In this document: positions 1 to 41,892 of the stretch, piece after piece
Position numbering within the stretch: position 1 is the first letter of the stretch
How the letters are laid out: every line of letters starts with the position of its first letter
Assembly: GCA_022795805.1 (NCBI GenBank)
Contig: JAAWHK010000013.1
Coordinates: 1 to 41,892 of the forward strand
Length of the DNA stretch: 41,892 nt
DNA from: Hungatella sp.
GTDB lineage: Bacteria; Bacillota; Clostridia; Lachnospirales; Lachnospiraceae
Reading direction: 5' to 3'
Notes under the pieces: model-generated
Seen by the model: the letters and a program-made list of their open reading frames with translations, nothing else
Databases searched by the model: none
Told to the model about the DNA's origin: nothing
Made by a program: the position numbers and the translations under genes

Positions 1-1
1 T

Positions 2-220
2 ATGGGTATTATCATCAACCTGGACGTGGTCATGGCCCAGCGGAAAATCGGCCTGACCGACTTATCCAAACAGGTGGACATCACCATGGCCAACCTGTCC
101 ATCCTGAAAAACAACAAGGCAAAGGCCATCCGTTTCTCCACCCTGGAGGCCCTGTGCCGGGCCTTAAACTGCCAGCCGGGAGACCTGATCGCCTTTGAGG
201 AGGAACCGGATTCTCAATAA
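2..220 (+). CDS. Small XRE-family (YozG-like) transcriptional regulator
   Basis: A 72-residue protein that is almost entirely one helix-turn-helix. The core 'TDLSKQVDITMANLSILKNN' followed by 'RFSTLEALCRALNCQPGDLI' is the pattern of short Cro/CI-like regulators of the YozG type. The ATG lies at the second base of the window, so its ribosome binding site cannot be seen, but the N-terminus looks complete for the family. Thirteen bases separate its stop from the next start, so it is probably cotranscribed with the two membrane-protein genes that follow. Regulators of this type often sit next to small membrane proteins; its target here is not visible. Function as a DNA-binding protein is secure, its regulon is unknown. 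Confidence 0.9.
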   Translation: MGIIINLDVVMAQRKIGLTDLSKQVDITMANLSILKNNKAKAIRFSTLEALCRALNCQPGDLIAFEEEPDSQ

Positions 221-233
221 GGAGGTAAAAGCC

Positions 234-1475
234 ATGAATCTGAAACATACATTTCAAACCTATCCTGTTCTCAGTTCCCTGTCCGGCACTGTCGGCGCCA
301 CATTCCTGTGGTGCCTCATCCTGTTTCCCACCCCCGCCGTGCCGGAAGTTCTGGCCGTCACCGTTCTCGTGGGACTGTTTTGCTTCTACCCTTTTGTGCT
401 CACGGCACTGAATCTTGGATTCTGCTTCCTGAAGCGTCCAGGTGACGGGACCAGGAGGGCCGTCCTTCACATAGAGACCGCCACCCTGTCCCTGGGCATC
501 CTGTTCACCCTGCTGCTTTTGTGCATCGTGGACATCGATTTTACGGCAGACTGGCCTCAGACCCTGGAGGGGCTCATGACCCACACCCCCATCTGGACCG
601 GGGCATACCCCACGGTGTTTGCCTTCCTCCTTCTCGGGGCCGCAGGCTTCATCCTGCTGAGGACGGCGGACTTTCGCAAAATGCCTCCCCTTGTCATCGT
701 GGGTTCCATATCCTCTGTCTATCTGGGGATGGCTCTGTGCATCACATGGATCATCCAGGTATTTACCGTCGACGGTCTCAAGGTCTACCTGTGCCTTTTG
801 CCCCTTAACTGGGTCTTTATCTGCATACGGCTCATACGGGAAAAAATCGGGGAATGGAAGACCATAGAGGAGACGGAAAAACGGACCTTTGACAGCGTGT
901 TCCTGGAAAAACTGAACCGAAGGCTTATGGATTCGGACAAATGGCCTCTCTGGGCGTTCCTCCTTGCCTGGCCCCTTGCCGGCCTGGCCGTCATCATCCT
1001 GGCCCTTTTCGGCCAGCGCCCCGACAATGCTATCCGCGCATGGACCGAGACCAGCCAGTGGAATCTGTCCCGTCAGATCTCGCCTCCCAACCTTGTGCAC
1101 GATGAACATTATCTCTGTACCGTGGCGGCCCACGGCCACAGAAAGCTGGTCAAACCCGTCCGCATGGGCGTCCGCCGCGGTCACAGGGTGGTGGTAAACC
1201 GGCAGCTGTGCATTGCCAATGCCTTCGAACAGATTCTGGAGGAGCGATCCCCCCGGCTTCACCGGAATGTACGCCGTTTTTACGACACGTACGGCTTTCC
1301 CCTTGCCGGCGCCATCCGCTCCCCCTGGGCCTCCGACGCCGTCTACGCGGCCATGAAGCCTCTGGAGTGGGTATTCCTGGCAGTCATCTACCTGACCGAC
1401 CCACGGCCGGAGGATCGGATATTCATGCAGTACATTCCCCCTGTCCCACCGGCGGACCAGACATTTTTCCTGTAA
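234..1475 (+). CDS. Uncharacterised polytopic membrane protein (possibly DUF6688 type)
   Basis: The start is the ATG at 234, preceded by AAGGAGGTAAAAGCC; an earlier in-frame ATG at 195 lies inside the upstream gene and lacks this site. The 413-residue product has about seven hydrophobic segments, a charged cytoplasmic stretch around residues 210-240 ('REKIGEWKTIEETEKRTF'), one more membrane hairpin near residues 255-275, and a soluble C-terminal third. That soluble part has 'VVNRQLCIANAFEQILEE' and ends with 'LTDPRPEDRIFMQYIP'. From memory it resembles proteins labelled DUF6688, but I cannot confirm this. No enzymatic motif is visible. It lies between the XRE gene and a DUF4173 gene in one apparent operon, so a shared envelope role is inferred. 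Confidence 0.75.
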   Translation: MNLKHTFQTYPVLSSLSGTVGATFLWCLILFPTPAVPEVLAVTVLVGLFCFYPFVLTALNLGFCFLKRPGDGTRRAVLHIETATLSLGILFTLLLLCIVDIDFTADWPQTLEGLMTHTPIWTGAYPTVFAFLLLGAAGFILLRTADFRKMPPLVIVGSISSVYLGMALCITWIIQVFTVDGLKVYLCLLPLNWVFICIRLIREKIGEWKTIEETEKRTFDSVFLEKLNRRLMDSDKWPLWAFLLAWPLAGLAVIILALFGQRPDNAIRAWTETSQWNLSRQISPPNLVHDEHYLCTVAAHGHRKLVKPVRMGVRRGHRVVVNRQLCIANAFEQILEERSPRLHRNVRRFYDTYGFPLAGAIRSPWASDAVYAAMKPLEWVFLAVIYLTDPRPEDRIFMQYIPPVPPADQTFFL

Positions 1476-1495
1476 AAAGAAAGAGAGGTATCACT

Positions 1496-3103
1496 ATGGA
1501 ACTCAACACGTTTCCCACCGACCCGAAACCCGATGCCGTTCGGCCCCATGTCGCCGACGGCACTGGCGGCAAACCGGCAGGCCCGCCGTTTTACCAGGAC
1601 CCGCCGGGTTTTTCCCTGGAACAGCTGGCCAGGGCCGAGAACCGCGCCCGTCTCGTGAAGCCCATGGAGGAGGATTTTCCCTTCTTCGGCGGCATAAGCC
1701 TGCTGTTCGGGACCCTGTTCGCCTTCTGTCTGTACAAAAACCCCTGCGGCATCACTTATCCTCTGTTTACCGCATTTGCCTGTCTGACAGGTGTTGCAGT
1801 CTGCAGAAAACTGGGCGTCCCCGTGAAAAAGGACAGCTGGATTCTGCTGGCTTTCGCCCTGCTTACAGGCGTCGGTGTGTGCCGCACCGCCGATATGTTT
1901 CTCATCAGTCTTTGTACCATGGCCCTCCTGCTGTCGGGGTGCATCTTCGCCCTCCACCAGTTTTACGGGGACAGAACCTGGAATATAGGCAAGTACTTAA
2001 GCTCCATACTCTTATACCTGTTCCACGCTGCAGGCGCCCTGCCCTTCCCCTTTCGCCACACCCGGAACTACCTGAAAAATCAGAACAACCGGTTTGTGAG
2101 GCAGCTTCCCCTGTTTTTGGGAGGATTTCTGGCCGCCCTGCCCGTGCTGGCAGTAATTGTGTTCCTTTTAGGACAGGCGGACGCCATATTTTCAGACCTT
2201 GTGACCAGGGTCTTTCACGGAATCCTGCGGCCCTCCCTCCTGTTTGGTTTTGCGGCCCGGATTGTGCTGGGAGCCCTGTCCCTGTACTGTCTGGTGTGTT
2301 CCTGCCTGCTCCATGGGATACCGGAGGAAGCCCCCGCCGGAAAGAAGGCCGGCCCCGCCGCGGTCATCGCGGGGCTGTCCATGGTCACCCTGGTCTATGT
2401 GGCCTTCTGCCTTATCCAGATCGTGTACCTCTTTTTGCGCCGGGGAACCCTTCCCGACGGGTACACCTACTCCGCCTATGCCAGGCAGGGATTTTTCCAG
2501 CTGCTTCTGGTGGCGTCTCTGAATCTGGTTATGGTGCTGTGCTGCCTTAAATACATCCGCCCTCACCCGGCGGTAAAGCTTCTGCTGACCCTTATATGCG
2601 CCTGCACCTACATCATGATCGCATCGGCCTGCTGCCGCATGATGCTGTACGTGAGGGAATACCACCTGTCCTACCTGCGGCTCCTGGTTCTGTGGTTTCT
2701 GGCCATGCTGGCCGTCCTCATGGCAGGCGTCACACGGCTTATCCACAATCCCGCTTTCCCTCTGTTTCGCTGCAGCCTGGCTGTGGTTATGGTGTTTTTC
2801 CTGGCCCTGTCCTGGAGCCGCCCCGATGCGGTCATCGCCTGGGACTATGTCAGGCATCTGGAGGGGGACACCTTTTCCTCGGGCGATTTTTACTACCTGT
2901 ACGGCTTAAGCGCCGACGCCGCCCCTGCCTTAGAGTATATGACCCGGCACTATGCGCCTGAGGGCGCCTTCTCCCCCAATGAGCTGCAGATCTGCCTGGA
3001 AAACTACGGCTCCCGAAAGACATATCCGCCATACGGCAATCTTACATTTCGCAATTACAACTTTTCATACGCCAAAGCAAGGAAGCTGTTCCCGGGGCCT
3101 TAA
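1496..3103 (+). CDS. DUF4173 family membrane protein
   Basis: The 535-residue protein starts at the ATG at 1496 after AGAGAGGTATCACT; the open frame extends upstream into the preceding gene but without a start signal. After a proline-rich cytoplasmic N-terminus of about 60 residues it has around a dozen hydrophobic segments. Family-like features are the stretch 'RMMLYVREYHLSYLRLLVLW' and the C-terminal 'YYLYGLSADAAPALEYM', both typical of DUF4173 proteins. The biochemical role of DUF4173 is unknown. It is the last gene of the rightward unit, and a hairpin overlaps its stop codon. Assignment to DUF4173 is fairly firm from the motif pair; nothing in the sequence suggests a substrate. Confidence 0.8.
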   Translation: MELNTFPTDPKPDAVRPHVADGTGGKPAGPPFYQDPPGFSLEQLARAENRARLVKPMEEDFPFFGGISLLFGTLFAFCLYKNPCGITYPLFTAFACLTGVAVCRKLGVPVKKDSWILLAFALLTGVGVCRTADMFLISLCTMALLLSGCIFALHQFYGDRTWNIGKYLSSILLYLFHAAGALPFPFRHTRNYLKNQNNRFVRQLPLFLGGFLAALPVLAVIVFLLGQADAIFSDLVTRVFHGILRPSLLFGFAARIVLGALSLYCLVCSCLLHGIPEEAPAGKKAGPAAVIAGLSMVTLVYVAFCLIQIVYLFLRRGTLPDGYTYSAYARQGFFQLLLVASLNLVMVLCCLKYIRPHPAVKLLLTLICACTYIMIASACCRMMLYVREYHLSYLRLLVLWFLAMLAVLMAGVTRLIHNPAFPLFRCSLAVVMVFFLALSWSRPDAVIAWDYVRHLEGDTFSSGDFYYLYGLSADAAPALEYMTRHYAPEGAFSPNELQICLENYGSRKTYPPYGNLTFRNYNFSYAKARKLFPGP

Positions 3104-3121
3104 GCCCCGAAAACAGCTTCC
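3081..3121. terminator. Bidirectional terminator hairpin
   Basis: Arms GGAAGCTGTT (3081-3090) and AACAGCTTCC (3112-3121) pair perfectly, with a second inner pairing of CGGGGC and GCCCCG. It covers the stop codon of the rightward DUF4173 gene and lies between two convergent genes. It probably ends both transcripts. Confidence 0.8.
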
Positions 3122-3124
3122 CGC

Positions 3125-5518
3125 TTATTCTTTCCTCCTGTATTCTTCCAGAAATTCCTTCAGATATTCCACCGACGATTCCGTTCTCTGCCCCTGTGTA
3201 TCCACCCGGGCCAGCATGTTCCCCTGCTCATAGCAAACCGGAACCAGCACTCCGTACTCGATTAGATCGCAGGTCAGGCTCCACGCCCGCTCCTCCTCCC
3301 CCATGTACCCGGCCTGAGCGTACACGTAGTCCGTCTCCCCGTACCTCATAAACTCCACGAAATTGTCCATATACTTGACCAGCACCACATTGCCCCATGT
3401 ACCCGTGATGTCTGCGTAGGACTGGGCACTGCAGGGGAAGGCCAGCACCTGGGGGTGTTCACCGACAGCGATGAGACGGTTTCGGGGGTCTGCGGCCAGA
3501 ATATCCCAGATCTGCCCGTTCCCCGTCTCCTCCATCCGCCTGTGCTGCTCCTTCTGATGGTCATAGTACCCTCTGTGTCTCCAGGATACGGGCGTAAAGC
3601 CCGTGGTCCAGCTCCAGTTGGTCAGAGTCATGACAATCCCCGAAAAAAGCATCACGGGGACGCTGAGCGCCAGTATGGCTTTAACCCCGTTCTCACCGGA
3701 CAGCCGCCCCAAAAGTCGGAATCCGAAAAGGGTCAAAAGCACATAAAACAGCATGAAATAGTTGCCGTCCACCTGTGTCAGCAAAAGAAGGCTGACCACG
3801 CAGCACCCGGCAAAAGGCCAGAAGACCGCGTTCAGATATCCGTCCAGCCTTCTCTCCTCCTTTGACCTGTCCTTCCTGTCCAGAATCAGGCACGCCCCGC
3901 AGACACACAGCAGAAACCACACGGCCAGGCTTCCCCAGGCCAGTATCACATGGTCCATGTCAGGCCCCTGGGGATTAAAGAGCACGCCCCAGACCCGCTT
4001 TGCCATATCCTTAATCCACTGCGTCACAGGGACGCCCGCACTGCTGTTGGGGATCTTCTGCACGTTAAACGGGTACTTCATCCGAAATCCCAGCTTTGTA
4101 AGTATGGAGGAAAACACCGAAGTCACCGGAAGGCCCGTGATCCGAAACGTCCTGGCCCAGATTCCCGAAAGGGACAGCAAGGACAGCACAAGGGCAGCGA
4201 TTCCTCCGGCCTTTCCCGCCGCTTTCTCCCCTCCCTGCCTTTTGTCTTTCTCCGCTTCTTCATCCGGTCCTGCCGCCGCTCCGCGGCCCTCACCGGTTTC
4301 CCTGCCGCTTTTTTCTCTCCCCAAAAGCCGGTCCGCCCCAAAATACACCACGCTCATCCCCATAATCACCGTGGAGAACACCAGCGCCGTGGGCTTCATG
4401 GTCCAGCTGAAGAAAAAGGCGCCCAGCCCGTACCACAGCGCCTGCCGGTCTCCTTTCAGGTACAGGAGCAGCTGATACAGCATGATCATCTGAAAACAGA
4501 GCGTGGCCGCGTCGCTTTTGGCCGTAATTCCCATATTCATGATTCCGGGAATCGAAGCCAGGAAACAGACGGCCGGCCCGGCTGTACCGCCTCCGCCCCA
4601 GAGCCGGACAATCCTGCCGGATATCCACAGAACCACGGCCAAAAGCCACAGGTTAAACCCTATGGCAAAACTGTAGGACGGCAGCACCGAAAGCGGCAGC
4701 GTCAGCACCTCAAACCCTTTGGAATAGGTGTAGACAATGCCGATGGTCCCCATGTTCTCATAGATTCCCCGCCCGTTGTCCAGTATATAGGGCGACCGTA
4801 CCCCGTACCACAGACTGTCGAAATCAACCGCAATATTCATCCGGCCTGCCTGGATGCAAAAAAAGGTCAGCACCCCGGCCCACAGAAAGCAGAGGCCCGC
4901 CTTCCACCGGCCGCCTTCGTATCCTCCCGGGGTTTCCTGCGCCCGGATGCCGTACCGTCCCGGACCTGCGGCTCCCCACAGGGACCCTCCTTTGCCGTGA
5001 CGCCGGCATATGACCTCGTCCGCGGCCACGGCTGCTGCCGACACCGCCACAAACATCCACAGATACAGAATCCGCCCCACACCAAGAGCCGACATCAGGC
5101 AGAACACCACCACCGTCAGCACGCTGCCTGTGAGAAATTCTTCGGCTTTGCCGGCCCCCGGCCTTCCTCTTCCCTGAATCTTTCCCAGAAGCCATCTCCC
5201 CATCCCCCAGAGATACGTCATATAAAGTCCGGAGACCGCCACCGCCCAAAAGGCCCTGTGAGCCCACAGAAAAACCGCCAGGATCCCGACAACTCCCGCC
5301 GCCCTTACACGCGAAGAGGGGGAACACCGAAGCGCCAAAACAAGCAGGACGAAGACCGCGCCCGTCTCCCCTGCCATGGACAGATACTCCCTCTGCCTCA
5401 CGCCCCAGGATAAAATCCCGTCTGCCAAAAGTCTGTCCCATGAATACAGGATGGCAGCCGCCGCAGCCGCTGCCAGTATCCCTATGACTGTCCGCTCTTT
5501 TCCGGTCAGATTGCCCAT
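3125..5518 (-). CDS. Large polytopic membrane protein, GT-C glycosyltransferase-like
   Basis: A 797-residue protein whose ATG at 5518 follows CAGGAGAGGTTACGT. It has a long series of hydrophobic segments, an early luminal-type loop with 'VDFDSLWYGVRSPYILDNG' (an acidic residue after the first membrane segments, as GT-C enzymes have), a very charged low-complexity loop near residue 400 rich in E, K, G and R, and a soluble C-terminal part of about 170 residues. This layout matches integral membrane sugar transferases using lipid-linked donors, but no named family motif is clear. It starts 20 bases after the PurF-like gene ends, so the two are probably cotranscribed. The alternative is a surface-polymer or lipid-modifying membrane protein without transferase activity. 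Confidence 0.7.
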   Translation of the reverse strand: MGNLTGKERTVIGILAAAAAAAILYSWDRLLADGILSWGVRQREYLSMAGETGAVFVLLVLALRCSPSSRVRAAGVVGILAVFLWAHRAFWAVAVSGLYMTYLWGMGRWLLGKIQGRGRPGAGKAEEFLTGSVLTVVVFCLMSALGVGRILYLWMFVAVSAAAVAADEVICRRHGKGGSLWGAAGPGRYGIRAQETPGGYEGGRWKAGLCFLWAGVLTFFCIQAGRMNIAVDFDSLWYGVRSPYILDNGRGIYENMGTIGIVYTYSKGFEVLTLPLSVLPSYSFAIGFNLWLLAVVLWISGRIVRLWGGGGTAGPAVCFLASIPGIMNMGITAKSDAATLCFQMIMLYQLLLYLKGDRQALWYGLGAFFFSWTMKPTALVFSTVIMGMSVVYFGADRLLGREKSGRETGEGRGAAAGPDEEAEKDKRQGGEKAAGKAGGIAALVLSLLSLSGIWARTFRITGLPVTSVFSSILTKLGFRMKYPFNVQKIPNSSAGVPVTQWIKDMAKRVWGVLFNPQGPDMDHVILAWGSLAVWFLLCVCGACLILDRKDRSKEERRLDGYLNAVFWPFAGCCVVSLLLLTQVDGNYFMLFYVLLTLFGFRLLGRLSGENGVKAILALSVPVMLFSGIVMTLTNWSWTTGFTPVSWRHRGYYDHQKEQHRRMEETGNGQIWDILAADPRNRLIAVGEHPQVLAFPCSAQSYADITGTWGNVVLVKYMDNFVEFMRYGETDYVYAQAGYMGEEERAWSLTCDLIEYGVLVPVCYEQGNMLARVDTQGQRTESSVEYLKEFLEEYRRKE

Positions 5519-5538
5519 ACGTAACCTCTCCTGTCAGC

Positions 5539-6954
5539 CTACTCTTTCCCGTCGAAACAGTACGTGCAGACCTTGCACTTCGGAAGTCCGATGGACTCTA
5601 CCAGATCGTCCACCCTGTGATACCTGAGAGTGGTAAAATTCTGTCTCCTGCAGATCTCCCTGCACATGCACTCATACCGCTCGCTGCCCGGCGCTGCGTA
5701 CTCCTTAAGGGTCTCCTCCGCCCTGTCTCCCTCCTTCTCCAGGATCACCTGCCTGGTGATCAGATCCAGTTCTGACTTGGACCGGGAAAAGTTCAGGAAC
5801 CTGCACCCGTAAAGCAGCGGCGGACAGGCAGGACGCACATGAACCTCCCTGGCCCCGCTCTGGTACAGAAACTCCGTCGTCTCCCGAAGCTGAGTTCCCC
5901 TGACGATGGAGTCGTCGATGAGCAGAAGCTTCTTATTCTCAATCAGCGCTTTCACCGGGATCAGCTTCATCCTGGCAATCAGGTTCCGCTGCTCCTGGTT
6001 GGTGGGCATAAAGGACCTGGGCCAGGTGGGCGTATACTTGATAAACGGCCTGGCAAACGGGATCTTGGACTCATTGGCATACCCGATGGCATGGGCAATC
6101 CCCGAATCCGGAACCCCGGCCACCATATCCGGATGGACGTTCTCTGCCTGGGCGTCTCTTTTGGCCAGCATGCTCCCGCACCGGTAGCGCATCTCCTCCA
6201 CATTGATCCCCTCGTAGGAGGATGTGGGATACCCGTAGTAGACCCAGAGGAAGGAACAGATCCGCATCTCGTCCCCGGCCGGGCACACGGTCTCCACCCC
6301 GTCGGGCGTAATCTTCACGACCTCCCCGGGCCCCAGTTCCCGATAATCGGAATACCCCAGGTTCACGTACGCGAAGTTCTCAAAGGAGACACAGTAGGCA
6401 TCCTCCTTCTTTCCCAGAACCAGGGGCGTCCTGCCCAGCCGGTCCCTGGCCGCGTACACCGCCTCTTTGGTCATGATGAGAAGCGTCATGGAACCGTCCA
6501 CAATCTCCTGCACGTACCGGATTCCCTCCGCAATACTGGCTTTTTTACAGATCAGCGACGCCACCAGCTCCGTCGCGTTGACCATGCCGCTGGTCATCTC
6601 CTGAAAATGCGTATTCCCATTGGCAAATACTTCCTCCAGAAGCCGATCGAAATTATTGATTTTGCCCACGGTGGCGATGGCAAAGCTTCCCAGGTGGGAC
6701 TGTATTAACAGCGGCTGCGGCTCAAAATCGGAGATGCTGGCGATTCCCATATTGCCTTTCATCTCCTGCACATCCCTTTCGAACTTGGTCCTGAAAGGTG
6801 AATTCTCAATATTGTGAATCGCCCGGTTGAATCCGTCCGGGCCGTAGGTGGCCATTCCGCCTCTTCTGGTTCCCAGGTGTGAATGGTAATCGACCCCGTA
6901 AAATAACTCCAGCGCACAGTTTCTCTTGGAAACAACTCCAAAGATACCTCCCAT
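5539..6954 (-). CDS. PurF-like amidophosphoribosyltransferase homologue lacking the catalytic cysteine
   Basis: The 471-residue protein has the PurF domain order: N-terminal Ntn glutaminase domain, then a type I phosphoribosyltransferase domain. The PRPP loop 'KLLLIDDSIVRGTQ' is intact, as is 'VAGVPDSGIAHAIGYA', and a C-terminal Cys-rich tail ('CKVCTYC') resembles the iron-sulfur ligands of Bacillus-type PurF. The N-terminus reads M-G-G-I-F-G where active enzymes expose Cys (C-G-I/V-F-G). The usual H-N-G-N-L segment also reads 'TVGKINN', losing the oxyanion-hole Asn. The start at 6954 is well supported (AAGGAGAGCGGAT before ATG) and no alternative start restores the Cys. Glutamine hydrolysis is therefore unlikely; it may use free ammonia or have another role. 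Many automatic pipelines would call it PurF. Confidence 0.85.
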   Translation of the reverse strand: MGGIFGVVSKRNCALELFYGVDYHSHLGTRRGGMATYGPDGFNRAIHNIENSPFRTKFERDVQEMKGNMGIASISDFEPQPLLIQSHLGSFAIATVGKINNFDRLLEEVFANGNTHFQEMTSGMVNATELVASLICKKASIAEGIRYVQEIVDGSMTLLIMTKEAVYAARDRLGRTPLVLGKKEDAYCVSFENFAYVNLGYSDYRELGPGEVVKITPDGVETVCPAGDEMRICSFLWVYYGYPTSSYEGINVEEMRYRCGSMLAKRDAQAENVHPDMVAGVPDSGIAHAIGYANESKIPFARPFIKYTPTWPRSFMPTNQEQRNLIARMKLIPVKALIENKKLLLIDDSIVRGTQLRETTEFLYQSGAREVHVRPACPPLLYGCRFLNFSRSKSELDLITRQVILEKEGDRAEETLKEYAAPGSERYECMCREICRRQNFTTLRYHRVDDLVESIGLPKCKVCTYCFDGKE

Positions 6955-7015
6955 ATCCGCTCTCCTTTTTCCGTTTGTTAAGAATTATTTTTCTTTTTTC
7001 CTATAATCACGGAAT

Positions 7016-7044
7016 AGTATAGCACGTCCCCCCTGTGACGTAAA
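7016..7044 (-). promoter_or_regulatory. Probable promoter of the PurF-like gene
   Basis: On the minus strand TTTACG (7039-7044) and TATACT (7016-7021) are 17 bases apart, giving a start of transcription near 7009 and a leader of about 55 bases before the ATG at 6954. The -35 box is moderate, the -10 box good. Confidence 0.55.
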
Positions 7045-7073
7045 GGAAAAAATCAAAATCCCTGCGCCCCCGC

Positions 7074-8549
7074 CTACATGGTAAACACGTTTGCCAGGGT
7101 TATGCACAGGCAGATGCCGCAGATCGCCGCCAGCCCCAAATCCCAGGCCTTTGCCTTTTTCTCCCTGTAGCTTAACCGCCCTTCTCCCATGACCTGGCGG
7201 ACCTCCTTGTTCTCCGGGCTGAAGGTGAGAATCTCCTCCCGCAGGCCGGCGGCTTCCTCCTCCTTGCCCAGAAATTCTTTCAGCTCTGCCATAAGTCCCA
7301 GAACCGGAAGCCGGTAATACCCCTCCCTCCACTGTCCCAGAATCTCTCCGGCGCGCTTCTCCGCCTGCTCCATCTCCCCGTTTTCGATCTGTCTGCAGAT
7401 ATCCTGTATCCCCAAAACTCTCCGAACCGCCTTTCGCTTTCCCCACACGGGATTCTTAGCCAGCAGGGCCTCCATCCGCCGCTCCTCCTCCCTGGCAGCG
7501 TCCCCCTCCTCCAGGGCCTTGAGACACTGGCAGCGCAGCGAACTGTGCACATAGGCGTTGTACTCCCGGGGCTTCCTTCCCGGCATACTCCAGGCCATGT
7601 CGGAAACTTCCAGGGCCTCCCGGCAGTGGCCGCTGCGGTAGAGCCCCGCCGCCCCGTTGTGATACAGAGGGAATCTCCCCCGTCGTTTAATGATTCTGCA
7701 TCTGCCCATAAGCAGATAGGCCACGGCTGCCGTCACGGGACGACAGTCCCTGGTGAGAATCCCATTAGTCAGATTCCCCCACCTTATGAGCCCGCCGTAC
7801 ATCATAACCAGAATCAGAAAATAAACCGCGATCACCTCCCCAGGGGAACCGCTAAAGACACGATACATGCCGCCCCGGAGCACGGCATGCATAAGCCGAA
7901 ACGTCCAGAACACCCATGTCCACAAGATCATCATAAGCATAAGCATAAGCTGCATCTCATACGCCGCGGACAGTCTTTTCCCCTCCCTGCAGCACGGTTC
8001 CATGCCCGGTTCCCGGCTCAGCTTTTCTATAACCCTGCTGCTGTAGCGCTCCAGCTCCTCTGTATCCCCTTTTCTCCCAAACCACATGAATCCGAAAAGG
8101 CATACCGTTACCAGGGACATGGCCACGTAAGCCAGCCTGGTATAATGATTGGGGCCGCCCGTCAGGCTTATGTCACCCTGCAGCGTCCCTGCCGAAATCT
8201 TTCTTGTCCATCCTTTCTGCCAGTTATCCGTGTCGCTGGCTATCTTTATATCCACGGGAGCAGACCTGTCCTCATCGCATTCCCCGTGAATCAGAAGCCT
8301 GGTCAAATCCCCCTCAGGTCTCTCCTCCACAAACAGTTCCACGCCCTGGTCTCCGGTCCAAACCCTTATGTTCTTCCCGTCCGCCGCCACCTCCGCCTGG
8401 ATCCGCCCTCCTTCGGGCGCAATGCTTATATCCATGACCTTCACGTAGGGGCTCTCCTTACAATACAACCAGGCTGCCAGCACAAGAAAGCACACGCTGA
8501 CAGCCCAGTACACCCGTCTGATTCCTCTGTTGGACACCGTTTTCTTCAT
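7074..8549 (-). CDS. Uncharacterised membrane protein with TPR-like cytoplasmic region
   Basis: The ATG at 8549 has AAAGGA nine bases upstream and gives 491 residues; an upstream in-frame ATG at 8570 has a poorer site. An N-terminal membrane anchor (about residues 10-30) is followed by an extracytoplasmic beta-rich domain of about 110 residues, a second membrane segment near 150, further hydrophobic segments around 215-270, then a helical region of about 200 residues. The helical region resembles tetratricopeptide repeats ('ALYRSGHCREALEVSDMAWS', 'AEKRAGEILGQWREGYYRLP'). A last membrane segment ends the chain. No catalytic motif is seen. It has its own promoter and sits between the PspC module and the PurF-like gene. 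Function unknown; a scaffold or sensing role would be a guess. Confidence 0.75.
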   Translation of the reverse strand: MKKTVSNRGIRRVYWAVSVCFLVLAAWLYCKESPYVKVMDISIAPEGGRIQAEVAADGKNIRVWTGDQGVELFVEERPEGDLTRLLIHGECDEDRSAPVDIKIASDTDNWQKGWTRKISAGTLQGDISLTGGPNHYTRLAYVAMSLVTVCLFGFMWFGRKGDTEELERYSSRVIEKLSREPGMEPCCREGKRLSAAYEMQLMLMLMMILWTWVFWTFRLMHAVLRGGMYRVFSGSPGEVIAVYFLILVMMYGGLIRWGNLTNGILTRDCRPVTAAVAYLLMGRCRIIKRRGRFPLYHNGAAGLYRSGHCREALEVSDMAWSMPGRKPREYNAYVHSSLRCQCLKALEEGDAAREEERRMEALLAKNPVWGKRKAVRRVLGIQDICRQIENGEMEQAEKRAGEILGQWREGYYRLPVLGLMAELKEFLGKEEEAAGLREEILTFSPENKEVRQVMGEGRLSYREKKAKAWDLGLAAICGICLCITLANVFTM

Positions 8550-8604
8550 AATCCAAAATCCTTTCCCCATAAATTCCCCAGGTTTTTCCTGTCTATGCTG
8601 TACT

Positions 8605-8633
8605 ATTATGGTTCAATCCTCCAAAGAAATCAA
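8605..8633 (-). promoter_or_regulatory. Promoter for the membrane protein at 7074-8549
   Basis: On the minus strand TTGATT (8628-8633) and CATAAT (8605-8610) are separated by 17 bases. Transcription would begin near 8598, some 50 bases before the ATG at 8549. The surrounding intergenic DNA is clearly richer in A and T than the flanking genes. Confidence 0.6.
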
Positions 8634-8703
8634 TACTTATATTTTTTACGTTTTTCTTATCATTTCCTATCCGAATTCTTTCGCCGGACGCTCCGGCCGC
8701 CCT

Positions 8704-8901
8704 CTACCGGCTCATCCCGTCGGAGGGAATGATAACGGCCGCCACAAAATATGCCAGAAGCCCGGTACCCGTGCAGGCAAAGATCGCCCACACAAGCCTT
8801 ATAAGCGTCGGATCCACATTGAGATACTCCCCGATTCCTCCGCACACCCCGCAGATCATCCGGTTTGTGCCGGATCTGTACAGTTTCTTTCCAAATTCCA
8901 T
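8704..8901 (-). CDS. PspC domain protein
   Basis: A 65-residue protein with the complete PspC signature: 'LYRSGTNRMICGVCGGIGEY' at the N-terminus, 'DPTLIRLVWAIF' and one membrane segment ending in 'AAVIIPSD'. PspC proteins are small inner-membrane proteins linked to envelope stress responses. The ATG at 8901 is preceded by AAAGGAGAATTAT. It lies 54 bases downstream of the DUF4097 gene and is probably the last member of the PadR-DUF1700-DUF4097 operon. The function in this lineage is inferred from the family, not from a visible partner such as PspA or LiaS, neither of which is present in the window. Confidence 0.92.
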   Translation of the reverse strand: MEFGKKLYRSGTNRMICGVCGGIGEYLNVDPTLIRLVWAIFACTGTGLLAYFVAAVIIPSDGMSR

Positions 8902-8955
8902 ATAATTCTCCTTTCTCCGGCAGTGCTTCCCGCAGCCGTGTAAAATGTCCCTTTT

Positions 8956-9864
8956 TTACTGAAATTCGATCTCGATACTCCCTGTCTTGCACTCCAGGGA
9001 AGCCTTCTTGGCAGCCCCCGGGCGGTCGACGACAGTCTCCTGCCGCAGAATCCCCTGCTCTGCCCCGTCGATCATAATGGATCCCATGGTATTCTCCAGC
9101 TCATACCAGAAGTCTCCCTCATTTCCTTCCACCTCATACACGATCCTTCCGGCCATGCATTCCCCGTCCATCTCCCGGTTTACAGCTCCCCGGTAGATCA
9201 GTTCGCCTGCCTTGCACTCGCCGTTCAGCTCCTCCACCTGACCGCCGGTAACCTCCAGCATTCCGGCAGCCAGCTCCAGGTCAAGCTTTTCGGCGGCCAC
9301 ACGGTCCACCTGCAAAAGCCCTCCCTTCACCTCCAGATCCACCTCTTCAAACCATGCGTCCGCGGGAATCCGTATCTCAGCCGCCAGCTCCCCCTCTTCC
9401 TCGTAGTCCGACCAGAGTCCCACATTGAGATCCACATGGATCTCCAGTTTGTCGTCGTCCGTCTCCTGGCGGCATCGGTAATCTTCGTTGCTGCCGGTCA
9501 CCGTCACTTCGCTGACACTGTCGTCGGACACAACTTTCACCTCGCCTCCCGTCACATGGATCTCCAGCTTTCTGATAACTTCGCCCCCTGACCGGATCTC
9601 GGTGCCGCCCATGCCTCTGCCCCGTGTCTCCGGGTTCTCTTCGGGAATCATTGCCGGATCGGCCCCTGCGCGCTCCGCCCTGCGGGGCTTATCCGGCACT
9701 ACGGCCTCGTCCGTCCCTATGGTCACCATCTCCGTAATTCCGTAGCCTTTATCGCGGAAATAGGCAAAGGTTCCCCCCATGGCCTTTCCGCACACACATA
9801 TGGCACATCCCACACCCACGCAGATACCTGCGCTTACAAGCATTCCTTTCATCCAGCCTTTCAT
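8956..9864 (-). CDS. DUF4097 family (adhesin-like beta-helix) protein
   Basis: The start is the ATG at 9864 (302 residues) with GGAGAAAGGAAGG just upstream; the frame stays open further but inside the preceding gene. An N-terminal membrane anchor ('GMLVSAGICVGVGCAICVCG') is followed by about 270 extracytoplasmic residues. These have short repeating beta units such as 'LEVKGGLLQVDRVAAEKLDL' and 'ELAAGMLEVTGGQVEELNGE', the regular turn pattern of DUF4097. Its start overlaps the DUF1700 stop as ATGA, implying translational coupling. DUF4097 proteins commonly accompany PadR, DUF1700 and PspC genes; the shared role is thought to be envelope stress or membrane homeostasis but remains unproven. Confidence 0.88.
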   Translation of the reverse strand: MKGWMKGMLVSAGICVGVGCAICVCGKAMGGTFAYFRDKGYGITEMVTIGTDEAVVPDKPRRAERAGADPAMIPEENPETRGRGMGGTEIRSGGEVIRKLEIHVTGGEVKVVSDDSVSEVTVTGSNEDYRCRQETDDDKLEIHVDLNVGLWSDYEEEGELAAEIRIPADAWFEEVDLEVKGGLLQVDRVAAEKLDLELAAGMLEVTGGQVEELNGECKAGELIYRGAVNREMDGECMAGRIVYEVEGNEGDFWYELENTMGSIMIDGAEQGILRQETVVDRPGAAKKASLECKTGSIEIEFQ

Positions 9865-10604
9865 CCTTCCTTTCTCCTTCCATGAACCATTCTGCTGACA
9901 ATGTCCACCACCCCGCGAAACAGCCACGGTATAAACTTCCCGTAGAACAGAATAGACACCAGCAGGCTTAAAATCCCCAGACCGATAACCACCACGCCCG
10001 CTCCGAACATGAGAATCCCGCCGGGAAGCCATCTAAGCATGGCCAGAATCCCTACCACGCACAGCCCGGCTCCTGCAAGCATGAGGGCCAGAGTCAGGAC
10101 TCCCAGAACGGCCACCGCGCCGACCAAAAGCGCCATAGCCGCTATCGCCATGCCTCCTGCCACGCCTCCCGCTCCCAGAAGAAACGGTGATGCCGCTATA
10201 AGCAGGATAATCCACAGCACGATTTTCAAAGTGCGGCTGGTGCGGGGAGCCTCTTTCTGTCTGTTCTCCTTTGCGGGAGCCGACTTCCATGCACCCCCGC
10301 TGTTTTCACCCCGCTCCTCCGGCAGGTTAAGTCTCCTTGCCACCTGGTAATTGGGCTCCTTAAATCTATCGTCCTCATACCCCCGCTCCGTGAATGCTCC
10401 GCCGTCCTCAAGATTCCCCGCCAGCTCCGTGCGGATAATGGACGCGATCCTCTCCGGACTTCCGAACTCCCTTATAACCTCCCCGGCGTTCTCCCCGGCC
10501 TCTTCCAGATAATCCCTGTAGTAGGCCAGCGCGTCCGCCTTCTCTTCCTCCGGAATATCCGACAAGAGATACTCCAGCTTTTCCATAAACTCATCTCTGT
10601 TCAT
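9861..10604 (-). CDS. DUF1700 family membrane protein
   Basis: The ATG at 10604 lies nine bases after GGAGG and gives 247 residues; a GTG directly in front (10607) is possible. The cytoplasmic N-terminus has the characteristic 'MEKLEYLLSDIPEEEKADAL' and 'REFGSPERIASIIRTEL', the HAAS-like helical domain of DUF1700 proteins. After a charged linker come about four glycine- and alanine-rich membrane segments, then a short positively charged tail. The gene overlaps the PadR gene by 14 bases and the DUF4097 gene by four, so all three are translationally linked. In related systems the DUF1700 soluble domain is proposed to communicate with the PadR regulator; that is family knowledge, not visible here. 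Confidence 0.9.
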   Translation of the reverse strand: MNRDEFMEKLEYLLSDIPEEEKADALAYYRDYLEEAGENAGEVIREFGSPERIASIIRTELAGNLEDGGAFTERGYEDDRFKEPNYQVARRLNLPEERGENSGGAWKSAPAKENRQKEAPRTSRTLKIVLWIILLIAASPFLLGAGGVAGGMAIAAMALLVGAVAVLGVLTLALMLAGAGLCVVGILAMLRWLPGGILMFGAGVVVIGLGILSLLVSILFYGKFIPWLFRGVVDIVSRMVHGRRKEG

Positions 10605-10920
10605 CACTCAATTCCTCCAATATGCGTGAGATTTTCGCTGAATAGACTGCCCACTCGCCTCTGTACAGATTAAGCTGCAGCCGCCCCTTCTCTGTGATCC
10701 GGTAATACCTTCGGTTTCTTCCGTCTATGGCAAGATCATATACCTCCAGACACTCCTCCTTCATAAGCCTGCGCAAAACCGGATAAAGCGTTGACTCCGA
10801 AATCTCTATGGCCCCCCTGACATCCTGCGTGATCTTGTAGCCGTAGGTTCCCTTTGTCTCTCTCGCCGCCACCGCAAGGACGATTGCATCCAGGAGAGCG
10901 GCGCCTGTGTTAAATATCAT
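10591..10920 (-). CDS. PadR family transcriptional regulator
   Basis: A 109-residue winged-helix repressor. The core 'TYGYKITQDVRGAIEISEST' with 'LYPVLRRLMKEECLE' and 'GRNRRYYRITEKGR' is diagnostic of PadR. The ATG at 10920 has AAGGAGTGAAATC upstream; the more distal ATG at 10938 would place the ribosome site inside the coding region. It is the first gene of a four-gene operon that encodes membrane proteins, and it sits behind a consensus promoter containing a direct repeat that could be its operator. Autoregulation, as in most PadR proteins, is a reasonable inference. The inducing signal is not known. Confidence 0.93.
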   Translation of the reverse strand: MIFNTGAALLDAIVLAVAARETKGTYGYKITQDVRGAIEISESTLYPVLRRLMKEECLEVYDLAIDGRNRRYYRITEKGRLQLNLYRGEWAVYSAKISRILEELSDEQR

Positions 10921-10960
10921 GATTTCACTCCTTGTCATTTGGCTTGTTTTGGGTTTTTGA

Positions 10961-11006
10961 TATAATATTATTATTTTTAATATATTATATGATGTATAAT
11001 ATTATT
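10961..11006. repeat. Direct repeat, candidate PadR operator
   Basis: The 12-mer TATAATATTATT occurs at 10961-10972 and again at 10995-11006, 34 bases apart. One copy fills most of the promoter spacer, the other lies just downstream of the predicted transcription start. That placement would suit repression, though simple A/T richness could also produce the repeat. Confidence 0.45.
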
Positions 11007-11012
11007 TGTCAA
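10984..11012 (-). promoter_or_regulatory. Consensus promoter of the padR operon
   Basis: On the minus strand a perfect TTGACA (11007-11012) and a perfect TATAAT (10984-10989) are separated by exactly 17 bases. Transcription should start near 10977, leaving a leader of about 55 bases with AAGGAG before the ATG at 10920. An unrepressed promoter this strong would be very active, which fits control by the PadR protein encoded first. Confidence 0.85.
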
Positions 11013-11079
11013 GTATTTATTAAAAATTTTTTCTGATCAGCCTGAATCCTGCGTCAGGTGGCTTTGTCGGTATTTTTTA

Positions 11080-11139
11080 TGAAACAAAAAGGGCGGCCTG
11101 CCTGCATCCTTCTGTTGAATATGCAGACAGACCGTCCTC
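11080..11139 (-). terminator. Terminator of the flippase-GT2-ATP-grasp operon
   Basis: On the minus strand a long, slightly imperfect stem (GGACGGTCTGTCTGCAT paired with ATGCAGGCAGGCCGCCC, arms at about 11121-11138 and 11091-11107) is followed by TTTTTGTTTC. It lies 27 bases beyond the ATP-grasp stop codon. Confidence 0.75.
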
Positions 11140-11165
11140 AAAAACGTCCGGCCTTCAAACGCCGG

Positions 11166-12188
11166 TTACGTCTCACCGCTCCACACCAGCATGCGGATAT
11201 CCTTCTGGGCCCGGATCCCGGGACGCGCCCTGAGCCGGCATTCCTCCGGCTCCTTTCCCAGCGCCCACATCACAAGGGCATAGGGAAGATGGAGCCCGGC
11301 CGCATGGCTGAAAGGGTAGCCCCCTCCGAACCTGGCGTTCATCTCCAGCACATAATACTTCCCGTTCTCCTCCAGAATATCCACATCCAGGTTTCCTCTC
11401 TGGCCGACGAGCTCTGACAGCCTTTCTCCCAGGCGCTCCAGCTCCCGGCAGTCTATAGTCTCCGCCTCGTCGGTCTCCCCCGCCCGCATGGCGCCCTTCT
11501 TTTTCACCACCACGGCGCGGCAGCGGCCCCGAAGATCGTTGACCACGTCCAGTCCCAATTCACTGCCCCGGATCTTCTCCTGTATGATCACGTTGGCACT
11601 GTCCCGGGCCCCTTCATATTTCAGATAACTTTCGTTGATCTCCCGGCGTATCTTCCGGTCCAGAATCCGAAGCTCCTCCTCGTTGTCCGCCTGGTATACG
11701 GACAGGGAACCCATACCCCACCGGGGCTTCACCATAAGCGGGAAGGACACCTGACCTTCTCTTGCCGCCGCCGCCGCGTCCTCCGCCCGCAGCCAGCTCC
11801 TGGGCGTAAGAATATTCTGCTGCGACAGTATCCTGCAGGTCTTCCATTTGTCGTTGCACAGATCCACCGCATCCGCATCCGCCGTCACCACCACGGTCCC
11901 CTGGGCCTGAAATTCTTCCCTGGCAGCCGCCAGCACCGGCAGATCCACGTCGAAAAGAGGGATGAGAAGCTTTATGTCCCATTTCCTGCAGTACTCCAGC
12001 AGAAACGGGATGTATTCCTTATCATAGATCAGCGGCGTCACTGCCTTTCGGTCCGCCACGGAAAAAGCCGGGCAGTTTCTGCTGTTGGCCCCATGGACAA
12101 GCCCCGTCTCCCCGGCCATAGCCAGGGCTTCCTTAAAATACTCCACCAGGTATGTCCGTCTCCCCGCGCTGGTCAGCAATATATTCAT
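11166..12188 (-). CDS. ATP-grasp ligase, CarB-like
   Basis: The 340-residue protein begins with a Rossmann-like pre-ATP-grasp domain ('MNILLTSAGRRTYLVEYFKE') and continues into an ATP-grasp fold: 'LCNDKWKTCRILSQ', the glycine-poor loop region 'FPLMVKPRWGMGSLSVYQ', and the metal-binding end 'NLDVDILEENGKYYVLEMNA' followed by 'RFGGGYPFSHAAG'. Such stand-alone carbamoyl-phosphate-synthase-like ligases join a carboxylate to an amine using ATP. Its ATG overlaps the stop of the GT2 gene (ATGA), and the operon starts with a flippase, so ligation of an amino acid or similar group to a surface glycan or its precursor is the best inference. The substrate cannot be read from the sequence. Confidence 0.85.
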   Translation of the reverse strand: MNILLTSAGRRTYLVEYFKEALAMAGETGLVHGANSRNCPAFSVADRKAVTPLIYDKEYIPFLLEYCRKWDIKLLIPLFDVDLPVLAAAREEFQAQGTVVVTADADAVDLCNDKWKTCRILSQQNILTPRSWLRAEDAAAAAREGQVSFPLMVKPRWGMGSLSVYQADNEEELRILDRKIRREINESYLKYEGARDSANVIIQEKIRGSELGLDVVNDLRGRCRAVVVKKKGAMRAGETDEAETIDCRELERLGERLSELVGQRGNLDVDILEENGKYYVLEMNARFGGGYPFSHAAGLHLPYALVMWALGKEPEECRLRARPGIRAQKDIRMLVWSGET

Positions 12189-13189
12189 ACACTCTGCCTC
12201 CTCACTGTCCCGGCCGCCTTTGCCAGCAGCCTGTACACCCCCGGCAGCCCGGCTTCCAGGCGGATGTAGAACCGCGTCCTTTTCGTCAGCTCCTTATAAT
12301 ACCTGCGGTATCGGGGGCTTAAAACCACTTCATAATGTCTGGTATTCACCTTTGTCAGAAACCAGGTCCGTCTGGCGGCACTTTTTACCGCCTCCTTAAA
12401 CCGCCCTTTCTCAGCCCTGTCAAAGTCCAGATACGTCCGCCTCATCTCCTTACAGTACTTTTGCTGTCTGGCCTCGTAGTCCCCTCTCCTTCCTTCTTTC
12501 GTCCAGGAGGAGGCCGCGCCCACCCGGTAGACGCTCATGTCCCTGTCCACATAGTACCCATATCCCCGGGCAGCCGCCATCAGCTGCAGAGGTGTGTCTC
12601 CCACAGGGCAGTTTTTGTAGTAGTCCGGCAGGTTCCTTATCATCTCTGACCGAAATACCATGGAAGCCGTCGGGTATCCGCAGCTCTTATCTATGATTCC
12701 CTGTGGGGTAATAATCCCGTCGTTTCTGTAAGGCCGCATTCTCCTGTCCGTTCTGGAACCATCCACCGTGCGGATCCTGGCACTGTGAAAGCACAGGCTG
12801 CACCCGGGGTGGCTTTCCAGATAGTCCACCTGCATCTGCAGTTTATGCTCATCAATCCAGTAATCATCCCCCTCGCACATTGCCGTATACTTCCCCCTGA
12901 CTCTGGGAAAATTGAAAGCGCCGCTGGGGTTTAAAATTCCCCTGGAATACTGATTCTCCGTCTGCAAAAGGGGCTTTATGATATCCGGATACCGCGCCTG
13001 GTACTCCCGGATAATGTCCGCCGTCCCGTCTGTGGAGGCGTCGTCATAAATAAGGATCTCATAGGGAAATGTCACCTTCTGCATAAGAAACCCGTCCAGC
13101 GCATCCCTTATATACGTCTCATGATTATAGGTAAGGCAGCATATGCTTACCAGCACCTGCCCCTCCTCTTTCTCTGTTTCTGCATCCAT
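12185..13189 (-). CDS. Family 2 glycosyltransferase
   Basis: The start at 13189 has GAGGAAAGAAAGT upstream and gives 334 residues; an earlier ATG at 13225 has no ribosome site. The N-terminal GT-A fold is clear: 'VLVSICCLTYNHETYIRDAL', 'ILIYDDASTDGTADIIREY' and the acidic metal site 'YTAMCEGDDYWID'. The C-terminal part has 'NCPVGDTPLQLMAAARGYGY' and a basic tail without membrane spans. Nucleotide-sugar-dependent transfer in the cytoplasm is expected. It sits between flippase and ATP-grasp genes, so it probably builds a lipid-linked oligosaccharide exported by the flippase. Sugar and acceptor are unknown. Confidence 0.92.
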   Translation of the reverse strand: MDAETEKEEGQVLVSICCLTYNHETYIRDALDGFLMQKVTFPYEILIYDDASTDGTADIIREYQARYPDIIKPLLQTENQYSRGILNPSGAFNFPRVRGKYTAMCEGDDYWIDEHKLQMQVDYLESHPGCSLCFHSARIRTVDGSRTDRRMRPYRNDGIITPQGIIDKSCGYPTASMVFRSEMIRNLPDYYKNCPVGDTPLQLMAAARGYGYYVDRDMSVYRVGAASSWTKEGRRGDYEARQQKYCKEMRRTYLDFDRAEKGRFKEAVKSAARRTWFLTKVNTRHYEVVLSPRYRRYYKELTKRTRFYIRLEAGLPGVYRLLAKAAGTVRRQSV

Positions 13190-13246
13190 ACTTTCTTTCC
13201 TCTCTTTTCTTGGATGTTTGCCCATTCGGGCAGGAGTATTCGTCCC

Positions 13247-14686
13247 TCACCCGTCTTTTCTCGTCTGTCCCTTTATCAGCCCCAAAACATACCCGAAGCT
13301 CTCCAACCTGAACACGGCCGCCAGAAACACATAGATCCCGGCTCCCAAAATCACCTGAACCCCAAGCTTTATCCACACATTTCCCGGCAGAATCAGTCCT
13401 GCCCCGTACACAATCCCGCCCATGGCCAGGGATACTGCCGCAGAAGGCAGGATATCCCCCCACTGTCTGAGGATCCCGTATCCCAGCAGTTTTCGGTTGG
13501 GCCACGCATTGACGAACGTAGTGAGAAAATCCAGTCCGGCCTTCACGGATATGAGCACCAGAGGTCCGAACCGCATCCCCGCCGCCAGGCCTGCCAGGCC
13601 CATGGCCTTCTTGATGATCTCCAGCTTCAGAAACATATCGCTGCGCCCCAGGGCATTGACTGCCTGGAGATTGGTAATATGGATGGGCCAGAAGGAGTAG
13701 GCCACACACATGATCCTGAGATAGGGCACGCAGGCCATCCATTTTTCCCCCAGAAGCGCCATCACCAGGGTGTCCGCCACGGCACACATCCCGAAGAGCA
13801 TGGGAAGCACCAGAAATGAGCTGAGCCTTACCGCCCGTCTCAGCATATGCCCCATGGCTTCCCGGTCTTTCTGCCTGGCGGAAAATGCCGGCAGGAGCAC
13901 GGACTGAATGGCCGCCCCCAGATTGTTGACAATCAGCTTCGGAAACTGGTCGCCCCGGTTGTAAACCCCCAGAACTTCCTCATTATAAATCTTCCCCATA
14001 ATCAGGCCGTAGAGATTGTTAAACAAGGTATCTATAAGAGACGCCGCCAGAAGTTTCCACCCGAACCCTAAAAGCCGGCGGATACTGTCCCATGCAAATA
14101 AAAAAGCCGGCTTCCAGGACACCGCGGCAAACAGCACCAGCATCAGGGAAATATAGTAGGACAGCTGCTGTCCCACCATGGCCCACACTCCCATTCCCCT
14201 GTAAGCCATGGATACGCTGACGACGCCTGATATGACGGAAGCCGCAAAAGTAGATAAAAACAGGCCCTTGAACTCCATCTGTCTGGAGACCCAGGCCGTC
14301 TGCACCGATATGACCGCCCCGGGAAACAGCACAAGTGCCAGAATCCTGACGATCTGCCTCAGTTGTTCGATACCGTAAAACTCCGCAATCCGCGGGGCCG
14401 CCGCCCAGAGAAGCCCGTACATGACGCAGGCCGCCGCGAGACTGAAATAACACACCGACGAGAAATCCGCCGCATCCGCCTTCCTGCTCTGAACAAGCGC
14501 CGTACTGAAACCGTTCTGGACGATCACATTGGCAATGGTTATGAATATCATAATAATTCCCACCGTGCCGTACTCTGCCCGGGTCAGGAGCCTGGCCAGT
14601 ATAAGGGACACCACAAACTGGATTCCCTGCGCACCGCCGTTCTCCAGTATCTTCCAGAACAGGCCCGAAATAACTTTCTGTTTCAT
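13247..14686 (-). CDS. MOP-family oligosaccharide flippase (Wzx-like)
   Basis: A 479-residue polytopic protein starting at 14686 after TAGGAGAATCGGGA. It shows the N-terminal pattern of polysaccharide exporters ('GLFWKILENGGAQGIQFVVS', 'LARLLTRAEYGTVGI'), about fourteen hydrophobic segments and the internal 'GVYNRGDQFPKLIVNNLGAA' typical of the WzxC/PST branch. Proteins of this family move undecaprenyl-linked sugars across the membrane. It is the first gene of a three-gene operon with a GT2 and an ATP-grasp ligase. A short -10-like TATACT lies at 14721-14726 on the minus strand without a good -35 box. Confidence 0.92.
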   Translation of the reverse strand: MKQKVISGLFWKILENGGAQGIQFVVSLILARLLTRAEYGTVGIIMIFITIANVIVQNGFSTALVQSRKADAADFSSVCYFSLAAACVMYGLLWAAAPRIAEFYGIEQLRQIVRILALVLFPGAVISVQTAWVSRQMEFKGLFLSTFAASVISGVVSVSMAYRGMGVWAMVGQQLSYYISLMLVLFAAVSWKPAFLFAWDSIRRLLGFGWKLLAASLIDTLFNNLYGLIMGKIYNEEVLGVYNRGDQFPKLIVNNLGAAIQSVLLPAFSARQKDREAMGHMLRRAVRLSSFLVLPMLFGMCAVADTLVMALLGEKWMACVPYLRIMCVAYSFWPIHITNLQAVNALGRSDMFLKLEIIKKAMGLAGLAAGMRFGPLVLISVKAGLDFLTTFVNAWPNRKLLGYGILRQWGDILPSAAVSLAMGGIVYGAGLILPGNVWIKLGVQVILGAGIYVFLAAVFRLESFGYVLGLIKGQTRKDG

Positions 14687-14859
14687 TCCCGATTCTCCTA
14701 TCAGCTTTACCCGACGGCAAAGTATAAATTAATTCTTACGTTTCCTTTGCCAATCTCTTTCATTTTACATGATTCCCCAAAAAATGTAAATCCCATATGG
14801 CTTTTTTTGACTAAATGTGATAAATTAACAAGGGAAACTATTGTTTAGGAGGTTTTTGT
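14687..14859. promoter_or_regulatory. Divergent intergenic region with a 7-bp inverted repeat
   Basis: This 173-base AT-rich region separates the leftward flippase operon from the rightward L,D-transpeptidase gene. It holds the inverted repeat TTTACAT (14764-14770) / ATGTAAA (14784-14790), a TTGACT at 14807-14812 on the plus strand without a convincing -10 box, and a TATACT on the minus strand. Promoters must lie here but I cannot place them firmly. TTTAGGAGGTTTTTGT gives the plus gene a strong ribosome site. Confidence 0.4.
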
Positions 14860-16251
14860 ATGAAAAGAACAAGGAAAATGCAGCTGACATTGCTGATGAC
14901 CGGTGTCATGGCACTTAACGGCGCCCTGTGCTCTCTCGCGGCACCTAACGTGGGCCCTGCCTTTGATCCCAACCTAAATCCCAATGTTCAGGAAGAAACC
15001 GTGCCTGACGCGGCACCCGAAGAGAATAACCAGGGTACTGACGCGGCCGCCCCAGAGACGGAGAGCACCCCTCAGTCGTCGCGGATTGTACAGATGCCCC
15101 GTCTGCAGACCACGCTTCTCTTGAGCCAGCATCAATGGTCACAGCCTTTTATCAACGACCAGTGGTGCGATGCCGGAGACCAGACCTTTTACTCCATCTC
15201 CATCTTCATGGAGAATGCCGTGGGTAATGTGCTCTACCGCGCATACACAGCCACCAACGGCTGGACAAGCTGGGTTATGAACGGCCAGCAGACCAACATC
15301 CCACCGGACTTTGCCCCTATCGAAGCGATCCAGGTTCGGTTTACCGGCGCGGTGAGACATAACTTCGACGTGTACTACGCCGGCCTCTTTGCCGACGGCA
15401 AGCAGACCGATTGGGCGAAAAACGGCGCCTCGGCAGGCTCCATGAACAAGGGGATTCCTTTGAGAGGCTTCCGCCTGGCATTCTTTGCCAAAGGCGACAC
15501 ACCGGGTCTTGACACCGGCAAGCCTTTAGTCTCCGACCACGCCGACGGTATCCAGACCGTTGACGGAGCTCTCCGCTACATTCACGGCGACGGTTCCAAC
15601 TACACGGGCTGGGGCTGGCTGGACAATGAACGCTACTATTTTGTGGACTCCTTCCCCGTGACCGGCTGGCAGTACATAGACGGCTACAAGTACTATTTCG
15701 CCGAGGACGGGAAGCTGGTTCAGGATCTGGAACCGATCATCGGTGCCCAGGGTCCGTTTCTTCTCAGGATCAACAAGGAGATGAACACCACCACCGTCTA
15801 CGTTCAGGACGGGGGCAACGGGTATATCATCCCGTTGAAATCCTTCCTCTGCTCCTGCGGCGACGACACGCCTGTGGGAACGTTCCGCACCCCGGAGAAG
15901 TACCGCTGGCGTCTTATGAACAGCGGCGTGTCCTGCCAGTATGCCACCAGGCTGGGGGCCGGATTAAGCTTTTTGTTCCACTCCATCATCTACGACAGGG
16001 CCGACGTCAACACCATGTGGGCCGACACTTACAACTATCTGGGCGTTGCCCGCTCCGCGGGATGTATCCGGTTTACCTCAGGGGATGCCAAGTGGATCTT
16101 TGACAACTGTCCCATCGGCACCACGGTAGAGGTGTACAACTCCCTGATTCCGGGTCCCTATGAGAGACCTGCCATCGAGGAAGTGATTCCCAACGATCAG
16201 CGCTGGGATCCCACGGATCCCGTGGCTGTGGCACAGTTCCAGCAGCAGTAG
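14860..16251 (+). CDS. Secreted L,D-transpeptidase (YkuD) with ChW-like and wall-binding repeats
   Basis: The 463-residue precursor starts with a signal peptide ('MQLTLLMTGVMALNGALCSLA'-like, cleaved near residue 28), then an acidic proline-rich linker to about residue 75. Two repeats resembling clostridial hydrophobic W domains follow ('ATNGWTSWVMNGQQTN', 'GKQTDWAKNGASAG'). Next come choline-binding-type repeats ('GWGWLDNERYYFVDSFP', 'GWQYIDGYKYYFAEDGKL'). The C-terminal YkuD domain has 'FLFHSIIYDR' and the nucleophile segment 'VARSAGCIRF', where the usual S-H-G-C reads S-A-G-C, a variant also found in other Firmicutes. Such enzymes make 3-3 crosslinks or attach proteins in peptidoglycan. 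It is monocistronic, opposite the flippase operon. Confidence 0.9.
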   Translation: MKRTRKMQLTLLMTGVMALNGALCSLAAPNVGPAFDPNLNPNVQEETVPDAAPEENNQGTDAAAPETESTPQSSRIVQMPRLQTTLLLSQHQWSQPFINDQWCDAGDQTFYSISIFMENAVGNVLYRAYTATNGWTSWVMNGQQTNIPPDFAPIEAIQVRFTGAVRHNFDVYYAGLFADGKQTDWAKNGASAGSMNKGIPLRGFRLAFFAKGDTPGLDTGKPLVSDHADGIQTVDGALRYIHGDGSNYTGWGWLDNERYYFVDSFPVTGWQYIDGYKYYFAEDGKLVQDLEPIIGAQGPFLLRINKEMNTTTVYVQDGGNGYIIPLKSFLCSCGDDTPVGTFRTPEKYRWRLMNSGVSCQYATRLGAGLSFLFHSIIYDRADVNTMWADTYNYLGVARSAGCIRFTSGDAKWIFDNCPIGTTVEVYNSLIPGPYERPAIEEVIPNDQRWDPTDPVAVAQFQQQ

Positions 16252-16280
16252 AAAATTTCATCCGTTTCAGACGGTTAAAG

Positions 16281-16313
16281 GGAGGCTCCGGGTTATGAGA
16301 ACCCGGAGCCTCT
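16281..16313. terminator. Terminator hairpin between convergent genes
   Basis: A 12-13-bp perfect stem, GAGGCTCCGGGTT (16282-16294) with AACCCGGAGCCTC (16300-16312), and a five-base loop. It lies 30 bases after the L,D-transpeptidase stop and 80 bases from the convergent transferase stop. The T-run is weak on both sides. Confidence 0.7.
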
Positions 16314-16392
16314 CTATTGCGCTGCCCCTGTCTGCCTTCGGCTCCGCCGTCACCGGGGGCCGTCTTCATGACGGCATGCCGCTTATGGCAGC

Positions 16393-18006
16393 CTATTTCA
16401 GCAGATACGTCTGTGACAGTATATTGTCATACAGCAGCTCATATTCCCCGGCTCCCACGGCCTCTTTCAGCTGCTCCATCACTTCCCCGCCGTCATACCC
16501 GCTGCTCCAGAACTCATTGGTGTCCACGTACACGATCAACCCCTCTTCACAGTCTTTCCCTTCAAGGACTTCACTGACCTGCCCAATCTTCTCCGCCGGC
16601 ATGACGTACACCCCCTTAAACCGGGACAATTCCATAAGATCCTGGGTCAGGGGCGCATTCTCATAGTTGTCCACGTACAGACAGTACAGATCCCGGTACT
16701 TTTCCGCCGTCTCAGCCCGCTTTACGTTCTCCGGGTAGAGATATCTTACAAATCCCAGGTGATACCCGTTTAAAAACAGGACCATCATCAGGGCCATAAG
16801 CCCGCCCCGGATAAGGTTCAGGCCTTTCGTCCCTCCGAATCCCCACCTGGTGATCTTCATCACGATCCACACGGCCAGCACGCACAGCAGCGGATACAGA
16901 TTGTAGATGTATCTGACCCCGGTCACCACAGCGGCCATGGACACGGACAAAAAGGACAGAACCCACACAACCGCCAGCCCTGTCCCTAAGATGTCGCCGC
17001 GGTCCCACTGCCCTCCATGTCCTCCTCCCTGTCCCTTTTTAAGCTTCCGTCTCCCCCACATGCACAGCGCCAGAACAAACAGCGCCCCTGCCGCCGCCCG
17101 GATCCGTCCCCCGAAGAAATCTATATTGATGTCGGACATATAGGAGATCAGATTGCGGGCAAGCACCGCCCGGTTCATAAAGTTATTTCTGGTCTCGGCT
17201 GCCACAAACTCATCGGTCCTGGTCAGATGGGTGATACAGGCGGGATAGGCTGCCGCCATGAGGCCCACACTGCCAAAAAGCGCTCCGGAATACACCAGAG
17301 CTTCCCTCCACCTTCTCTTCCACAGCTTGTGCAGCACATAGACCGCGGACAGAAAAAAGGCCGCAAACACGAAATAATACTGCGTCATCAGCCCCAGAAA
17401 CGTCACCGCGCAGATGGGAAGAAGCCTCTTTCGGCTCTGTCCCTCCTGTTCCATTCTCACATGAAGGTAAACCGTTGCCATGGTAAAGAAAGCCATCATC
17501 ATGTACATGCGGATATAGATTGCGGTGCTGAGCCCTCCCGGGGAAAGCCCCCACAGAACCATGGCGGCCAGACCGCCCGCGCCGCTTCCCGTCAAACTTC
17601 TGGCAGTGAGAAACACCAGCCAAAGACAGCCCCCGTAGAACATCACGTTCACCAGGATTCCCTGCCACACGCTGTGAACATCGGGCGTAAGTGAGCACAC
17701 GGTGTGCATGACCATGTAGAAAAGAGGCGGGTGCACGTCCTGGGTCTGGTTATAGTACACCGACCGGTACGCAAACCGCTCCCCCTCCTGAACCGTCATA
17801 TAGTCCTGAAACTCATCTCCCCCCATCCATCGCTCAAACACGTCATAGGATGCCACAAAAGGCTTGTAGTAACCGTTTGACAGCCCCCAGGAATAGATTT
17901 CGTCGATAAAGTATCCCTTCTTCTGCCCGGCAAAGAAAAGGAGCACCAAAATCTGGGCTCCCGCTAAAACCGCTGCCAGCCAGCCGATGCTTATATGTCT
18001 TTTCAT
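16393..18006 (-). CDS. GT39-like integral membrane glycosyltransferase
   Basis: Start at 18006 (537 residues) with GGAGAAGGGTTTAT upstream; the open frame reaches back into the neighbouring gene without a start signal. The protein has the GT-C layout: first membrane segment, then 'KKGYFIDEIYSWGLSNGYY' carrying the D-E pair typical of the catalytic loop, 'DVHPPLFYMVMHTV' at the next membrane entry, and about ten further spans. A soluble C-terminal region of about 110 residues follows. Relatives transfer sugars from polyprenyl-phosphate donors to proteins or wall polymers outside the membrane. It follows the PLP enzyme gene by 49 bases on the same strand; a functional link is not evident. Confidence 0.85.
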   Translation of the reverse strand: MKRHISIGWLAAVLAGAQILVLLFFAGQKKGYFIDEIYSWGLSNGYYKPFVASYDVFERWMGGDEFQDYMTVQEGERFAYRSVYYNQTQDVHPPLFYMVMHTVCSLTPDVHSVWQGILVNVMFYGGCLWLVFLTARSLTGSGAGGLAAMVLWGLSPGGLSTAIYIRMYMMMAFFTMATVYLHVRMEQEGQSRKRLLPICAVTFLGLMTQYYFVFAAFFLSAVYVLHKLWKRRWREALVYSGALFGSVGLMAAAYPACITHLTRTDEFVAAETRNNFMNRAVLARNLISYMSDINIDFFGGRIRAAAGALFVLALCMWGRRKLKKGQGGGHGGQWDRGDILGTGLAVVWVLSFLSVSMAAVVTGVRYIYNLYPLLCVLAVWIVMKITRWGFGGTKGLNLIRGGLMALMMVLFLNGYHLGFVRYLYPENVKRAETAEKYRDLYCLYVDNYENAPLTQDLMELSRFKGVYVMPAEKIGQVSEVLEGKDCEEGLIVYVDTNEFWSSGYDGGEVMEQLKEAVGAGEYELLYDNILSQTYLLK

Positions 18007-18055
18007 ATAAACCCTTCTCCATTCCGCCGCTTTTTGCCGCTTTTCCTCCTGCCTA

Positions 18056-18985
18056 TCAAACCGCCGGATTCCGTTTCTTATTGAGATAATCAAAATACAG
18101 CGGCAGGCCGCCGGTATGGATAAACAGCACCGTCTCTCTTCCCGTTCCGCGGCTCTCAAGCCACTTTTCCATACCTGCATAGGCTTTTCCCGTGTAGGTG
18201 GGGTCCAGAGCGATGCCATGGCTGTCCATCATCTCCCCGATAACCCTCTCTATATCCCGGTCGTAGAGTCCGTACCCGCCGCACCTGTACTCATCCTCAA
18301 AGAGAATCGCCTCAGGGCCGTCCCCTGCATATCGCCTGACAGCCGCCTCCCCCCGCTCCCGGTCCCTGGCCACGGAGATGCCGACGATCTCCTCCTTCCC
18401 TCCGGCCCCCCGCCTTCCGGCCATAAGCCCGCCCTGGGTCATGCCCGTGCCGCTGGCGTGAAAGATGTGAGTCAGCTTTATTCGGGACTCATTCTGCCAT
18501 TTGTATATCTCATTGTAGGCCTTTTGGTAGGCTTTTCTGGCCGCCGCCTCATTGCCCGTGCCGTAACGGCTGCCGTAAAGATAGTAGGGATCATAGCCTC
18601 TGCCTCTCAGCTCCTCCAGCACCTGCCCTACGGTCTCCGCCACCCGGGACTTGGAACACTCCACCTGCTCCGCCCCAAAAGCCGCTGCCATCTGCCGGTT
18701 AAAGGTAAGCTCCTGATCCCCGTCCTCCCCGGCCACGATAAGCAGGCAGGGAATGCCTCTGCTTTTGCACATCCCTGCCACGGTCCGGTTCAGGTTGGAT
18801 GCGGGGCTCCCGTAGGATACCATAAAGTCTTTGCCCTTTTCCTCCATATCCTCCAGAAACGCCGCTGCCAGCCTGCACTTATTGCCTCCAAAGGAAAATC
18901 CCAGCAGATCATCCCTCTTCATAAAGATATCCTGACCTCCGGGAAGCTTTCCCAGATACTGGATGGGCGTAGGTTCTAAAAGCAT
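18056..18985 (-). CDS. D-cysteine desulfhydrase / ACC deaminase family PLP enzyme
   Basis: The 309-residue protein starts at 18985 after GGAGGACCT. It has the fold type II PLP signature of this family: 'PTPIQYLGKLPGGQDIFMKR' at the N-terminus, 'GFSFGGNKCRLAAA' with the Schiff-base lysine, 'SGTGMTQGGLMAG' for phosphate binding and the C-terminal 'LFIHTGGLPLYFDYL'. Members deaminate or desulfhydrate small amino acids such as D-cysteine, or 1-aminocyclopropane-1-carboxylate; the motifs do not separate these. D-cysteine breakdown to pyruvate, sulfide and ammonia is most likely in an anaerobic gut-type bacterium. It lies 49 bases downstream of the flavodiiron gene, possibly in one transcript. Confidence 0.88.
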   Translation of the reverse strand: MLLEPTPIQYLGKLPGGQDIFMKRDDLLGFSFGGNKCRLAAAFLEDMEEKGKDFMVSYGSPASNLNRTVAGMCKSRGIPCLLIVAGEDGDQELTFNRQMAAAFGAEQVECSKSRVAETVGQVLEELRGRGYDPYYLYGSRYGTGNEAAARKAYQKAYNEIYKWQNESRIKLTHIFHASGTGMTQGGLMAGRRGAGGKEEIVGISVARDRERGEAAVRRYAGDGPEAILFEDEYRCGGYGLYDRDIERVIGEMMDSHGIALDPTYTGKAYAGMEKWLESRGTGRETVLFIHTGGLPLYFDYLNKKRNPAV

Positions 18986-19034
18986 AGGTCCTCCTTCCTG
19001 GCTGCCGTTTTCTCACAGCCTGTCGGCTGAGCCC

Positions 19035-20213
19035 TTACCGGCCTGTCTCCTCTGCCAGCCGGTCCGCCAGCTCCTCCATAGCCTTTCGGCTGTCGCCGTT
19101 TAAGGCGGATCGGATGGTCACTGCAGGCTCCAGAACATGAATTTCCTTCATCCCCTCAAACATGGTCCTCATGGCCTTGGCCGCCACAGGCGCCCAGGAA
19201 CCGTTCTCCACAAGCCCCACGATCCTCTTCTGATAATTCTTGGACCTCAGATGTTCAAGGAAGCTCTCCATGGCCGGGAACACGCCTCCGTCGTAGGTGG
19301 CAGCCGCCGCCACGACTCTGTCATAGGCAAATGCCTTCCTCACCGCCCGGGACACATCCGTCCTGGCCAGATCCACCACCTCCACCTGGGTTTCCCCCCT
19401 GCTTTTAAGCATTGCGGCCAGCTCCTGGGCCGCCTGGGCCGTGTTGCCGTGAATGGAAGCACAGGCAATCATCACCCCGTGACATTCCGCCTCATAGCTG
19501 CTCCACACGCGGTATTTCTCCAGATAGAACTCGAGATTCTCCTTAAGCACCGGCCCGTGAAGGGGACAGATCATCCGGATATCCATGCCTGCCGCTTTTT
19601 TCAGAAGCGCCTGAACCTGAACCCCGTATTTGCCTACAATATTCAGATAATACCTGGCCGCCTCCTCAGTCCACTGCTCCTCAAGCCCCGAATCCGCCCC
19701 GAAGGTGCCGAACCCGTCAGCCGAGAACAAAATCTTCTCCGTCTCCTCATAGCTCACCATCACCTCCGGCCAGTGCACCATGGGAGCCATGAAGAATCTC
19801 AGGGTGTGCTGCCCCAGAACCAGCATATCCCCCTCCTTCACAGTGAGAATCCGTCCCTCCGTGTCCAGATCAAAAAACTGCTTTATCATGGGAAACGTCT
19901 TGGCATTGCCCACGATCACCGCCTCCGGATGCAGCTGTATAAACCGGGCGATATTGGCCCCGTGGTCAGGCTCCATGTGAGACACCACAAGATAGTCCAC
20001 ATTCCTGCCGCCCAGCGCCTCCTCTATATTGGAAAGCCACTGCCGGTCCGCCCTCCTGTCCACCGTATCCATGACAGCCACCTTCTCATCCAGAATCACG
20101 TAGGAATTGTAGGTAACCCCGTCGGGCACTGGGTACTGGCTCTCAAATAAATCCAGATCCAGATCCTTCACTCCCACATATTTTATACTGTCCGAAACAC
20201 TGTACTTGTCCAT
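19035..20213 (-). CDS. fprA: FprA-family flavodiiron protein
   Basis: The ATG at 20213 (392 residues) follows GAGGACAAGGAC; upstream in-frame ATGs have no ribosome site and would lie beyond the predicted transcription start. The N-terminal metallo-beta-lactamase domain carries the diiron ligands 'SHMEPDH', 'MVHWPEVM', 'FSADGFGTFG' and 'CPLHGPV'. The C-terminal flavodoxin domain begins near residue 250 with the FMN phosphate loop 'ASIHGNTAQAAQEL' and later 'TYDGGVFPAM' and 'VENGSWAP'. Flavodiiron proteins reduce oxygen to water or nitric oxide to nitrous oxide in the cytoplasm of anaerobes. It has its own promoter with a hairpin at the start of the message. Which gas is reduced cannot be told from the motifs. 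Confidence 0.95.
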   Translation of the reverse strand: MDKYSVSDSIKYVGVKDLDLDLFESQYPVPDGVTYNSYVILDEKVAVMDTVDRRADRQWLSNIEEALGGRNVDYLVVSHMEPDHGANIARFIQLHPEAVIVGNAKTFPMIKQFFDLDTEGRILTVKEGDMLVLGQHTLRFFMAPMVHWPEVMVSYEETEKILFSADGFGTFGADSGLEEQWTEEAARYYLNIVGKYGVQVQALLKKAAGMDIRMICPLHGPVLKENLEFYLEKYRVWSSYEAECHGVMIACASIHGNTAQAAQELAAMLKSRGETQVEVVDLARTDVSRAVRKAFAYDRVVAAAATYDGGVFPAMESFLEHLRSKNYQKRIVGLVENGSWAPVAAKAMRTMFEGMKEIHVLEPAVTIRSALNGDSRKAMEELADRLAEETGR

Positions 20214-20312
20214 GTCCTTGTCCTCTCTTCCTATACGCTTCGCTTTTACCAAGTATCGCCGAAACCCGTAAAAGTATTCTTTTCCTCTGCGCCCACTGAA
20301 GTGGGCTTCCAT

Positions 20313-20341
20313 ATTGTACCACAATTTTCCATCCTTGTCCA
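20313..20341 (-). promoter_or_regulatory. Promoter of the flavodiiron gene with 5' hairpin
   Basis: On the minus strand TGGACA (20336-20341) and TACAAT (20313-20318) are 17 bases apart. The message would begin near 20306, exactly at the hairpin GCCCACTGAAGTGGGC-type palindrome at 20291-20306 (6-bp stem, 4-base loop). This could stabilise the 5' end or serve as an operator. Confidence 0.6.
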
Positions 20342-20371
20342 CGTGGTAAGAATGTACGGGCCTTTCCCCCT

Positions 20372-20833
20372 TTATTCCCTTTTACCGCCCAAAATCCGGC
20401 ACAGCTCTTCTGCATCCCCCTCTCCCACAACCCGAATCCCGTTTTTCTTCAACAGTTCCGCCGTGACCCCGTCCCCGTCCGTAACCGTCCCCGTAAAACT
20501 TCCGTCATATATGTTTCCGCTGCCGCAGGACGGGCTCCGCTCCTTTAAGAGCGCCAGCGTACACCCGTACAGCTGCGCCAGTCTGAGGGCCTCCCCGGCC
20601 CCGCGGCAAAACGCCCCGGTCACATCCTCCCCTTTTCGGTTCCACACACTTTGACCTCTTCTCTCCGCCGGCTCCCTGGGAGTGGCAAGTCCCCCCAGCT
20701 GTTCCGGACACACGGGGATCAGCACCACGTCACGGTTATCCAGAAGCCCCAGCACCCTCTCATCCGCCTTCCTCTCCCCGCTGTAACGACAGTTCAGCCC
20801 CAAAAGGCAGGCGCTGACTAAAATTTTCTCCAT
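20372..20833 (-). CDS. DUF523 family protein
   Basis: A 153-residue protein with start at 20833 (GGCGGAGAGATT upstream). It has the family's conserved elements: 'KILVSACLLGLNCRYSG', 'LIPVCPEQLGGLATPREPAE', 'LLKERSPSCGSGNIYDGSF' and 'LLKKNGIRVVGEGD'. The conserved cysteines and S-P-S-C-G loop suggest a metal- or thiol-dependent chemistry, but the function of DUF523 is not established. The gene begins only 19 bases after the T-run of a strong terminator that ends galT, so it may be expressed by read-through or from a promoter inside galT's 3' end. It is followed by the separately promoted flavodiiron gene. Confidence 0.9.
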   Translation of the reverse strand: MEKILVSACLLGLNCRYSGERKADERVLGLLDNRDVVLIPVCPEQLGGLATPREPAERRGQSVWNRKGEDVTGAFCRGAGEALRLAQLYGCTLALLKERSPSCGSGNIYDGSFTGTVTDGDGVTAELLKKNGIRVVGEGDAEELCRILGGKRE

Positions 20834-20851
20834 AATCTCTCCGCCTTTCAC

Positions 20852-20895
20852 AAAAAAAGCCGGACTGCCCCGCAAATCTCTGGCTTCAGTCCGGC
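20852..20895 (-). terminator. Strong terminator between galT and the DUF523 gene
   Basis: On the minus strand GCCGGACTG (20887-20895) pairs perfectly with CAGTCCGGC (20859-20867) and is followed by seven T (20852-20858). The next ribosome binding site starts almost at once. Confidence 0.88.
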
Positions 20896-20922
20896 CGTCT
20901 CTCACTCTCCCACTGCCAGCAG

Positions 20923-22425
20923 TTACCGCTCTGACAATGTCCTCAAAAACTTTTCAAACAGCTTTCTTCCCTCATCCGTGCACTTGTAGACACCCGCGTC
21001 TTCCAGCACGCGCTCAAAAACCAGGCCTACCTCCGCCTTCAGTATCTCCTGCACATTGTCCATGTTCACGCTGTCATATTTAGGCAGAAACTCCTTCACC
21101 CACTGCTCATGTTTGGCAATATCCTCGTTGCCGCCGATATCCTTCCCCTCCACGATGTACTGCCCCAGAAGCGCCAGCTCCTTCTGCAGTCTGGAGGGAA
21201 GCACCGCCAGCCCCATAACCTCAATCAGTCCGATATTTTCCTTCTTGATGTGGTGCAGTTCCTGGTGGGGATGGTACACGCCCAGCGGAAATTCCTCCGT
21301 GGTGATATTGTTGCGCAGCACCAGATCCAACTCGAAGAACTCCCCGTTTTTCCTGGCAATGGGTGTGATGGTGTTGTGCATCTCCCCGTCCGTCTCCGCA
21401 AAGATGAATGCCTCCTCATCCGTGTACCCTCTCCAGGCTTTCAGGATCACCTCGCCCAGATCCACCAGCCTGTCGCTGTCCTTGGACTTAATACGGATCA
21501 CGGACATGGGCCATTTCACAATTCCGGCCTCCACGTCCTCAAAGCCCTTTATCCGGAACTTCTTCTCCATAGGCGCCTTGGCCATGGCGAATGTGTAGTG
21601 TCCTCCCTGGAAATGATCATGGCTTAGGATAGAGCCGCCTACAATGGGAAGATCCGCGTTTGAACCAAGGAAATAGTGGGGGAACAGCTCCACAAAATCA
21701 AACAGCTTAATAAAAGTGGCTCTCTCGATCTTCATGGGAACGTGCTGTCCGTTAAAGACAATGCAGTGCTCATTATAATATACATAAGGGGAATACTGGA
21801 ATCCCCACGCGTTGTCATGGATCGTAATGGGGATGATCCGGTGATTGTTTCTGGCCGGATGGTTGGCACGGCCTGCGTACCCTATATTTTCCATGCAGAG
21901 AAGGCACTTGGGATATCCGCTCTGCCGGGCCAGCTTGGCGGCGGCAATGGCTTTCGGATCCTTCTCCGGCTTCGACAGGTTGATGGTTATATCCAGGTCG
22001 CCGTACTTTGACCTGGTCACCCATTTCATATCCTTACACACCCGGTACCTTCGGATATAGTCGGAATCCTGGCTCAGCTTGTAAAAATAGTCCGTGGCCG
22101 CTTTCGGCGATTCCTGATACTTCTTCCAGAAGGCATGTACCACCTCCACGGGCCTGGGCATCAGGCAGTTCATAAGCCTGGTGTCAAAAAGATCCCGGTA
22201 GGTAATGCTGTCGTCAGGCAGGACACCGGTCTCATGGGCATAATCCATCAGCTCTTTAAGCACCTCTTCCAGCACCACAGGCTCTCTCACAGGCGCCGGC
22301 TCCTCATAGTCATCCATGTGCAGCACATCCAGAATCTGGTTGACGGCATAGATCCTGTCCACCTCTGTGATCAGTCCCGTATCCAATCCATACTGCACCA
22401 GTTTATTGATCGCTTCGTATACCAT
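20923..22425 (-). CDS. galT: UDP-glucose--hexose-1-phosphate uridylyltransferase (class II GalT)
   Basis: The 500-residue length and sequence match the Firmicute class II GalT rather than the 350-residue E. coli type. Recognisable segments are 'YEAINKLVQYGLDTGLITEV' at the N-terminus, 'ARQSGYPKCLLCMENIGYAG', 'NHRIIPITIHDNAWGFQYSP', 'YNEHCIVFNGQHVPMKI' and 'VGGSILSHDHFQGGHY', which contains the histidines of the nucleotidyl-transfer site. It exchanges UMP between UDP-glucose and galactose-1-phosphate in the Leloir pathway. No galK or galE neighbour is present, so the rest of the pathway lies elsewhere. The ATG at 22425 follows AAAGGGGACAAG; a -10 box TATAAT lies upstream. Confidence 0.96.
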   Translation of the reverse strand: MVYEAINKLVQYGLDTGLITEVDRIYAVNQILDVLHMDDYEEPAPVREPVVLEEVLKELMDYAHETGVLPDDSITYRDLFDTRLMNCLMPRPVEVVHAFWKKYQESPKAATDYFYKLSQDSDYIRRYRVCKDMKWVTRSKYGDLDITINLSKPEKDPKAIAAAKLARQSGYPKCLLCMENIGYAGRANHPARNNHRIIPITIHDNAWGFQYSPYVYYNEHCIVFNGQHVPMKIERATFIKLFDFVELFPHYFLGSNADLPIVGGSILSHDHFQGGHYTFAMAKAPMEKKFRIKGFEDVEAGIVKWPMSVIRIKSKDSDRLVDLGEVILKAWRGYTDEEAFIFAETDGEMHNTITPIARKNGEFFELDLVLRNNITTEEFPLGVYHPHQELHHIKKENIGLIEVMGLAVLPSRLQKELALLGQYIVEGKDIGGNEDIAKHEQWVKEFLPKYDSVNMDNVQEILKAEVGLVFERVLEDAGVYKCTDEGRKLFEKFLRTLSER

Positions 22426-22457
22426 CTTGTCCCCTTTCTAATCACAGTTATATTCCC

Positions 22458-22498
22458 ATTATAATACATCCCCGATGAAAAAAACATAGATATTCTAT
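22458..22498 (-). promoter_or_regulatory. galT promoter region with an inverted repeat
   Basis: TATAAT (22458-22463, minus strand) gives a message starting near 22450; the -35 region is T-rich without a clear box. Immediately upstream, ATAGA-TAT-TCTAT (22486-22498) is a perfect 5-bp inverted repeat that could bind an activator or repressor of galactose metabolism. Confidence 0.45.
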
Positions 22499-22577
22499 CG
22501 ATTTTGTTACAAATTCCTCTTCACTCGGACGCGGGGATTCACACAGCCCGCAAATTCTGCTTTTGCCCCGCCGATCC

Positions 22578-23105
22578 CTACACCCGGCTCACAAACTTCT
22601 GTATCCGCTCCGTCACCAGACCGCCCAAAAGCCCGATGAGACCTCCTGCAGCAACCCCGGCAGCCATGAGGAACGGCAGATAGTAAAACACTCCGGCAGT
22701 CTCCGTAACCAGAGCCGCCACTGTCAGCTGACCGATATTGTGGCCGATTCCCCCGATAATGCTGACTCCCACCTGCCCAAACCAGTTGGTCTTTTTAAAA
22801 AAGATCATAAGCACCAGGCTGAGAACGCCTCCGGCCAGACCGTAGACCATACTGAACAGATTGCCGAAGGTGCACCCAACTAAAACGATGCGGATCAGCG
22901 ACACCGCCGCGGTCCCTCCGACGCCTACCGTGTACAGCCCCACCATGGTAACCAGGTTGGCCAGCCCCAGTTTTACCCCGGGAATAGGGATCGGAATCGG
23001 GATAATCGCCTCCAGATAGCTGAAAATAAATGCCAGGCTGATAAGCATACCGTAGACAGCCACCTGTTTTCCTGTTTTCCTGTTTTCCTGTTTTCCCTGC
23101 CTCAT
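22578..23105 (-). CDS. Gx transporter family membrane protein
   Basis: A 175-residue protein starting at the ATG at 23105 after GGAGGGAGGTGACATAT. It has five or six membrane segments with the hallmark 'YLEAIIPIPIPIPGVKLGLA' near the N-terminus and 'GGIGHNIGQLTVAALV', typical of proteins annotated as Gx transporter or heptaprenyl diphosphate synthase component I. The fold resembles ECF substrate-binding subunits. In Clostridia it is often found near FMN-binding and NusG-domain-II genes, as it is here with the FMN-binding gene immediately upstream. A role in flavin or quinone-precursor traffic is inferred only. Its N-terminal coding region contains four tandem 8-base repeats, described separately. 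Confidence 0.88.
   Translation of the reverse strand: MRQGKQENRKTGKQVAVYGMLISLAFIFSYLEAIIPIPIPIPGVKLGLANLVTMVGLYTVGVGGTAAVSLIRIVLVGCTFGNLFSMVYGLAGGVLSLVLMIFFKKTNWFGQVGVSIIGGIGHNIGQLTVAALVTETAGVFYYLPFLMAAGVAAGGLIGLLGGLVTERIQKFVSRV
23063..23094. repeat. (CCTGTTTT)4 tandem repeat inside the Gx transporter gene
   Basis: Four exact copies of an 8-base unit lie in codons 4-14 of the Gx transporter gene. Because 8 is not a multiple of three, gain or loss of one unit would shift the reading frame just after the start codon. Confidence 0.9.
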
Positions 23106-23216
23106 ATATGTCACCTCCCTCCAAACACCGTCTTTTCTCTTCTCACACCGGCCTGCAGCCGCCTGACCGCACGGTCACAGCTGCTGTCAGACCCTGCCCA
23201 AGCGGGACTCACTACT

Positions 23217-23248
23217 ACAAAAGAACAGGCAGTGGATACTGCCTGTTC
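23217..23248 (-). terminator. Terminator after the FMN-binding gene
   Basis: GAACAGGCAGT (23223-23233) and ACTGCCTGTTC (23238-23248) form a perfect 11-bp stem with a four-base loop, followed on the minus strand by TTTTGT. It separates the FMN-binding gene from the Gx transporter gene. Confidence 0.85.
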
Positions 23249-23341
23249 CCCTTAATCTTCTATTCCGGCTTCGCCGCCTTCCATACGCGGCTTCGCCGTC
23301 CCGGGGCAGCCTCACCTGACTGTCTGCCCCCCGCCCGGCTG

Positions 23342-24427
23342 TTATTTCGCCTGGTCGAGAGCCGCCTGAACCGCCTTTATGGCCGCCTCGCTGCTGACGG
23401 TGCTGCCTGCCACGATGTCCACCTCTGCGCTGCCTGCCTCCGCAAATGCCGGCTCCAAATCCTTAATGGCGTCCGCTCCCAGACCCGGTGTCTCATCCTT
23501 TCCGGTCAGCTCCACGGACTGGATGCTGCCGTCGTCTCCCACAACCACTTTAGCCGTTATGTCGCCACCGAATCCCTTGGCGCTTCCCTCGTACGTTCCT
23601 GGTGCATAGGATGCGGCCGCTGCCGCCTTTTCGGTCTCCCCTGCGTCCTCATCCTCCTTCGCATCTGCCTTTTCGGCTCCTGATGCCGCATCCAGAGCCG
23701 CCTGAACCGCCTTCATGGCCGCCTCACTGCTGATGGTGCTGCCTGCCACAATGTCCACATCTGCGCTGCCTGCCTCCACGAATGCCGGCTCCAAATTCTT
23801 AATGGCATCCGCTCCCAGACCCGGTGTCTCATCCTTTCCGGTCAGCTCCACGGACTGAATACCGCCTTTATCGCCGATAACCACCTTGGCCGTAATGTCG
23901 CCGCCGAATCCTTTGGCGCTTCCCTCATACGTCCCCGGCGTGTAATCGCCTTCGGCGTCAACTGCCGGCGTGTCACTCTTCTCTGCTTCGGTCTCTGCCT
24001 CCGTCTCCGGGGCTGCCTCTCTCTCAATAACGTCTATCTTCCCGGATGCCTGGTCGAGAGCCTGCTGAACTGCCTCCATGGCCGCATTGCTGCTGATGGT
24101 AGCCCCTGCCACTGTGTCCACCATCGAAGAATTGCTCTCCACAAATGCCGCAGGAAGCTGTTCCAGGGCCGCGGCGCCGATCCCCGGCGTCTCCCCCGCT
24201 CCTGCCAGTTCCACGCTCTCGATCCCTCCGGCTCCCACGGTCACGGTGGCAACCACCTCGCCGCCGAATCCCTGAGCGCTTCCCACATATGCTCCGGGCG
24301 TGTAATCCACCTTCTCCGTGGACATGACATCAATGGCCTTATATAACGGATCGGAACCCAGCACCGTGCCTACTCCCAATGCCAGCATAACTCCCAGGCC
24401 AACATATCCCTTTTGTTTCTGTGTCAT
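23342..24427 (-). CDS. Surface protein with three tandem FMN-binding domains
   Basis: A 361-residue protein (ATG 24427 after AGGAGGAGTATAGTG; a GTG at 24430 is an alternative). An N-terminal membrane anchor (about residues 8-25, no lipobox) is followed by three FMN_bind domains separated by acidic, alanine-rich linkers. Each domain has 'GGxxxAxVxVG', 'VELxGxxETPG(I/L)G' and a putative flavinylation site: 'DTVAGATISS', 'DIVAGSTISS' and 'DIVAGSTVSS', in which the Thr would carry FMN attached by ApbE. Domains two and three are nearly identical. Such multi-flavin proteins carry electrons on the outer face of the membrane. The donor is not visible, though Rnf is encoded 14 kb away. ApbE is not in the window. 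Confidence 0.93.
   Translation of the reverse strand: MTQKQKGYVGLGVMLALGVGTVLGSDPLYKAIDVMSTEKVDYTPGAYVGSAQGFGGEVVATVTVGAGGIESVELAGAGETPGIGAAALEQLPAAFVESNSSMVDTVAGATISSNAAMEAVQQALDQASGKIDVIEREAAPETEAETEAEKSDTPAVDAEGDYTPGTYEGSAKGFGGDITAKVVIGDKGGIQSVELTGKDETPGLGADAIKNLEPAFVEAGSADVDIVAGSTISSEAAMKAVQAALDAASGAEKADAKEDEDAGETEKAAAAASYAPGTYEGSAKGFGGDITAKVVVGDDGSIQSVELTGKDETPGLGADAIKDLEPAFAEAGSAEVDIVAGSTVSSEAAIKAVQAALDQAK
23354..23944. repeat. Internal duplication of an FMN-binding domain
   Basis: Segments 23354-23608 and 23690-23944 align without gaps at a spacing of 336 bases (112 codons) and are close to 90 percent identical at the DNA level by eye, including synonymous positions. The first domain of the same protein (about 24060-24305) is much more divergent. 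Recent duplication or gene conversion is implied. Confidence 0.85.
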
Positions 24428-24559
24428 CACTATACTCCTCCTGTGTTGTTGTTATGTACTCCCTGAGGCACAAAGAGACTCCGAGAGTACATTTATTGAG
24501 CAGCTGCCCCGGCAGATACCCTCATCGCCTGCCCCCATGTCGGGGCAGACGTATCACTG
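24428..24559 (-). promoter_or_regulatory. Long structured 5' leader of the FMN-binding gene
   Basis: The predicted leader is about 130 bases. It contains an 8-bp stem ATGTACTC (24454-24461) / GAGTACAT (24485-24492). It also contains a 7-bp stem CTGCCCC (24529-24535) / GGGGCAG (24542-24548) enclosed by GATAC (24515-24519) / GTATC (24551-24555). A second CTGCCCC at 24504-24510 could pair with the same GGGGCAG, giving two exclusive folds. No known riboswitch consensus was recognised. Confidence 0.5.
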
Positions 24560-24565
24560 AGGTTT

Positions 24566-24594
24566 ATTCTAGCATATTTTTTATGACACTTCAA
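24566..24594 (-). promoter_or_regulatory. Promoter of the FMN-binding gene
   Basis: On the minus strand TTGAAG (24589-24594) and TAGAAT (24566-24571) are separated by 17 bases. Transcription would begin near 24559, just inside the gap behind the DUF5722 gene. Confidence 0.65.
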
Positions 24595-24603
24595 TCGGTT
24601 TTC

Positions 24604-26322
24604 CTACTTCTCATATTTTTTCCATTTGAAATCGGGGATCACATCGGACCATTTCTTGATGCCTATAATCTCCTTGGCAAACTCCGTATACTCCAGGGAA
24701 TCCTTCCTGTCAATAACCTTGAATACGGTCCACACCGGCTTTCTCTTGGTCGGATTCACCACCCCGGGAGTGGACATATCGCACTTCCACAGCCCCAGAG
24801 CCACAGAAGTCTTGGTCTCGTCGATGTTGTCCACCTGGCGGTTCATGATGATGGCATCAATATACGGGTTGCTGTCGGCAATATAGTAGGCGTAAGCCAT
24901 AGCCGCCGCCTGGATCTTCTCCACATCCCCCCTGGTGGCGCTCTGGGAGGTAAATCCCTGCTCCGACAGGATGATGTGTCTCACACTGCCGTCTGGAGCC
25001 CTCAGCTCCTGCCTCTGCATATAATCCGTAAGCACATGAAGGTTGTTAAAGTTAAGGATGCACGTATCCACGCTGTCCACCGCTCTTCCGTTCTGGCCGT
25101 CATCCCAGAACTCAGGCTCCGTCAGCGGATCCGGATAGGGGTGGTATGAAAGATTCCAGCTGATATCTCCACCGGCCCTGACCATGGCGCCGAAAGCGTC
25201 TATCACATCCCGCGCCCCGTATCTCACCTGGGACGCCTCGGGATTGGTCCAGTTAAAATCCGTGGAGAAAAACAGCCTGTCACTGCTGTTGACGCTCTTG
25301 ATGGCCGTGTAAAATACCCTGAACGCCTTCATATACTCCCGCACATAGGTGTTCAGATCTTTCTGGCCCGCCCAGTTCCATATCTCGTTGTTGTTGATCT
25401 CATTGCCGATAACCCAGTTGGACACTTTCCCCTTGCCCTGCTTTCCCGAATAGCGCTCTGCCAGGAAGGAAGCAATGGCCTTGATCGTCTCCACCCCCTC
25501 CGGTGTGGATGCGTTGAAGCTGTAATAATAGGCTTTTGAACTCTTTCCCACCCCGGGCAGAAACAGCTGGGGAGTGCTGCTGTTCCATCCGTTGAGGATA
25601 ATGGCCGTCACCGTCAAATCCTTGTTGGACATGTACTCTATGACCCTGTCGTACTCCGCCACCACACCCTTGTTGAAGTGATACGTCTTTCCGTCGTACT
25701 GGTAATCAATTCCTTCCCCCAGAAGATGGTGGAACGCGATGTTGATGGTGGTCTGCTTCACTCCCAGCTCCATGGCGTCCGCCGTCATGCCGCCGTCCAG
25801 CAAAAGTCCCTTCTTCGTGGAGGGCGTCTTGTAGTCCTCCTTGTTTTTAGCCAGCACTTCCGGGTTGGTGATATAGGCCGGCTCGCTGATGGCGTAATAC
25901 CTGGTACCGTCAAAGACAGCCAGCACATACTTGGAATACAGTTTATCCGAGCTGGTGCCGAATCCCAGAGGAAATGAACATGAGATTGCATCCCCTTTGG
26001 TCCACCATGCCGCGTAATCCGTCCTGCTGCCCAGCTCATCCTCATGGGCCTGCATCTCAAACAGATACCAGTAGTTGTCAAACACCGCCGGGTCCGACGG
26101 GGCTCCCGTCACCTGCCCCGTGATGTTCACATTGGTCTTATCCGTGGTACAGCTTAACGTCCCTCTCTCCGTGGGAACCGGAACCGCCGCCTCACCCGCG
26201 GCTGCCGCCTGCGTCTCCCCATACACCGTCCGGCTGTCTGCCCCGGCCATAACCAAAACCGCCGCGGCCATCATAAAACCTGACCACAGAGCTCTTATCT
26301 TTCCTGTTCTCGTCACTCTCAT
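24604..26322 (-). CDS. Secreted DUF5722 protein, glycoside hydrolase-like
   Basis: Start ATG at 26322 (572 residues), with AGGAGG twelve bases upstream, a slightly long spacing. A signal peptide (about residues 10-35, ending near 'GADSRTVYG') leads to a beta-rich N-terminal domain of about 130 residues, then a TIM-barrel-like domain. The barrel has 'WVIGNEINNNEIWNWAG', where N-E is the usual acid/base position of clan GH-A glycosidases, 'ISWNLSYHPYPDPLTEPEFW', and 'HIILSEQGFTSQ', whose Glu is placed like the nucleophile. The family is annotated DUF5722 and its substrate is unknown. It has its own promoter, and an action on surface or dietary polysaccharide is inferred. It is adjacent to the glycan operon but separately transcribed. 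Confidence 0.85.
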   Translation of the reverse strand: MRVTRTGKIRALWSGFMMAAAVLVMAGADSRTVYGETQAAAAGEAAVPVPTERGTLSCTTDKTNVNITGQVTGAPSDPAVFDNYWYLFEMQAHEDELGSRTDYAAWWTKGDAISCSFPLGFGTSSDKLYSKYVLAVFDGTRYYAISEPAYITNPEVLAKNKEDYKTPSTKKGLLLDGGMTADAMELGVKQTTINIAFHHLLGEGIDYQYDGKTYHFNKGVVAEYDRVIEYMSNKDLTVTAIILNGWNSSTPQLFLPGVGKSSKAYYYSFNASTPEGVETIKAIASFLAERYSGKQGKGKVSNWVIGNEINNNEIWNWAGQKDLNTYVREYMKAFRVFYTAIKSVNSSDRLFFSTDFNWTNPEASQVRYGARDVIDAFGAMVRAGGDISWNLSYHPYPDPLTEPEFWDDGQNGRAVDSVDTCILNFNNLHVLTDYMQRQELRAPDGSVRHIILSEQGFTSQSATRGDVEKIQAAAMAYAYYIADSNPYIDAIIMNRQVDNIDETKTSVALGLWKCDMSTPGVVNPTKRKPVWTVFKVIDRKDSLEYTEFAKEIIGIKKWSDVIPDFKWKKYEK

Positions 26323-26404
26323 CGTCTGATCTAACCTCCTGACACCTGCCAAAATTGGGGAACCTGTTTTCCCTGTTCCCTATATTTTAGCGTTATGTTG
26401 ACTC

Positions 26405-26432
26405 ATTATACCTTTTTTTCCACAAAATACAA
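26405..26432 (-). promoter_or_regulatory. Promoter of the DUF5722 gene
   Basis: On the minus strand TTGTAT (26427-26432) and a perfect TATAAT (26405-26410) are 16 bases apart. The leader of about 75 bases contains a GGGAAC / GTTCCC hairpin at about 26364-26387. Confidence 0.65.
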
Positions 26433-26454
26433 GGTGTAAACTTCTTACTTAGTT

Positions 26455-27303
26455 TTACATTTTCCTTAAGTGACGAGTCTTTCCGCCTCTCGGCCCTCCC
26501 TGTTTTGGATTATAATCCCCCCGCATGTTTTTGAAAAGAATTCTTAAAAGCTCCTGATTTCCCTTGAAAAAACGGATCTTGGTCGGTGTTTTTCCCGATT
26601 TGGGATACGCCCTTGTCACCGGAATCTCGCATGCTTTCATCCCCAGTCTGGTTGCCCTCACCGACAGATAGGCCAGCAGTTCGTACGTCATGAATACATC
26701 TCTCAGCGGCTTCACCCGGGGATCCGCAAGATATCTCCCGGAATAAGCTCTGTACCCGTTGGTGGTGTCGGTAAATCTTTGACGGGCTGTCAGAGATATA
26801 ACCGGGGCGTGAATCAGTCTCACGGACACCAGCCTGAGAAGAGGGGTGTTCACCGCCCGGCCGCCCTTTATAAATCGGGAACCCTGAACCAGGTCGTATC
26901 CCTCCTCCAGTTTTCGGATAAAACGGGGCACATCTTCTATGCTGTCCTTGTCGTTGCCGTCAATGGTGACGACCCCTTTGTAGCCCCGTTCAAGAGCCCA
27001 CCAGATACCCATTCTCAGCTGCGCGCTCTGCCCGCCTTCATCTTTTTTTACAAGCAGTGTGTTCACTTCCAGAGATTTCAGTCTCTCGTCGTTTGTACAC
27101 CCGTCGTCAGAGTCTCCGTCGCAAATAACCAGATCCGCAAATCCGGAAACGTTATGTCTTTTTGCCCTTGTCAGCTCCCGGATTATCCTTTCTCCCTCAT
27201 TGATAATCGGAATAAGGACCGCATATTCTTTCGATTTTTCTCTGTATTCCCTGCATTGAAATTTGGGAACACCCGGCTTTTTTTCGTATAGTTTGTCATT
27301 CAT
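26455..27303 (-). CDS. Family 2 glycosyltransferase (dolichol-phosphate-mannose synthase-like)
   Basis: A 282-residue cytoplasmic GT-A enzyme without membrane segments. 'EYAVLIPIINEGERIIREL' opens the fold, 'LVICDGDSDDGCTNDERL' gives the nucleotide-binding acidic residues, and 'GVVTIDGNDKDSIEDVPRF' the metal-binding motif. 'GSRFIKGGRAVNTPLLR' and 'FTDTTNGYRAYSGRYL' are typical of polyprenyl-phosphate sugar transferases. The C-terminus is short and basic, so any membrane attachment is peripheral. Its ATG shares one base with the stop of the isomerase-like gene (TGATG), making it the last gene of the six-plus-one gene glycan operon. The donor sugar is not evident. Confidence 0.92.
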   Translation of the reverse strand: MNDKLYEKKPGVPKFQCREYREKSKEYAVLIPIINEGERIIRELTRAKRHNVSGFADLVICDGDSDDGCTNDERLKSLEVNTLLVKKDEGGQSAQLRMGIWWALERGYKGVVTIDGNDKDSIEDVPRFIRKLEEGYDLVQGSRFIKGGRAVNTPLLRLVSVRLIHAPVISLTARQRFTDTTNGYRAYSGRYLADPRVKPLRDVFMTYELLAYLSVRATRLGMKACEIPVTRAYPKSGKTPTKIRFFKGNQELLRILFKNMRGDYNPKQGGPRGGKTRHLRKM

Positions 27304-28091
27304 CAGCCAAACACGCTCCTTATGTACCGCAGACTGTCTTCCAGCACCGAAAGCTCCTCCACCCTTCCCATCTCTACGGAGACGAACCCCTGATAGCCTT
27401 CCCCCCGCAGAAACCGTGACAAGTCCCGGTGCAGCTTTCGTTCCCTTACAGGCGCCAGATTCGGTTCACTGATATGAACATGGCTGATCAGGTGCCCGCA
27501 GCCTTTTAATTCATCCGTCTCCTCCCCGTTCCAGATCATGGCTCCCACATCCAGGTTCAGCAAAAAACCTTTGGAACCCACATTTTTTACCAGCTCCAGG
27601 GCGGAGCATGTACGGTTTATATAGTTGGTGTCGTAGATCGGCGGATTCGCCTCCATTCCGATGGCGGTACCCCGCTCCAGGGCGTAATCCCCCAGCGCTC
27701 TGAAAAACAGCCTCCCTCTGTCTTCATCCGCGTTCTCGGGAAGATTTCGGTTTCCCGGACAGCCGAACACCAGATTTTTACAGTCTATGGCCGCGGCAAA
27801 GTCTATGGCCTTCCTGCTGTAATCACCAAGTATCTGCCGCTCTTCTTCTGTTCCGAACAGCTTTTCCTTTCTTCCAAACCATATGGACTGCATAGACGGA
27901 ATGACAAATCCGTACTCCCTTTCCAGCTTCTCCTTCCACTCCCTGGCCCGGGCCTTTTCTTCATATGGGCTATTTGGAAAAATTCTGGTGGGAGCGATCT
28001 CCAGTCCCGAATATCCGTACTTTTTCATCAGTTCATAAACCTTAATGTCCTGTTCCATCCCCCAGCCTATATTTGAAACCGACAATCTCAC
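27303..28091 (-). CDS. Sugar phosphate isomerase/epimerase-like TIM-barrel protein
   Basis: A 262-residue protein of the xylose-isomerase-like (AP endonuclease 2) superfamily. 'GYSGLEIAPTRIFP' and the conserved acidic and histidine metal-site segments 'GTAIGMEANPP', 'GFLLNLDVGAMIW', 'LISHVHISEPN' and 'GFVSVEMG' follow in family order. The start is a GTG at 28091 with GGAGGGGG nine bases upstream, only four bases after the stop of the large membrane protein gene. Members isomerise or epimerise sugars and cyclitols; the substrate is not evident. In this operon it most likely supplies or remodels a sugar used by the flanking glycosyltransferases. Confidence 0.87.
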   Translation of the reverse strand: MRLSVSNIGWGMEQDIKVYELMKKYGYSGLEIAPTRIFPNSPYEEKARAREWKEKLEREYGFVIPSMQSIWFGRKEKLFGTEEERQILGDYSRKAIDFAAAIDCKNLVFGCPGNRNLPENADEDRGRLFFRALGDYALERGTAIGMEANPPIYDTNYINRTCSALELVKNVGSKGFLLNLDVGAMIWNGEETDELKGCGHLISHVHISEPNLAPVRERKLHRDLSRFLRGEGYQGFVSVEMGRVEELSVLEDSLRYIRSVFG

Positions 28092-28095
28092 AAAC

Positions 28096-31000
28096 TCAGT
28101 CCCCCTCCAGAATTTTCATATCCACCTGCCGGATCTCCCCATTCTCCCACTCCAGAATGGCCGTATCTACCTGTTTCAGGTACCAGTAATAATCGCTGCT
28201 GATCCGGAACATATACTCATGAACCCCCGGGTCCACCCGGAAGGTATAAACATATTTCGGCCGGAACCCGCCGTCTTCATACGTTCCCATCTTCAGACTG
28301 GCCTGCGTGCCGCCGCCTTCATGCAGCATTCCCACTTTCAGATAACTGCCTTTCGTTCCCGTCTCTGTCCCGGAGAGATGAAATCTGTATACTCCGTCTT
28401 CGTCTTTCGCTTCAGCAGCCACAGGGTTATCACGGCTGTTCTTTCTGTCCTCCTCCGCCCAAATGCGCGGAAGGGCGTTAAGGCTGTAGCTGTGTATACA
28501 GGGCAGGCAGGTGTATAGCTCGCCGTCATCCGCCGGAAAGGGGCCGTCATATCCGTAATCGATCAGCCTGCACCCACGGCTTTCTATCTTCAGCCCTTTG
28601 ACCGTCACTCTGCTCCCCTCCGGTATGTCCAGGCGTATACGGGTCCACTCCGTGCAGGGAACTTCAAAACACGCCGTTCCCTCGCCGCTGATTGTTGCCG
28701 ACAATCGCTTATCCTCCGTGTAGTCCTCCCCCTCGTTTTCTGTGTAAAACAATTCCAACGCCCCGCAGACATCGGTTCTGTAGTGGATTTTAATGTCTAT
28801 CCGGTCATTGATATAGGGAACCATGTCAAACAGCTCCTGAAGTTCCCACACGCCGGGAGCACTTCCGGCAGAACGAATCGTTACCGTGCCGTCCCCGTTG
28901 GAAACCATCTCCGTGTGTTTCGCCAAAACGGTGCCGGGCGAAACCAGGCCATTTTTCAGCTCCATACCGTTTTCCATAAATTCTTTTACCTTTTCCTTCA
29001 TCTCCTCATACCGATCCCGAAGACACCAGACGGCAAAGGCATCCCGGTATGCGCACAGAGGTACATAATTTTGATAGATGTACTCGGCAGCTTTATAGTA
29101 TCTCACCGGGTTGGCAATCCCGTCCAGCCCCGCCGACACTCCCGGATTTTCGCTGTCCGCCGGCATAAAGACCACCGGAATTCCCTCTATTTCTTCTATA
29201 AACTTTTCCTGGGCGTACTCCCCGGACAGCTGCATGGGAGACTGGGAGACGTACGCCGGATCCCTGCGGCCCGATGTCATATAAACCGCGGTTTTATTTA
29301 TAAAATCCACAAACGTCTCGTCCTCCTCCAGAAGCATATCCAGCATAACCTCATAGCCCTTTACCGTATTTTTAAAATCCCTTTCAAAGCGTACCCGCCG
29401 AATTACAGTTTGTTCCGCCCCAGGATTGTCCGCCTTCCAGTTCTCTGTAAACTCCCCTGTCCGCCCCACGGAATTGTCGGCAGCCGAAAGCCCCAGGGAA
29501 ACATTGCCCGTAAAAAGCTGTGCGGTACATAAGATACACCCTGTGAGAACCGGAAGAAACAGTTTTTCATTTTTCCTCATGTCCGCAGCGAACATGGCGA
29601 AGAACACGCAGGATGTCCAGACGATAAACTGCATTCCCAGTTCCGGAGGTTCCGCCAGGGAATGCCTCACAAGCCCTCTGGGATAATTATAGAGATAGGC
29701 GCACCCAAGAATCAGGATGAGAAGCTGCTTCTCCCTGTCCCCCTCTTCCCCCAAAGCCTTTGAGAACACCGCCAGAGTAAGACATATGACCACCCCCATG
29801 GGCACAAAGAAATACGTCCAGACATACAGGAAGCTTCTGGGATTTCCGATCTCCCCCAGGCCCCAGTTCTGATTTGACGCGCTTATAAAAAGAAATTCCA
29901 GCAGTCTCTCCCATGGGTTCACGTTCCTGACCAAACATACGGCGCACCAGACAGCCATGGCCGCCCCGGCCACTGCCCACATGGAAGCCAGAAGCCGTCC
30001 TCCTGCCTTTTTGTTTCGCTCCATGACGCTTTGCAGCACTAAAGCAGACGCGCAGGCAGCCCCGAAGGCAAATCCCAGATCCAGCCTGTACAGGGTACAC
30101 CACCCAAAAGACAGCCAGAACCATACCCCCTTCTTAAAGTTGGGTTTCTTCCTGTATGCCGCGGCGGTCAGGCACATGAGAATACCCGGCGCCCATGCAT
30201 CCACATAATCATAGAAGGGAAAGAACAGGGCCGTCAGAAACGCCATATCCTCATCCAGCACCCGCTTTACCAGAAAGAAAAACAAAACCACTGTCATGAC
30301 AGCGGAATATTGGGAGTACGGCGAAAAAGCGGCGCCCAGGAAATCATCATTTAACAGACCGTAGATAATTCCCTCCCACACCCCGGTCATCATATGCCCG
30401 CCGTAGTGCTGGACGATGGGAATATCCCCGAAGTTTAAAAAATCACTGATCAGTATGCCCGCATTGGCGCTTTCGAACATATCCGGAGAATATTCCTTCC
30501 ATATCTCCGCCTGTCTCCACAGACACACGATCCCAACGATCACCGCCGGATAAGCGATATGCTTCCACCGCCGAAGGCAGATATCCTTTTTACTGACAAT
30601 CACAGCCAAAACCGCCGTCAGAATCAGACCGGTGACGACTGCCCCAAGGTACGCCCTCCAGGGAGACGCCAGAAAAATCTCATGCTGATTTAAAATCGCA
30701 GTCAGCTCTATAAAAAACGACGAAAAAAAGGGAAGAAAGGAGAAAGATACCACTGTAACGGTGGTCGCCGATAAAAGCTTCCTCTCCTCCCATCTGACTT
30801 TGGCAAATTTTAACGCGGCCAGAACCGCCAGGAAAGCCATCATCTGAGTTCCCAAAAGAAGGCGGCCAAAATCCAGAGCCCCGAGACGCAGGAGCGGCGA
30901 CCCGGCAATAACCATCGTCACAGGATAACCGAACATCCACCCTGAAACAATCAGCTTGGCCAGCTGCTCCGCGGTAATCCTCTCTTCCAGTCTTAACCCG

Positions 31001-31650
31001 ATGTACGCTATCCCTATGAAAATCAAAGCCGTAACCAGGTAATCCGTGTAATGGAACACCGGATGTTCCAAAAAACGGTCAGAAAAAAATCCCGCGCACC
31101 GGATTCCCTGCAGCAGGTTTGCCAAAATCATCAGTTTGTCGAGAAACTCTGCTGCCTTCCGATTCTCGCCGGAGTACTCTTTTGACCTGCAGTAGTTGGC
31201 CAGCAGGCTAAATAAGACAAAAACCACGGCCATATACAGAAACCACAGGTTAAAATTGCTCACCCTCTTTGACACGTCCACCCCGTTAATAAGTCCATGG
31301 CCTATGGTTCTGCTCATGTCCGTCACCTGAGTGCGCAGGGCATCCGCAGGGTTATATAGTCTCACAATATATACGGAAAAATAAAGCGCGTACAGAAATC
31401 CCCGCTTTTTTGCGGTATGTTTGTATACCGCCGCCATCTTTTCAATCTTTAAGACCGTGTAGCAGAGAGCCGCCGCCATTACAGCCGCAAACAGGCTCTT
31501 TACAGCCAGCTCCGTACGGCTGCAGCCGGAGACGGCGCTGTCAATGCGAAGACTTCCCAATATCACATACGGTATAGCCAGAGCCGCTGCTGCCCTGGCC
31601 GCCCCCGAAAGGTATTTCCTTTTCCGGATTTTGTCTGACACAGAACTCAT
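28096..31650 (-). CDS. Very large polytopic membrane protein of unknown family
   Basis: An 1184-residue protein with about fifteen hydrophobic segments in its first 730 residues and a soluble, probably extracytoplasmic C-terminal part of about 450 residues. The membrane part has a GT-C-like feel: 'NAGILISDFLNFGDIPIVQH' with 'YGGHMMTGVWEGIIYGL' after the ninth or tenth span, and 'YPRGLVRHSLAEPPELGMQF' before the last spans. The C-terminal part includes jelly-roll-like stretches such as 'PGVWELQELFDMVPYINDR' and 'FRVDPGVHEYMFRISSDYY'. I do not recognise a named family. Its ATG overlaps the SDR gene stop as ATGA, preceded by GGGAGG. A final surface-assembly or transfer step for the operon's glycan is inferred. 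Confidence 0.8.
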   Translation of the reverse strand: MSSVSDKIRKRKYLSGAARAAAALAIPYVILGSLRIDSAVSGCSRTELAVKSLFAAVMAAALCYTVLKIEKMAAVYKHTAKKRGFLYALYFSVYIVRLYNPADALRTQVTDMSRTIGHGLINGVDVSKRVSNFNLWFLYMAVVFVLFSLLANYCRSKEYSGENRKAAEFLDKLMILANLLQGIRCAGFFSDRFLEHPVFHYTDYLVTALIFIGIAYIGLRLEERITAEQLAKLIVSGWMFGYPVTMVIAGSPLLRLGALDFGRLLLGTQMMAFLAVLAALKFAKVRWEERKLLSATTVTVVSFSFLPFFSSFFIELTAILNQHEIFLASPWRAYLGAVVTGLILTAVLAVIVSKKDICLRRWKHIAYPAVIVGIVCLWRQAEIWKEYSPDMFESANAGILISDFLNFGDIPIVQHYGGHMMTGVWEGIIYGLLNDDFLGAAFSPYSQYSAVMTVVLFFFLVKRVLDEDMAFLTALFFPFYDYVDAWAPGILMCLTAAAYRKKPNFKKGVWFWLSFGWCTLYRLDLGFAFGAACASALVLQSVMERNKKAGGRLLASMWAVAGAAMAVWCAVCLVRNVNPWERLLEFLFISASNQNWGLGEIGNPRSFLYVWTYFFVPMGVVICLTLAVFSKALGEEGDREKQLLILILGCAYLYNYPRGLVRHSLAEPPELGMQFIVWTSCVFFAMFAADMRKNEKLFLPVLTGCILCTAQLFTGNVSLGLSAADNSVGRTGEFTENWKADNPGAEQTVIRRVRFERDFKNTVKGYEVMLDMLLEEDETFVDFINKTAVYMTSGRRDPAYVSQSPMQLSGEYAQEKFIEEIEGIPVVFMPADSENPGVSAGLDGIANPVRYYKAAEYIYQNYVPLCAYRDAFAVWCLRDRYEEMKEKVKEFMENGMELKNGLVSPGTVLAKHTEMVSNGDGTVTIRSAGSAPGVWELQELFDMVPYINDRIDIKIHYRTDVCGALELFYTENEGEDYTEDKRLSATISGEGTACFEVPCTEWTRIRLDIPEGSRVTVKGLKIESRGCRLIDYGYDGPFPADDGELYTCLPCIHSYSLNALPRIWAEEDRKNSRDNPVAAEAKDEDGVYRFHLSGTETGTKGSYLKVGMLHEGGGTQASLKMGTYEDGGFRPKYVYTFRVDPGVHEYMFRISSDYYWYLKQVDTAILEWENGEIRQVDMKILEGD

Positions 31651-32582
31651 AACTGGTGTCCTCCCGCTTTTTCACTGTCTATAAACCGGCTGATTCCTTC
31701 CAAAACCTCTTCCCGGCTCTCTATGTACCCGTCCCTGCCCCCAAATTTCTCGGCATGGATCGTCCTGCAGTTATAATCCGCCGGCGCACCGTAAAGCTCA
31801 TTGACGAATTTCTCTCCGGTGAGATAGCGGTACAGCTCCCCTGCCGTGACCGGCTCCGTGGCCGGATGCCACAGGGTGATTTCTTCTTTCAGAGCCGTCT
31901 GAATATCCCCCCACAGCCTTGAGAGTGCGTAGAACTGAAAGGCGCTCCTGCTGTCCGTGAATCGGAGGGCGGAGAAGCCTGTTTTTCTGAATTTTTCTTT
32001 CAGCTTTTCCCTGTCACGGTCCGCTGCCTCCAGCCGAAAGAACCCGTTGTCCAGAGGCCTGTAATACGCTTTCAGTTCCGGTTCCTTCACAGAGAGCCTG
32101 CGAAATGTTTCCCCACTGAGCATGAAGGGAATCCGGTTCATATAGTCATAGATAAAATTTTTCTTTATGTATTTCCCGTACAGCCCCGGCAGCCTGACAA
32201 TCAGAGCGTCAGGATATGTTTCCCGTACCCGCTTTTCCAGCTGATAACGGTTATATCCGTAAGCCTGAAGGTTTCCTGTGTCCACCGGGGAATTCTCATC
32301 CACATCTTTGGGAACACCAAAAACATCAATGGTCGAGATCAGCACCAGTTTCTTCGGATTAATCTTCAAAATATTATCCTCCGCCTGGCGTACAAGCTCC
32401 ATGTCCTGTTTCGGGGCATGGTTGGCCAGATACTTCTCTGCCTTAAGCCCCGCATAGATCAGAAGATCCGGATTGGTCCTGTATGCCTCCGAAATATTTT
32501 TTGAATGATAGACGGCGTCAAAAAATCCGCTGTCGTAGAGGTTAGAGCCCACAAACCCTGTATATCCCACCAATGCCTTCAT
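31647..32582 (-). CDS. NAD(P)-dependent epimerase/dehydratase (extended SDR)
   Basis: A 311-residue extended short-chain dehydrogenase. The nucleotide loop 'ALVGYTGFVGSNL' lies at the very N-terminus, 'KLVLISTIDVFG' supplies the catalytic Ser/Thr strand, and 'YGYNRYQLEKRV' gives the Tyr-x3-Lys pair. The C-terminal substrate region is unusual in length and composition ('YRPLDNGFFRLEAADRDREK') and does not match the common GalE or RmlB types. The ATG at 32582 follows AGGGAGAATATGAG. It lies between a GT2 and the large membrane protein gene in the glycan operon, so a nucleotide-sugar or sugar substrate is likely. Specificity is unknown. Confidence 0.88.
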   Translation of the reverse strand: MKALVGYTGFVGSNLYDSGFFDAVYHSKNISEAYRTNPDLLIYAGLKAEKYLANHAPKQDMELVRQAEDNILKINPKKLVLISTIDVFGVPKDVDENSPVDTGNLQAYGYNRYQLEKRVRETYPDALIVRLPGLYGKYIKKNFIYDYMNRIPFMLSGETFRRLSVKEPELKAYYRPLDNGFFRLEAADRDREKLKEKFRKTGFSALRFTDSRSAFQFYALSRLWGDIQTALKEEITLWHPATEPVTAGELYRYLTGEKFVNELYGAPADYNCRTIHAEKFGGRDGYIESREEVLEGISRFIDSEKAGGHQL

Positions 32583-32605
32583 CTCATATTCTCCCTTATG
32601 ACTGT

Positions 32606-33541
32606 TTATGTAATCTTCTCGATGCTCTCAAAACTGTAATGCCTGCGTTTGAACACGATGTCTATAAGAAGCTGAAGATATTTTACGATTATGGTCAGGA
32701 TCCCGAACAGGCCGAGAAACGCCGCGGAAAAGAACAGGATCGTCGTCGTCCAGCCCTCCACCGGATGGCCTCCTGCATAGACCGCCACGGAATAGATAAT
32801 CATACACAATGAGATGAGCATCATCGCCGCCGTCATCCCGATGGAGAACCTGTAACCCAGTTCCGTGAAAAGAATCAGTGAGTCCGCCGCCAGGCCTGCC
32901 CTGTAATGCTTCTCCTGAATATCGGCTGCAGGCATATCCCCGACTCCCGCCTGATACCTTATGTTGTCGGTTTTAAGCCCGCAGTTGGCGTAAATGGCCT
33001 TCCGATACAAAATGGCCTTGTTCATGGAGCTGATTCGGTTGATCACCCGCCTGCTGAGCACCCTGAAACTCTCCGTGGACAGGTGGTATGAGAGATTGGT
33101 AAACCGATCAAATACCCTGTAAAAAAGTCTTGAAGAGAATCTTTCTCTCCTGTCAGGAGAAGCGCTGACAATATCAAACCCCGCCAGGGAACGGCGGTAT
33201 ACATCCATGACCACCGACGGAGCAAAGTCCAGAACGGTGTTGTCAAATTCAAAGACAAAATCCCCGATGGCCATATCCACACCCGCGTTCATGGCCAGTT
33301 CAAGTCCGTGGAAGTAACTCATGCTTATCACCGTAATGCTTGTGCTTTCGGCCGCCTGTCCCACCTGTTTGATCCGCTCCACGCTGTTGTCCCCCGACGC
33401 GTCATTGACGCATATAATCTCAGAGTGCCGGAAGTTCTCCTCCAGTACCCCTATAATCGTTTTCAGAAACGCTTCTGCCCTCTTTTCAGCATTATGTATA
33501 TATATAACCGCCGACACAAAATTTTTCTCTTTATCCGCCAT
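32606..33541 (-). CDS. Family 2 glycosyltransferase with two C-terminal membrane segments
   Basis: Start at 33541 (311 residues) with GAGGTGCTTGAAG upstream; it overlaps the end of the FAD oxidoreductase gene by 11 bases. The GT-A domain shows 'FVSAVIYIHNAEKRAEAFL', 'EIICVNDASGDNSVERI' and 'NAGVDMAIGDFVFEFDN', the last being a degenerate metal site where D-x-D would be expected. Two hydrophobic spans near the C-terminus ('MMLISLCMIIYSVAVYAG', 'LFFSAAFLGLFGILTIIV') resemble GtrB/DPM-type enzymes that charge polyprenyl phosphate. Reduced conservation of the acidic motif leaves room for altered or lost activity. Confidence 0.85.
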   Translation of the reverse strand: MADKEKNFVSAVIYIHNAEKRAEAFLKTIIGVLEENFRHSEIICVNDASGDNSVERIKQVGQAAESTSITVISMSYFHGLELAMNAGVDMAIGDFVFEFDNTVLDFAPSVVMDVYRRSLAGFDIVSASPDRRERFSSRLFYRVFDRFTNLSYHLSTESFRVLSRRVINRISSMNKAILYRKAIYANCGLKTDNIRYQAGVGDMPAADIQEKHYRAGLAADSLILFTELGYRFSIGMTAAMMLISLCMIIYSVAVYAGGHPVEGWTTTILFFSAAFLGLFGILTIIVKYLQLLIDIVFKRRHYSFESIEKIT

Positions 33542-34688
33542 CTTCAAGCACCTCATCCAGGTCATAGACCGTGTTTATCTTTCCCGACAGAACACTGACA
33601 AACGCAGGGTTCTCCGAATATTTCCTGATCAACGTAGGCCTTGAATCGTCGATCTCTGAGCTCATCAGAACGGGTTTCATGGAAAACAGAGAACTTCTGT
33701 ACTCAAATTTGTAGTCATCCAGCATATACTTTCTGGCAAGGTTTTCCATATAGGGAAAGGCCGTGGCAGGCCTGGCGGGACAGTCGTTGCAGTTCCCCAG
33801 ACGAAAGGCCGAACAGTAACCGTCGCTCTTTTCCTGGCACAAAAAAACGGGCACATCCCTGCAGCTTGTGGCATGGGGTGTAAAGGTGACAGATGTAAGG
33901 GAGTGACAGCCTGTCCTGCCAAAAGGCATGATGGAGAAAAAGGGCCCGTCCATAACCGTTAAGCCCACAGAGCTCAGTTTGTCATTAACGTCGCAGAGGA
34001 TAATCTCGCAGAGCTCGTATTTGACGGCGAATTTCTCACCTCCCGCCATGTCAAGAATCTGGTTGGCTCCGGCATAGGCGGCATTGAGCACAAACCGCGA
34101 GGCATACGCGCCCCTGTCCTCTGTACCGATTACATAGACATCTCCCTTGCGGCTCACGCTCTTTATCCTGACTCCAAATTTCATCTCCAGAGTCTTGGGA
34201 TATTCTCCAAGCTCTTTCAGCAGATGTTCTTTCAGAATCGCGGCATCGTAGGTGTACTCCCTGGTTCTGAAGGCCCCGTCGCACATGCCCTCTTTAAAGT
34301 AATTCCCCGGATGAAGCTCTTCACAGGGGATATGCGCGGCCCTGCAGAATTCTTTAAACTGCCTGCTGTCAGACCAGGAATATTTGCTTGACGTAGCATA
34401 GATTTGATCAAATTCCCTGTTAATGCAAAAGCCGTAGTCGCGGTTGAACCGCTCGAAGTAGCCTGCCGATTTCATGGCGGTGGAGATGGAACGTGGATAG
34501 TGATAACCCTGGTGGACTCTCGCCTGGTTGATGTAGGTCGCCCTGCGAAAGGGCGCCGGGTCGCATTCAAGCACCAGCACCCGCTGTCCTCTTCTGCAGC
34601 AGAAAAGAGCGGCGTACAGGCCATACAGACCCGCACCGATTATTATCCTGTCGTATGTATCCACTGACAACGCTTCCTGAATGATCAT
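33531..34688 (-). CDS. FAD-dependent oxidoreductase (DAO-like) of a surface-glycan operon
   Basis: A 385-residue flavoprotein. The dinucleotide loop 'DRIIIGAGLYGLYAALFCCR' and 'RVLVLECDPAPFRRATYINQ' mark the FAD domain; 'RVHQGYHYPRSISTAMKSA' follows, a stretch found in DAO-fold oxidoreductases of polysaccharide loci. A C-terminal region has 'LFSMKPVLMSSEIDDSRPTL'. A cysteine cluster ('GNCNDCPARP', about residues 298-307) is noticeable. The ATG at 34688 overlaps the stop of the 56-residue upstream gene as ATGA. It probably oxidises a sugar or cyclitol hydroxyl, feeding the epimerase- and isomerase-like enzymes downstream. The actual substrate is unknown. Confidence 0.85.
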   Translation of the reverse strand: MIIQEALSVDTYDRIIIGAGLYGLYAALFCCRRGQRVLVLECDPAPFRRATYINQARVHQGYHYPRSISTAMKSAGYFERFNRDYGFCINREFDQIYATSSKYSWSDSRQFKEFCRAAHIPCEELHPGNYFKEGMCDGAFRTREYTYDAAILKEHLLKELGEYPKTLEMKFGVRIKSVSRKGDVYVIGTEDRGAYASRFVLNAAYAGANQILDMAGGEKFAVKYELCEIILCDVNDKLSSVGLTVMDGPFFSIMPFGRTGCHSLTSVTFTPHATSCRDVPVFLCQEKSDGYCSAFRLGNCNDCPARPATAFPYMENLARKYMLDDYKFEYRSSLFSMKPVLMSSEIDDSRPTLIRKYSENPAFVSVLSGKINTVYDLDEVLEDGG

Positions 34689-34855
34689 GCCTTCTGCCTT
34701 GGAAGCTTTCGGGACGCTCCCTCACCAGCCATCTGTTTTTGCAGCAAACAATGGATCCATCCCTTTAAGTAGAAATAATCATCCGGGCTGCAGTTCCTGA
34801 TTGCATTCAATTTTAATGCCGTATCTTTAATATCTTCCGCTTTTTGCGCGTTCAT
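34685..34855 (-). CDS. Small 56-residue two-helix protein, candidate antirepressor
   Basis: A 57-codon frame, ATG at 34855 with GAGGAGAGACACAAA upstream and a stop overlapping the oxidoreductase start (ATGA). It lies 27 bases behind a consensus promoter, so it should be well translated. The peptide reads as two amphipathic helices (about residues 3-20 and 25-42, 'DDYFYLKGWIHCLLQKQ') and a basic tail. Its second half resembles the C-terminus of the divergent XRE repressor: 'SPDDYFYLKGWIHCLL' beside 'NNEDQELVKKLINSLA'. That is the size and logic of SinI beside SinR. An antirepressor role is inference; it could also be a structural or phage-derived small protein. Confidence 0.72.
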   Translation of the reverse strand: MNAQKAEDIKDTALKLNAIRNCSPDDYFYLKGWIHCLLQKQMAGEGASRKLPRQKA

Positions 34856-34879
34856 TTTGTGTCTCTCCTCTCTGTTTTC

Positions 34880-34953
34880 ATTGAAATCAATATACCATTC
34901 TTTGAAAACATTGTCAAGAATATTCAGAATTCTTTGTTTACTTTGAAATCAAA
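34880..34953. promoter_or_regulatory. Three operator-like sites (TTGA-N2-TCAA) of the divergent switch
   Basis: O1 is ATTGAAATCAAT (34880-34891), O3 is TTTGAAATCAAA (34942-34953), both perfect 5-bp inverted repeats around AA. O2 at 34901-34912, TTTGAAAACATT, keeps one half. Centre distances are 21 and 41 bases, close to two and four helical turns. O1 overlaps the -10 box and start of the leftward promoter, O2 fills its spacer, and O3 lies in the spacer of the rightward promoter. Confidence 0.7.
34889..34917 (-). promoter_or_regulatory. Consensus promoter of the glycan operon
   Basis: On the minus strand a perfect TTGACA (34912-34917) and TATATT (34889-34894) are 17 bases apart, with transcription starting near 34882. 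It drives the small protein gene and, by the overlaps that follow, probably all genes to 26455. Confidence 0.85.
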
Positions 34954-34965
34954 TTGTGCTATAGT
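34937..34965 (+). promoter_or_regulatory. Promoter of the XRE repressor gene
   Basis: TTTACT (34937-34942) and TATAGT (34960-34965) are 17 bases apart; the message would begin near 34972, next to the GGAGG of the XRE gene, leaving a very short leader. The O3 operator fills the spacer, suggesting autoregulation. Confidence 0.75.
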
Positions 34966-34985
34966 GCTTTCATGGAGGTGAAAAC

Positions 34986-35330
34986 ATGAATATCCATGAA
35001 AGGCTAAAATTTCTGCGGGATCAGCTTAACCTAACTACTCGTGCTTTTGGTTCCGCCATCAGTATGTCCGGCGGGGCTATTACAAATATGGAAAAAGGGA
35101 CACGGAACATAACCGACCGTACCATTCGTGACATATGCCGTGAATACAACGTAAATCCGGACTGGCTTATCAATGGCAGTGAACCAATATTCGGAGACGT
35201 AACCGATGAACTGGACATTGATGATGACGTGAGACAGCTTACCAAGCAATATAGTTTGCTGAATAATGAAGACCAGGAACTTGTTAAAAAGCTGATCAAT
35301 TCACTGGCTAAAAAAGCGGAGGGCCAGTGA
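34986..35330 (+). CDS. XRE-family (CI/SinR-like) repressor
   Basis: A 114-residue protein starting at 34986 after GGAGGTGAAAAC. The N-terminal helix-turn-helix ('IHERLKFLRDQLNLTTRAFG', 'SMSGGAITNMEKGTRNITDR', 'CREYNVNPDWLINGSEPIF') is of the phage CI type common in clostridia. An acidic linker then leads to a C-terminal helical pair ('VRQLTKQYSLLNNEDQELVK', 'KLINSLAKK') that would form the dimer interface. Divergent consensus promoters and TTGA-N2-TCAA operators in the 130-base gap point to control of itself and of the glycan operon. A controller role for the nearby restriction system is possible but less likely, because another gene lies between. Confidence 0.92.
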   Translation: MNIHERLKFLRDQLNLTTRAFGSAISMSGGAITNMEKGTRNITDRTIRDICREYNVNPDWLINGSEPIFGDVTDELDIDDDVRQLTKQYSLLNNEDQELVKKLINSLAKKAEGQ

Positions 35331-35340
35331 GAATATTTTT
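35301..35340 (+). terminator. Terminator of the XRE gene
   Basis: TCACTGGC (35301-35308) and GCCAGTGA (35323-35330) pair perfectly across the last codons and stop of the gene, followed by GAATATTTTT and further T-runs. Confidence 0.7.
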
Positions 35341-35377
35341 CTGCCGCGTTTTTTTGTCTTCCCTTTTTTTTTTCTTG

Positions 35378-35386
35378 TGATATAAT
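35378..35386 (+). promoter_or_regulatory. Extended -10 promoter of the NusG-II gene
   Basis: TGATATAAT (35378-35386) is a perfect extended -10 element; no clear -35 box is present in the T-rich stretch upstream. Transcription would begin near 35393, with a short ACGCA / TGCGT hairpin at 35394-35407 at the start of the message. Confidence 0.6.
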
Positions 35387-35449
35387 AAGAAGCACGCATC
35401 AGTGCGTTTTATCTGAAACAAAATGATTTCAACACAAGGAGCCACACAC

Positions 35450-35806
35450 ATGAAAGACAAATCAGCCATCCGCGACATGATTCTGGCCGCTGCTATCCTT
35501 ATCATAGCCGCCGCTTTTTACATCGGCAACCGCATTATAAACCGCACTCCCGCCGTGATCGTGGAAGTGACCGTAGACGGGGTCATATCCCAGCAGCTGG
35601 ATTTAAGAAAAGACGGCCAATTCGTCATCGAAGGGTTTAATAACGGCAGTAATACCCTTGTCATTGAAAACGGGGAGGCCTGGATCTCAGACGCCACCTG
35701 CCCGGACAGGGTCTGCATCCACCAGGGCAAGATCAGCCGCTCAGGCGAGATGATCGTCTGTCTCCCCAACCTGATGATCGCCAAGATCGTGGGGGAGGAA
35801 GAGTGA
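35450..35806 (+). CDS. NusG domain II-containing membrane-anchored protein
   Basis: The ATG at 35450 (118 residues) follows ACAAGGAGCCACACAC; an earlier ATG at 35423 lacks a site. One N-terminal membrane anchor (about residues 10-28) is followed by an extracytoplasmic beta-barrel with 'AVIVEVTVDGVISQQLDL', 'IENGEAWISDATCPDRVCIH' and 'GEMIVCLPNLMIAKIVG'. The paired cysteines C-P-D-R-V-C are typical of stand-alone NusG domain II proteins. These occur in Clostridia beside FMN-binding and Gx transporter genes and are thought to act in extracytoplasmic redox, but the reaction is unknown. Here those partners lie about 11 kb away on the other side of the glycan operon. Confidence 0.9.
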   Translation: MKDKSAIRDMILAAAILIIAAAFYIGNRIINRTPAVIVEVTVDGVISQQLDLRKDGQFVIEGFNNGSNTLVIENGEAWISDATCPDRVCIHQGKISRSGEMIVCLPNLMIAKIVGEEE

Positions 35807-35848
35807 ATGTATTTGTGAGATTCCCCCTAGAAAGAGAGGATGCAAATT

Positions 35849-36685
35849 ATGCGGAAAAATCGTCTCGTTGCGCCTGTTGTAAAATGGGTTGGCGGTAAAC
35901 GACAACTTTTAGATGATTTAACACCATTATTTCCAAAACGGGTTGCCTCTTATTGTGAACCATTCTTAGGCGGAGGTGCCGTTTTATTTAAGTTACAGCC
36001 TAATATTGCATATGTTAATGATATTAATTCTGAGCTCATTCAAATGTATGAGGTTATTCGGGATAATGTTGATGAACTGATTATCGCTTTAGGTGAGCAT
36101 CCAAATGAAGCAGATCATTTTTATAGTGTTCGGGATTGGGATAGAGATAAGGAACAGTATAGACGATTGACCAAAGTGCAGAGAGCCGCGCGTATTATTT
36201 ACTTGAACAAAACGTGTTATAACGGTCTTTTCAGAGTAAATAATGCCGGAGAGTTTAACACTCCCTATGGACACTACAAAAATCCCAATATTGTAAATGC
36301 TCCTACGTTAAAAGCTGTCAGTGCTTACTTTCAGAAAGCACAAGTGGCTTTTAGCAGTGTTGATTATGCCCAAGTGCTGGCCAATGTAGCAAAAGGAACT
36401 TTTGTCTATCTGGATCCGCCATATGATCCCGTTTCTGATACAGCTAATTTTACGGGCTATGCAAAGGGCGGCTTTGACCGCTCAGAACAAATCCGTCTGC
36501 GGCAATGCTGTGACGAACTCAATCGGCGTGGAATCAAATTTATGCTTTCAAATTCTGCAACGGATTTTATCAAAGAACAATTCGCTGCTTATAATATTAC
36601 CATAGTAAAAGCAAAACGTGCTATTAACTCTAACGCTGCAAAGCGCGGTCAAGTGGATGAAGTGGTGGTAAGAAATTATGAGTGA
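35849..36685 (+). CDS. DNA adenine methyltransferase (D12 class, DpnM-like) of a type II RM system
   Basis: A 278-residue N6-adenine methylase. 'APVVKWVGGKRQLLDDLTPL' is the N-terminal cofactor region, 'YCEPFLGGGAVLFKL' the F-x-G-G motif, 'LNKTCYNGLFRVNNAGEFN' and 'TPYGHYKNP' the D12-family middle, and 'FVYLDPPYDPVSDTANF' contains the catalytic D-P-P-Y. The order and spacing resemble M.DpnII/M.MboI, so methylation of GATC is likely but not proven. The start at 35849 has AGAGAGG upstream; an ATG at 35840 abuts that site. It overlaps the endonuclease gene by eight bases. Base composition is much richer in A and T than the neighbours, a sign of transfer. Confidence 0.93.
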   Translation: MRKNRLVAPVVKWVGGKRQLLDDLTPLFPKRVASYCEPFLGGGAVLFKLQPNIAYVNDINSELIQMYEVIRDNVDELIIALGEHPNEADHFYSVRDWDRDKEQYRRLTKVQRAARIIYLNKTCYNGLFRVNNAGEFNTPYGHYKNPNIVNAPTLKAVSAYFQKAQVAFSSVDYAQVLANVAKGTFVYLDPPYDPVSDTANFTGYAKGGFDRSEQIRLRQCCDELNRRGIKFMLSNSATDFIKEQFAAYNITIVKAKRAINSNAAKRGQVDEVVVRNYE

Positions 36686-37973
36686 GCCGCCAAAAAGCCA
36701 AAACGACAAAGCATGGGAAGCCTTGTTTGAAAAGTATGATATTCTGCCGCAGATTGAATCAGATGGAAAATTTATTATCTCTGCGTCTCAAATAAAAGAA
36801 TATCGTGAACCCCGATTGATGGCAAAGTTTGATCACAACGTCAATCTGCCGCAGATTTTTGCCAAGAACGGCCTTGCTATCTTGCCCATTTCCCGCGGAG
36901 ATTACATTATTTCTCATTTTAAGGCTTATCAGCCATTTGAAATGCCGGATAAATCCATTACTCATGCTTCTTTACCGACTGCCCTTCAAAGCCTTGATGC
37001 AAATAACATTCCAAGTGAGGCTATCGCCATAAATTGTGCTTTGGCTTCAGGTATGCTCACAGATTTTTTAGAGGAAGATATCCTTTATTCTACTGTATCA
37101 GGACGTATGGGATCAGGACGATTTGATTTTAGTATTCAGAACTCCTGTACAAAAACTCCCACATCCGTTTCAGTGAACAATTCTCAAATTGAAATAGATG
37201 CCGCTTTTGAAGGTGTTCACAGCCTTTCCTTGATCGAAGCCAAACGGGATTTATCGGAAGATTTTCTTGTACGGCAGTTATATTATCCGTATCGAGTATG
37301 GCGCGATCGTGTTACAAAGAAGGTTAAACCGATCTTTCTTGTTTATTCCAACGGAATATTTAGCTTGTATGAGTACGAATTTCAAAATCCTGATTCCTAT
37401 AATTCACTGGTGCTTGTAAAGCACAAAAATTATTCGATTGAAGATACAGCAATAGAGCTTTCGGATCTGCAACATGTTGCCTTTCGTACAAAAACTGTTG
37501 CTGAACCAAATATCTCTTTTCCACAAGCAAATAGTTTTGAGCGGGTTATCAATATATGCGAATTACTAAATGCTCAGGAATTGAGTCGTGAACAAGTTAC
37601 AGAAGAATATGCGTTTGATATTCGGCAAACAAATTATTATACGGATGCTGCAAGATACCTGGGACTGCTTGAAAAACATTATGAAGATGGTCGTAAACCA
37701 ATATATTCCTTAAGTGCATCGGGCAAACGTATCATGAATTTAAATTATAAACAACGGCAGCTGGCATTTTGCGAAGCCATTTTGCAGCATCGTGCTTTTA
37801 AAGAAACATTCAATCATTGTATGGAAATGGGCTCGATGCCCGATACGTCAGCAATTGTTGCTATTATGCTGGAATCTAATCTTTATAAGGTTGAATGCAT
37901 GAGCACATATGTACGGCGTTCCTCTACAATCAGTGGTTGGATAAATTGGATGCTGGGATTAATAGAGGCGTAA
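36678..37973 (+). CDS. Type II restriction endonuclease, PD-(D/E)XK type
   Basis: A 431-residue protein whose ATG lies inside the end of the methylase gene. The nuclease core is 'SQIEIDAAFEGVHSLSLIEA' followed by K-R-D: an acidic residue, then E-A-K, the D-(x)n-E-x-K arrangement of PD-(D/E)XK enzymes, near residues 172-195. A helical 'QLYYPYRVWRDRVTKKVKPI' follows. The C-terminal 130 residues contain a winged-helix-like part ('YTDAARYLGLLEKHYEDG', 'PIYSLSASGKRIMNL') that may recognise DNA. The site should be that of the cognate methylase. Low GC like its partner. The pair has no convincing promoter of its own and may be read from the NusG-II promoter. Confidence 0.88.
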   Translation: MSEPPKSQNDKAWEALFEKYDILPQIESDGKFIISASQIKEYREPRLMAKFDHNVNLPQIFAKNGLAILPISRGDYIISHFKAYQPFEMPDKSITHASLPTALQSLDANNIPSEAIAINCALASGMLTDFLEEDILYSTVSGRMGSGRFDFSIQNSCTKTPTSVSVNNSQIEIDAAFEGVHSLSLIEAKRDLSEDFLVRQLYYPYRVWRDRVTKKVKPIFLVYSNGIFSLYEYEFQNPDSYNSLVLVKHKNYSIEDTAIELSDLQHVAFRTKTVAEPNISFPQANSFERVINICELLNAQELSREQVTEEYAFDIRQTNYYTDAARYLGLLEKHYEDGRKPIYSLSASGKRIMNLNYKQRQLAFCEAILQHRAFKETFNHCMEMGSMPDTSAIVAIMLESNLYKVECMSTYVRRSSTISGWINWMLGLIEA

Positions 37974-38050
37974 ATGACGGACAGGCAGTCATTCACGCCC
38001 TTAACCAGCAGTCAGAAAGGCGAACAGACCCTCACAGCCTGTTCGCCTTT
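37967..38050. terminator. Two tandem hairpins between the RM pair and the Rnf operon
   Basis: GGCGTAAATGA (37967-37977) / TCATTCACGCC (37989-37999) covers the endonuclease stop codon. AAAGGCGAACAG (38016-38027) / CTGTTCGCCTTT (38039-38050) is a perfect 12-bp stem that ends both the rightward RM transcript and the leftward rnf transcript. Confidence 0.85.
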
Positions 38051-38079
38051 CACTTTCATTATCAATCCCTGTTTCCTTC

Positions 38080-38865
38080 TTACAGAATCACCTTCACAGG
38101 ACACTTCTGAGCACACTTTCCGCAGTTGGTACATTTCTCGTAGTCGATTACCGCCACATTATTGTCCATATGGATGGCGTCAAACTCGCACTGCTTCGTA
38201 CACAGAGTACATCCGATACATCCGCTGTCGCACTTGGCCTTCACGTCCTTGCCCTTGTCGTGGGAGGAGCACTGCACCAGATGCTTCGCATCGTAGGGCA
38301 CCAGCTCAATCAGATGGTTGGGACATGTCTGCACGCACTTTCCGCAGGCCACACACTTCTCCTTATCCACCACAGCCACGCCGTCCACCACGTGGATGGC
38401 GTCAAACTCGCAGGCCTTCACACAGGATCCGTACCCCATACACCCGTAGACACAGGCTTTCTCACCGCCGCCCGGTACTACAGACACCTTGCGGCAGTCG
38501 TCCATGCCGAAATAGTTGTACTGAACCCTGGTTTTGTCGCAGGTTCCCTTACATTTGACGAAGGCCACCTTCTTAACCGCCGCGCCGCTCTCCACACCCA
38601 TAATGGCCGCGATCTTGTCGGCCACGGCAGGGCCTCCCACAGGACAGCCGCTTACAGGCGCGCATCCCGCGGCGATGGCGTTGGCCAGGCCGTCGCATCC
38701 CGGGAATCCGCAGCCGCCGCAGTTGTTGCCCGGCAGCTCCGCCCGGACTAAAATCTCTCTCTCATCAACTTCTACTTTAAATTTCTCACTGGCAATCCCC
38801 AGCAGTACACCGATAATGATACCGATAGCACCGATGACGCCGGCTGCCATAAGCAAACCCATCAT
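38080..38865 (-). CDS. rnfB: Rnf complex ferredoxin-like subunit RnfB
   Basis: The 261-residue subunit has an N-terminal membrane segment, then a CNCGGCG-type cluster site ('NNCGGCGFPGCDGLANAIA', 'CAPVSGCPVGGPAVADKIA'). Several 4Fe-4S ferredoxin motifs follow: 'CVYGCMGYGSCVKAC', 'CVACGKCVQTCPNHL', 'CIGCTLCTKQCEFDA' and 'CTNCGKCAQKCP'. RnfB takes electrons from reduced ferredoxin on the cytoplasmic side. The ATG at 38865 follows GAGGAGGCAGCGTAAT. It is the last gene of the rnfCDGEAB order usual in Clostridia, and a 12-bp hairpin terminator lies just downstream. Confidence 0.97.
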   Translation of the reverse strand: MMGLLMAAGVIGAIGIIIGVLLGIASEKFKVEVDEREILVRAELPGNNCGGCGFPGCDGLANAIAAGCAPVSGCPVGGPAVADKIAAIMGVESGAAVKKVAFVKCKGTCDKTRVQYNYFGMDDCRKVSVVPGGGEKACVYGCMGYGSCVKACEFDAIHVVDGVAVVDKEKCVACGKCVQTCPNHLIELVPYDAKHLVQCSSHDKGKDVKAKCDSGCIGCTLCTKQCEFDAIHMDNNVAVIDYEKCTNCGKCAQKCPVKVIL

Positions 38866-38885
38866 ATTACGCTGCCTCCTCTTTC

Positions 38886-39461
38886 CTAGATCAGCCCGGC
38901 AAATCCCATAAACGCAATGGCCATCAGGCCTGATGTGATCAGGACGATGGGGGATCCTTTAAAATTAACCGGAATATCATTATCCTCAATACTCTCACGA
39001 ATACTTGCCAGAAGCACAATGGCAAGCGTAAAGCCTATGGCTGTTCCCAGACCGTTAAAAATACTGAACAGGATGCCGTATGACTTCTGAACATTGGTCA
39101 GGGCAGCACCCAGAACCGCGCAGTTGGTGGTGATCAGAGGCAGGAACACGCCCAGCGCCTGATAAAGGGACGGCATACTCTTCTTTAAGAACATCTCCAC
39201 AAACTGAACCAGCGCTGCAATGACCAGAATAAACGCGATGGTCTGCAGGTAGGTGATATTAAGAGGCACCAGAACAAACTTATAGATCAGGCTGGTCACA
39301 AAGCTGGCCAGCGTGATTACGAAAATAACCGCCGCACCCATTCCTGCCGCAGTGTCCGTCTTCTTGGACACGCCCAGGAAGGGACACAGGCCCTGGAACT
39401 GGCTTAAAATAATGTTATTGACCAGAGCAGCGCCTACAACTATTAAAATCAGCTCTTTCAT
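38886..39461 (-). CDS. rnfA: Rnf complex membrane subunit RnfA
   Basis: A 191-residue protein with six membrane segments and the diagnostic 'NNIILSQFQGLCPFLGVSKK' and 'PLITTNCAVLGAALTN' stretches, the two inverted half-repeats of RnfA/RnfE whose cysteines hold an intramembrane 2Fe-2S cluster. It carries electrons across the membrane in the ferredoxin:NAD+ oxidoreductase, which pumps Na+ or H+. It lies 17 bases after rnfE and 20 bases before rnfB. Confidence 0.97.
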   Translation of the reverse strand: MKELILIVVGAALVNNIILSQFQGLCPFLGVSKKTDTAAGMGAAVIFVITLASFVTSLIYKFVLVPLNITYLQTIAFILVIAALVQFVEMFLKKSMPSLYQALGVFLPLITTNCAVLGAALTNVQKSYGILFSIFNGLGTAIGFTLAIVLLASIRESIEDNDIPVNFKGSPIVLITSGLMAIAFMGFAGLI

Positions 39462-39477
39462 CTTCTACGCTCCTCCT

Positions 39478-40269
39478 TTAACTCTCTTTTTTGTCCAGTT
39501 TCGCAGACAGCTCAGCCTGTTTCTGTGCCACGCTGGCCTTCTTTGCCGCCAGAGCATCCTCCTCGGCCTGAAGCCTTCTGGTCTCCAGCGTCGCATGGTT
39601 GGCCATGCAGGCGGAACCCGTGCAGTGGCTGCAGTTCCCTCCGCAGGCCAGGACAGACCCTTCCGCCGCGCCGTTGGTGGCTGAAGGCATCTTAAACTTA
39701 TTCTGCAGCGCCGTCAGGCCTGCCAGCACGAAAAACGCGCCGGGAGCCAGTCCGAAGATGGAGATCTTATACGCCTCCGGAATAATGGTCAGCCCAAACA
39801 CCGTGCCTGCACCCAGAAGCTCGCGGAAAACGGCGATGCAGGTCAGTCCCAGGGTAAAGCCCAGACCCATACCGATGCCGTCAAAAGCCGACTCCAGAGG
39901 ACCGTTCTTGGCCGCATATGCCTCGGCACGCCCCAGGATAATACAGTTAACCACGATCAGCGGGATAAAAATACCGAGAGATTTATCCAGGCTGGGAAGA
40001 AACGCCTTAAGGAGCAGCTGCACGATGGTTACCAGGGACGCCACAATCACGATGTACGCCGGGATGCGCACCCTGTCGGGAATAATCTTCCGCAGAGCGG
40101 AGATAATAAGGTTAGAAAAAATCAGCACGGCAGTCGTGGTGAGTCCCATGCCCACGCCGTTGACGGCGGTGGTGGTCGTAGCCAGAGTCGGGCACATGCC
40201 TAACATCAGGACGAAGGTTGGGTTCTCTTTGATAATGCCGTTGTACAAACGTTCCATACATTTATTCAT
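39478..40269 (-). CDS. rnfE: Rnf complex membrane subunit RnfE with a Cys-rich C-terminal extension
   Basis: The ATG at 40269 (263 residues) follows GGAGGTGGGAAGC; a GTG at 40278 is less likely. The first 200 residues are canonical: 'GIIKENPTFVLMLGMCPTLA', 'PLIVVNCIILGRAEAYAAKN' and six membrane segments related to RnfA. Beyond them comes an extension of about 60 residues starting with 'LACGGNCSHCTGSACMANH' and ending in a charged helix ('LQAEEDALAAKKASVAQKQ'). The four closely spaced cysteines could bind a metal or an iron-sulfur cluster. The extension is not part of the well-studied proteobacterial subunit. Role inferred, subunit identity secure. Confidence 0.96.
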   Translation of the reverse strand: MNKCMERLYNGIIKENPTFVLMLGMCPTLATTTTAVNGVGMGLTTTAVLIFSNLIISALRKIIPDRVRIPAYIVIVASLVTIVQLLLKAFLPSLDKSLGIFIPLIVVNCIILGRAEAYAAKNGPLESAFDGIGMGLGFTLGLTCIAVFRELLGAGTVFGLTIIPEAYKISIFGLAPGAFFVLAGLTALQNKFKMPSATNGAAEGSVLACGGNCSHCTGSACMANHATLETRRLQAEEDALAAKKASVAQKQAELSAKLDKKES

Positions 40270-40281
40270 GCTTCCCACCTC

Positions 40282-40893
40282 CTACTGATTCACGCAGCTG
40301 TTGACAAAGTAGAGAACCGCGTTCACTGCCCCTGTCACTGCGTTGGATGTAATGGTGGCGCCGCTGATAGCATCAATCTCGTTATCCGCGGATGCGCCTG
40401 ATTTTGTCACACTGAAACTCTCCACGGTCTTGCCCGCAAACTGGCCCTTCCACTCGGGAGTGTCCGCGTTCATGCCCAGACCTGCGGTCTCCGCCAGGGT
40501 CAGAAATTCGATTCCCTTTACCTCTCCGTCTGCGGTAACGCCTACGGACACCGTAATGTTGCCGCCGTATCCGTCACCGGACGTGGCGGTAACCACATAC
40601 CCCATAGCGCTTCCGGAGGCGTCTGTGCCTGTAGCGCACTCATCCACCTGCACATTGCCGAAGCCCAGGCCCGCCGCATCGGCGTTAGCCTTGTCCAGAG
40701 CCGCCGAATAGTCGTCCAGCTTAAAAGAATCCGCATCCGCCAAAACCGTGCGGAACGCCTCCTCCTTGGCTGCCAGCTCCGCCGCCTCGATGGGCCCCTT
40801 TGTAATCTCATAAGCGCCGCCCAGACATGCCCCCGCAACCAGGGTGATGGCAAACAGAATCAGGGCGTCTTTCATAAATCCGCCTTTACTCAT
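40282..40893 (-). CDS. rnfG: Rnf complex FMN-binding subunit RnfG
   Basis: A 203-residue protein with one N-terminal membrane anchor ('ALILFAITLVAGACLGGAYE') and an extracytoplasmic FMN_bind domain. 'GYGGNITVSVGVTADGEVKG' and 'ETAGLGMNADTPEWKGQF' are family segments, and 'AISGATITSNAV' holds the Thr to which ApbE attaches FMN by a phosphoester bond. It passes electrons between RnfD and RnfA/E. The ATG at 40893 follows GGAGGGCAAGAAAGC and overlaps the rnfD stop as ATGA; rnfE follows after 12 bases. Confidence 0.97.
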   Translation of the reverse strand: MSKGGFMKDALILFAITLVAGACLGGAYEITKGPIEAAELAAKEEAFRTVLADADSFKLDDYSAALDKANADAAGLGFGNVQVDECATGTDASGSAMGYVVTATSGDGYGGNITVSVGVTADGEVKGIEFLTLAETAGLGMNADTPEWKGQFAGKTVESFSVTKSGASADNEIDAISGATITSNAVTGAVNAVLYFVNSCVNQ

Positions 40894-41816
40894 GCTTTCT
40901 TGCCCTCCTTTCCGAATGCAACCGGAAGGGTCACTTTCTCAATAAGCGGAACCATAAGGTTTCCGATGATGATGGCATAGGACACGCCCTCCGCCGAACC
41001 GCCGAAGAGACGGAACAGGCCGGTGAGAATTCCCAGAAGGATGCCGAACAGGATCCGGCCGTTGGGGGTAATGGGGCTGGTCACGTAGTCCGTCGCCATG
41101 AAGAAAGCGCCGAAGATCAGGCCGCCGCCGCACACATGGGCCATCACATAGCCCAGGTTATGCTCCCCGAAAATAAACACAAACACTGCCAGTGTGATGA
41201 TGTAAGCCGCCGGAATCCGGATGGAGATCACCTTCTTGTACAGAAGGTAAACGGCTCCGATGAGAAGGGCCACAACCGACACCTCGCCGATGGTTCCCGG
41301 AATCCTTCCCACAAACATGGCCGCCACATCCACCCTGCCGCCGTTCTTCAATACGGAGAGAGGCGTAGCGCCGGACACGCCGTCCAGCTTAAACGCGGAC
41401 ATCTGATTGGCAAAGGAGATCAAAAGGAAACATCTGGCCGCAAGCGCCGGGTTCATAAAGTTCTGTCCCAGTCCGCCGTAAATCTGCTTCACCACGATAA
41501 TGGCGAACACACTGCCCAGGAAAGGAATCCACAACGGAATCTCCGGAGGCATATTGAGCCCTAAAATCATACCCGTAACCAGGGCGCTTCCGTCCATAAC
41601 CGTAATGGGTTTCCCCATAAGGCTCTCATACACATATTCGCTGAGCACACTGCCTGCCATCGTCACAAGCAGGACACACAGCGCCTTCAGTCCAAACTGA
41701 TACACACCATACACAGCCGCAGGAACCATGGCAATGGCCACATCGAACATCAGGTTCTGAGTCAGCACACTGCTCCTCGCATGAGGTGATGATGATACGT
41801 TCAATAATTTATTCAT
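40890..41816 (-). CDS. rnfD: Rnf complex membrane subunit RnfD
   Basis: A 308-residue polytopic protein with about nine membrane segments. 'SSSPHARSSVLTQNLMFDVA' is the conserved N-terminus and 'KLDGVSGATPLSVLK' carries the covalent FMN threonine (S-G-A-T). 'YGGLGQNFMNPALAARCFLL' and 'MATDYVTSPITPNGRILFG' are also conserved. It lies between rnfC, 12 bases upstream, and rnfG. The ATG at 41816 follows GTAGGAGGGGTGAAAC. Confidence 0.97.
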   Translation of the reverse strand: MNKLLNVSSSPHARSSVLTQNLMFDVAIAMVPAAVYGVYQFGLKALCVLLVTMAGSVLSEYVYESLMGKPITVMDGSALVTGMILGLNMPPEIPLWIPFLGSVFAIIVVKQIYGGLGQNFMNPALAARCFLLISFANQMSAFKLDGVSGATPLSVLKNGGRVDVAAMFVGRIPGTIGEVSVVALLIGAVYLLYKKVISIRIPAAYIITLAVFVFIFGEHNLGYVMAHVCGGGLIFGAFFMATDYVTSPITPNGRILFGILLGILTGLFRLFGGSAEGVSYAIIIGNLMVPLIEKVTLPVAFGKEGKKA

Positions 41817-41828
41817 GTTTCACCCCTC

Positions 41829-41892
41829 CTACGCTTTCTTTGCGCTGGCTCTCACAGCCACGCGCATCTCTTTAAATGCCTGGGTCAGCTGC
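41829..41892 (-). CDS. rnfC: 3' end of rnfC (partial)
   Basis: Only the last 20 codons are in the window, ending 'QLTQAFKEMRVAVRASAKKA' and TAG at 41829-41831. Position directly upstream of rnfD and a basic alanine-rich tail fit the C-terminus of RnfC, the NADH- and FMN-binding peripheral subunit. The identity rests on operon order, as the fragment itself is too short to prove it. Confidence 0.75.
   Translation of the reverse strand, partial: QLTQAFKEMRVAVRASAKKA

Follow-up and report, generated by a model that had tools for sequence, protein, structure and literature searches.

Which kind of switch stands in front of a putative surface-glycan operon in this Hungatella genome, and how would it work? 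In the window, by which we mean the whole analysed stretch of 41,892 nucleotides, a gene for a 114-aa XRE-type repressor and an open reading frame of 56 aa diverge, with 130 bp between their start codons, as the first-pass annotation had described when it proposed a SinI/SinR-like switch. That annotation did not have the operator boxes, the phage relatives or the insertion reported here. The switch region comprises:

34685..34855, minus strand: small two-helix protein of 56 aa, proposed antirepressor-type partner
34856..34985, no strand: divergent promoter/operator region of 130 bp, with 84% mean column identity in an eight-locus alignment
34986..35330, plus strand: XRE repressor gene, 114 aa, matching Pfam HTH_19 (1.4e-11) and HTH_3, both over the cut-off; an HTH domain (residues about 5-64) is followed by a C-terminal two-helix hairpin (80-90 and 94-112)

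Family and fold searches place the repressor near phage proteins. In NCBIfam it matched phage RstR (1e-8) and DicA (5e-5), both below the cut-off, and its structural model (mean pLDDT 81.5; hairpin blocks 73-84) returned the P22 c2 repressor as the best Foldseek hit (3.3e-4), with matches running mostly through the HTH. At E-values of 0.01-0.02 we also recovered SinR (1b0n) and 9iaq and 9sf2, which from their entry titles we take to be arbitrium-phage repressors with AimX; 113 columns of the model aligned with 9iaq_B (TM 0.55, rmsd 4.8). Pfam identified no protease-type domain in the repressor, and induction would therefore need an antagonist.

The 130-bp region contains the two consensus-like promoters that had been noted before, together with candidate operator boxes distributed over both of them:

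34889..34917, minus strand: promoter of the small gene and the following operon, TTGACA-17-TATATT, 11/12 consensus, with TG before the -10
34937..34965, plus strand: promoter of the XRE gene, TTTACT-17-TATAGT, 9/12 consensus
34873-34880, plus strand: candidate fifth box, forming a 17-bp palindrome together with O_C
34882..34889, minus strand: candidate operator box O_C (TGATTTCA), adjoining the -10 of the small-gene promoter
34903..34910, minus strand: candidate operator box O_B (TGTTTTCA), between the -35 and -10 of the small-gene promoter
34944..34951, minus strand: candidate operator box O_A (TGATTTCA), between the two hexamers of the XRE promoter
34965..34972, plus strand: candidate operator box O_D (TGCTTTCA), adjoining the -10 of the XRE promoter

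Scanning 1.2 kb gave 6 promoter-like sites where shuffled sequence had 2.0 +/- 1.3, and the TTGACA of the small-gene promoter is invariant across the eight-locus alignment. Boxes of the TGNTTTCA type occur five times in 130 bp over the two promoters, with a shuffle mean of 0.14 and at least five in 0 of 5000 shuffles. The spacing between boxes is also preserved: O_D and O_A lie 21 bp apart in 7/7 loci, O_B and O_C 21 bp apart in the four of seven loci with an exact O_B, and O_A and O_C are separated by 61-63 bp in four loci and 52-53 bp in three, a difference of about one helical turn. A divergent XRE repressor and small gene with predicted operators over both promoters is the layout of an immunity switch, and the repressor would likely bind these boxes, shut the promoter of the small gene and glycan operon, and limit its own.

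Conservation indicates that the small open reading frame is a real protein, since its seven aligned relatives (L017 and L018 being nearly identical) share 43-68% identity and 20 invariant columns, and dN is low (0.02-0.21 in the computed pairs) relative to dS (0.76 to saturation). AlphaFold predicts a two-helix hairpin (residues 3-22 and 24-47; block pLDDT 87-96, residues 1-40). The protein had no Pfam or NCBIfam match at E 1; phrog_6272, a 58-aa family of unknown function, matched residues 4-38 at E 0.012, and across 299 genomes this profile gave a single weak match, at the already known G184 locus. No HTH family was detected by Pfam, NCBIfam or PHROGs and the predicted fold is a hairpin, so the protein is not of the Cro type. 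Foldseek returned nothing with the 56-aa model, which says little for so short a hairpin. The likeness to AimX, known to us from the entry titles, lies in the repressor fold (9iaq_B) and in the proposed use of a small antirepressor protein, whereas the window's small protein has no match in PDB sequences beyond one chance hit (E 4).

We found relatives of the small protein at 10 distinct loci, seven of which, the window included, have a divergent repressor at 122-132 bp. On this evidence the repressor, the spacer and the small protein are a conserved module. At the other three loci the small gene is co-directional (L044), an orphan (L023) or a damaged remnant (L020); at L023 the repressor is absent and, by eye, the boxes have decayed and the promoter hexamers are kept. 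Eleven further matches from the same genus (L024-L034) were weak (E 0.03 to 0.72). Four of the seven module loci are linked to phages or relaxases: PHROGs identified prophage contexts with integrase, NinB and DnaD-like genes (L015), Mu-type transposase and ATPase (L018), and Sak4 and SSB-like genes (L021), and a relaxase lies near L019. In L018, whose record is that of the cultured Clostridium sp. MD294 strain ASF356, the small gene is followed by a classical anti-repressor (Ant), which means that induction at this locus may not fall to the small protein. A tblastn search against phage records gave no match to the small protein, and scanning viral sequences with its alignment yielded no loci beyond two already known; the repressor alignment recovered the same two, plus L077. 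The window itself has no phage or prophage setting, its neighbours being glycan-type, NusG-II, methylase and, judging by their sequences, Rnf-type genes.

SinI and SinR of Bacillus subtilis, as described in PMC3163267, resemble the window pair in their sizes, in a repressor with HTH and C-terminal hairpin, in a small hairpin protein and in the glycan-type genes downstream. SinI/SinR proper would entail that the small protein mimics the oligomerisation hairpin of a repressor acting as a regulon-wide exopolysaccharide regulator, and we consider this very unlikely. The SinI domain (PF08671) had no match at E 1 in either protein; the host genome has none over the cut-off and one sub-threshold match elsewhere (E 0.46), and 1 of 14 control genomes has one over the cut-off. 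The likeness reported between the small protein and the C-terminal helices of the repressor proved no greater than chance. hhalign chose the originally proposed register (24-43 on 94-113), but with a probability of 0.1% and P 0.54; scores against a repressor C-terminal profile were no better than those of the proteins' own shuffles; and own pairs were no more alike than mismatched ones (permutation p 0.91), in a comparison from which backing for the SinI idea had been sought and which contradicted it. Three copies of a longer operator pattern are present in the 2.55 Mb of genome sequence, all of them in the intergenic region of the switch (reversed-pattern control, 0), in an assembly that is 78% complete and with a pattern that weaker sites would escape; this confinement to one locus may argue against a SinR-like regulon. 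Nor did the expected association of the pair with glycan loci recur: four other same-genus genomes have homologues of this operon's first gene, in other clusters from which the pair is absent, and outside the window the pair heads genes other than glycan genes. We thus retain a divergent repressor/small-protein switch before a putative glycan operon; membership of the SinI/SinR family, with the genes divergent and close relatives of the pair in phage immunity regions, finds no support.

How the small protein relates to its repressor was examined by comparing similarities across repressor loci, the first divergent open reading frame being taken whatever its sequence (those of L106, L115 and L141 look HTH-like and those of L099, L135 and L155 noise-like, so that some fall outside the class). 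Set A, which also served the mimicry comparison, retained 36 of 52 loci after removal of eight by name (five window-type copies, L088, L102 and L108), four lacking a divergent reading frame with a ribosome-binding site, and four whose first divergent frame exceeded 80 aa. Of 15 repressor places lacking a locus, 13 were retrieved. Set B began with 44 loci, of which 10 were excluded and 9 redundant, leaving 25. Because some of its loci were recovered with queries from set A, set B is non-redundant but not fully independent. In set A the small protein correlated with the C-terminal domain (r 0.40, p 0.0002) and not with the HTH (0.07, p 0.13), and set B gave 0.31 (p 0.0002) and 0.15 (p 0.07). Over all 61 pairs a partial Mantel test gave 0.394 (p 0.0002) for the C-terminal domain and 0.055 (p 0.15) for the HTH; the plain HTH correlation (0.12, p 0.012), though small, reaches nominal significance and is lost only when the test is made partial. 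The Mantel coefficients are modest in size. Those computed on ranks are weak in A and B together (C-terminal 0.16, HTH 0.07) and reversed in set B alone (0.08 and 0.19), and the choice of loci by repressor similarity narrowed the HTH range. Linkage alone predicts the opposite pattern, because the HTH and the operators sit between the small gene and the C-terminal domain. A separate contrast of 45 repressor loci (L102 kept) with 89 control genes partly reflects gene position, since some of the controls are internal to operons, where a divergent neighbour is rare.

Individual loci illustrate the pattern. In L133 both the small protein (3e-4) and the C-terminus (8e-6) match the window profiles; L077 has a close HTH (0.73) with a different C-terminus (0.09) and a different small protein (0.11); against the pattern, L135 combines a window-type C-terminus (8e-7) with a reading frame, picked as its small protein, that has no match. 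Taken together, these comparisons support a tie by inheritance between the small protein and the repressor's C-terminal domain. A SinI-like logic survives in this form, since small-protein similarity tracks the C-terminal domain and not the HTH, and partner recognition would proceed through that domain without copying its sequence.

The same data bear on two other accounts of the small gene. It could be a translational leader or a gene expressed early by the phage, without any action on the repressor; after capture, the repressed promoter alone would then matter for the glycan genes. It is the first gene of an operon-like run, its stop overlapping or touching the following start codon, by eye, in the window, L015, L018 and L021, and pairwise mimicry is absent; yet the gene is conserved as a protein, tracks the repressor C-terminus and, in L023, where the repressor has been lost, has 5 of 19 otherwise invariant residues altered, including L16P and W33R. 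We regard this account as improbable. Alternatively, the small protein could be a Mor-like co-repressor or modulator that alters the repressor's choice of promoter and is no simple antirepressor, an option we hold to be doubtful but worth keeping in view. Its genetic position is the same, any direct partner could show joint inheritance with the C-terminal domain, and Mor of phages TP901-1 and phi13, likewise a small partner encoded with its repressor CI in one switch region, is both antirepressor and corepressor in the account of PMC11149083. According to that account, however, Mor belongs to the HTH proteins and its known complex involves the N-terminal domain of the repressor, whereas here a predicted hairpin is tied to the C-terminal one.

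We return to the reading that we moderately favour, in which a phage immunity switch, its small protein antagonising the repressor through the C-terminal domain, now heads the putative glycan cassette. The small protein would be produced only upon a slip in repression and would act on the C-terminal hairpin to weaken the repressor; positive feedback would then switch the operon on, giving two self-sustaining states, glycan off and glycan on. We hold this antagonism and its feedback with moderate confidence.

Comparable arrangements have been described in phages. Silpe et al. 2023 report phage smORFs that inactivate phage cI and show little mutual resemblance (PMC10432266). In the modules described in that paper, a 50-60-aa protein is likewise transcribed away from a regulator gene, whether of XRE type or not; that regulator turns on the smORF, whose target is a separate cI, whereas here one XRE protein is both neighbour and likely target, and the genes behind the small gene are, unlike in those modules, glycan-type. 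Among Clostridium clostridioforme prophages, 10/15 have a divergent pair in the lysogeny module with predicted divergent promoters, according to PMC11318856; its authors term these pairs CI/Cro-like, whereas the window's small protein has no HTH.

The genes behind the small gene encode glycan-type enzymes, as had been proposed, with assignments that are putative and partly below model cut-offs:

33531..34688, minus strand: FAD-dependent oxidoreductase (Pfam DAO, 3.1e-13), the gene that opens the putative glycan operon
32606..33565, minus strand: PgfS-like GT2 glycosyltransferase (Pfam 7.1e-11; PgfS 5e-25, below the model cut-off)
31647..32582, minus strand: RmlD/epimerase-like protein (RmlD 2.8e-5, below the cut-off)
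28096..31650, minus strand: protein of 1184 aa, hydrophobic by eye, no Pfam match over the cut-off
27303..28091, minus strand: xylose-isomerase-like TIM barrel (Pfam 3.2e-18)
26455..27303, minus strand: GT2 polyprenyl-phosphate glycosyltransferase-like protein (PpgS 3.3e-12, below the cut-off)
26471..35342, no strand: 8.9-kb insert carrying the switch together with the putative glycan operon, absent at the same site in relatives

These genes probably alter cell-surface sugars. Gene order and the ATGA overlap between the TGA of the small gene and the next ATG (34688-34685) suggest that the switch controls them, while a promoter inside the operon may instead drive the glycan genes. A GTG at codon 9 of the oxidoreductase may be the older start, since full-length homologues align from residue 9-11. 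Homology stops at 26469/26470 in six relatives (L048-L051, L053 and L065) and restarts at 35352-35366 in three (L048-L050); the right edge of the insert was placed by eye, with an uncertainty of 10-25 bp. Inspection by eye revealed no inverted repeats or target duplication at the ends, and no recombinase turned up among those of the insert's genes that were scanned with Pfam. Besides a gain in one event, arrival of the glycan genes and the switch in two steps, or their loss from the relatives, is possible.

The surroundings of the insert also bear on whether the XRE protein serves the neighbouring methylase/restriction genes as their controller (C) protein. Its gene shares a strand with that of a Dam-family methylase and lies 0.5 kb upstream of it, restriction-modification C proteins are among its Foldseek matches, and at L015 an HSDR_N-type protein is encoded 1.4 kb away from the repressor. 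Nevertheless, a NusG-II gene native to the site separates the two genes, and the boxes lie over the divergent promoters and not before the methylase, which makes this role hardly credible; it was dropped, as XRE and methylase belong to two separate inserts.

Phage-borne gtr glycosyltransferase operons are likewise horizontally acquired surface-glycan genes with switched expression. Their switching depends on DNA methylation, whereas in the window we infer a repressor switch.

The surface coat of this bacterium may thus be switched in the manner of a dormant virus. Beyond the locus, we tentatively put forward, as a possibility rather than an expectation, that a large and mostly unnamed set of divergent hairpin microproteins resides in the temperate phages and mobile elements of Clostridia, each matched to a repressor C-terminal domain while HTH and operators are exchanged, as a portable bistable switch that was captured here for a glycan cassette. 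In a ten-protein sample of such microproteins, none belonged to a Pfam family over the cut-off and most were without a clear PHROG. The wider pattern would offer a sequence-based handle on repressor-antirepressor specificity, the kind of microprotein being predictable from the C-terminal domain. If this is right, a viral dormancy switch has been taken over by a bacterium for its own surface; the coat of a gut commensal would show phage-style epigenetic variation, and its recognition by phages and by the immune system would change cell by cell.

The window, which is the entire contig C39 of a 2.55-Mb genome in 131 contigs (78% complete), carries two ORFs whose coordinates and strands bear out the first-pass annotation's XRE gene and small gene diverging from 130 bp:

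34685-34855, - strand: small-protein gene, 56 aa
34986-35330, + strand: XRE repressor gene, 114 aa

The repressor has an N-terminal HTH (HTH_19, 1.4e-11), the only domain found in the Pfam scan, and a C-terminal hairpin in its predicted structure. Its closest NCBIfam models are phage repressor families (RstR, 1e-8; DicA, 5e-5), both below cut-off. The small protein, predicted to form a two-helix hairpin, matches neither Pfam nor NCBIfam at E 1, and gives a weak match (E 0.012) to phrog_6272, a phage family of unknown function.

Judging from loci fetched from other genomes, the gene pair is a conserved module. Searches with tblastn recovered both genes, divergent and 122-132 bp apart, in L002/L014 (one genome), L015, L016, L017/L018/L022 (near-identical), L019 and L021, making seven distinct loci with the window. 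Identity to the window's proteins is 43-68% for the small proteins and 61-80% for the repressors, and the intergenic spacer has a mean column identity of 84% across eight aligned rows. In L017 and L018 (5135-5509 in each), the repressor is immediately followed, on the same strand, by another XRE gene whose C-terminal hairpin is similar. The pair is also rare: it was found in the window's genome and one other among 200 genomes of the family, in 4 of 392 genomes of the order (the window's counted), and at no fewer than 7 loci in the species-genome collection, a lower bound because these were found by short peptide patterns. Among 26 genomes of the same genus, only L023 was recovered besides the window, leaving aside weak matches (E 0.03 or higher).

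Small-protein relatives also occur at three loci that depart from the divergent layout, L023, L020 and L044. The small gene of L020 is reduced to a short damaged remnant, and L044 (831-1629; G470:C123) holds a distant relative (E 3e-7) that is co-directional with, and downstream of, an XRE gene rather than divergent from it. L023 (1498-1665; G223:C15) has an orphan small gene in a locus without the repressor, the nearest repressor in that genome (65% complete) being distant (E 3e-10). Judged by eye, its TTGACA and TATAAT hexamers are retained and its boxes have decayed, losing the TTTCA core. Five of 19 invariant residues are altered, L16P and W33R included. Leave-one-out comparison of the seven members gave 0-2 violations for six and 6/25 for L019, the most distant, so the number of changes in L023 alone is not decisive; it is their kind, not their count, that suggests lost constraint.

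Gene neighbourhoods indicate that the pair is phage-linked. PHROGs matches near it are, for L015, an integrase, NinB and a DnaD-like protein; for L018, an Ant anti-repressor directly behind the small gene plus a Mu-type transposase with its ATPase; and for L021, Sak4 with an SSB-like protein. A relaxase lies about 3 kb from the pair in L019. Around the window's own pair, Pfam, NCBIfam and PHROGs scans and inspection recognised no phage gene. Downstream of the small gene, at a distance of a few kb, both L014 (9755-10315) and L019 (9267-10007) carry a PBECR4 phage-type nuclease gene, possibly as cargo of the same switch.

The 130 bp contain five copies of TGNTTTCA, against an average of 0.14 in 5000 dinucleotide shuffles, none of which had five. 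Each of the window's promoters has one of these putative operator boxes in its spacer and one adjoining the -10. Boxes O_D, O_A and O_C are exact in 7/7 distinct loci and O_B in 4/7 (window, L014, L019, L021). The O_D-O_A distance is 21 bp in all seven, as is O_B-O_C in all four with an exact O_B; O_A-O_C measures 61-63 bp in the window, L014, L015 and L018 and 52-53 bp in L016, L019 and L021, two classes that differ by about one helical turn. In the 2.55-Mb genome, the longer pattern TGNTTTCAAWGWAWNN is matched 3 times, always at this locus, and its reversed control not at all. The repressor is therefore most likely a local self-regulator, although the assembly lacks a fifth of the genome and the pattern would miss weaker sites.

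The first-pass annotation had likened the second half of the small protein to the repressor's C-terminal helices. Its register was recovered by hhalign, but with P 0.54, and on these comparisons the small protein is no sequence mimic of the repressor. Own pairs scored no better than mismatched ones (mean z 0.21 vs 0.48, p 0.91, n 36; window's own pair, z 0.49), the top real small protein was outranked by 16 shuffles against the repressor C-terminal profile, and a control comparison of each small protein with the HTH of its own repressor gave p 0.12.

The small protein is nevertheless tied to the repressor by inheritance, as judged by similarity correlations. In a first set (n 36), small-protein similarity followed that of the C-terminus (r 0.40, p 0.0002), not that of the HTH (r 0.07, p 0.13); a second set (n 25), non-redundant with the first yet partly found using its queries, gave r 0.31 (p 0.0002) and 0.15 (p 0.07), respectively. 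Over all 61 pairs, plain r was 0.41 (p 0.0002) for the C-terminus and 0.12 (p 0.012) for the HTH, and partial r 0.394 (p 0.0002) and 0.055 (p 0.15), with 0.0002 the floor for 5000 permutations; a caveat is that the loci were chosen by repressor similarity. Plain linkage would favour the HTH instead, since the HTH and the operators separate the C-terminal part from the small gene. By rank, the correlations are weak, and those of the second set alone favour the HTH (0.19 vs 0.08 for the C-terminus); the signal therefore comes from clearly related pairs rather than the bulk. Individual loci fall on both sides: L133 agrees (matches to the window's profiles for its small protein, 3e-4, as well as its C-terminus, 8e-6), as does L077 (HTH close, 0.73; C-terminus, 0.09, and small protein, 0.11, both different), whereas L135 has a C-terminus of the window's type (8e-7) and the ORF selected opposite it gives no match. 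At 37/45 repressor loci the first divergent ORF spans 35-80 aa and has a ribosome-binding site, versus 22/89 other genes of those loci (Fisher p 2e-10; controls include genes inside operons). Across these 45 mostly Clostridial loci, short ORFs divergent from XRE repressors are common and form several recurring families (phmmer clusters).

In same-genus relatives, a glycosidase-like DUF5722 gene and a NusG-II gene are adjacent, about 200-700 bp apart; both are present in 7/19 relatives with a NusG-II match (L048, L049, L050, L051, L053, L056, L065), the fetched stretch of the others carrying other genes or stopping. In the window they are separated by 9 kb. Six relatives (L048-L051, L053, L065) lose homology at 26469/26470, and three (L048-L050) regain it at 35352 or 35366 or, judged by eye, perhaps at 35343. 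The insert contains the six putative glycan-operon genes as well as the small gene and the repressor; the repressor's stop lies about 12-22 bp from the right edge. The final codons of the GT2 gene (26455-26470) lie in DNA common to relatives without the insert, and its stop is therefore supplied by the target site. Within the genus, 4 other genomes have homologues of the first glycan gene, and the fetched stretches around them match neither small protein nor XRE at E 1e-4. A second insert lies between NusG-II and rnfB:

35807-38079: Dam-family methylase (TIGR00571, 3.2e-90) and a 431-aa DUF6996/6997/7226 protein

The latter is perhaps the methylase's endonuclease. L050 has 73 bp at this position, and both genes are unmatched in the stretches of all 19 relatives.

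At the level of sequence, the pair constitutes a divergent phage-type switch. Small phage proteins inactivating cI are a class already established (PMC11323111, PMC10432266); SinR/SinI is described in PMC3163267 and Mor in PMC11149083, and PMC11318856 covers divergent gene pairs in prophages of a gut Clostridium. Among the best-ranked open-licence papers, we recognised none on divergently encoded hairpin proteins that go with particular repressor C-termini. The repressor likely acts on the putative boxes, and it is moderately likely that the small protein is an antagonist acting via the repressor's C-terminal domain. Given the conserved promoter before the small gene, and the ATGA overlap of that gene's stop with the next start codon, the glycan operon is likely to be under the control of this switch.
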